Source of the DNA: an uncultured Lachnospiraceae bacterium
GTDB taxonomy: Bacteria > Bacillota > Clostridia > Lachnospirales > Lachnospiraceae
DNA: 35,163 bases
Assembly: GCA_900316805.1 (NCBI GenBank)
Contig: ONEJ01000038.1
Coordinates: 1-35,163, forward strand
Direction of reading: 5' to 3'
The notes under the pieces are model-generated. The model saw nothing but the letters and a program-made list of their open reading frames with translations. It searched no databases and was not told the origin of the DNA. Numbering within the stretch: position 1 is the first letter of the stretch; every line of letters starts with the position of its first letter. The position numbers and the translations under genes were made by a program. Shown one piece after another: positions 1 to 35,163 of this stretch.

Positions 1-38
1 AAATGACAGGGAAAGCAGTTTTACGTCTTTCCCTGTCA
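1..38 (-). terminator. Intrinsic terminator downstream of alaS
   Basis: A perfect 12-bp inverted repeat (positions 4-15 and 27-38, arm TGACAGGGAAAG) with an 11-nt loop lies 63 nt past the alaS stop. Read on the minus strand it is followed by TTT, where the window ends, so the length of the U tract cannot be seen. Confidence 0.75.
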
Positions 39-100
39 CCAACATTTGCTGCCCGAGTTTCAGTCAAAGCTATATTATTTTATACACCCCGGCTGCTGTA

Positions 101-2764
101 CTATTCAGCAATCATTGCAGAAAGTGCCGTCTTCGCTTCAGCGATTGCATCCGGAATTCCTGCCGGATTCTTGCCGCCGGCCTGAGCCATGTTCGGACGT
201 CCGCCACCGCCACCGCCAACCTTTCCGGCAATGGACTTAATAAGATTACCGGCATGGGCACCTTTCTTAACAGCCTCTTCCGTAGCCATGACAATCAGAT
301 TGACTTTGCCGTCACAATCGGAGGCAAGAACAACCACGCCTTCACCCAGCTTGTCCTTCAGCTGGTCTCCCAGATCTCTCAGACCATTCATATCTACGCC
401 GGATACGCTGGTGGCAAGAAGCTTCACGCCCTTCATATCCTCCACCTGATCCATAACATCTCCCAAAGCATCCTTTGCAGCCTTGCTCTTTAAGGATTCG
501 TTCTCGCTCTGGAGAGCCTTCAGCTCTGCAGTCAGATGCTCCAGACGATCTGCAAGAGTTGCAGGAGTTGCCTTTACCACCCTGGCAGCAGCCTCAAATT
601 CTTCCTCCATTTTCTTATAGTATGACAGAAGATTTGCTCCGGTCAGTGCCTCAATACGGCGGATACCGGCTGCCACACCGCTCTCGGAAATAATCTTAAA
701 GGCCTTGATATCTTCTGTATTCTTCACATGGGTACCACCACAGAATTCTTTGGAGAAATCTCCCATGGAAACCACCCGGACTTTCTCGCCATACTTCTCA
801 CCGAACAGCGCCATGGCTCCGGTCTTCTTGGCCTCATCCACGGTCATGATATCCGTCTGTACATCCAGTGCCTCATTGATCTTCTCATTAACCAGATCCT
901 CCACTTTGGAGATTTCTTCCGGTGTCAATGCCGCAAAATGCGTGAAATCAAATCTGGTACGCTCGCTGTCCTGGAAAGAACCAGCCTGCTCTACATGGGT
1001 TCCAAGTACCTCGCGAAGTGCCTTCTGCAGCAAGTGGGTTGCAGAATGGTTGGCACAGGTCTTGGCACGAAGCTCGGCATTGACCTCAAACTCAGCTTCT
1101 TCTCCCACACGAATCATACCGGAAACCATATGTCCTACATGACCGTATTTGCCACCCAGCAGCTTAATGGTATCCTCTACCTCAAAGACCCCGTCCTTTG
1201 TACGGATGATACCTTTATCGCCCTGCTGACCACCCATGGTAGCATAAAATGGGGTCTTCTCAGCAATAATCGTACCCTTATCTCCGTCAGACAGAGCCTC
1301 CACCAGTTCTGTCTCCGTAGTAAGAACCGTAATCTTAGAGGAATCCGTCAATCTGTCATATCCCACAAACTCTGTGGTAATGGCAGGATCGATCTGCTCA
1401 TAGACCGTAGCATCGGCTCCCATATAGTTGGTAACCTTGCGGGCACTTCTTGCCTTCTGTCTCTGCTCTTCCATGCAGGCCTTGAACTCTTCCTCGTTGT
1501 AGGTAAAGCCCTTCTCCTCCAGAATCTCCTCGGTAAGATCTACCGGGAATCCATAGGTGTCATATAGCTTGAAGGTATCTGTACCGGAAAGTTCCCTGAT
1601 GCCCTTATTCTTCATATCATCCATCAGATCGTTTAAGATAGCCAGACCCTGATCGATGGTCTTATTAAATTTATCCTCTTCCTGAGTCAGGACCTTAAAG
1701 ATAAAGTCCTTCTTCTCCTCCAGCTCCGGATATCCGTCCTTGCTGTCCTCAATGACAGTCTCTGACAGCTTAGCCAGGAAAAGTCCATCGATGCCAAGCA
1801 TTCTTCCATGTCTTGCGGCACGGCGGATCAGACGACGGAGCACGTAGCCTCTGCCCTCGTTGCTTGGCATAACTCCGTCAGAAACAAGGAATGTAGCGGA
1901 ACGGATATGGTCGGTAATCAGACGAATGGAAACATCATCCATGGCGTCTGTGTGATAAGTTTTTCCTGCCATCTGACAGATGGCATCGCGGATGGATTTC
2001 ATTGTATCAATATCGAAAACAGAATCCACATCCTGCATCACAACTGCCAGACGCTCTAATCCCATACCGGTATCAATATTTTTCTGGGAAAGTTCCGTGT
2101 AGCCCCCCTTGCCGTCTCCCTCAAACTGGGTAAAAACGTTGTTCCAGACCTCCATAAACCGGTCACAGTCACAGCCAACTTTACAGTCCGGGCTGCCACA
2201 ACCGTACTTCTCTCCTCTGTCGTAATAGATTTCAGAGCATGGTCCACACGGCCCAGCGCCGTGCTCCCAGAAGTTATCACACTCGCCGGTTTCCGGGTCT
2301 CTGTAGAAACGGGTGATACGGTCAGCGGGAACACCGACTTCCTTTGTCCAGATATCAAAAGCCTCGTCATCCTCTCCGTAGATAGACGGATACAGACGGT
2401 CTTCTTCTAATCCAAGCACCTTGGTGAGAAATTCCCATGACCAGGCAATAGCCTCATGCTTAAAATAATCACCGAAAGAGAAGTTTCCCAACATCTCAAA
2501 AAATGTCAGGTGACGGGCGGTCTTGCCCACATTCTCAATATCACCGGTACGCACGCACTTCTGACATGTAGTGACACGCCGTCTCGGTGGAATCTCCTGC
2601 CCTGTAAAATAAGGCTTCAGGGGAGCCATGCCCGCATTGATCAAAAGTAAGCTGTTGTCATTGTGGGGAACCAGAGAAAAACTCTTCATGGCAAGATGAT
2701 CCTTGCTCTCAAAGAATTCCAGATACATCCGGCGCAGCTCATTGACGCCATAACTCTTTTTCAT
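101..2764 (-). CDS. alaS: Alanyl-tRNA synthetase
   Basis: Class II synthetase that charges tRNA-Ala with alanine in the cytoplasm and edits mischarged Ser/Gly. The 887-residue product has the normal bacterial AlaRS length and order. The catalytic domain starts at once (ELRRMYLEFFESKDH, then CQKCVRTGDIENVG and GHFTFFEMLGNFSFGDYFK-type motif 2 as TFFEMLGNFSFGDYFK). A tRNA-recognition domain follows. The editing domain carries the zinc/catalytic motifs HSATH and CGGTH, and the C-terminal oligomerisation/C-Ala domain has the Gly-rich run GGGGGGRPNMAQAGG. The ATG start has GGAGG nine bases upstream. The gene lies 39 nt downstream of a 52-residue membrane protein gene and probably shares its promoter at 3015-3043. 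I see no T-box in front of it. Confidence 0.98.
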   Translation of the reverse strand: MKKSYGVNELRRMYLEFFESKDHLAMKSFSLVPHNDNSLLLINAGMAPLKPYFTGQEIPPRRRVTTCQKCVRTGDIENVGKTARHLTFFEMLGNFSFGDYFKHEAIAWSWEFLTKVLGLEEDRLYPSIYGEDDEAFDIWTKEVGVPADRITRFYRDPETGECDNFWEHGAGPCGPCSEIYYDRGEKYGCGSPDCKVGCDCDRFMEVWNNVFTQFEGDGKGGYTELSQKNIDTGMGLERLAVVMQDVDSVFDIDTMKSIRDAICQMAGKTYHTDAMDDVSIRLITDHIRSATFLVSDGVMPSNEGRGYVLRRLIRRAARHGRMLGIDGLFLAKLSETVIEDSKDGYPELEEKKDFIFKVLTQEEDKFNKTIDQGLAILNDLMDDMKNKGIRELSGTDTFKLYDTYGFPVDLTEEILEEKGFTYNEEEFKACMEEQRQKARSARKVTNYMGADATVYEQIDPAITTEFVGYDRLTDSSKITVLTTETELVEALSDGDKGTIIAEKTPFYATMGGQQGDKGIIRTKDGVFEVEDTIKLLGGKYGHVGHMVSGMIRVGEEAEFEVNAELRAKTCANHSATHLLQKALREVLGTHVEQAGSFQDSERTRFDFTHFAALTPEEISKVEDLVNEKINEALDVQTDIMTVDEAKKTGAMALFGEKYGEKVRVVSMGDFSKEFCGGTHVKNTEDIKAFKIISESGVAAGIRRIEALTGANLLSYYKKMEEEFEAAARVVKATPATLADRLEHLTAELKALQSENESLKSKAAKDALGDVMDQVEDMKGVKLLATSVSGVDMNGLRDLGDQLKDKLGEGVVVLASDCDGKVNLIVMATEEAVKKGAHAGNLIKSIAGKVGGGGGGRPNMAQAGGKNPAGIPDAIAEAKTALSAMIAE

Positions 2765-2803
2765 TACTAATTTCCTCCAAATATTATTCTTTTGTGCTCT
2801 GCA

Positions 2804-2962
2804 CTATTCATTTTTTTCATCTGCCATCACCGTGGCTTCGGCAGCCTTCTTCGCATCCTTGTGTTTGCGAAGCTTAATTCCGATAAACGCCCCCAGAAGG
2901 CCGATGGCAAGTAAAATTACCATTTCCACCAGATACTGTGCAATACATAACAAAAAACTCAT
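2804..2962 (-). CDS. Small single-span membrane protein upstream of alaS
   Basis: A 52-codon reading frame with a good ribosome site (GGGAGG, nine bases before ATG). Residues 3-29 are hydrophobic (LLCIAQYLVEMVILLAIGLL) and form one transmembrane helix. The tail is short, charged and Lys/Ala/Glu-rich (KLRKHKDAKKAAEATVMADE), presumably cytoplasmic. No family is recognised. The position between a consensus-like promoter and alaS, the clean ribosome site and the membrane-helix-plus-charged-tail design argue that it is a real gene rather than chance. It may be translated from the same mRNA as alaS. Function unknown. Confidence 0.7.
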   Translation of the reverse strand: MSFLLCIAQYLVEMVILLAIGLLGAFIGIKLRKHKDAKKAAEATVMADEKNE

Positions 2963-3014
2963 ACCTTATCCTCCCAGTGTATCCAATGCTAAAATCCACT
3001 GATACAACTAATAT

Positions 3015-3043
3015 ATTATATACAATCTTGTCCGTGAATTCAA
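3015..3043 (-). promoter_or_regulatory. Sigma-A promoter for orf52-alaS
   Basis: The -35 TTGAAT (3038-3043) and the -10 TATAAT (3015-3020) are separated by exactly 17 nt. The -35 begins four bases after the stop of the upstream hydrolase gene. The predicted start lies about 45 nt before the 52-residue gene. Confidence 0.75.
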
Positions 3044-3047
3044 TATC

Positions 3048-3818
3048 TCACAGGAAAGTTCTTGTTTTCTCTCCGAAAGGGAACACCTGGTTCTCCCTCT
3101 CAATCTCAATGATCCGCTCTGCCATACCAGAATTGGAAATGCGCTTCTTGTAGGCTGCAATGGCAGAATAATCCTGCCACATATGCATTGGGAAAATGAA
3201 TTCCGCGTCCGTGTTTCTGACAAGGTAATCAATCCCCAGGGTCTGATACTGGCCAAGGCGGGGATCCATGGGGATGAAGGCCAGATTGATGGGCTTGTCC
3301 GAAAGCTTCTGAATCTCGTGCTGATACTGGCGCTGCTGTCTGCCGTTGATGAGATCTCCCGCCCCATCCATTTTCCAGTCATTCAAATCTCCCGCGTGAA
3401 ACAGACTCACCCCATTTACCGTCACATAAAATGCAACTCCCACATCCGTAGAATTCAAGGTGGTGATTTCCAAATCATCCACATGATAAGTGTTCCCAGC
3501 GGACACAAATTGTACAGAAGACCGAACGCCCGGATCAATTCCATGTTTTTCCAGGAAATGCGGGCTGATGCGGATATCCTTGGAAAGAATGTAGCGGATA
3601 TTAGGATACTGCTCCCGCCATCTTAAGATGTCCATATCAAAATGATCCCGGTGGCTGTGGCTGGCAAACATGTAAATCTTCGTATCCCGCGCGTAGGCAG
3701 GGATCTTACCGGTAAAGGTATACCCATTTACCCTATCTCCGCCAAAGTAGTCAAAAATCAGTACCTTATCATCCACTTCCACCAGAAAACAGCTGTGGTG
3801 AATAAATATTACCTGCAT
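3048..3818 (-). CDS. Metallo-beta-lactamase-fold hydrolase
   Basis: A 256-residue cytoplasmic protein of the MBL-fold superfamily. The metal-binding signature HSHRDHFD (HxHxDH) lies near residue 54, preceded by the typical opening strands (IFIHHSCFLVEVDDKVLIFDYF). A second metal-ligand region, LFHAGDLNDW, lies near residue 137, and a late His is in FPMHMWQ. The overall plan resembles the UlaG-like/short-chain hydrolase branch without extra domains; the substrate cannot be told from sequence. It overlaps the 3' end of the purine nucleoside phosphorylase gene by 10 nt, so the two are almost certainly one operon and translationally coupled. Its ribosome site AAAGGAG lies inside the end of that gene. 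A role connected with nucleoside or sugar-phosphate metabolism is a guess from context only. Confidence 0.85.
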   Translation of the reverse strand: MQVIFIHHSCFLVEVDDKVLIFDYFGGDRVNGYTFTGKIPAYARDTKIYMFASHSHRDHFDMDILRWREQYPNIRYILSKDIRISPHFLEKHGIDPGVRSSVQFVSAGNTYHVDDLEITTLNSTDVGVAFYVTVNGVSLFHAGDLNDWKMDGAGDLINGRQQRQYQHEIQKLSDKPINLAFIPMDPRLGQYQTLGIDYLVRNTDAEFIFPMHMWQDYSAIAAYKKRISNSGMAERIIEIERENQVFPFGEKTRTFL

Positions 3819-4645
3819 GTCTTTTCAATCTCCTTTATCATCTGTGTTACCAATGCCTGAAAACGCGGAGCCACTCCATCGGCCGCCTGCTGTACCTCAC
3901 TGTGGGACAAAGGCGCAGGGGAAATCCCGCAGGCCAGATTGGAAATACAGGAGATTCCAACGATCCGCATTCCCATGTGGTTTGCAGCCACCGCCTCACA
4001 GGCAGTACTCATTCCCACCGCATCTGCACCCAAAATGCGTGCCATGGCAACTTCCTGGGGAGATTCGTAGGCCGGTCCCGTAAACTGCAGATAAGTGCCC
4101 TCCTTCAAATCAATCCCAAGCTCTGCGGCACACTTTCTTGCCGTCAGAATCAGATCCCGGTTATAGATTTCACTCATATCCGGAAAACGCACCCCTAACT
4201 CATCGATATTAGGACCGATCAGCGGTGATGGCACAAAGCTTGCAATCTGCCCGGTGATCAGCATCAGATCCCCGGCCTTCATCCCCAGCTGGATACCCCC
4301 TGCCGCATTGGTGAGAAAAAGTACCTGAGCTCCAAGCATCTTCATCAGTCGTATGGGAAGCACCACATCTGACATGGCATAGCCTTCGTAGTAATGCACT
4401 CTGCCCTTCATACACACCACCGGAACATCCCCCACATAGCCAAATATGAATTTTCCCGCATGACCGGGCACTGTGGACACAGGAAAGCCCTCAATGTCAT
4501 GGTAGTTTATTTCCGCCTCAACCCGGATTCCATCGGCGAAATCCCCGAGACCGGATCCCAGCACCAGAGCCACCTGTGGCACAAAATCCACTTTTTTTCG
4601 AACACTGTCTACACATCTTAAAAGTTTCTCATATACATCTTCCAT
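3809..4645 (-). CDS. punA: Purine-nucleoside phosphorylase (trimeric type)
   Basis: Cleaves inosine/guanosine (and deoxy forms) with phosphate to give the base and (deoxy)ribose-1-phosphate in purine salvage. The 278-residue length is right for the trimeric PNP family. Visible family motifs are the phosphate-binding VLGSGLGDFAD near residue 30, the loop GRVHYYEGY, the segment FLTNAAGGI, and the base-specificity region SCISNLACG, whose Asn is typical of 6-oxopurine-specific enzymes. The ATG start has AAGGAGG seven bases upstream. A promoter lies at 4706-4734 and the MBL-fold gene follows with a 10-nt overlap. The symbol varies between species (punA, pupG, deoD); the enzyme assignment itself is firm. 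Confidence 0.95.
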   Translation of the reverse strand: MEDVYEKLLRCVDSVRKKVDFVPQVALVLGSGLGDFADGIRVEAEINYHDIEGFPVSTVPGHAGKFIFGYVGDVPVVCMKGRVHYYEGYAMSDVVLPIRLMKMLGAQVLFLTNAAGGIQLGMKAGDLMLITGQIASFVPSPLIGPNIDELGVRFPDMSEIYNRDLILTARKCAAELGIDLKEGTYLQFTGPAYESPQEVAMARILGADAVGMSTACEAVAANHMGMRIVGISCISNLACGISPAPLSHSEVQQAADGVAPRFQALVTQMIKEIEKTCR

Positions 4646-4705
4646 ACATGTGCCTCCTTACCTCAATGTCTGCCGTTACCGTGGTTTATTTCAATGGTTT
4701 ACATA

Positions 4706-4734
4706 ATTGTATCACGTAACTGATTACGGCACAA
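4706..4734 (-). promoter_or_regulatory. Sigma-A promoter for punA
   Basis: The -35 TTGTGC (4729-4734) and -10 TACAAT (4706-4711) are 17 nt apart. The spacer holds a small dyad, CGTAA-TCAG-TTACG, which could be an operator; that last point is speculative. Confidence 0.65.
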
Positions 4735-4797
4735 CCATTTGCAATTCCATTTATGCCGTCCTTTATACTGCAGGAAATTTGTGTTCCTCCATGTGAA

Positions 4798-4835
4798 TTG
4801 GGCGGCAGGTAACTTTTTAGGCATCTGCCGCCCAA
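4798..4835. repeat. Inverted repeat (second hairpin after spoIVA)
   Basis: A perfect 11-bp inverted repeat with arms TTGGGCGGCAG at 4798-4808 and its complement at 4825-4835, with a 16-nt loop. It lies between the spoIVA terminator and the punA promoter. There is no U tract on either strand, so it may be a back-up terminator, a processing site or a regulatory hairpin. Confidence 0.5.
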
Positions 4836-4856
4836 ACTGGAGTAATAAGCAAATTA

Positions 4857-4896
4857 CTAAAACTTCCCGCATGGATTTCCCAGCGGGAAGTTTTAG
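4857..4896 (-). terminator. Terminator-like hairpin after spoIVA
   Basis: A perfect 14-bp stem (arms 4857-4870 and 4883-4896, CTAAAACTTCCCGC) with a 12-nt loop starts directly after the spoIVA stop codon. The minus-strand sequence that follows (TAATTTGCTTATTA) is U-rich but not a clean tract. Confidence 0.65.
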
Positions 4897-6417
4897 TTAT
4901 ATTATAAAACACACCAGCCCGCCCTTGCTGTCATTGACGATTTTCTGCATGGTATCCTGCAGCTTCAACTGGCACTCATCGTCCATCTGAGTGATTTTAC
5001 TGCGGATTCCATCCTCCATCAGTTCCCCGACGGTTTTGCCGAAAATATTGGTATTCCAGATACCCTCGCCGCTTTCCTGCCCGGCTTTTATGTATGTGAT
5101 CAGGTCATTGGCCTGCTCTTTACTGCCCACGATGGGGGCAATTTCCGTCTCTATATCTGCCTTGATCATGTGGATGGATGGGGAAAGTGCCCGCATTTTT
5201 ACGCCGTATTTTCCGCCATGTTCGATCAGCACCGGATCCTCCATGCGGATGTCAGAAAGCCCCGGCATCACAACCCCGTAGCCCTTCTGTTCCACTGAAT
5301 CCAAAGCATCCCCCACCAGCTCGTATTTCTTTTTCATATCTGCCAGGGAGCGAAGCATCGAGATCAGCTGATATTCTCCCTCAATGGTAACCCCTGTCAT
5401 TTCGCTAATATAGGCAAAATAATATTTGTCATCCACTTCCATACGGACGGTAACAATGCCATCTGAGAGGCTGATATTCTGCATCATGATATCCTGAAAG
5501 AAGGGTTCCCCGCACCGCTCGTTGCATTCAGCTGCCAGATTCTTTTTTCCCTGATAGGCACTGACATCACGAATTTTATCTGCCTGCTTTAACATCTCAG
5601 AAGCCATCTGGATCATGGCTGCCTTTACCGGATGGTCACAAGGCAGCATTTCTGTCCACTTGGGAATCACAAAATCCATGCGGGTAACCGGAAACTCTAA
5701 CAAAACCGCGTTTAACACAGCAGCTATATCCTCTCGGTGCATCTGCTGGCAGTTCACCGGAATGACCGTGGTTTTATAATCCTCCTCCATCTTTTCCTTC
5801 AATGCCTTGGTTTCCTCACTGAAGGGCCGCAGGGAGTTAAGAACGATCACATAGGGCTTTCCGATTTCCCCTAGTTCACTGATGGTATTCTGTTCGGCCG
5901 TTATATAGTTTTCCCGGGGAATATCACCGATGCTTCCATCGGTGGTCACCACAATGCCGATGGTGGCATGATCCCGGATTACCTTTTCCGTACCAATACG
6001 GGCAGCATCTACAAAGGGAATTTCCTCCTCAAACCAGGGGGTCTTCACCATCCGGTCTCCGCTGCCCTCCATATGGCCGCTGGCTCCATCCACCATAAAT
6101 CCCACACAGTCAATGAGACGAACCCGGATACTGCTGTCATCGGAAAGCACAATCTCCGCTGCCTCCTGAGGGATAAATTTCGGTTCCGTGGTCATAATGG
6201 TCTTCCCGGCTGCTGACTGAGGCAGTTCATCCTCGGTGCGCCGCTTTACATTTTCGTCCCTGATATAAGGCAGCACACATAAGTCCATAAACCGTTTAAT
6301 AAATGTTGATTTGCCTGTCCGGACAGGTCCCACCACCCCTATGTAGATCTGGCCGCCGGTTCGGCCATTGATGTCATTATATAGATCAAAGTCACTGCTT
6401 TTGCTATTGTCCATCAT
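4897..6417 (-). CDS. spoIVA: Stage IV sporulation protein A (spore coat ATPase)
   Basis: SpoIVA is the ATP-hydrolysing protein that polymerises on the forespore membrane and forms the base of the spore coat. The 506-residue product matches the family end to end. It has the N-terminal NDINGRTGGQIYIGVVG, Walker A GPVRTGKST at residues 30-38, ELPQSAAGKTIMTTEPKF, the switch-like VRLIDCVGFMVDGA, GSIGDIPRENYI, and the conserved C-terminal end MQKIVNDSKGGLVCFII that in Bacillus contacts the membrane anchor SpoVM. I start at the ATG-ATG pair (MMDNSKSS) because AAAGGGG lies nine bases upstream; an upstream ATG would place the ribosome site inside the gene. Expression should be in the mother cell under sigma-E; a possible -10 (CATATATAT) sits in the loop of the hairpin upstream. 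It shows that the organism is a spore former. Confidence 0.97.
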   Translation of the reverse strand: MMDNSKSSDFDLYNDINGRTGGQIYIGVVGPVRTGKSTFIKRFMDLCVLPYIRDENVKRRTEDELPQSAAGKTIMTTEPKFIPQEAAEIVLSDDSSIRVRLIDCVGFMVDGASGHMEGSGDRMVKTPWFEEEIPFVDAARIGTEKVIRDHATIGIVVTTDGSIGDIPRENYITAEQNTISELGEIGKPYVIVLNSLRPFSEETKALKEKMEEDYKTTVIPVNCQQMHREDIAAVLNAVLLEFPVTRMDFVIPKWTEMLPCDHPVKAAMIQMASEMLKQADKIRDVSAYQGKKNLAAECNERCGEPFFQDIMMQNISLSDGIVTVRMEVDDKYYFAYISEMTGVTIEGEYQLISMLRSLADMKKKYELVGDALDSVEQKGYGVVMPGLSDIRMEDPVLIEHGGKYGVKMRALSPSIHMIKADIETEIAPIVGSKEQANDLITYIKAGQESGEGIWNTNIFGKTVGELMEDGIRSKITQMDDECQLKLQDTMQKIVNDSKGGLVCFII

Positions 6418-6472
6418 AAAAAAAGTCCCCTTTCTCATATATAAATATATATATGGGAAAAGGGAGCCTTTT
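6418..6472 (-). terminator. malQ terminator overlapping the spoIVA ribosome site
   Basis: On the minus strand this is a long imperfect hairpin. An 8-bp CAUAUAUA/UAUAUAUG apex (6436-6443 with 6448-6455) has a 4-nt loop. Below it are GC, three AU, GU, three GC and AU pairs, then GU/AU pairs to the base, broken by an A-C and a C-C mismatch. It is followed at once by seven U (6418-6424 complement). The 3' arm contains AAAGGGG, the spoIVA Shine-Dalgarno sequence, and the U tract touches the spoIVA ATG. See findings. Confidence 0.7.
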
Positions 6473-6491
6473 ATGTTTATTCTTCTGTTTT

Positions 6492-8018
6492 TTATTCTTC
6501 TGTTTTTTCTTCTTCTTTCTTAAGCTTCTCAACCAGCGCAGGATTGATACGGCCATACATCTGCATATAGCTGTATAACCTTGTGGTAAGTTCCTCGGTA
6601 ATAGCATCGGACTTCATACGCCACTTCCAGTTATCACCCAGAGTAGATGGTGTATTCATGCGGGCTTCTGAGCCAAGTCCCAGCAGATCCTGCATCGGAA
6701 CAATTGCCATATCCGCTACAGAAGACCAGATTCCACGCATCATGCCCCAGTTGTAGCCTTCCTCCTTCGTAAGATTCAGGTACTCCTTCGCAAATGCCAC
6801 AGTTTCTTCCGGCGCTGTCTCAATCCATCCCATCACCGTATCATTGTCATGGGTTCCGGTGTAAGCCACACAGTGCTTTGAATAAGTATGAGGAAGGTAC
6901 TCACTGCCATCTCTGTTGTCAAAAGCAAACTGAATAACCTTCATACCCGGGAAACCGGAATCCTCCAACAGCTGGTAAACAGATGGTGTCAGATAACCAA
7001 GATCCTCCACAATGATCGGAAGCTCTCCCAGCTTGTCCCGAAGCTGACCAAACAGATCCATTCCCGGGCCCTCTTTCCACTGTCCGTTCTTAGCAGTCTT
7101 GTCTGCTGCCGGAATTGCATAATAGGAATCAAATCCCCGGAAATGGTCAATACGAACAATATCGTAAAGCTCTGCCATAGCCTTGATCCGCCTGGTCCAC
7201 CAGGTGTATCCGTCCTTCTTCATCTCATCCCAGCGGAACAAAGGATTGCCCCACAGCTGGCCATCCTCAGAAAAAGCATCCGGCGGGCATCCGGCCACCT
7301 CAATGGGATTTAAATTCTCATCCAGATAAAACTGCTGTGGATTAGCCCATACATCTGCACTGTCTCCTGCCACATAAATCGGCACATCCCCAATGATCTT
7401 GATGTCCCGTTCGTTGGCATATTTCTTTAATCCCTTCCACTGCTTGAAAAACAGATACTGAAGCATCTTATAAAATTCGATGTCCTGTGCATATGTATTG
7501 ACAGCGTCATCGATTGCCCGGCCTCTGCGGAATCTCAGATCAGCCGGCCACTGGCTCCAGGATACGCCGTTGTTTGCATCCTTCAAAGCCATAAACAGGG
7601 CATAATCCTCCAGCCAGTCCTTCTTCTCTTCACAGAATGCATAAAAATCCTCCGGCATCTGCTCCTTAAACCGGCCATAGGCCTTGCGTAGCAGGGCATA
7701 TCTGCTGAAATACATAATTCCGTAATCCACATACTGATCATTGTCTCCAAAATCTGTGGCATCACACTCTTCTCTGGTTAAAAGTCCCTCCTCGCAAAGC
7801 TCCTCCAGATCGATAAAATACGGATTGCCTGCAAAGCTGGAAAATGACTGATAGGGAGAATCCCCAAAGCTGGTAGGACAAATTGGAAGAATCTGCCAAT
7901 AAGTTTGTCCTCCTTCTGCCAGAAAATTAGTAAACTCTCTTGCTGCTTTTCCCATCGTGCCAATTCCGTAGGGCGATGGCAGAGAGGAAATTGGCATTAA
8001 CACACCACTTGTTCTCAT
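6492..8018 (-). CDS. malQ: 4-alpha-glucanotransferase (amylomaltase, GH77)
   Basis: Transfers alpha-1,4-glucan segments between maltooligosaccharides in cytoplasmic glycogen/maltodextrin metabolism. The 508-residue protein has the GH77 start RTSGVLMPISSLPSPYGIGTMG, QILPICPTSFGDSPYQSFSSFAGNP, the nucleophile Asp in VRIDHFRGF, the acid/base Glu in IIVEDLG, and the GTHDNDT motif. The ATG giving MRTSG is chosen because AAGGAG sits nine bases upstream, while an ATG 39 nt further up has no ribosome site. The promoter at 8088-8115 drives it alone; the hairpin at 6418-6472 probably ends it. The type I pullulanase at 9438-11339 acts on the same polymers. The C-terminus is a Lys/Glu-rich tail (KLKKEEEKTEE). 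Confidence 0.96.
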   Translation of the reverse strand: MRTSGVLMPISSLPSPYGIGTMGKAAREFTNFLAEGGQTYWQILPICPTSFGDSPYQSFSSFAGNPYFIDLEELCEEGLLTREECDATDFGDNDQYVDYGIMYFSRYALLRKAYGRFKEQMPEDFYAFCEEKKDWLEDYALFMALKDANNGVSWSQWPADLRFRRGRAIDDAVNTYAQDIEFYKMLQYLFFKQWKGLKKYANERDIKIIGDVPIYVAGDSADVWANPQQFYLDENLNPIEVAGCPPDAFSEDGQLWGNPLFRWDEMKKDGYTWWTRRIKAMAELYDIVRIDHFRGFDSYYAIPAADKTAKNGQWKEGPGMDLFGQLRDKLGELPIIVEDLGYLTPSVYQLLEDSGFPGMKVIQFAFDNRDGSEYLPHTYSKHCVAYTGTHDNDTVMGWIETAPEETVAFAKEYLNLTKEEGYNWGMMRGIWSSVADMAIVPMQDLLGLGSEARMNTPSTLGDNWKWRMKSDAITEELTTRLYSYMQMYGRINPALVEKLKKEEEKTEE

Positions 8019-8087
8019 AAACGTAAGCTCCTTTTTCCTATTAATACGCAACATCACTGTTCACGCTACTGTTCATACTTGATTACT

Positions 8088-8115
8088 ATCATACCACATC
8101 TTCTTCACTTGTAAA
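8088..8115 (-). promoter_or_regulatory. Extended -10 promoter for malQ
   Basis: The -10 TATGAT (8088-8093) is preceded by TGG, an extended -10 element. A -35-like TTTACA (8110-8115) lies 16 nt upstream. The -35 overlaps that of the divergent ClC promoter on the other strand. Confidence 0.6.
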
Positions 8116-8137
8116 AGAACTTTTATGCTAGTATAAT
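8109..8137 (+). promoter_or_regulatory. Sigma-A promoter for the ClC gene
   Basis: The -35 TTGTAA (8109-8114) and the perfect -10 TATAAT (8132-8137) are 17 nt apart. The leader is only about 55 nt, too short for a fluoride riboswitch plus expression platform. Confidence 0.7.
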
Positions 8138-8197
8138 GAAAATATCAATTATTTTATATAATTCTTATATTTTTGACAAATGAGGAGCTTTGTTATT

Positions 8198-9457
8198 ATG
8201 AATGAGGTTATGAAACACAAAATCAGGCACAATATCCGCCGGGGAATCGTCTCCGTCAAGTGGGTCATCTTTTCCATCATCGTAGGGGGCATTGTGGGGC
8301 TCTGCGGTACCGCCTTTTCCTTTGCACTAAGCTTTGTCACCGTCCTAAGGGGACAGTATCCGTGGCTTTTGTATCTGCTTCCTCTGGGTGGTCTGGTCAC
8401 AGCAGCCGCCTATCACCTGTTGAAAAACGAGAAGGACACCGGAACGAATCTGGTAATTTCCGCCATCCAGACTGATGAGCAGATCCCGGTGCGCATGGCT
8501 CCGCTGATTTTTATTTCCACACTGATCACCCATCTCTTCGGGGGCTCAGCCGGACGTGAGGGAGCTGCCCTGCAGATGGGCGGCAGCATCGGAAGCGGTC
8601 TTGGAAAGCTGTTCCGTTTTGACGAAAAGGACAAACACGTAATGATCATGTGCGGGATGAGCGCTGCCTTCTCCGCCCTCTTCGGCACTCCTATGGCAGC
8701 TGCCATTCTTCCCATGGAGATGGTCAGCGTTGGTATCATGTATTATATCGCGCTGGTTCCCTGCGTCATCAGTTCACTGGTTGCCCACGGAATCGCTGTA
8801 AGTTTTGGAATCTCCAGCAGCATTTTTACCATTGACCCGCTGCCGGAATTTGGCATTTTCCCTGCAGTTAAAATTTCAATTCTGGCCATTCTCTGTGCTA
8901 TGGTCAGTATACTGTTTTGTATCCTGCTCCACCAAAGCGAGGAGCTTTATAAAAAGTACCTGAAAAACCCATACCTTCGGATTCTGACCGGTGGTGCTCT
9001 CGTGGTGGTACTGACCCTTCTGGTAGGCAGCCGGGATTATAACGGTACCGGAGTTGCAATCATCGAAGGCTGTATGAAAGGCCAGGTGCGCCCGGAGGCT
9101 TTTCTGCTCAAGATGATCTTCACAGCACTGACTCTCGGGGCAGGATTTAAGGGAGGCGAGATCGTACCAAGCTTTTTCACCGGAGCAGCCTTTGGCTGTC
9201 TCTTCGGAAAAATCCTGGGCTTCTCCCCCTCCCTCTGTGCTGCCGTTGGAATGACCAGCGTATTCTGCGGTGTCACCAACTGTCCTATTACCTCTCTGCT
9301 CATCAGCTTTGAGTTGTTTGGCTATGACGGCATGCCATATTTTCTTCTGGCAACCGCCTTCAGCTATATGCTCTCCGGCTATTTCGGATTATACAAAAGC
9401 CAGAAAATCGTTTACAGTAAATACAAAACCAACTACATTAACAAACCGACCCAGTAG
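8198..9457 (+). CDS. ClC-family anion channel/antiporter (possibly CLC-F type)
   Basis: A polytopic membrane protein of 419 residues with the ClC fold: about ten hydrophobic helices, the gating-glutamate motif GREGAALQMGG (Glu at about residue 121) and the later filter segment GAGFKGGEIVPSFFTGAAFG. It has no cytoplasmic CBS domains. Two filter positions are unlike classic chloride ClCs: the GSGIP helix-D motif reads GTNLV, and GREGP reads GREGA. Loss of the chloride-coordinating Ser is a hallmark of the fluoride/proton antiporter branch, so F- export is possible, but I cannot settle this by eye. I start at the ATG at 8198, ten bases after GAGGAG; the ATG at 8180 lies upstream of that ribosome site. 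The 3' end overlaps the convergent pullulanase gene by 20 nt. Confidence 0.88.
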   Translation: MNEVMKHKIRHNIRRGIVSVKWVIFSIIVGGIVGLCGTAFSFALSFVTVLRGQYPWLLYLLPLGGLVTAAAYHLLKNEKDTGTNLVISAIQTDEQIPVRMAPLIFISTLITHLFGGSAGREGAALQMGGSIGSGLGKLFRFDEKDKHVMIMCGMSAAFSALFGTPMAAAILPMEMVSVGIMYYIALVPCVISSLVAHGIAVSFGISSSIFTIDPLPEFGIFPAVKISILAILCAMVSILFCILLHQSEELYKKYLKNPYLRILTGGALVVVLTLLVGSRDYNGTGVAIIEGCMKGQVRPEAFLLKMIFTALTLGAGFKGGEIVPSFFTGAAFGCLFGKILGFSPSLCAAVGMTSVFCGVTNCPITSLLISFELFGYDGMPYFLLATAFSYMLSGYFGLYKSQKIVYSKYKTNYINKPTQ

Positions 9458-11339
9458 CAGCAAGGCAGCTGGCGCCTTCCACAACTACCGTATCTTTCAC
9501 ATCTCTAAGGGGAGTCACTCCGGCATGGTCTTTGTCTACAAATACCTGCCAGTTCTCCCCTTCCTCAAATTCCAGTGTCACGGCAGAATCCGATGCATTA
9601 TAGGCAACAAACAATCGCTCCGTTTCATCCTCGATGGTAAAAGCCACTACCTTTTCCGGAAGATCATTCAAAAAACGAATTTTGTTACGGATATCCTTTG
9701 CCGTATTCAGCCGAAGACCTTTGTGAGCCTTTCGGAAAGCAATCAATCCCTTGTAATACTTCAAAAGTTCTTCCTTTTTGTCATCCCGTTCATAACGGAA
9801 GGCATTGGTATACAAAGGCAGATTATAGCTGTTTTCCGAAACCTCATCACTGCCCTCCACCGGCTTTGTTCTGGCACACTCCTCCCCACTCAGGAAAAAT
9901 GGCATTCCCTGAGCGGTAAATACCATGGCCGCTGCCAGACGGTTCATGTCATAGAGCTCTTTATCACTTTTCTCCGGAGAGGCAACCCCCAGCTTATCCC
10001 AAAGAGTAAGGTTATCATGGCAGGAGACATAATTCACCACATCCTCCGGCTCCTCCGCCCATGGTCCTCCCTGTGTATAATAGTAGGAGCTGTAATCCAC
10101 CTGTGGATGCCAGACGGCCCCTGCCGCACTGTAGCGGACCGCATTTTCCAACCCCGGACGTCCCGCTGCAAAACCGCGTTCTTTGCTGATGAACACATCT
10201 CCACGGATGGTATCACGGATATCATCGGAAAACATGCCAATCCCCTCCAGCATACGCACATTTGTCTTCATGCCCCGCCGATAGGAAGGATATACGCTCT
10301 CGCCTCCGGTCCAGCCCTCACCATATAAAATAATATCAGGATTGATCTCTCTCAGTTTTGCGGAAACCTCATTTAAGGTATCCACATCCAGCACACCCAT
10401 CAGATCCATACGGAAACCATCCATATGATATTCTTTCGCCCAATAGCAGAAGGAATCCACAATATATTTTCTTACCATAGGCAGCTCCGAAGCGACCTCG
10501 TTTCCGCAGCCTGATCCATTGGAGTATTCCTCTCCCTTTTTCCGGAAATAATATCCCGGCTCCGTCTTTTCAAAGCAGCTGTCCTCTGCGCTGTAAACAT
10601 GGTTGTAGACCACATCCATGATTACGCCGATTCCCGCCTGGTGGAAAGCCATGATCATTTCCTTCAGTTCCCGGATGCGCACTTCTCCGTGGAAAGGATC
10701 CGTGGAAAAAGAGCCCTCCGGTACATTATAGTTCAAGGGATCGTAGCCCCAGTTGTACTGGTCATCCCCCTTTGTTTCATCCACGCTGGCAAAATCAAAG
10801 ATCGGCATCAGCTGCACATGGGTAACGCCCAATTCCTGCAGATAGGCAAGGCCCGTGGGAGAGCCGTCTGCTCTGTGGGTTCCCTTTTCTGCCAGTCCTA
10901 AGAATTTCCCCGGATGTTCTATGCCGGCACCTTCATCTGCTGTCATATCCTTCACGGAGATCTCACAGACAATAGCGTCTGTCCGGTTCTTAAGTACCGG
11001 ACCATGATCCTGCTCAAAACCCTCGGGATCTGTTTCTTTCAGATCCACAACCATGCTGCGAAGACCATTGACGCCGGCCGCCACCCCGTAAGGATCCTGG
11101 GATTCCACGGACTTTCCGTCCCGCACAACCCGATAGGTATAATAGCTGTGGTTCTGATCTCCCGTTACATCACAAGACCAGATCCCATCCTCAGATTTTT
11201 CCATGGAAAGCTCCACCCGCAAACAATCTCCATCTCCCTGTTCATAGAGCCGCAGGTAAACCTCCTCTGCCGAAGGTGCCCACAGCCGAAAAAGGGTGTG
11301 TGACTTCTCATACAAAAAACCAAGCGCAAAAGACTGCAT
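9438..11339 (-). CDS. pulA: Type I pullulanase (GH13 debranching enzyme)
   Basis: Hydrolyses alpha-1,6 branches of pullulan, glycogen or limit dextrins. The 633-residue protein has an N-terminal CBM48-like region (HTLFRLWAPSAEEVYLRLYEQGD) and then the GH13 barrel. Motifs are the pullulanase signature YNWGYDP, DVVYNHV, GFRMDLMG with the nucleophile Asp, LYGEGWTGG with the acid/base Glu, and VSCHDN. There is no signal peptide, so it acts inside the cell, fitting glycogen or imported dextrin turnover together with malQ. The start is the ATG giving MQSFALGF, eight bases after GGAGG; the open frame extends 53 codons upstream but into trpD. It lies only 22 nt after the trpD stop with no terminator between, so it seems to be the last gene of the trp operon. 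Its 3' end overlaps the ClC gene. Confidence 0.95.
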   Translation of the reverse strand: MQSFALGFLYEKSHTLFRLWAPSAEEVYLRLYEQGDGDCLRVELSMEKSEDGIWSCDVTGDQNHSYYTYRVVRDGKSVESQDPYGVAAGVNGLRSMVVDLKETDPEGFEQDHGPVLKNRTDAIVCEISVKDMTADEGAGIEHPGKFLGLAEKGTHRADGSPTGLAYLQELGVTHVQLMPIFDFASVDETKGDDQYNWGYDPLNYNVPEGSFSTDPFHGEVRIRELKEMIMAFHQAGIGVIMDVVYNHVYSAEDSCFEKTEPGYYFRKKGEEYSNGSGCGNEVASELPMVRKYIVDSFCYWAKEYHMDGFRMDLMGVLDVDTLNEVSAKLREINPDIILYGEGWTGGESVYPSYRRGMKTNVRMLEGIGMFSDDIRDTIRGDVFISKERGFAAGRPGLENAVRYSAAGAVWHPQVDYSSYYYTQGGPWAEEPEDVVNYVSCHDNLTLWDKLGVASPEKSDKELYDMNRLAAAMVFTAQGMPFFLSGEECARTKPVEGSDEVSENSYNLPLYTNAFRYERDDKKEELLKYYKGLIAFRKAHKGLRLNTAKDIRNKIRFLNDLPEKVVAFTIEDETERLFVAYNASDSAVTLEFEEGENWQVFVDKDHAGVTPLRDVKDTVVVEGASCLAATGSVC

Positions 11340-11361
11340 TGAAATATCCTCCATTTTAATT

Positions 11362-12375
11362 TTAATGTTCTTTTGTTGCCTCCACCATGGCATGCAATGT
11401 ATCCAGAGCTTTGCCGGAGTCAATGGTCTTAGCTGCCAGCCGGATTCCAGCCTCCACGCTGTCTGCCATTCCACCGATATAAAGTGCTGCACCTGCATTC
11501 AACAGAACACAGTCTCTCTTTGGTCCCTGCTCCTCACCAGACAGAATTGCCTTTGCGATTTCCGCATTGACAGCGCCATCGCCCCCCCGCAGATCAGTGA
11601 TATCACAGCGCTTAAATCCATACTGCTCCGGTGTCACCTGATAAGTTGTGACCTGTCCATCCTTAATCTCCGATACCGTAGTCTCACCGGTAAGGGACAT
11701 TTCATCCATGTTGTTATCCCCGCTGACTACGAAACCTCTCTCCACACCAAGATTCTTCAGTGCCCCTGCGATGACCCCGGTAAGCTTCGGAGAATACACA
11801 CCGATCATCATCTTCTTTGCACGGGACGGATTGGACAGAGGTCCTAAAATATTAAAGACCGTTCGGATGCCAAGTTCCTTGCGGACCGGTCCCACATATT
11901 TCATGGACGGATTAAAGTGAGGCGCAAACATAAAACCGATGCCCACCGTCTCTACACATTTCTCAACCACCTGGGGATCTGCGGAAATGTTTACCCCCAG
12001 CGCCTCCAGCACATCCCCTGCACCACTCTTGGATGAAATGGAACGGTTGCCGTGCTTTGCCACCGGAAGGCCTGCAGCAGCCACCACAAAGGCAGAAGTT
12101 GTAGAAATATTGAAGGTGTTGGTTCGGTCTCCGCCGGTTCCCACAAAATCTATGTAGTTGTCTACCTTCGGAGAGATCGTGTTTGCTTTTTCTCTCAGCA
12201 CCGCTGCCAGTCCGGTAATCTCGTCGAGGGTCTCCCCCTTCATACGCAGTGCCGTTAGAAAGCATGCAATCTGGGCAACAGTCGCCTGACCGGTTAAGAT
12301 CAGTTCCTGTGCCTTCATTGCCTCCTCTTTTGTCAGATCATTGCCTGCCACCAGTTTGTTTAAAATATCCTGCAT
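11362..12375 (-). CDS. trpD: Anthranilate phosphoribosyltransferase
   Basis: Joins anthranilate to PRPP, the second step of the tryptophan branch. Length 337 residues, normal for a stand-alone TrpD. The PRPP-binding motif VGTGGDRTNTFNIST is near residue 78, followed by KHGNRSISSKSGAGDVLEALG, the anthranilate region FMFAPHFNPSMKYV and the NILGPLSNP segment. AAAGGAGG precedes the ATG. It sits 37 nt after trpA at the distal end of the biosynthetic genes, whereas in most Firmicutes trpD follows trpG. Pullulanase follows 22 nt later. Confidence 0.97.
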   Translation of the reverse strand: MQDILNKLVAGNDLTKEEAMKAQELILTGQATVAQIACFLTALRMKGETLDEITGLAAVLREKANTISPKVDNYIDFVGTGGDRTNTFNISTTSAFVVAAAGLPVAKHGNRSISSKSGAGDVLEALGVNISADPQVVEKCVETVGIGFMFAPHFNPSMKYVGPVRKELGIRTVFNILGPLSNPSRAKKMMIGVYSPKLTGVIAGALKNLGVERGFVVSGDNNMDEMSLTGETTVSEIKDGQVTTYQVTPEQYGFKRCDITDLRGGDGAVNAEIAKAILSGEEQGPKRDCVLLNAGAALYIGGMADSVEAGIRLAAKTIDSGKALDTLHAMVEATKEH

Positions 12376-12412
12376 AATATTGTATCCTCCTTTGATTCTT
12401 ATCTTCTTTCCC

Positions 12413-13207
12413 TTACAGCTGGTTCAGTTCCTTCTTAAAGGTACTGCAGTAATCCGAAGCTGCCCCGGCAGAAAAATCGGTCTCCCGCATCAGATTGATG
12501 AAATGGGAACCTACGATTGCGCCATCGATGATATCTTTCATCGGACGCACATCCTCTGCCGTACGAATGCCAAAGCCCATCATAACCGGTATTTTGGAAA
12601 CTTCTTTTACATTGCTAAGGTAACGAATAACTTCCCGGTGGAAGCTTCCTTCCTGGCCGGTAACACCCATGGAGGATACACAGTAGACAAAGCCTCTTGC
12701 ATTCTCTAAGATCTTCGGCACCCGCTCTTCCGATACCGGAGATACCAGTTGGATCAGAATGGTGTCATCGCTGCCCTCTAAGGCTTTGGAAAGTTCCTCC
12801 TGTTCTTCGAAAGGCAGATCCGGAATAATAAGACCGTCTACTCCACAAGTATGACACATGGAGACGAATTTTTCAATGCCATAATGAAGCACTGTGTTAT
12901 AATACATCATAAAAATGATGGGAAGCTCCACTCCCGCAGCCCTCAGTTCTTTCATACAGGCAAAGGTTTTCTCCAGACTTGCGCCCTTTTGGATAGCTTC
13001 ATAGGAAGCTGCCTGAATGACCGGTCCGTCTGCCACCGGATCCGAGAAAGGAATTCCCAGCTCGATAATATCTGTTCCCGCCTTCTCCTGGGCACAGATT
13101 AAATCCTTCGTCTTTTCATAATCCGGCAAGCCTGCCGTAATGTAAGTAATAAACGCTTTTTCCTTTTTCTCCTGCAATACTGCAAGAGCCTTCTCAATAC
13201 GATTCAT
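12413..13207 (-). CDS. trpA: Tryptophan synthase alpha chain
   Basis: Splits indole-3-glycerol phosphate into indole and glyceraldehyde-3-phosphate and passes indole to TrpB through the tunnel of the alpha2-beta2 complex. The 264-residue TIM barrel has the family signature ELGIPFSDPVADGPVIQ, with the catalytic Glu and Asp near residues 46 and 57. Further segments are GLIIPDLPFEE, QLVSPVSEERVPKI, the phosphate-binding GFGIRTAEDV and DGAIVGSHF. It is 12 nt downstream of trpB, which suggests translational coupling. Confidence 0.98.
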   Translation of the reverse strand: MNRIEKALAVLQEKKEKAFITYITAGLPDYEKTKDLICAQEKAGTDIIELGIPFSDPVADGPVIQAASYEAIQKGASLEKTFACMKELRAAGVELPIIFMMYYNTVLHYGIEKFVSMCHTCGVDGLIIPDLPFEEQEELSKALEGSDDTILIQLVSPVSEERVPKILENARGFVYCVSSMGVTGQEGSFHREVIRYLSNVKEVSKIPVMMGFGIRTAEDVRPMKDIIDGAIVGSHFINLMRETDFSAGAASDYCSTFKKELNQL

Positions 13208-13219
13208 CGCTTTCTCCTC

Positions 13220-14407
13220 CTAGTTCAAATATCCCTTGCCGGCCAGATAGTCGGAAATGGTGTTGACATCCTTATCGCCGCGGCCTGACAGACAGATGAT
13301 CATGCTCTGATCCTTTGTCATTTCCTTTGCCTTCTTAAAGGCATAAGCCACAGCATGGGCGCTCTCGATGGCCGGGATGATTCCCTCCAGCTTGCACAGC
13401 TCCATCAGGGCATCCATGGCTTCGGTATCGGTAATTGCCACATATTTTGCTCTTCCGGTGTCCCGAAGATACGCATGCTCCGGTCCCACCCCGGGATAAT
13501 CCAGACCGGCGGAAATGGAGTGGGCTAGCTGGATATTTCCGTCTGTATCCTGCAGCAGATAGGATTTCATGCCGTGCAGTACCCCCGGCTCCCCAAGCGC
13601 CATGGCGGAAGCGTGCTTTCCGGTTTCGATGCCGAGACCTGCAGCCTCCACACCAATCAGTTCCACATCCTTCTCATCGATGAAATCCGCAAACATACCG
13701 ATGGAGTTGGAACCACCGCCCACACAGGCCATAACCACATCCGGATTTCTACCCTCCACTTCCATATGCTGGCGCTTTGCCTCTTTGCTGATGACGCTCT
13801 GGAATTCTTTTACCATCTTGGGATAAGGATAGGGGCCTACAGCAGAACCAATCACATAGAAGGTATCCTCCGCCGTCTTTGCCCAGGTTCGGATGGCCTC
13901 ATTGGTGGCATCCTTTAAGGTATTGCTTCCGGATTCCACAGAAACAACCTTCGCTCCCAGCATCTCCATACGCATCACATTCAGCTTCTGGCGCTCCATA
14001 TCCTCTTTGCCCATATACACGGTACACTCCATATTAAACAGTGCCGCACCGGTAGCTGTAGCCACACCGTGCTGTCCGGCTCCGGTCTCCGCAATGACCT
14101 TGGTTTTTCCCATACGCTTTGCCAGAAGGATCTGTCCAATGACGTTATTAATTTTATGGGCGCCGGTATGGTTTAAGTCCTCTCTCTTCAAATAAATCTT
14201 TGTGCCGTACTTCTCAGACAGACGCTCCGCAAAATAAAGGGGAGTCTCACGGCCCACGTACTGCTTCAGATAATAGTGGTACTGTTCCATAAACTTTGGA
14301 TCATGAACAGCCTCCTCAAAGGCAGCATCCAGTTCTTCCAAGGTATTCATCAGTGACTCCGCCACATACTGCCCGCCAAATTCTCCGTAATATGCTTTTT
14401 TATTCAT
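13220..14407 (-). CDS. trpB: Tryptophan synthase beta chain
   Basis: PLP enzyme that condenses indole with serine to give tryptophan. The 395-residue product has the TrpB1 plan: start [16 protein letters not shown], the PLP-lysine motif [26 protein letters not shown], the PLP-phosphate loop [15 protein letters not shown], and LSGRGDKD at the end. It begins inside the end of trpF (8-nt overlap) and is followed by trpA. It is the canonical operon-encoded partner of TrpA rather than the trpB2 type. Confidence 0.98.
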
Positions 14408-15053
14408 CTTTTTTCACCCTTTCCGTAAATTCTGTTACCAGATTTTTATCTTTTCCATTGATTCCTTCCACACCGGAGCTTACATCCACCACATCCGGAT
14501 GAAAAAGTTCTATTCCTTCCCTCACGTTCGCCGGGGTAAGCCCACCGGCAAGGATAAAGCTTCTGTCTTTCATAAACGCCTGATTCCGAATATCCGCGGT
14601 GGCCTGCCCCCAGTCAAAGGTCTTGCCGCTGCCAAAGCTTCCGGCATCCACCAGAATTCCTGTGATTTTCCGGGAAAGTTCATCAGGCAGTCCGGACAAA
14701 AAGCTTATTTTATCCTGCAGCTTGGCTGGATCGGTCAAATTCACTGCATACCAGACCGGGATTTCAACCACTTCGAGAACCTTTGCAGACAGTTCCTTAT
14801 GAACCTGCAGGATATCGAATCCTGCCGCCTGCAGGTCACGCACCAGCCCTGCACCCGGGGAAACCGTAACCGCAACGGTTTGGATGTCCGGATTTAACTG
14901 CACTTTCACAGAAAGAGCCTGGAGAATGGATACATTGCGCTTACTTGGCTCATAGAAAACAAAACCGCCATAATCAGCACCCGCTTCGTTTAAATATGCA
15001 GCTTCCTCAGGATGGGTCAGTCCGCAGATTTTTAATTTTACAGATTTTTCCAC
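14400..15053 (-). CDS. trpF: Phosphoribosylanthranilate isomerase
   Basis: Amadori rearrangement of phosphoribosylanthranilate to CdRP in tryptophan synthesis. A stand-alone TIM barrel of 217 residues with the catalytic Cys in the opening strand ([12 protein letters not shown]), then [34 protein letters not shown] with the catalytic Asp, [12 protein letters not shown] and [14 protein letters not shown] start at a GTG ([11 protein letters not shown]) that overlaps the trpC stop, because AAAGGAG lies 11 bases upstream inside trpC; no ATG lies in a suitable place. It overlaps trpB by 8 nt. The trpC-trpF-trpB junctions are therefore fully overlapping. Confidence 0.96.
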
Positions 15054-15814
15054 TTTTTTGCCAGCTCCTTTGGATTTTCTGCTTCCATGAAGGCTCTTCC
15101 TATGAGAAAAGCATCCACGCCGCATTCCTTCAAAAATTTCACATCCGCATCTCCCATGATGCCGCTCTCCGCTACGAACACCTTGTCCTTCGGCACATAG
15201 GGGCGAAGTCTCTTCGTATTCTCCAGAGATATGGTAAAATCCTTCAGATTCCGGTTATTTACACCGATGATCCGGGGATCAAATTTCATGGAGCGCTCGA
15301 TTTCTTCCTCGTTATGGGCTTCCACCAGTACATCCAATTGCAGGCCTCTGGCCAGCTGATAAAAATCATGCATCTGCACATCATCCAGAATGGCTGCAAT
15401 GAGAAGCACCGCGTCTGCCCCGATTGCCTTCGCCTCATAAAACTGATACTCATCAATCATAAAGTCCTTGCGCAGAATGGGCAGCTCCGACTCTTTACGG
15501 ATCTGCTTTAAATAATCCACATTTCCGTCAAAGTGATCCTCTTCTGTCAGGCAGGAAATGGCATCCACCGAGGCGTTATATTCATCGATCCGCTCTAACA
15601 GGTCGATTTTACTGGTGATTTTCCCGAGACTGGGGGATGCCTTCTTGAATTCCCCGATGATGGAGATGCCATCCTTCTTTAAATTATGATAAAAGCAATT
15701 TTCTTCCCGGGTAGGCGTCTCTTCTGCCAGACGTCTCATTTCCTGCAGGGATATTCTATTCTTTTGTTCTGTCAGACGTTTTTTCTTATCTGCAACGATT
15801 TCATCTAATATCAT
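15038..15814 (-). CDS. trpC: Indole-3-glycerol phosphate synthase
   Basis: Closes the indole ring of CdRP with loss of CO2 and water. A 258-residue TIM barrel with MILDEIVADKKKRL at the start, IIGEFKKASPSLG (the catalytic Lys), ISCLTEEDHFDG, LPILRKDFMIDEYQ, VLVEAHNEEEIERS, IIGVNNRNLKDF and VFVAESGI near the end. The ATG is chosen for the ribosome site AAAGGAG, six bases upstream after a Lys-rich stretch; the open frame runs on upstream into trpG but without a ribosome site. TrpC and TrpF are separate proteins here, not fused. Confidence 0.97.
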   Translation of the reverse strand: MILDEIVADKKKRLTEQKNRISLQEMRRLAEETPTREENCFYHNLKKDGISIIGEFKKASPSLGKITSKIDLLERIDEYNASVDAISCLTEEDHFDGNVDYLKQIRKESELPILRKDFMIDEYQFYEAKAIGADAVLLIAAILDDVQMHDFYQLARGLQLDVLVEAHNEEEIERSMKFDPRIIGVNNRNLKDFTISLENTKRLRPYVPKDKVFVAESGIMGDADVKFLKECGVDAFLIGRAFMEAENPKELAKKWKNL

Positions 15815-15857
15815 CTTCTTCTCCTTTATGGAACCTCTGTTGCTGTATGTTCCATTA

Positions 15858-16427
15858 TCACATGGTTCCGTTGACAAAATTTTCAACGATTCGCTTACCG
15901 TGCTCTGTGTAGATGGATTCCGGGTGGAACTGCAGCCCCACCACCGGATATTCCTTATGGCGCACCGCCATAATCTCGCCGTCATCCGTTTTGGCAAGAA
16001 TCCGTAAGGTTTCCGGAAGATCCTCTTCCTGCAAAGCCAGGGAATGATATCTTGCCACCTTGATGGGAGAATCAATCCCGGTAAACACGCTGCTTCCATC
16101 GTGAGTGATCACAGACTGCTTGCCGTGGAACAATGCCTTTGCGTAGGATACTGTCCCACCTAAGGCTTCGCCGATACACTGATGTCCCAGACAAATGCCA
16201 AGGATTGGCTTTTTGCCGGTAAATTCCTTCACCACATCCATGCAGATACCGGCCTCCTTCGGGCTCTTGGGTCCGGGAGAGAGAAGGATACGCTCCGGAT
16301 CCAGCTGTCTGATTTCTTCTATGGTAATTTTATCGTTGCGGACAACCTTAATATCAGAATTAAAAATCCCAATATACTGATAAAGATTGTAGGTAAATGA
16401 GTCGTAATTGTCAATTAACAGTATCAT
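15858..16427 (-). CDS. trpG: Anthranilate synthase component II (glutamine amidotransferase)
   Basis: Provides ammonia from glutamine to TrpE. A 189-residue class I amidotransferase: ILLIDNYDSFTYNLYQY at the N-terminus, LLSPGPKSPKEAG, the nucleophile Cys in PILGICLGHQCIGEALGG, and the catalytic His-Glu pair in GLQFHPESIYTEHG. GGAGG stands before the ATG. It lies 27 nt after trpE and 43 nt before trpC. In Firmicutes such a subunit may also serve the folate enzyme PabB, but the operon position makes TrpG the main role. Confidence 0.97.
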   Translation of the reverse strand: MILLIDNYDSFTYNLYQYIGIFNSDIKVVRNDKITIEEIRQLDPERILLSPGPKSPKEAGICMDVVKEFTGKKPILGICLGHQCIGEALGGTVSYAKALFHGKQSVITHDGSSVFTGIDSPIKVARYHSLALQEEDLPETLRILAKTDDGEIMAVRHKEYPVVGLQFHPESIYTEHGKRIVENFVNGTM

Positions 16428-16454
16428 AACTATTCCTCCATTTCGAACTGGATA

Positions 16455-17867
16455 TTACAAATTGGATTCGTCGATCAGTGTCTTGGCCAGGGCCATCACC
16501 TTGTTGCAGCACTCCTGGTATTCATTCTCCGGTATGGAATCCGCTACAATTCCGGCGCCGGCCTGCAGATATACCTTGTCCCCCTTCTTCACCATGGTAC
16601 GGATCGTAATACAGAAATCCATATCCCCGGAGAAATCCACATAGCCGGTAGCACCACCATACATGCCTCTTCGCACGGTCTCTAATTCATCAATGATCTC
16701 CATGGCCCGGATCTTTGGGGCACCGCTTAAGGTTCCTGCCGGAAGGAAGGAGGACACCAGATCAAAGGGATGGAACTCTCCCTTCTTGCGCCCCTCCACC
16801 TGGGAGACAATGTGCATGACATGGGAATAATTCTGTACCTCCATAAACTGGGTCACCTTGACAGTGCCAAACTCAGCGATGCGTCCCATGTCATTTCTTG
16901 CCAGATCCACTAACATCACATGCTCTGCCCGCTCCTTTTCATCCTGAAGCAGTTCATCCTTGAGAAGGGCATCCTCCTCTGCATCCACGCCTCTTCTTCT
17001 GGTTCCCGCGATAGGACAGGTAAACACCCGCTTGCCCTGCTGCTTTACGATCATCTCCGGAGAACTTCCGATAATCTCGAAATCTCCAAAATTAAAGTAA
17101 TACAGATACGGAGAAGGATTCAGCTCACGGAGTTCCTTGTAGAGGTCAAAACCGCTCTGGCCTGTCTGCACGGTCCATCTCTGGGAAAGCACAGTCTGGA
17201 AAATATGGCCCTCTTTAATATAATGCTTAATCTTGTCGACCTTCTCACAGTACTGTTCGAGAGTATCTGACTGATGCACGATCACGCCGTCATGGACAAA
17301 GGTTTTGGGCTTTTGCTCACCGGCATGGGCTCTGGCCTTCGTAATCATGGCCTCCGCCTCCTCCAAAGCAGCTTTTCGTCCTGCCTCGGAATCCTCTCCA
17401 AGCACAACCCCCGTCAGTGTCTCTGCCACATGATCCACCATGATGAATTTTGTCATCAGCATCATCTGGATGGTCTCAATTCCGATCTCATCCGGATTAT
17501 TGTCCGGCAGCACCTCTGCATACCTTACAAAGTCATAACCAAGGTTTCCTACCAATCCGCCGGAAAAGGACAGCTCCTCATTGTCCTTTACAATGTCAAA
17601 TTCACTGTAATATTCCTTCAGGCGCTCCAGGGGATTGCCCTCACGGATTTCTTCGCTGCCATCCGCCTTTTGGATCACCAGCGAATTGCCTTTTGATGTG
17701 ATGATTTCCTCCGGCTCACAACCGAAAAAGGTATATCGGTCATAATTCTTATCGTAACTCTCCAGCAGGAAGCCCTTCTTATCTCCGGTCAGGCTCTCAT
17801 ACATACCTGTTGCCGTCTCATTCACGATACTGACGGTTTTCTTATACACTCTCAGTCTTCTCTTCAT
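16455..17867 (-). CDS. trpE: Anthranilate synthase component I
   Basis: Converts chorismate and ammonia to anthranilate, the committed step. The 470-residue protein has the N-terminal tryptophan-binding motif region (GFLLESYDKNYDRYTFFG), which predicts feedback inhibition. The chorismate-binding core reads HIFQTVLSQRW, PSPYLYYFNFGDFEIIGSSPEM, PIAGTRRRG, LVDLARNDMGRIAEFGTV, SHVMHIVSQVEG and LSGAPKIRAMEIIDELE, with the late GYVDFSGDMDFCITIRT. The start MKRRLRVYKK is preceded by an extended ribosome site GAGGAGGAG. It is the first gene after the T-box leader, 33 nt past the distal terminator. Confidence 0.97.
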   Translation of the reverse strand: MKRRLRVYKKTVSIVNETATGMYESLTGDKKGFLLESYDKNYDRYTFFGCEPEEIITSKGNSLVIQKADGSEEIREGNPLERLKEYYSEFDIVKDNEELSFSGGLVGNLGYDFVRYAEVLPDNNPDEIGIETIQMMLMTKFIMVDHVAETLTGVVLGEDSEAGRKAALEEAEAMITKARAHAGEQKPKTFVHDGVIVHQSDTLEQYCEKVDKIKHYIKEGHIFQTVLSQRWTVQTGQSGFDLYKELRELNPSPYLYYFNFGDFEIIGSSPEMIVKQQGKRVFTCPIAGTRRRGVDAEEDALLKDELLQDEKERAEHVMLVDLARNDMGRIAEFGTVKVTQFMEVQNYSHVMHIVSQVEGRKKGEFHPFDLVSSFLPAGTLSGAPKIRAMEIIDELETVRRGMYGGATGYVDFSGDMDFCITIRTMVKKGDKVYLQAGAGIVADSIPENEYQECCNKVMALAKTLIDESNL

Positions 17868-17900
17868 GGTTCTCCTCCTCATGTTCTGCTCATATTATGC

Positions 17901-17941
17901 AAAATAAAAGTCCCTGATACAGCTTACGCCATATCAGGGAC
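17901..17941 (-). terminator. Distal T-box terminator before trpE
   Basis: A 10-bp perfect stem, GUCCCUGAUA (17932-17941 and 17910-17919 complements), has a 12-nt loop followed by UUUUAUUUU. Its 5' arm contains the CCCU that would otherwise pair with the T-box AGGG. Confidence 0.9.
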
Positions 17942-17974
17942 GATGTAATCGTGGTGCCACCCTTCTTTCGTTGC

Positions 17975-18094
17975 CTGCGGTACATCGAAGATGTATCGCC
18001 ACATCTGCGGTACATCTTCGATGTATCGTCCCATCTGCGGTACATCTTCGATGTATCGTCCCATCTGCGGTACATCTACAGTACATCTTCGATA
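17975..18094. repeat. Four-copy 30-bp tandem repeat inside the T-box leader
   Basis: On the plus strand the word CTGCGGTACATC recurs at 17975, 18005, 18035 and 18065, an exact 30-bp period. Copies 2 and 3 are identical over 30 bp. Copy 1 has the central TTC replaced by GAA, so its hairpin loop is the reverse complement of the others. Copy 4 has an 11-bp internal insertion and then decays. Each unit holds a 6-bp dyad, TACATC/GATGTA, with a 3-nt loop. There are no spacers, so this is not a CRISPR array. Confidence 0.9.
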
Positions 18095-18100
18095 CCCCAC

Positions 18101-18135
18101 AAAAAAGCAGTTACTTCCGAATCGGAAATAACTGC
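18101..18135 (-). terminator. Proximal T-box terminator
   Basis: A 14-bp stem (GCAGUUAUUUCCGA with UCGGAAGUAACUGC, one GU pair; 18122-18135 and 18107-18120) has a one-base gap and is followed by six U (18101-18106). The loop would open at the apex in practice. It lies about 135 nt upstream of the canonical T-box element. Confidence 0.85.
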
Positions 18136-18367
18136 CACCAATTACGCAACCTCTATGATACAGAAACAGAATCTGTTTCGATATCCTCACCCCTGTAACG
18201 TGGGGGAACGGCTCAGCTACTAGCAACAGACGCTGCATTCACCTCGCATCTAACGAATCCATTCCAGACAGACTATCTTACCAGCTTCCACCACCGCCGG
18301 CTCTCTGTAAAGCATCCTCTGCTGTACTTACCTTCGCTCAATGATTTTGTTTTATTTAACTAATAAC

Positions 18368-18396
18368 ATTATATGCCAAATGTCACTTTCTGTCAA
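18368..18396 (-). promoter_or_regulatory. Consensus sigma-A promoter of the trp operon
   Basis: A perfect TTGACA (18391-18396) and a perfect TATAAT (18368-18373) are 17 nt apart. The TGA in the -35 box is also the stop codon of the upstream SDR gene. Strong constitutive initiation fits control by attenuation further down. Confidence 0.92.
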
Positions 18397-19187
18397 CCCT
18401 TATTTTGAAATCCATGTCCCAGCTTCTTTCTCTGCTGATGACCGGTAATCCCAACATACAAAGACCGGGGAACCAGCCGCACGGCGAAAATGGCAGCCTT
18501 CATACGGAATGTCGGAATAATGACCACTTTCCTCTTCTTCATCATCTTAAGAGCATAAGCTGCGCAGCTTTCTGCCGGAATTCCCGGAAGAGCAAACTCC
18601 ACATTGGCCACATCATTGAATTCCGTGTTCACCGGTCCCGGGCAGAGGGCACCAACATATACGCTGCTTCCCTTTTCCTTCAACTCCTGCGCCAATGCCT
18701 GAGTTAAACTTGCCACATAGGCCTTTGAGGCGTAGTAAGCAGCCATATACGGACCCGCCGGAATCAGTCCCGCTGAAGAAGCAACATTTAAAAGAGCTCC
18801 CTTCTTCTGCTCTTCCATCTTGCGGAGTACCAGCTTCGTCAGCAAATGCATGGCTTTCACGTTGACGTCGATCATTTCAAGTTCTTTCTCTTCATCGGTG
18901 TCCAGAAAACAGCCACAGTCGCCAAAGCCTGCATTATTGATAAAAACGCCGATCCACTTATCTGCCAGGGCATCTACCAGTCTGTAACACTCCGACGTCT
19001 GGGACAGATCCGCAGGAAATACTTCGCTGTCGCATCCCTGCTCCTTTAGGTACTGTGCGAGCGTGGTAAGGCGTTCTCTCCGCCTCGCCACCAAAAGCAG
19101 TGTATATCCTTCCCCTGCCAGCTGTCTGGCAAAAGCCCTTCCGATTCCCGAGCTGGCTCCTGTCACTACAGCATATTTTTTTTGCAT
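18393..19187 (-). CDS. Short-chain dehydrogenase/reductase (SDR)
   Basis: A 264-residue NAD(P)-dependent oxidoreductase of the classical SDR family. It has the cofactor motif VVTGASSGIGRA near residues 7-18, an Arg-rich stretch after strand 2 (VARRRERL) that favours NADP, INNAGFGDCG, the catalytic Ser in NVASSAG and the Tyr-Lys pair in YYASKAYVAS, then CPGPVNTEF. It ends in a basic tail. The substrate is unknown; the closest general type is the acyl-chain/sepiapterin-like SDRs of Firmicutes. The start MQKKYAVV is chosen for AGGTGA eight bases upstream. It lies 16 nt after orf157 at the end of the degV-uppP run, and its stop codon lies in the -35 box of the trp promoter. Confidence 0.9.
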   Translation of the reverse strand: MQKKYAVVTGASSGIGRAFARQLAGEGYTLLLVARRRERLTTLAQYLKEQGCDSEVFPADLSQTSECYRLVDALADKWIGVFINNAGFGDCGCFLDTDEEKELEMIDVNVKAMHLLTKLVLRKMEEQKKGALLNVASSAGLIPAGPYMAAYYASKAYVASLTQALAQELKEKGSSVYVGALCPGPVNTEFNDVANVEFALPGIPAESCAAYALKMMKKRKVVIIPTFRMKAAIFAVRLVPRSLYVGITGHQQRKKLGHGFQNKG

Positions 19188-19203
19188 GATTTTTGTCACC
19201 TCT

Positions 19204-19677
19204 CTAAAATCCCCTGTTTTGAAGAACAAGCTCTCTGGGGGAAACCTCCAGCTTCACCAGCGACTGATCCTTCTTATAAGCCTCCAGAATGGTAAGCCAC
19301 AGCATATGCGCCTCATAGACCAGCATCTGATCGGCGGCAACCGCATAAGGCGCCAGCACATCCACATCAAAGAAGCGTATGCCATCCGGCGGCAGGAAAA
19401 CCAGATTGCAGGACTTTTTCTTATCCCCGCAGGTATAAAACTGCTCATAGGTAATCATAAGAAATTCCCTGCCCTGATGCATGCAGTGGAATCCCACAAA
19501 GCACTCATCCACGATCCATTTTTCACCATTTTCTTCCTCCACAGGCTTTCCCGCCGGATCATTGTATTCCGTGGTCTGGTACTGAATATCCCAGTGCAGC
19601 TTTCCCGCCTTTGTCTCCTTCGTAAGCTCTGTGAGCTTGCGCATCAGTCCTGTTTCCTTTTTCATCACAGCCCCCAT
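19204..19677 (-). CDS. Hypothetical protein, 157 residues
   Basis: I do not recognise a family. The product is soluble and mildly acidic, without signal peptide or membrane span. Its N-terminal helix is basic (KKETGLMRKLTELTKETKAGKLHW). A strand-rich middle follows (WDIQYQTTEYND, KWIVDECFVGFHCMHQGREFLMITYEQFYTC), and the C-terminal helix is VYEAHMLWLTILEAYK. The start is uncertain: the first ATG follows GGAAGG at four bases, and an ATG four codons later is also possible. It lies 27 nt after metF and 16 nt before the SDR gene, so it is part of the same transcript. The Trp/Tyr/Cys-rich core and operon position support a real protein. Confidence 0.75.
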   Translation of the reverse strand: MGAVMKKETGLMRKLTELTKETKAGKLHWDIQYQTTEYNDPAGKPVEEENGEKWIVDECFVGFHCMHQGREFLMITYEQFYTCGDKKKSCNLVFLPPDGIRFFDVDVLAPYAVAADQMLVYEAHMLWLTILEAYKKDQSLVKLEVSPRELVLQNRGF

Positions 19678-19704
19678 TCTTCCTTCCCATAAGCCAAAGC
19701 AAAA

Positions 19705-20574
19705 TTACTCTCTGACATAAATCTCAGAGAGATTATCCATAATGGCAGCTGCCACATCCGGCTTGTTCATGGAATAAATGTGAATATGGTTGACCCCGTT
19801 GGCAATCAGGTCAATGATCTGCTCTGTGGCGTAGGCAATTCCTGCCTGGCGCATAGCCGCCGGGTTATCCCCAAAGCGGTCCACAATGCTCAAAAATTTC
19901 GCAGGAACAAGATTTCCCGTCAGAGAAATCGTCCGCTTCACCTGTGCAGCATTAGTTACCGGCATAATTCCTGCTGTTACCGGCACCTGGATTCCCTTTG
20001 CCAACGCCTTATACAAAAAGCGGTAATACACATTGTTGTCAAAAAACATCTGGGTCGTCAGATACTCGCACCCTGCATCCACTTTTTCCTTCAGATAATC
20101 CAGATCCTCATCCATGGTGGCCGCCTCCGGGTGTCCCTCCGGATAGCAGGCTCCGCCGATACAGAAATCTCCCTCTTCTTTGATTTCCCGGATCAGTTCA
20201 ATGGCATGATGATACTGGTTTGGCAGCGGAAAATCCGCATTTTCCGGAATATCCCCCCGGAGTGCCAGAATATTTTCGATTCCGCGCTCTTTCAATTCCC
20301 CGATGACCCCTTGCACCTTCTCCTTGGTGGAAGAAGCACAGGTCAGATGGGCGATGGCCGGAATTCCGCAGGCGTTGATGGCGTCTGCGATCTCAACGGT
20401 ATAATCACTGGTGCCGCCGGTAGCACCATAGGTACAGCTGATGTAGGATGGTTTCAGCTGTGCCGTCTGTGCAACAATGGCCTTATAATTTTCTAACTGT
20501 GAGCCCTTCTTTGGAGGAAAAAGCTCGCAGGAAATGGTTACCTGGTTTTCTTTCAAAATTTCTGATACTTTCAT
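19705..20574 (-). CDS. metF: 5,10-methylenetetrahydrofolate reductase
   Basis: FAD enzyme that reduces methylene-THF to methyl-THF for methionine synthesis, or runs in the methyl branch of the Wood-Ljungdahl pathway in acetogens. The 289-residue single-domain protein has SCELFPPKKGSQLENY at the start, ISCTYGATGGTSDYT, AHLTCASSTKEKV, ILALRGDIPEN, IGGACYPEGHPEA, TTQMFFDNNVYYRF and VTAGIMPVTNAAQVKR, all typical of MetF. No metV-like zinc protein or methyltransferase gene is next to it, so which pathway it serves is open. It follows greA by 33 nt and has AAGGGA before its ATG. Confidence 0.96.
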   Translation of the reverse strand: MKVSEILKENQVTISCELFPPKKGSQLENYKAIVAQTAQLKPSYISCTYGATGGTSDYTVEIADAINACGIPAIAHLTCASSTKEKVQGVIGELKERGIENILALRGDIPENADFPLPNQYHHAIELIREIKEEGDFCIGGACYPEGHPEAATMDEDLDYLKEKVDAGCEYLTTQMFFDNNVYYRFLYKALAKGIQVPVTAGIMPVTNAAQVKRTISLTGNLVPAKFLSIVDRFGDNPAAMRQAGIAYATEQIIDLIANGVNHIHIYSMNKPDVAAAIMDNLSEIYVRE

Positions 20575-20607
20575 AATGTCCCTTATCCTTTATGCATTTA
20601 TTTATCT

Positions 20608-21111
20608 TTAAAACTTGCGCAGTTCATCCGTTCCGTCATCCACGGTGTTTTCGATTTTTCTGATCTGTACGAAATAGGAATAGCTGTCATTGACCTTTAC
20701 TTCACAGCGGTCTCCCACCTTATGCCCAAAGATTGCAGCTCCCAGCGGTGACTCGCGGCTGATGAGATTCTTTAGGGAATTGCTTCGCACCGTGGTCACC
20801 AGCTTGTAGGTTTCCACCATGTCATCCTCCTCAAAATACACATCCACCGTGTTGTTCATTCCCACCTCATCCTCCGGGGAATCCTCGGAAATGACCACCG
20901 CCGTCTTGATCATCTTCTCCAGATAACGGATTCTGCTTTCATTTTCATTCTTAAATTTCTTAGCTGCCTTGTACTCAAAGTTCTCGCTTAAGTCTCCCTG
21001 AGCCCTGGCCTCCTTCACATCCTCAAGGGCTTCCTTTCGCACCACCAGCTTGCGGTGTTCGATCTCAGCCTCCATTTTCTCGATATCTTTCTTCGTCAAT
21101 TCATCATGCAT
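20608..21111 (-). CDS. greA: GreA/GreB-family transcription elongation factor
   Basis: Binds in the RNA polymerase secondary channel and stimulates cleavage of backtracked RNA. The 167-residue protein has the N-terminal coiled coil with the acidic tip motif ARAQGDLSENFEYKAAKKFKNEN near residue 35. The C-terminal FKBP-like domain reads SPLGAAIFGHKVGDRCEV. It is close in length to canonical GreA (about 157), with a less conserved middle (SEDSPEDEVGMNNTVDVYFEEDD). It may therefore be a second Gre paralogue rather than the main GreA; the genome would tell. It overlaps the PPTase gene by 16 nt, with AGGAGGG nine bases before its ATG. Confidence 0.9.
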   Translation of the reverse strand: MHDELTKKDIEKMEAEIEHRKLVVRKEALEDVKEARAQGDLSENFEYKAAKKFKNENESRIRYLEKMIKTAVVISEDSPEDEVGMNNTVDVYFEEDDMVETYKLVTTVRSNSLKNLISRESPLGAAIFGHKVGDRCEVKVNDSYSYFVQIRKIENTVDDGTDELRKF

Positions 21112-21764
21112 AGCTCATAACCCTCCTGACTGTGTACATTCCATCTTACTTCCTGCCAGATTCCGGGACCACAGAATTCCCCTGTACAAACCGCAGCACA
21201 GTAATCTCCCGGAAGGATCCGCTGCTCATAGCAGTTTTCTCCCAAGGTATCTACTGTGGTGAGTGCCCGAGACAGCCCTTCCCCGGTCATTTTGACAAAG
21301 CTCTCCTTTTTCGTCCAGATGCCAATCAGTGTCTCTTCATATTGGTCTGCCTGCTCCAAAAGCTCTTGTTCCTGTGGATTTAAGCATTTTCCCGCTATGT
21401 GCCTGATTCCCCTTTTCTTTCCGTCAAACCGGTGCAGGTTTTCCACATCTGCCCCCACCTGCTGATCCGACAAGGCGCACAGGACACATTCCCCTGCGTG
21501 GCTCACATTAAAATAAAAATTGCAGCCCTCCAGAAGAGGCTTTCCATGTTTGCCCTGGGAAAAGTGAACGTTGTCATAGGAAACATGCTCCTCCCCAAGG
21601 GCAATCCGAAGCAAAAGCGACGCTGCCAGTGAGCGCCGCCTGTCATCCGGGGAATGAAAGGAGAGAATTTTCTTTCTTCTTGCCTCCGAAACCAGCCCAA
21701 GCTTCTGCTCCCACCGGGGCCGCTCCTTCAAAAATCCGCAGTCCGTCACATATACCTTAAGCAT
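21096..21764 (-). CDS. 4'-phosphopantetheinyl transferase (Sfp type)
   Basis: Moves the phosphopantetheine arm of CoA onto a Ser of carrier proteins. The 222-residue protein has the Sfp/Gsp signature: the HGKPLL segment with FNVSHAGECVLCALS, the Mg-binding VGADVEN, and WTKKESFVKMTGEGLS (W-KES motif). No polyketide or peptide synthetase lies in the window, so the target could be the fatty-acid carrier or a remote cluster. The ATG is seven bases after AGGA. A TTG two codons earlier would also be open but is less likely. The start overlaps the uppP stop, and the end overlaps greA by 16 nt. Confidence 0.92.
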   Translation of the reverse strand: MLKVYVTDCGFLKERPRWEQKLGLVSEARRKKILSFHSPDDRRRSLAASLLLRIALGEEHVSYDNVHFSQGKHGKPLLEGCNFYFNVSHAGECVLCALSDQQVGADVENLHRFDGKKRGIRHIAGKCLNPQEQELLEQADQYEETLIGIWTKKESFVKMTGEGLSRALTTVDTLGENCYEQRILPGDYCAAVCTGEFCGPGIWQEVRWNVHSQEGYELCMMN

Positions 21765-22626
21765 GAACAAATCCTGCCAGACCGCAGATCAGCACCAGTG
21801 CTCCAAGGGCAATACGGTACCATCCGAATACCTTGAAATCATGCTTCTTGATATATCCCATCAAAAACCGGATCACCAGAAGTGAGATTACAAAAGCCAC
21901 TACCATACCAACGATCAGTATGATCAGCTGGCTGGTGGTAAAGGAAAATCCAAACTTCACCAGCTTCAGCAGACTGGCACCAAACATGACCGGAATCGCC
22001 AGAAAAAAGGTATACTCTGCAGCAACCGTGCGGGAAACGCCAATGAGAAGTGCTCCTACAATAGTCGCTCCGGACCGGGAAGTTCCCGGAAAAATTGCAG
22101 CAATCAGCTGAAAAATGCCGATTAAAAATGCCGTATTGTATCCAATATCTGTCAGTGTACTGATTTTTGCATTTTTCCCTTTATAATGATTTTCAATCAG
22201 AACAAAGGCAATTCCAAAGAGAATCAGCATCACTGCCACCGTCTGATAATTATAAAAATATTTCTCAAACAAATCGTTAAACAGGATTCCGATCACAGCA
22301 GCCGGAACTGTAGACACCAGAATGTGGAACCACAGGTTAAAAATATCCTTCTTAATCCAGGCACCTGCTCCATGATCCGAGAGGGGAGCCTGATTGTTTT
22401 TCTTTCCGAAGGGCCAGATCTGGTTCCAGAATAAAACCACCACCGCCAGAATTGCTCCCAGCTGGATGACCACCTCAAACATGCTGTAGAAGTCGTCCCC
22501 CTCCTGCAGTGGCACGATTTCATTCAAAAGAATCATATGGCCGGTACTGCTGATGGGAAGCCACTCGGTAATTCCCTCCACGATTCCAAACAATACCGCC
22601 TTTAGGATTTCTACTAATTCTATCAT
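21757..22626 (-). CDS. uppP: Undecaprenyl-diphosphate phosphatase
   Basis: Integral membrane phosphatase (BacA/UppP) that recycles the undecaprenyl carrier for peptidoglycan synthesis; overproduction gives bacitracin resistance in other species. The 289-residue length is close to the family norm and the protein is highly hydrophobic throughout. Both active-site motifs are visible: GIVEGITEWLPISSTGH near residue 15 and IFPGTSRSGATIVGALLIG in the second half. It begins 3 nt after degV and overlaps the PPTase gene, so the three genes are co-transcribed from 23546-23574. Confidence 0.97.
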   Translation of the reverse strand: MIELVEILKAVLFGIVEGITEWLPISSTGHMILLNEIVPLQEGDDFYSMFEVVIQLGAILAVVVLFWNQIWPFGKKNNQAPLSDHGAGAWIKKDIFNLWFHILVSTVPAAVIGILFNDLFEKYFYNYQTVAVMLILFGIAFVLIENHYKGKNAKISTLTDIGYNTAFLIGIFQLIAAIFPGTSRSGATIVGALLIGVSRTVAAEYTFFLAIPVMFGASLLKLVKFGFSFTTSQLIILIVGMVVAFVISLLVIRFLMGYIKKHDFKVFGWYRIALGALVLICGLAGFVHA

Positions 22627-22629
22627 AAA

Positions 22630-23514
22630 TTAAACCCTTTCTTTTCCCCAGAAAAACAGTGCTACCGTTCCAGGGCCTGTATGACTGCCGATGGTGGTTC
22701 CGATGGTAAAGATTTCCACCTTACCCGATAACTTCGGAAAACGCTCCTCGATCAGAGCCGCAACCGCCTTCGCATCCTCCTCGCAGGCGGAGTTGCTGAT
22801 GAAGCATTTGCCGGAATAATCCGTGCCGTCCTCTGCCATTTCTGCCATCTTATCTGCGATGGCCTGGATCACCTTCTTCTTCGTGCGCACTTTCTGTCTT
22901 GCCACAAGTTTCCCCTCCGGATCCACCGTCATCAGCGGACAGATATTCATCATACCGCCGATCAGTCCGGCCGCCTTGGATACCCGGCCACCGCGGATCA
23001 GATACGTAAGATCGCTGGTAAAGAACCAGTGCTGCAGATTTTCTCTGTGTTCTTTGGCCCACTGATACAGCTCATCTATGGACTTTCCCTCATCTCTCAT
23101 ATCCGCAAGCTTATCCATAAAAAGTCCAAAGCCGGAGGAGGCGGAAAGAGAATCCAGTACATAGATCTTACGGTCCGGATATTTCTCCTGCATCATCTCC
23201 CGTGCGACACATGCACTGTTATACACCCCGGAGATTCCCGAAGAAAGTGTCAGATGAAGAATGTCCTTTCCCTCTTTCAGAAAAGCTTCAAAATAATTGC
23301 AGAACTCATCCACATTGACCTGAGAGGTCTTGGTGTCCGCCCCCTCTGCCATTGCCTGATAAAACCGGTCAAAGGGCATCGTTTCTCCGAGATCATCCGG
23401 GTACTGCTTTCCATCAAGTTCATAATGAAAACAAATATAATGAATTTCCCGCTTCTGGAAAAGTTCCTTCGATAAATCTGCTGTGGAGCAGCAGCTTAAA
23501 ATGTAATCAGTCAT
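22630..23514 (-). CDS. DegV-family fatty-acid-binding protein
   Basis: DegV proteins bind a fatty acid and, as FakB, present it to the kinase FakA for phosphorylation. The 294-residue product has the two-domain DegV plan: YILSCCSTADLSKELF at the start, PDDLGETMPFDRFYQ, KTSQVNVDEFCNYFEAF, LHLTLSSGISGVYNSA, IYVLDSLSASSGFGLF, DLTYLIRGGRVSKAAGLIGGMMNICPLMTVD and a C-terminal IGTTIGSHTGPGTVALFF. No fakA is present in the window, so its lipid partner is unknown. The gene begins the degV-uppP-PPTase-greA-metF-orf157-SDR run and has a GAGGAGG ribosome site. Confidence 0.94.
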   Translation of the reverse strand: MTDYILSCCSTADLSKELFQKREIHYICFHYELDGKQYPDDLGETMPFDRFYQAMAEGADTKTSQVNVDEFCNYFEAFLKEGKDILHLTLSSGISGVYNSACVAREMMQEKYPDRKIYVLDSLSASSGFGLFMDKLADMRDEGKSIDELYQWAKEHRENLQHWFFTSDLTYLIRGGRVSKAAGLIGGMMNICPLMTVDPEGKLVARQKVRTKKKVIQAIADKMAEMAEDGTDYSGKCFISNSACEEDAKAVAALIEERFPKLSGKVEIFTIGTTIGSHTGPGTVALFFWGKERV

Positions 23515-23545
23515 ATGACCTCCTCATATAAATACTCTAATGCCA

Positions 23546-23574
23546 ATTTTATAACAAAAATCGTAGAATAGCAA
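23546..23574 (-). promoter_or_regulatory. Sigma-A promoter for the degV-uppP run
   Basis: The -35 TTGCTA (23569-23574) and -10 TAAAAT (23546-23551) are 17 nt apart. It is the only clear promoter seen ahead of the seven minus-strand genes down to the SDR gene. Confidence 0.6.
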
Positions 23575-23583
23575 GCAGACTTA

Positions 23584-23592
23584 TGTTATACT
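23584..23592 (+). promoter_or_regulatory. Extended -10 promoter for the 50-residue membrane protein
   Basis: TG-T-TATACT is an extended -10 element about 25 nt upstream of a GGAGG ribosome site. No good -35 is visible, which is usual for this promoter class. It faces away from the degV promoter. Confidence 0.5.
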
Positions 23593-23622
23593 ATACATAT
23601 ATTTTTCTTTTGGAGGTTTATC

Positions 23623-23775
23623 ATGAGCGAAAAAGTCTACAAAACCATGGGACGCACCGGCGCCGGAACTCTTGCTATTGGAATCTGTGTTCTCATCGGG
23701 GGCCTTGTATCCGGCATTCTTCTGATCGTAAATGGTGGCCGGTTATTAAAAAACCGCAAGAAACTGATGTTTTAA
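23623..23775 (+). CDS. Small single-span membrane protein (50 residues)
   Basis: A 50-codon frame with an excellent ribosome site (GGAGG, six bases before ATG). Residues 1-12 are polar and basic (SEKVYKTMGRTG). Residues 13-37 form one hydrophobic Gly-rich helix (GTLAIGICVLIGGLVSGILL). The tail is basic (RLLKNRKKLMF). No family is recognised. Its own promoter and ribosome site between divergent and convergent neighbours make it a real gene in my view. Its TAA stop shares the bases TTAA with the stop of the convergent RACo-like gene, so both genes end within four bases. Confidence 0.75.
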   Translation: MSEKVYKTMGRTGAGTLAIGICVLIGGLVSGILLIVNGGRLLKNRKKLMF

Positions 23776-25253
23776 AAATTTATATGATAAACATATAATT
23801 CTTGAAAATCGGGATGCGAGGATAACTCCAGATAACGCATCCCCTTTTGAATTTCTGCAAGGTGCTGCCTTGCTTCGTGGGACACTGCGGCAGAGACAGC
23901 CCCGGCTCCGGCAGCATTGCCCACAGATACTGTTACGGGAAGAAGTTCCCCGGGGATCAGCCCGATAGCGGCAGCGCTCTCCGGTTTCAGATAACTGCCG
24001 AAGCCCCCTGCCAGCACCAGCCGGTCTACCTGCTGCCAGGTAATTTTTCTTTCCCGGAACAGAATCTCGATTCCCGCCGCGATGGCTGCCTTGGCAAGCT
24101 GCAGATTGCGAATGTCCTCCTGGGTCACGCAGACCTCCTCTGTCAGATAAATACAGGCCTCATTCCTGTAATCCCCCAGATATTTCCGACAGGCAACAGA
24201 CACCTCATTTTTCTCCCGGATCCGGCCATCCTTTTCTATCAACCCCAGCTGCAAAAAAACAGAAAGTGCATCCAAAAGTCCGGAGCCACAGATACCGGTT
24301 GCTTTTCCTTCACCAATCACCTGCACACGGATCCTTCTCTGATCCAGATACACATGGGAAATGGCCCCCTCCTTTGCGGGCATGCCCATCACGATCTGGG
24401 CACCCTCGAAGGCCGGCCCCGCCGCAGCGGCAAGACAGACGTAATCCCCCTTTTTCCCAAGAGCCATCTCTCCATTGGTTCCAATATCCAAAAGCAAGGT
24501 TTCCTCCTCTTCGTGCCCAGGCGTTACCGCCAGCAGATCCGCTGTAATATCTCCTCCCACATAGCCCGCCACAGATGGAGCCACGTAGATTTCCCGGCAT
24601 TCTTTGATGCCAATCGCATTTCCCGGAAAGATTTTACCAAAATATTCCTTCGGCAGAAAAGGAGGTTTTCCAATGTTTTCCGGAGATATCCCAGCCAAAA
24701 GATGACACATGACCGCATTGCCTGCAACTGCCAGCCGGTGGATTTCACCGGCTCCTGCTTCCTGCAGAAGCTTATGCAGCATTCCCGACAACTGTTCTGT
24801 GATCAGTTTCCGCAATTCTTCCAGACTTCCCTCTTGTGCCGCCTGAATTCTGGAAATCACATCCGCTCCATAACTTTTCTGCGCATTTGCCTCGCTGGCT
24901 GTAGCCAGAATCCTCCCGGTTTTCCCATCCACCAGATGACAGACAACCGTTGTGGTTCCAATGTCACAGGCCGCTGCCAGAGTCTGTGTGCCATCAGAGG
25001 CATAATGTACGCAGTTGCTGTCCTCGGCAATCTGCTGGGTTCCTTCTTCATCCGGAAGGGTAATCACCATGCCCTCCTTCGCCTCAGTGGTGCAGGCCAG
25101 CACATCCCTTTCCTGCCCTTCTACATGGACACTGCATTTCCCGCACCGCCCCCGGCCTCCGCAGGGTGTCGGCACACTTGTGATGCCACAGGCCCGCAGT
25201 GCCTCAAGAATTGTCTGTTTTTTTGTCATGTCTATTTCTAAACATATCTGCAT
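23772..25253 (-). CDS. RACo-like ferredoxin/ASKHA corrinoid-protein activator
   Basis: The 493-residue protein joins an N-terminal plant-type [2Fe-2S] domain to an ASKHA ATPase domain (DUF4445 type). The cluster ligands are C31, C37, C40 and C54. The ATPase segments are ACDIGTTTVVCHLVDGKTG near residue 95, AVAGNAVMCHLLAG, LLLDIGTNGEMALG, GSGLLDALSVFLQLG and VLAGGFGSYL. Such proteins use ATP to drive reduction of inactive cob(II)amide in methyltransferases (RACo, RamA). No corrinoid protein or methyltransferase gene is adjacent, so the partner is elsewhere; metF lies 3 kb away on the same strand but in another transcript. The first ATG is used because the following strand MQICLEI is needed for the ferredoxin fold, although its ribosome site is poor. 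Confidence 0.9.
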   Translation of the reverse strand: MQICLEIDMTKKQTILEALRACGITSVPTPCGGRGRCGKCSVHVEGQERDVLACTTEAKEGMVITLPDEEGTQQIAEDSNCVHYASDGTQTLAAACDIGTTTVVCHLVDGKTGRILATASEANAQKSYGADVISRIQAAQEGSLEELRKLITEQLSGMLHKLLQEAGAGEIHRLAVAGNAVMCHLLAGISPENIGKPPFLPKEYFGKIFPGNAIGIKECREIYVAPSVAGYVGGDITADLLAVTPGHEEEETLLLDIGTNGEMALGKKGDYVCLAAAAGPAFEGAQIVMGMPAKEGAISHVYLDQRRIRVQVIGEGKATGICGSGLLDALSVFLQLGLIEKDGRIREKNEVSVACRKYLGDYRNEACIYLTEEVCVTQEDIRNLQLAKAAIAAGIEILFRERKITWQQVDRLVLAGGFGSYLKPESAAAIGLIPGELLPVTVSVGNAAGAGAVSAAVSHEARQHLAEIQKGMRYLELSSHPDFQELYVYHINF

Positions 25254-25312
25254 TTTTTCGTACTTTCCCTTATCTGTCCCTGTTTCAAATTTCTTAGTTT
25301 TTCTTTTTACCT

Positions 25313-25337
25313 ATATGTTACGGTCAGTTAAACATAT
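25313..25337. promoter_or_regulatory. Inverted repeat in the RACo leader
   Basis: ATATGTT (25313-25319) and AACATAT (25331-25337) form a 7-bp dyad with an 11-bp centre. It lies just downstream of the -10 box of the RACo promoter, where a repressor would block initiation. The binding protein is unknown. Confidence 0.4.
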
Positions 25338-25351
25338 GTTCGTCACAGATT

Positions 25352-25380
25352 AGTATACTGTATCAGGCTTTTCTTTTCAA
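25352..25380 (-). promoter_or_regulatory. Sigma-A promoter for the RACo-like gene
   Basis: The -35 TTGAAA (25375-25380) and -10 TATACT (25352-25357) are 17 nt apart. The leader to the ATG is about 90 nt and includes the dyad at 25313-25337. Confidence 0.7.
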
Positions 25381-25408
25381 TACTGGAAATTACTGAAAAT
25401 TTCCGGTT

Positions 25409-26677
25409 TTACTCCAGCTGTGTCATCCCACCAAGGAGGATCCCCACATTGTCCGCGTAAATCCTGTCAAACTGACCCATGGCCAGCGGATTTTCCCCAA
25501 GACCGGCCTCTATGGTATACCCCGGACGGTCATACTCCTGGATGAACCAGTCCTTGTAGCCTGCATATCCGCTGGCTGTGGGAGTCTCCTCTACCCGGTA
25601 GCCGCTGACATTGGAAAAATACAGGGCAATCTCATGGGAACCGGCGGGATTATAATCCAAAAATTTCCAGTAAATCACCTCTCCCTGGGTGTGATAGGCA
25701 AGAATCAATGCAAAATCCCGGCTTCTGGTAAACTGATACATAGCAATGCTCTCCGGCGTACATAAAGGTATTACTCCCACATAGTCCCGGGGTGCCGGTG
25801 TGACATAGCCCTGGGCAAACTTGATGCGCTTTGCCTCCTCCCACCCTGCCGGAAATTGGAGATTCAGATCCACGCCCTGAATATTCGCTTTCCATCCATC
25901 CGGGAATGGAATCTGCGGGTAATTCTGTGCAATCCTTGCCGCCTGCCGGTAAAACCGACCACTTTCCAGCGCTCCATTTACCAGATCTACCCCGTCCGGA
26001 TTCACCAGAGGAATCAGATAAAGGGAAAATTCCTCAAAAAGATGCTCCGTATAGACATCCCGGTAAGTACTTTCCTTTGCATAGGCCTCCAGCAGTTCCT
26101 CTGCAAATTTCAGAAGCACCGGCGTTGTAATACTCTCGTTTGCATGGAAGGAAGCATTATATGTTACCTCCGTCGGACCATTCCCCAGTTTTAAGTACCA
26201 GAGGGGACTTCCCATCACACTCTGCCCGATTCTTCCGGTTTCCAGATACGGATAACGGGCCTGCAGCCCTTCCACGATCCACTCCACCAGCTGGGAAGAA
26301 TATGGAACATCCGTTGCCACCAGCGGGAAAGGAAGGGGCACAACAAGGACGCTTCCAATGGTTAAATTTTCTGTACTTACCCCCGGATTGGCTTCCCGGA
26401 CTGCCTCCACTGTTGTCCCATGCAGCTTTGCAATTTGATACAGACTGTCCCCGGCCGCCACCGTGTGTGTCACATATCCCTTCAAATACGGAAGCAGCAG
26501 ATTCCACTGTGCATCTTCAACCACACAATGTCCACTGCTGCCTGTCACCTGCTCCACTGCCCCACAGGTCTTCGGGCCAAAGATCCCATCCAGTGCCACC
26601 TGCTGTCCGGCACGCCGCAGTGCCAGCTGAAGATAGCGCACAAAGATTCCCTGATCCCCCGGATATAATTCTCTCAT
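25409..26677 (-). CDS. M14 metallopeptidase with peptidoglycan-binding and LysM domains
   Basis: A 422-residue protein in three parts. A PG_binding_1 repeat (about 5-65, GDQGIFVRYLQLALRR, LDGIFGPKT) is followed by a LysM repeat (about 68-114, HTVAAGDSLYQIAKLHG). A zinc carboxypeptidase domain of the M14 family has ligands H178 and E181 (HANES) and H329 (AYHTQG), and the catalytic Glu E390 (YTIEAGLG). This is the layout of gamma-D-glutamyl-L-diamino acid endopeptidases, which cut peptidoglycan stem peptides. There is no signal peptide, as in the sporulation enzyme ENP I of Lysinibacillus sphaericus, so action inside the mother cell or on the spore cortex is likely. It follows the Hpt gene by 85 nt. 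Confidence 0.93.
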   Translation of the reverse strand: MRELYPGDQGIFVRYLQLALRRAGQQVALDGIFGPKTCGAVEQVTGSSGHCVVEDAQWNLLLPYLKGYVTHTVAAGDSLYQIAKLHGTTVEAVREANPGVSTENLTIGSVLVVPLPFPLVATDVPYSSQLVEWIVEGLQARYPYLETGRIGQSVMGSPLWYLKLGNGPTEVTYNASFHANESITTPVLLKFAEELLEAYAKESTYRDVYTEHLFEEFSLYLIPLVNPDGVDLVNGALESGRFYRQAARIAQNYPQIPFPDGWKANIQGVDLNLQFPAGWEEAKRIKFAQGYVTPAPRDYVGVIPLCTPESIAMYQFTRSRDFALILAYHTQGEVIYWKFLDYNPAGSHEIALYFSNVSGYRVEETPTASGYAGYKDWFIQEYDRPGYTIEAGLGENPLAMGQFDRIYADNVGILLGGMTQLE

Positions 26678-26762
26678 TTTATGTCCTGCCTAATTCTCAC
26701 TCCCTTTATTTTATGTGAAAAGGCGGCAGATTGTTCCGCATATATTTCATCTCACAAGCAAA

Positions 26763-27134
26763 CTACTTCCCTGCAAATTCTTTCACAGCCTCTGTGACTG
26801 CCAGATAATCCTCCCTCACCTTTGTGAAAAACTCCTCACACTTCCCGGAATCTACAGGCTCCGTTTCCCAATGTCTCAGCAGCTCCGTCAGATCACTGGA
26901 AGAGTTGCTTAAATTTCCAAAACTGAAATTCAAACTCAGACCCTTTAAGGTATGTACCGCCCGGAAGGCATCCCCGTAGTTTTCTTCCTCCAGGGCAGCA
27001 CTAAGATTCTGATAGCTGGGATCATCCAGAAATTTCACTACAAGCCGGGAAACCATGCTCTCATTTAACAGCCTTGCCGTCACATCCTGATAATCTCCTC
27101 CAAATTTGCTGTAACATTCTTCTAAAGTCATCAT
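26763..27134 (-). CDS. Stand-alone histidine phosphotransfer (Hpt) protein
   Basis: A 123-residue soluble helical protein with the Hpt motif FRAVHTLKGLSLNFSFGNLS; the phosphorylated His is residue 61. The segments around it (LVVKFLDDPSYQNLSAALEEEN, LTELLRHWET, VREDYLAVTEAVKEFA) fit the four-helix bundle. The start is the ATG six bases after AAGGAG; an ATG two codons earlier touches the ribosome site. It lies 28 nt after the hybrid kinase gene, which has two receiver domains but no Hpt domain, so it should take phosphate from that kinase. The final response regulator is not in the window. Confidence 0.93.
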   Translation of the reverse strand: MMTLEECYSKFGGDYQDVTARLLNESMVSRLVVKFLDDPSYQNLSAALEEENYGDAFRAVHTLKGLSLNFSFGNLSNSSSDLTELLRHWETEPVDSGKCEEFFTKVREDYLAVTEAVKEFAGK

Positions 27135-27162
27135 AATCATCTCCTTGATCTATAGTATAAAA

Positions 27163-29778
27163 TTACTTTTGTGCAAACACTTCCTTAAGCACTCTGACGA
27201 TTTCTTCAAGGTTAATCGGCTTTGAGAGGAAGTCATTCATACCGCTTTTCTCTGCTGTTTTGCGGTCTTCATCGAAAGCATTCGCCGTCATGGCAATGAT
27301 GGGAATCCCTGAAAGCGCCGGATCCTCCAGCAGACGAATCTGTCTGGCAGCCTCATAGCCATCCATGACAGGCATCTGAATATCCATAAGAATGAGATCA
27401 TAGTCTCCCGTTGATGATTCAGCCACCTTCTGAAGCGCCTCTTGTCCGTTTACTGCTATATCAAACTCAAAACCTATGGTCTTTAGAATTTCCGTAGTGA
27501 TCTCCCTGTTCAGTTCGTTATCCTCTACCACAAGCAGGTGTTTTCCTGCAAAACCTTCGTTTTTCTCAATGGTTGGCAGAATGATTTCCTCCTGTACCTT
27601 CTGTTTGCCGATGGCATCCAAAAGGGAGTTCCGAAGATCCGACAAAAACATGGGCTTCTGGCAGAATGCACTTACCCCGGCAGTTCTCGCCTCGCCCTCG
27701 ATGTCTGCCCAGTCATAAGCAGACAGAATAATGACCGGTGGATTCTCCCCCAGACTTTTGATCTGTCTGGCGGTCTCAATTCCATCCATATCCGAAAGGC
27801 TGCTGTCAATGATATAGGCATAATAATCATCCTTGCGTTCCAGCGACTTTTTCGCCCGAAAAACCGCCTCCCTGCCGGAGCACGTCGATTCTGACCGCAT
27901 ACCCATCTGCTCCAGCATCTTAGTGACAATTTCACATGTATAGGAATCATTGTCAACCACCAGAGCCTTACGCCCCGCCAGTTCCTCGATACCTGCCTCT
28001 CTTCGCTCTGCAGACTGTAATCTAAGTTCCACACGAATGATAAATTCCGTCCCCTTTTTCTGTTCGGTCTTCACCGCAATGGTTCCACCCATCATATCAA
28101 TCAGATTTTTGGTAATGGGCATTCCCAGCCCCGTTCCCTGAATCCTGCTGACCGTGGAGGTCTGTTCCCGCTCAAAGGGATCAAAGATGTGACTGACAAA
28201 CTCCTTGCTCATACCAATTCCGTTATCCTTCACCCTTATCTCGTACAAGCCCTTCTCCCCGGTATTGCCGGGCTGCTGGGTCAGGCGAACCGTGACACAT
28301 CCTCCCAGCGGGGTAAATTTAATAGCGTTGGACAAAAGATTCAAAAGCACCTGATTGAGTCTGGTCTTATCGCAGTACACCTCCTCATCCGTCACATCCA
28401 TCACATCCATATGAAGTTCCAGCTGCTTTGCCTGAATCTGTCCGATAACAATATTCTTAATATCGTGAAACATTTCCGACAGATTTGCCTGCGTTTCCTC
28501 CAGATGGACCTTCCCGCTCTCGATCCGGCTCATGTCAAGAATATCATTGATCAGGCTTAACAGATGCTGGCTGGAGGATAAGATCTTGGACAGGCAGTCC
28601 TTTACCTTTTCCGTGTTTTCCACCTGCGCCGATGCAAGGGTTGCGAACCCGATCACCGCATTCATGGGGGTGCGGATGTCATGGGACATATTGGACAGGA
28701 AAACGCTTTTGGATTTGTTGGCCACCTCTGCCGCATGCAGCGCATCCTCGGCAGCAATCCGCAGCCTGTTCAGCTCTCTGTTATTCTTCTGCTCAATCTT
28801 TACAATCTGAACAGTTCGCTGTACCCGGATGAAGCTGACCACTGCCAGCAGAAACATGGCAGCCAGAACCACCAGAAAGATTGTCTCTGCAAACAAGGTA
28901 GAATTCATCATATTCATGGTATTGACAGCCACATATTTCGAAGGAATCAAAAGCATCAAAGTCATGTCATACCCCCCAAGAGATGTCACACAGTAGTAAT
29001 ACTCCGTTCCCTTCAGGCTGATATTCGCAGTGGCAATTCCCTTCTGATCCAATACTTCTTTCATGGAATCAAAATCCTGCCCCTGCATATATTTTGCCTG
29101 CCGTAAAACCTTAAATACATTTCTTTTCCCGATGGAATCATCCCCGCAGGAATCACAATAGGCCAGATTTCCATTATTCTGGATAAAATACGTGGCCGCA
29201 TGACCACTATAGGATTCTGTTGTGTAATATTTTTTCAGGGTTTTGATATCCTTCAGAAGAATCATATGGGTAATATTCATCTTATCACTTCCCATAATAA
29301 CAGGCTGATTCAGAGCCTGGGAAAACACAAGAAATACACCGTCAATATTACGGGTTTCCGAAATGAAGGTATGACGGGCTTCCCCATCCGCAAGAGATTT
29401 CACATCATCCCAGATTCCCACATTTCCCGTGCATAAATACGCCATCCCGTTATCGTCTAGCAGCATCAGACTGCATCCATAAGGGTCCGTGCGATACCTC
29501 TTCTCCACCTCCTTAATCCTGTCTGCCAGTTCCTTCTCGTCGCCGTAATGCTGCCCCTCTACCTCTGCCTCCATTGCCGTCAGAAGGTTCCAATGGATTT
29601 CCAGCCCATCCTCCATGTTGACTCTCATCTGGCTGGTCATTTGTATCAGCTGTGAGGACCTCTCCTGCATAGTCTGCCTCATCAAAAAAGAAAGAAAATA
29701 CAAAATCCCAAGTACCAGAAAAATTACCAGAGTAAGGGCAAACAGCATAAATTGTTTTTGGGACTTCTCTAAATTCAC
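27163..29778 (-). CDS. Hybrid sensor histidine kinase with two receiver domains
   Basis: An 871-residue membrane kinase. TM1 is at about 11-33, an extracellular sensor at 34-295 (Cache-like by size and strand pattern, with a CDSCGDD loop) and TM2 at about 296-318. A short coiled linker precedes the HisKA domain with H366 in [15 protein letters not shown], then HATPase_c ([25 protein letters not shown]). The first receiver is at about 603-725 (acceptor D658, Lys 708) and the second at about 746-868 (acceptor D799, Lys 853). The GTG start has GGGGGAGG nine bases upstream inside the end of the decayed lipoprotein gene. The first receiver is the more divergent. With the free Hpt protein downstream it forms a phosphorelay; the two upstream lipoproteins are the best candidates for ligand delivery. 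Confidence 0.95.
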
Positions 29779-29782
29779 CTGA

Positions 29783-30078
29783 TTATTCCTCCCCCTCGCC
29801 GGCAGTATCAGATACCGTAATGTAATCCACAGGTGCCTCCAGCTGACCGGCCTTCTTCAAAAGCCGTTTTTTTAAAATTCACTGCAGGGATCAATTTCCG
29901 CATCATAGCTTTCACATCCGACGGCAGGCAATGCCGTAGACACGATCCAGTCCCGGTCGCTTAACAGAAAAACGGAATAAACCGCTTCCCGATCCAATTC
30001 CTTTCCATCCATGGTCAGCGCATCCAGCTTGTAACCCTCCTCCCCCTGGGTAAGCTCCATCTCAAATCCGCTTGATAC
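29783..30078 (-). pseudogene. Lost C-terminus of the second solute-binding/5'-nucleotidase-C lipoprotein
   Basis: Directly after the TAA at 30079-30081 the same frame continues for 68 codons (VSSGFEMELTQGEEGYKL, DALTMDGKELDREAVYSV). These match the paralogue's SGISIEVLEEDGTYLLKSV, LKDGKELGKEDHFQV. That frame stops at 29872, in a T4A7 run. In the frame shifted by -1 the text [19 protein letters not shown] follows and matches the paralogue's C-terminus EYVKNGGTLKKPCNYIT. It ends at 29783, four bases before the kinase start. The gene therefore once ran to this point and has been broken twice. Confidence 0.8.
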
Positions 30079-31665
30079 TTAAAGAGTACTGTCATTGCAG
30101 ACAACTCCCCGACCGTTGTTTTCCTGCAGTGTGATCTCCACCAGCTGATAAAGCTGCTCCCCGGTAAGATCCGCAATAATCGGCTGTATACCGCCATCGT
30201 TTTTCGTCAGATATCCAATTTCCTTTTCCGTATAATCACCTGAATAGACCTCCCCACTGGCATAACATTCCTGTGCAAACAGCAGATCGGTGTGAGCCTC
30301 CTTACGTACCGTGCCAAAAATGGCAGAAGCTGCCTGATTGCCTCCCTTAGAATCAAACACATTGGAATAGGCATTGTCCAGATGGCATACCACAGGATCG
30401 GATTTGTTCTCCTCCAGCATCAGCTCATTAAACCGGTCAAAGGCATCACGGGGAGTTGTCAGTTCTCTCGTCAGAATTTTGACAACCACATCCTGTGAAA
30501 TGCGAAACATTTCATCGGAGGCCAGACGGATATAAAGTTTATTTTCCTCGATGTGCTCCTTCATATCCGAAAGCTCCGGCAGCAGTTCCAAAGACACATT
30601 ATTATTGTAGGGAATCATGTTTTTCCCGTGGGCGATATGGTTCTGTCCTTCCTGATCCAGCATGGCAGACATAATGTCCAGAATCAGTGCCTCCCGCTTT
30701 GGATCCTCCATGCCATTTTTGCAGGCCGCCACCTGAAAAGCCGGATAAGTCAGATACCAGTTATCCTTTGCGGAATCCCCAAAATAAGGCAGAAGGGTAG
30801 ATTCATCCCCCTCTCTTCCGGAAAAATTGATCACATCCGTTCCGGTTCCCCGGTACATGGCAAGCTTTCCCTCCTTGTATAACTCCTTGGGCTCTCTGTT
30901 GATCATAGTGGTCTCTGCCACTCCCATCCCCGTGTTTTCCTTCATATCGAAGAATTTTTCAAAAACCGGCATCCAGACATCTTCCGAGAGCTGATTTACT
31001 GCACCGCTCTCATACTCCATACGCCATTTTCTCCCCTCCATGGATAAAAGACTGGAGACCGAAAACCCCTGCAGAGTTTCCATACTGGTATAATCCTCCC
31101 CATAGTTGGAGGAAAAGCCACGAATTCCCTCTGCATCAAAAGCCTTACAGGCAGCAATAAAGGAGTCATACTCCGTAGGCGGGTCAATGTGATGCTCTTC
31201 AAACAGTGTCTTGTTGGCAATAATACTGTCTACCTCTGCGCAGGCAGGAAGCCAGTTTACCGTTCCGTCCTCATAGGTGTATAGATCCAAATAAGTATCA
31301 TTGTATGTAGCAGCCATCTTCGTATTACTCAGATCATACAGCTTGTCCTTCAAAAGGCATGCATCCCTCAGGGAAAAACGCCGTATGGTCAGAATATCCG
31401 GCAGATCCCCATGGTCATTGCGGTACCGGTAATAGTCCAGCGAGTTGGTGGTCAGCACAAATTCAAACTCCACCTCCGGGAAACGGTCACATAAATACCG
31501 GGAATATTTCTCGATCAGTTCATTTCCCCAGAGACCGATGGTCACTTTCTCTTTTTCCTTTGTACACTTCTCTGTTGAAAACAGCCCGGCGCAGCCAGGC
31601 AAAGCAGACAAAAGCATCACAGCTGCCAACAAAAGTACAAGTATTTTTTTCAATCTTGCTCTCAT
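30079..31665 (-). CDS. Solute-binding lipoprotein with truncated 5'-nucleotidase-C-like domain
   Basis: The intact part encodes 528 residues. A lipoprotein signal (MRARLKKILVLLLAAVMLLSA with lipobox LPGC, Cys 25) is followed by an extracellular solute-binding fold (VTIGLWGNELIEKYSRYLCDRFPEVEFEF, NWLPACAEVDSIIANKTLFEEHHI, MYRGTGTDVINF, NWYLTYPAFQVAAC). A region then begins like the 5'-nucleotidase C-terminal domain (GGNQAASAIFGTVRKEAHTDLLFA, LTGEQLYQLVEITLQ). The TAA at 30079-30081 falls where the paralogue has Pro in SLPTVSG, so about 98 residues are missing compared with the restored gene. It lies 16 nt after the paralogue, with GAGG nine bases before ATG. It may still bind ligand through the first domain. 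The two paralogues look like an old tandem duplication. Confidence 0.85.
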   Translation of the reverse strand: MRARLKKILVLLLAAVMLLSALPGCAGLFSTEKCTKEKEKVTIGLWGNELIEKYSRYLCDRFPEVEFEFVLTTNSLDYYRYRNDHGDLPDILTIRRFSLRDACLLKDKLYDLSNTKMAATYNDTYLDLYTYEDGTVNWLPACAEVDSIIANKTLFEEHHIDPPTEYDSFIAACKAFDAEGIRGFSSNYGEDYTSMETLQGFSVSSLLSMEGRKWRMEYESGAVNQLSEDVWMPVFEKFFDMKENTGMGVAETTMINREPKELYKEGKLAMYRGTGTDVINFSGREGDESTLLPYFGDSAKDNWYLTYPAFQVAACKNGMEDPKREALILDIMSAMLDQEGQNHIAHGKNMIPYNNNVSLELLPELSDMKEHIEENKLYIRLASDEMFRISQDVVVKILTRELTTPRDAFDRFNELMLEENKSDPVVCHLDNAYSNVFDSKGGNQAASAIFGTVRKEAHTDLLFAQECYASGEVYSGDYTEKEIGYLTKNDGGIQPIIADLTGEQLYQLVEITLQENNGRGVVCNDSTL

Positions 31666-31681
31666 AGTTCTCTGCCTCAAA

Positions 31682-33517
31682 TTATCTAAGGGTGATATAG
31701 TTACAAGGCTTCTTAAGAGTCCCGCCATTCTTAACGTACTCTTTCCATGCGTCCCGCACGCCTTCCTCTTCCTTCTCAAATCCATCCATGCCATTTGCCG
31801 CATAATCCGGCGTATTCAGACAAGTCACCTGAAAATGATCTTCTTTCCCAAGCTCCTTCCCATCCTTTAAGACAGACTTTAGCAGGTAGGTTCCATCCTC
31901 TTCCAGAACCTCGATGGAAATTCCGCTGACCGTGGGAAGAGATCCCCGGTTAAAGGGAGTCAGGACATCAGGATCTCCCTCCACCCATTTCTTCACATAT
32001 TCCTTCAGCTCTTCTCCCGTCATTTCCCTGTGCCAGGCCAGCAGTGAATTGGGCATGATCATGGAAGAAGCCATTTTCTCTGTGTAATCGGCTTTCATCA
32101 CAGAGCCTGTAAAGCTAAAGGCCGGCGCGATCAGCACATCACTGCCGTAGCACTCCCGAAGGGTGTTGGCCATAACAGAGGAAGCCTCATTTCCTCCCTT
32201 TGGATCAAAGTGACCGGAGTAACCCTGATCCAGGGAAAGCACGTTTTCTTCCTGATTATCGGGAGGATCCCGAAGCTGTTCATCAAAGACCTCATAGGCC
32301 TGCTTCGCATCAAACTCACCCCGAATCATTTTCTGAACTACATCCTTGGATACGGAGAAAAATTCGTTGGAAGCCAGACGAATATACAGGTGATTCCCCT
32401 CCACGCAGCTTTTCAGATTGGCAAGGGCCGGTGATATTTCCAGATCTACATCTCTGCTGTAGGAAACCACATCCCCGCCCTGGGCCAGGACATTCTGTCC
32501 TTCCTCGGAAAACATCACATGAAGCACTTTAAGGGTCTGTTCCTTTTTCCCTTCGTTCTTTTCCAGATCCTTGTTTAATGCCACCTGGAAGGAAGGATAT
32601 GTAAGGATCCATTGTTCCCCATCCTGCCCAAAATAAGGCAGAAAGACCGGGTCCACTTTCCCCTCTTTCCGGTACAGCGTCACGAAAGCTCCCATTGAAC
32701 GAATCATGGCAGCCTTTCCCTCCGTAAACATTTCCCACAGAGAATCAAAGGAAATGTCCAAATCCTCCTCCCGAATACCGGTATCCTTGATGAACTGCTC
32801 CATACGTTCAAAAACTCCCGGCCAGACCAACGTATCAAGGCCATCCAATTTATTCGTAGGATCTTCATAAGCCTGGCACCAGGACAGCCCCTCCATGGAA
32901 GTCAGCTCCGGAATGGAAAGCCCCTGCAAAAGCTCCAAGCAGGTATAGTCATAAACCAGATCTGTCACACAGCCTCTGATTCCCTCTGCCTCGAAAGCCT
33001 GACAGGCAGAAACAAAACTGTCATAATCCGTTGGCAGTGGAATATCGTATTTTTCAAACAAATCTTTATTGGCCACAATGCCATCTGCTTCGCCGCAAAG
33101 GGGAAGCCAGTTTATCGTTCCATCGCTGTTGGTATAATTCTTCAGATAACTCAGGTAAATGGAACCGGCTTCCTCCGTGGTGGAAAGATCCATCAACTGA
33201 TCCTGTAATGGTGTCGCATCACGGAGGGAAAATCTGCGGTTGGTAATAATGTCCGGCAGTTCTCCATGTTCCTTCATAAATTCATAAAACTCAAGGTCAT
33301 TATTTCCCACCACAAATTCAATGTTCACATCTGGAAGCTTCGACTGGATAAAGGGAGCATATTGGTTATATAATACAGCACTCCACAAATAAACGGAAAT
33401 GGACTCTGCATCTTCCTTCGAAACATTCTCCACACATCCTGTAAAAAGAGACAATGCCATTACTGGCACCAATATAGAGACAATCAGATTTTTAAACTTT
33501 TTTCTACCCATTCTCAT
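31682..33517 (-). CDS. Solute-binding lipoprotein fused to a 5'-nucleotidase C-terminal domain
   Basis: A 611-residue surface lipoprotein with signal peptide and lipobox LFTGC (Cys 28). The first about 400 residues are an ABC-type solute-binding fold (SVYLWSAVLYNQYAPFIQSK, TINWLPLCGEADGIVANKDL, GKAAMIRSMGAFVTLY, ILTYPSFQVALNK). The last about 190 residues resemble the C-terminal domain of 5'-nucleotidases (GGNEASSVMANTLRECYGSD, MTGEELKEYVKKW, LPTVSGISIEV, KDGKELGKEDHFQVTCLN, AANGMDGF). The metallophosphatase half of true 5'-nucleotidases is absent, so catalysis is not expected; nucleoside or other ligand binding is. The start MRMGRKK has GGGAG seven bases upstream. No permease or ATPase follows, but a hybrid kinase does, so a co-sensor role is inferred. 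Confidence 0.88.
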   Translation of the reverse strand: MRMGRKKFKNLIVSILVPVMALSLFTGCVENVSKEDAESISVYLWSAVLYNQYAPFIQSKLPDVNIEFVVGNNDLEFYEFMKEHGELPDIITNRRFSLRDATPLQDQLMDLSTTEEAGSIYLSYLKNYTNSDGTINWLPLCGEADGIVANKDLFEKYDIPLPTDYDSFVSACQAFEAEGIRGCVTDLVYDYTCLELLQGLSIPELTSMEGLSWCQAYEDPTNKLDGLDTLVWPGVFERMEQFIKDTGIREEDLDISFDSLWEMFTEGKAAMIRSMGAFVTLYRKEGKVDPVFLPYFGQDGEQWILTYPSFQVALNKDLEKNEGKKEQTLKVLHVMFSEEGQNVLAQGGDVVSYSRDVDLEISPALANLKSCVEGNHLYIRLASNEFFSVSKDVVQKMIRGEFDAKQAYEVFDEQLRDPPDNQEENVLSLDQGYSGHFDPKGGNEASSVMANTLRECYGSDVLIAPAFSFTGSVMKADYTEKMASSMIMPNSLLAWHREMTGEELKEYVKKWVEGDPDVLTPFNRGSLPTVSGISIEVLEEDGTYLLKSVLKDGKELGKEDHFQVTCLNTPDYAANGMDGFEKEEEGVRDAWKEYVKNGGTLKKPCNYITLR

Positions 33518-33568
33518 ACGATCTCTCCCATAATTGTTGAACATTCGACAGGTTTAAAACTATTTACA

Positions 33569-33597
33569 AGTATATCTGATTTATGTCTGGAATACAA
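33569..33597 (-). promoter_or_regulatory. Sigma-A promoter for the lipoprotein-kinase operon
   Basis: The -35 TTGTAT (33592-33597) and -10 TATACT (33569-33574) are 17 nt apart, about 50 nt upstream of the first lipoprotein start. No other clear promoter was seen down to the M14 gene. Confidence 0.7.
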
Positions 33598-33625
33598 TCC
33601 GATGTATGGATATTAAAGGTAGAAG

Positions 33626-33647
33626 TTGTCGACAAAATACGACAAAA
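33626..33647. promoter_or_regulatory. Direct repeats upstream of the lipoprotein-kinase promoter
   Basis: CGACAAAA occurs at 33630-33637 and again at 33640-33647, a 10-bp period that places both on one face of the helix. The first copy overlaps the 10-bp palindrome TTGTCGACAA (33626-33635). The block ends 29 bp upstream of the -35 box, a usual place for a response-regulator activator site. Confidence 0.4.
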
Positions 33648-33676
33648 CCGGGGATTTCCTACAAGTCACTGAGGGA

Positions 33677-33727
33677 TGTATGCCGCAGGGCATACAAAAA
33701 AAGCGGGAGGCTCTTCAGCCTCCCACT
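33677..33727 (-). terminator. Terminator of the beta-propeller gene plus a second hairpin
   Basis: On the minus strand an 8-bp GC-rich stem (33705-33712 with 33717-33724, GGGAGGCU) with outer pairs and a 4-nt loop is followed by GC and seven U (33696-33702). Right after it lies a second perfect 8-bp hairpin, TGTATGCC/GGCATACA (33677-33684 and 33689-33696), with loop GCAG (plus strand). It has no U tract of its own. Confidence 0.85.
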
Positions 33728-33797
33728 GCTAGCTTTATCACTTTACGTTACAGAAAAATCCCTGGGGGAAGATTTTCTTTCGAGAATTGCAAATCTG

Positions 33798-34856
33798 TCA
33801 CGAAACAAAATAAGCGCCGATTTTTTTGATCATCTTCCCGGAAGAAGTGATCATCAGTACATCGTAATCCGTTCCCGCTTTCATATCCATGCGATAACGC
33901 TCTCCAATTATAACGGAACCATGAATGCCCCGAATGCCGTTTGTAATCTTCTCTTGAAGGATTTTCTCCTCTCCTGTATTCAGGTTTATTTTCTTAAATC
34001 CATCCTCTCCGGAAATGAAAAGACAGTTGTTTCTGACATAAAATGGATAAATCCATCCCGAAGCAGTATAGACCAGATTCTCTTTTCCTGTCTTTCTATT
34101 TACCTGATAAATCCTTTGTTTCATGAAATCCTCCGGATCCGATTTCTGGTAATACATAGAATCCTTGTCAAAGAATACATTCTCCATATTGACAACGGAT
34201 TTAATTTTTTTCTTGTTATTTCCCTTCATCGTGCATGTATAAACAGATGTTTTGCCCGTATCCCAATTTCTCAAACCATAATACAACTGCTTCCCGTCCG
34301 TTCCGTACAGTACCACTTTGCTTCCGGAAACTAATTTCTTCGCAGAGGTTCCGTTTAAATTCATGGAGTAAATACCAAGCACCTGATTATATGTGGTATC
34401 ATAGGAACTGACAGCTTTGATATGCTTCGTTTTCGTACAGTATATTTTGCCATCAGCAATTGCAAAATTATTGACACGTCCCAAATTTTTGCGGCCGGTT
34501 CCATCAAGTTTGAACTTCAGAAGCTGGCAGTCAGAAGAATCGGAACCTCCATAATAATCATAAATGGCATAAATATATCCGCCATAAACAGCAATCTTAT
34601 AAAAGCCATTGGAACCATCCTTCATATCAACCAGAATTTTTTTGTCTGTGCCATCCTTCTTGATGGAATATATTTTCTGTGATATCCCATAATAAATCCG
34701 ATTGTTGTATTCCGCAGAACCGAATCCAAGAAGCTGGTTTACAAAGCTGTTGCCCAGCTTAACTGTACCTGCGCTTGCCGGAACCGGCAATACAGACAAT
34801 AACAGAGCAAGTGATAAAATCATTACGGTTACTTTTTTCAAAATTGTTTGTTTCAT
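33798..34856 (-). CDS. Secreted DUF5050-like beta-propeller protein
   Basis: A 352-residue exported protein. A Sec signal peptide (MKQTILKKVTVMILSLALLL, then SVLPVPASA-G, AxA cleavage about residue 29) precedes six or seven blades. The blade repeats have the form YYGISQKIYSIKKDGTDKKIL, IYAIYDYYGG...LLKFKLDGTGRKNL, IYCTKTKHI...IYSMNLNGTSAKKLV, LYYGLRN...VYTCTMKGNNKKKI and IYQVNRKTGKENLVY. This Y-x-[IM]-x(2)-DG-T pattern is that of DUF5050/YncE-like propellers found outside Gram-positive anaerobes' cells. No catalytic motif is seen; binding or envelope-sensing roles are possible. It has its own promoter and a strong terminator, so it is probably not part of the lipoprotein-kinase operon. Ribosome site GAGGG. 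Confidence 0.85.
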   Translation of the reverse strand: MKQTILKKVTVMILSLALLLSVLPVPASAGTVKLGNSFVNQLLGFGSAEYNNRIYYGISQKIYSIKKDGTDKKILVDMKDGSNGFYKIAVYGGYIYAIYDYYGGSDSSDCQLLKFKLDGTGRKNLGRVNNFAIADGKIYCTKTKHIKAVSSYDTTYNQVLGIYSMNLNGTSAKKLVSGSKVVLYGTDGKQLYYGLRNWDTGKTSVYTCTMKGNNKKKIKSVVNMENVFFDKDSMYYQKSDPEDFMKQRIYQVNRKTGKENLVYTASGWIYPFYVRNNCLFISGEDGFKKINLNTGEEKILQEKITNGIRGIHGSVIIGERYRMDMKAGTDYDVLMITSSGKMIKKIGAYFVS

Positions 34857-34920
34857 AATCCCTCATACTTCCTTTCGTCTCTGCTAAGCTTTTCCATTTG
34901 AAATTTTTCCCTATATTTTC

Positions 34921-34949
34921 ATCATAGCAATTCCCACATATTGTTTCAA
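34921..34949 (-). promoter_or_regulatory. Sigma-A promoter for the beta-propeller gene
   Basis: The -35 TTGAAA (34944-34949) and -10 TATGAT (34921-34926) are 17 nt apart, with an extended TG-C before the -10. The start codon is about 65 nt downstream. Confidence 0.7.
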
Positions 34950-35078
34950 TACCCATTATGTATTTCTTATATGCCTGCGGTGTCTTGAACTGTATTGCCT
35001 TTCCGTCTAATTTTTAAAAACCCCATTTTTCCTCTACATCGTCATGTCTATGTATCAATGCCATTCAGTTATGTTGCG

Positions 35079-35114
35079 CGAGCCTTGATTATAAACATAT
35101 TTCAAGGAGGCTCG
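35079..35114 (+). promoter_or_regulatory. Hairpin hiding the ribosome site of the right-edge gene
   Basis: CGAGCC-TTGA (35079-35088) can pair with TCAA-GGCTCG (35102-35105 and 35109-35114), with GGA bulged. The 3' arm contains the Shine-Dalgarno AAGGAGG. Sequestered ribosome sites of this kind are known from transposase genes. Confidence 0.45.
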
Positions 35115-35116
35115 TT

Positions 35117-35163
35117 ATGGCTGATTTTTTCTTATCTAATTTAAAATCTACACTCGACAACTG
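35117..35163 (+). CDS. Start of an unidentified gene, cut by the window edge
   Basis: An ATG six bases after AAGGAGG opens a frame reading MADFFLSNLKSTLDN up to the end of the window. Fifteen full codons are too few for a family call. A transposase is possible in view of the hairpin over the ribosome site, but this is a guess. The 150 bp upstream show no clear promoter. Confidence 0.55.
   Translation, partial: MADFFLSNLKSTLDN

Follow-up and report, generated by a model that had tools for sequence, protein, structure and literature searches.

A trp T-box Leader with One Specifier and Two Candidate Transcription Gates in an Uncultured Lachnospiraceae Bacterium

Introduction

Can a leader RNA that reads a single tRNA control the polymerase at two successive terminators? 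The question is raised by the region upstream of a trp operon in a 35,163-nt stretch of DNA from an uncultured Lachnospiraceae bacterium (assembly GCA_900316805.1, contig ONEJ01000038.1, positions 1–35,163), here called the window. An initial annotation proposed a trp T-box with one specifier and two antiterminator/terminator modules at this site.

Vitreschak et al. are said, in a 2008 abstract, to have distinguished a structural class of T-boxes with duplicated terminator–antiterminator elements. The class reportedly has one specifier domain and two terminator–antiterminator pairs, and the window's leader has both. "Partially tandem T-boxes" are in print, and their modes of action are called unknown in PMC7583486. 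PMC12452182 reports an enrichment of full tandem T-boxes upstream of the trp genes of Bacillota, counting units that have an aptamer of their own. The window's leader resembles these in having two terminators in series before trpE for the same amino acid, but it has one Stem I only.

Architecture of the Leader

The operon is encoded at 11362–17882 in the order trpE-G-C-F-B-A-D, with trpD last (from the best NCBIfam matches, that of trpF being below the cut-offs of its models). The first gene, trpE (16455–17882, minus strand), is over the cut-off of NCBIfam TIGR00564. Its likely start, judged by eye, is the ATG at 17867; within 17867–17882, the ATG of the longest ORF overlaps the ribosome site GGAGGAG. 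A promoter, TTGACA-17-TATAAT, is seen at 18396–18368 and fits the consensus at 12/12 positions. The T-box leader (17901–18361) lies between the promoter and trpE. The promoter and all features of the leader below are on the minus strand.

The Rfam T-box model RF00230 matches 17933–18350 over its full length (model 1–219 of 219; 83.8 bits, E 1.9e-18), with Stem I, specifier and T-box antiterminator all included; the score is below the gathering score of 93, and a scan at the default threshold lists no match. In the alignment, 167 nt are inserted in Stem III. Stem I with its T-loops (AGAGA...GGUGG), Stem II and the start of Stem IIA/B correspond to 18202–18350. The specifier UGG, followed by A, is placed at 18261–18259 by its sequence and its position in the alignment. 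In the tRNA-Trp of the same genome, the anticodon is the complementary CCA and the acceptor stem is followed by G (L114:266); the resulting GCCA end fits the UGGC of both modules. Within 17600–18700, at a maximum E of 10, RF00230 finds no second T-box match, no second Stem I and no second specifier. The single Stem I with a UGG specifier is thus confirmed; a second Stem I with its own specifier had been named in the initial annotation as one finding that would refute its proposal.

Between Stem IIA/B and Stem III there is an extra hairpin, GAUAU...GUAUC (18157–18185), which is an insert relative to RF00230. Its five outer pairs are invariant in an alignment of 20 leaders (A1). A similar hairpin is also seen in trp T-boxes without module 1 (L019 and L137). 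Stem III is formed by GUUGC (18150–18146) and GCAAC (17974–17970), the latter followed by GAA; both strands are assigned from the RF00230 alignment and from the strand-swap test on the whole set described below.

Module 1 contains the sequence AAUUGG (18143–18138), the 5' strand of antiterminator 1, which can pair with CCGAUU (18125–18120). They are separated in part by UGGC (18137–18134), the presumed partner of the tRNA-Trp 3' end (GCCA). The 3' strand overlaps the arm and the loop of terminator 1 (T1; 18101–18136), a 14-bp hairpin (18136–18106) with a U-run. The helix of antiterminator 1 contributes -2.4 kcal/mol; a 42-nt stretch that includes T1 folds at -19.7 kcal/mol. Module 2 contains antiterminator 2 (17936–17963), AGGG-UGGCACC-ACGA...UCGU-CCCU in the RF00230 alignment, and terminator 2 (T2; 17901–17941), a hairpin (17941–17910) with a U-run. 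Antiterminator 2 folds at -6.0 kcal/mol and the 75-nt stretch with T2 at -27.3 kcal/mol. These two hairpins are the terminator-like sites detected in a 601-base stretch, where shuffled sequences give 0.2 (sd 0.4).

As read from its sequence, the leader is a lone T-box: it has a single Stem I and a single UGG specifier, followed by two predicted intrinsic terminators, each competing with an antiterminator that bears UGGC. It shares with the canonical transcriptional T-box (RF00230) Stem I with UGG, Stem II, Stem IIA/B, Stem III, a UGGN antiterminator and a terminator. What it adds, in the loop of Stem III, is a second terminator together with a short antiterminator belonging to it. The criterion of a full tandem T-box is a second Stem I and specifier, and here the space between the gates holds an array of 30-bp repeats.

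A canonical antiterminator consists of helix A1, the 7-nt bulge UGGNACC and helix A2. In module 1, helix A1 and UGGC are present, and an open loop replaces the bulge and helix A2. The second module is canonical and the first shortened, as had been proposed. The terminal G-U pair of helix A2 is named as the chief sensor of the aminoacyl group in PMC7583486. Against an action of tRNA at gate 1 stand the weakness of antiterminator 1 on its own and the missing helix A2, through which charged tRNA would be rejected.

Pairing of Antiterminator 1 in Related Leaders

The short helix was tested by swapping strands between leaders. The 3' strand was anchored blind to pairing: the first stretch of at least three U/C bases before a purine was located, and its final two bases served as the anchor. 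Among 63 leaders, chosen for UGG and a hairpin with a U-run, so that these two features are conserved by choice and pairing alone is tested, 89.7% of 378 cells are paired; swapping of strands gives 85.9% (sd 0.88), and 2/20,000 swaps are as high, in permutations that ignore the relatedness of leaders. When reduced to 32 distinct strand pairs, the values are 82.8% against 77.5%, with 72/20,000 as high. Sliding the register by 1–2 positions lowers the pairing to 17–65% (53 leaders). At least four of the six pairs are formed in 58/63 leaders, and fewer in 5/63. Compensated forms include AAUUAG/CUAAUU, UUUUGG/CUAAAA, UUUUAG/CUAGAA and AUUUGG/CCAAAU. UGGC is present in 62/66 leaders of a set chosen for UGGC or UGGU. 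The strand-swap tests over many leaders, including those of Stem III below, support the predicted short antiterminator helix and Stem III; the comparison of the short helix also supports the claim of one specifier with two modules.

The set was made as follows. Removal of exact copies reduced 101 leaders to 75; 15 rows without detected UGG and T1 were dropped, and near-copies more than 0.9 alike were removed (58 to 56 leaders, and five more later). L133 and L135 were dropped from automatic detection, L135 being read by eye. The automatic filter failed to pick up L158 and L165, which reading by eye showed to be dual. A further 30 loci contributed ten dual rows that were new; the rest were five copies, six loci lacking T1, L225, L223, and seven in which no landmark was found (unread). 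L225 was missed by the script, and its module 1 is visible on reading. L223 has module 1 and a second hairpin with a U-run, but no T-box motif, and was left unclassified. L074, L077 and L168 have a module 1 of a different type and were therefore left out of the tests of the helix and of strand sharing.

Position of Module 1 in Stem III

In the RF00230 alignment, module 1 and the 30-bp repeats sit in the loop of Stem III, enclosed by GUUGC/GCAAC. Neither this enclosure nor the repeat array had been noticed in the initial annotation. Over 66 non-redundant dual leaders, Stem III pairing has a mean of -11.14 kcal/mol with the leaders' own strands and -6.74 kcal/mol (sd of the mean 0.28) with swapped ones, and 0/20,000 swaps are as low. 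When the six bases of antiterminator 1 are omitted, the values are -7.05 and -5.16 kcal/mol, again with 0/20,000 as low (66 leaders). Row by row (56 leaders), no swap is as good in 11 rows. For the window's leader alone, 17/55 swaps are as good, because its near relatives share its Stem III strands. Enclosure has no support of its own in L039 (35/55 swaps as good), L074 (27/55), L077 (45/55) and L163 (29/55). GAA lies at most 10 nt before the T-box in 54/66 leaders. This fits the Stem III-AA motif described in PMC7583486. As a set, the related leaders support the placement of module 1 within the predicted Stem III loop of the canonical module 2.

The 5' strand of antiterminator 1 can also take part in Stem III. 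Over 63 leaders it adds a total of -260.7 kcal/mol to Stem III pairing, against -168.5 kcal/mol (sd 13.3) for shuffled strands, with 0/300 as low. The gain is at least 2 kcal/mol in 51/63 leaders, with an individual p of at most 0.05 in only 12. The effect is absent in the window's leader, where the strand adds -1.4 kcal/mol and shuffled strands -2.8 kcal/mol. A cruder test pointed less clearly in the same direction (-71.2 against -35.9, sd 8.2; 0/500; p at most 0.05 in only 8/56 leaders), with no clear gain in the longest run (3.96 against 3.81, sd 0.11), and was replaced by this Stem III energy test. One strand could therefore serve gate 1 and then the Stem III of gate 2 in many relatives, although this is not demonstrable in the window's leader. 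Across the set, the sharing suggests that a single tRNA might be passed on from the first gate to the second.

Distribution of Dual Leaders

A model of module 1 (R1) matches 32/62 genomes of the genus, the own genome included, under search filters that lose some weak matches. Among the 30 genus genomes without an R1 match, a TrpE-like match reaches E 1e-60 or better in 11. One of the genomes without R1 (G001) has a TrpE 85% identical, preceded by a plain Stem III leader without T1 or module 1. In another (G006; TrpE 77% identical), the contig starts inside the gene. The nine further TrpE-like matches in such genomes show 42–46% identity. In the same genome as the window, seven other T-boxes precede genes read by eye as tRNA synthetases; these have no R1 match at E of at most 10 and no module 1 by eye.

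In the order as a whole, R1 matches 12/295 genomes. By reading, these are the own genome; five with UGG and T1 (L069, L073, L074, L075 and L077), from three other families; L070 and L071, from another family, with T1 in Stem III and no UGG; and L072, L076, L078 and L079, without T1.

A search with TrpE, independent of R1, gave the best 80 loci, of which 48 (L121–L167 and L169) are at least 66% identical. Of these 48 close loci, 33 are titled Lachnospiraceae or a genus that we take to belong to it. The rest carry titles such as Clostridiales, Eubacteriales or Eubacterium, with a single one titled Muribaculaceae. The trpE of the last (L124; Bacteroidota by its title) is very close in the tree to that of a locus titled Blautia (L122), and its title is possibly an error. 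Of the 48 leaders, 42 were judged, by script and by eye. L126, L133, L134, L162 and L166 were excluded with their leader missing or cut short, as was L154, in the leader of which no T-box motif was found.

The 42 assessable leaders, all before a trpE at least 66% identical, comprise 31 dual, 7 module-2-only and 4 module-1-only leaders, and the layout of the window's leader is found again in related genomes. Dual leaders are present in the isolates Roseburia hominis An869 (L132), Roseburia sp. 1XD42-69 (L151) and Hominifimenecus microfluidus CLA-AA-H215 (L156). With 31/42 of the close leaders dual and versions in other families, the dual layout looks old.

Leaders with a Single Gate and the Origin of Module 1

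The module-2-only leaders are L137, L138, L140, L142, L155, L160 and L164. The module-1-only leaders are L143, L147, L150 and L152, all from records titled as metagenome-assembled. The latter four retain Stem I, Stem II and Stem IIA/B; the RF00230 alignment skips the antiterminator in them, and the interval from T1 to trpE showed no T-box motif. Only 26 nt separate the end of the U-run from the start codon in L152.

In a TrpE tree of the 42 rows, with G001 left out, the module-1-only rows form one clade (support 99/96) beside the dual L144 (99/99). The module-2-only rows fall by eye in at least three separate places among the dual rows. The pattern can be read as a probable dual ancestor with repeated loss of one or the other gate. 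The natural one-gate versions of both kinds suggest that each gate might work alone.

The design had been called half-duplicated, a description that should be qualified: besides being nested in the Stem III of module 2, module 1 has neither the helix A2 nor the 7-nt bulge of the canonical antiterminator, and in one clade it stands alone. Full-size versions of module 1 with helix A2 are present in two loci. In L168 it reads UUGGG-UGGUUAA-ACGA...UCGU-CCCAA and lies, by eye, inside a 12-bp Stem III. In L074 it is taken by Rfam as the T-box, and the enclosure by Stem III is unsupported, as given above. Because of these two, the short module 1 looks like a putative trimmed copy of a complete antiterminator.

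Mechanism and Alternative Explanations

The leader is best explained as one T-box that senses tRNA-Trp and controls two successive transcription gates, and we give this reading a probability of about 0.68. Stem I would read one tRNA-Trp through UGG. Once module 1 has emerged from the polymerase, an uncharged tRNA would pair through its GCCA end with the UGGC of the short antiterminator (AAUUGG/CCGAUU, with its open loop). Antiterminator 1 with the bound tRNA would keep free the strand that otherwise forms T1. After the polymerase has passed gate 1, Stem III would close round module 1, the same tRNA end would shift to the canonical UGGCACC bulge, and T2 would be blocked in turn. Charged tRNA would fail at either gate. 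Read-through would then be the product of two probabilities, with less leakage and a steeper response. Sequence and comparison establish the anatomy, the competing pairings, the nesting, the broad distribution and the natural one-gate leaders of both kinds; from these we infer an action of tRNA at module 1, termination at T1, a serial hand-off and a sharper response. PMC9413887 states for double T-boxes that they might act cooperatively and sharpen the response. Evidence that speaks against the reading includes the close relatives that manage without module 1 (7/42, and G001) and the T1 without UGG in L070 and L071. A need for two tRNAs, which the initial annotation had left as an option, is unlikely because there is only one Stem I.

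It can be speculated further, and this we hold only tentatively, that module 1 is a second, minimal T-box switch. It would have a six-pair helix and UGGC in an open loop, without A2, would read the tRNA end alone in one clade, and would be nested in the canonical Stem III in most relatives examined. With its 5' strand shared with Stem III, the closure of Stem III would dissolve gate 1 and pass one tRNA to gate 2, which amounts to a two-step proofreading ratchet. If module 1 works without helix A2, it offers a test of the view that sensing of the tRNA end needs the full discriminator.

The action of tRNA at gate 1 is what the strongest alternative denies. T1 might truly terminate, or partly attenuate, transcription without any response to tRNA and so lower the basal flow; module 2 alone would sense tRNA-Trp, and UUGGUGGC would be conserved only as a part of the terminator arm. 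A weak antiterminator 1 without A2 is expected in that case. UGGC overlaps the arm of T1 in many leaders, and L070 and L071 retain the T1 hairpin without UGG, as this explanation would have it. Yet the AAUUGG strand is outside the T1 hairpin and nevertheless covaries with CCGAUU. The module-1-only leaders, in turn, keep Stem I, Stem II and Stem IIA/B and showed no further T-box motif up to trpE; this makes best sense if module 1 answers tRNA. We consider the tRNA-independent terminator unlikely.

Less likely still, the T1 hairpin is not a terminator but belongs to Stem III as a structural or pausing element, allowing the tRNA time to bind before the canonical gate. Its position inside Stem III, at the place where plain leaders have a short Stem III, agrees with such a role. 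However, a U-run directly follows the 14-pair hairpin, as in terminators, and in four leaders this hairpin is the sole terminator-like gate. That module 1 is the decaying, functionless first half of a full tandem T-box is highly improbable: full tandem T-boxes are enriched before trp genes in Bacillota (PMC12452182) and L168 and L074 carry full-size antiterminators as module 1, but many genera share the short form, with compensatory changes, and one clade has kept it as its only gate.

Returning to the two gates in series, the finding is real and recurrent, and it probably functions as a second gate. Because relatives carry dual, module-1-only and module-2-only leaders in front of one and the same gene, what a second gate is worth can be tested directly. 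The general class is already in print, though little studied. In the accessible parts of the open-access T-box literature, no description of the Stem III nesting, the A2-less antiterminator or module-1-only leaders was found. Candidate novelties, subject to the content of Vitreschak et al. 2008, would be the nesting itself, the shortened first switch and the relatives with one gate only.

Neighboring Features and Minor Observations

Two other kinds of trp control were considered for this leader. The ORF at 17924–18238 has, by eye, no run of Trp codons before T1, and leader-peptide attenuation was rejected. TRAP control was also rejected, with no match to PF02081 in the own assembly (82% complete).

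Two other loci show variations of the layout. In L208 (G603), a dual leader precedes a gene that reads like a transporter solute-binding protein, so the layout is not confined to trp enzymes. Its Stem III appears to use the whole AUUGG strand. In L075 (G300; another family), the leader precedes a trpC-like gene. Here a short UGGC module comes straight after Stem IIA/B, and it is followed by the motif UUGGCACAGC and a second hairpin with a U-run.

The repeat array between the gates (17975–18077) consists of 3.4 tandem copies of a 30-bp palindromic unit (UACAUC...GAUGUA), with 93% matches in TRF. A 15-mer of the repeat, with at most one mismatch, occurs three times in the genome assembly, and all three are in 17975–18077. 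As this 15-mer is confined to the leader in the assembly, a dispersed element was rejected. A 25-nt match to the repeat stretch is seen at G000:C8, along with weaker similarity elsewhere in the genus. In the close relative G018, only 6 nt are present between the two matched blocks at the site of the repeat.
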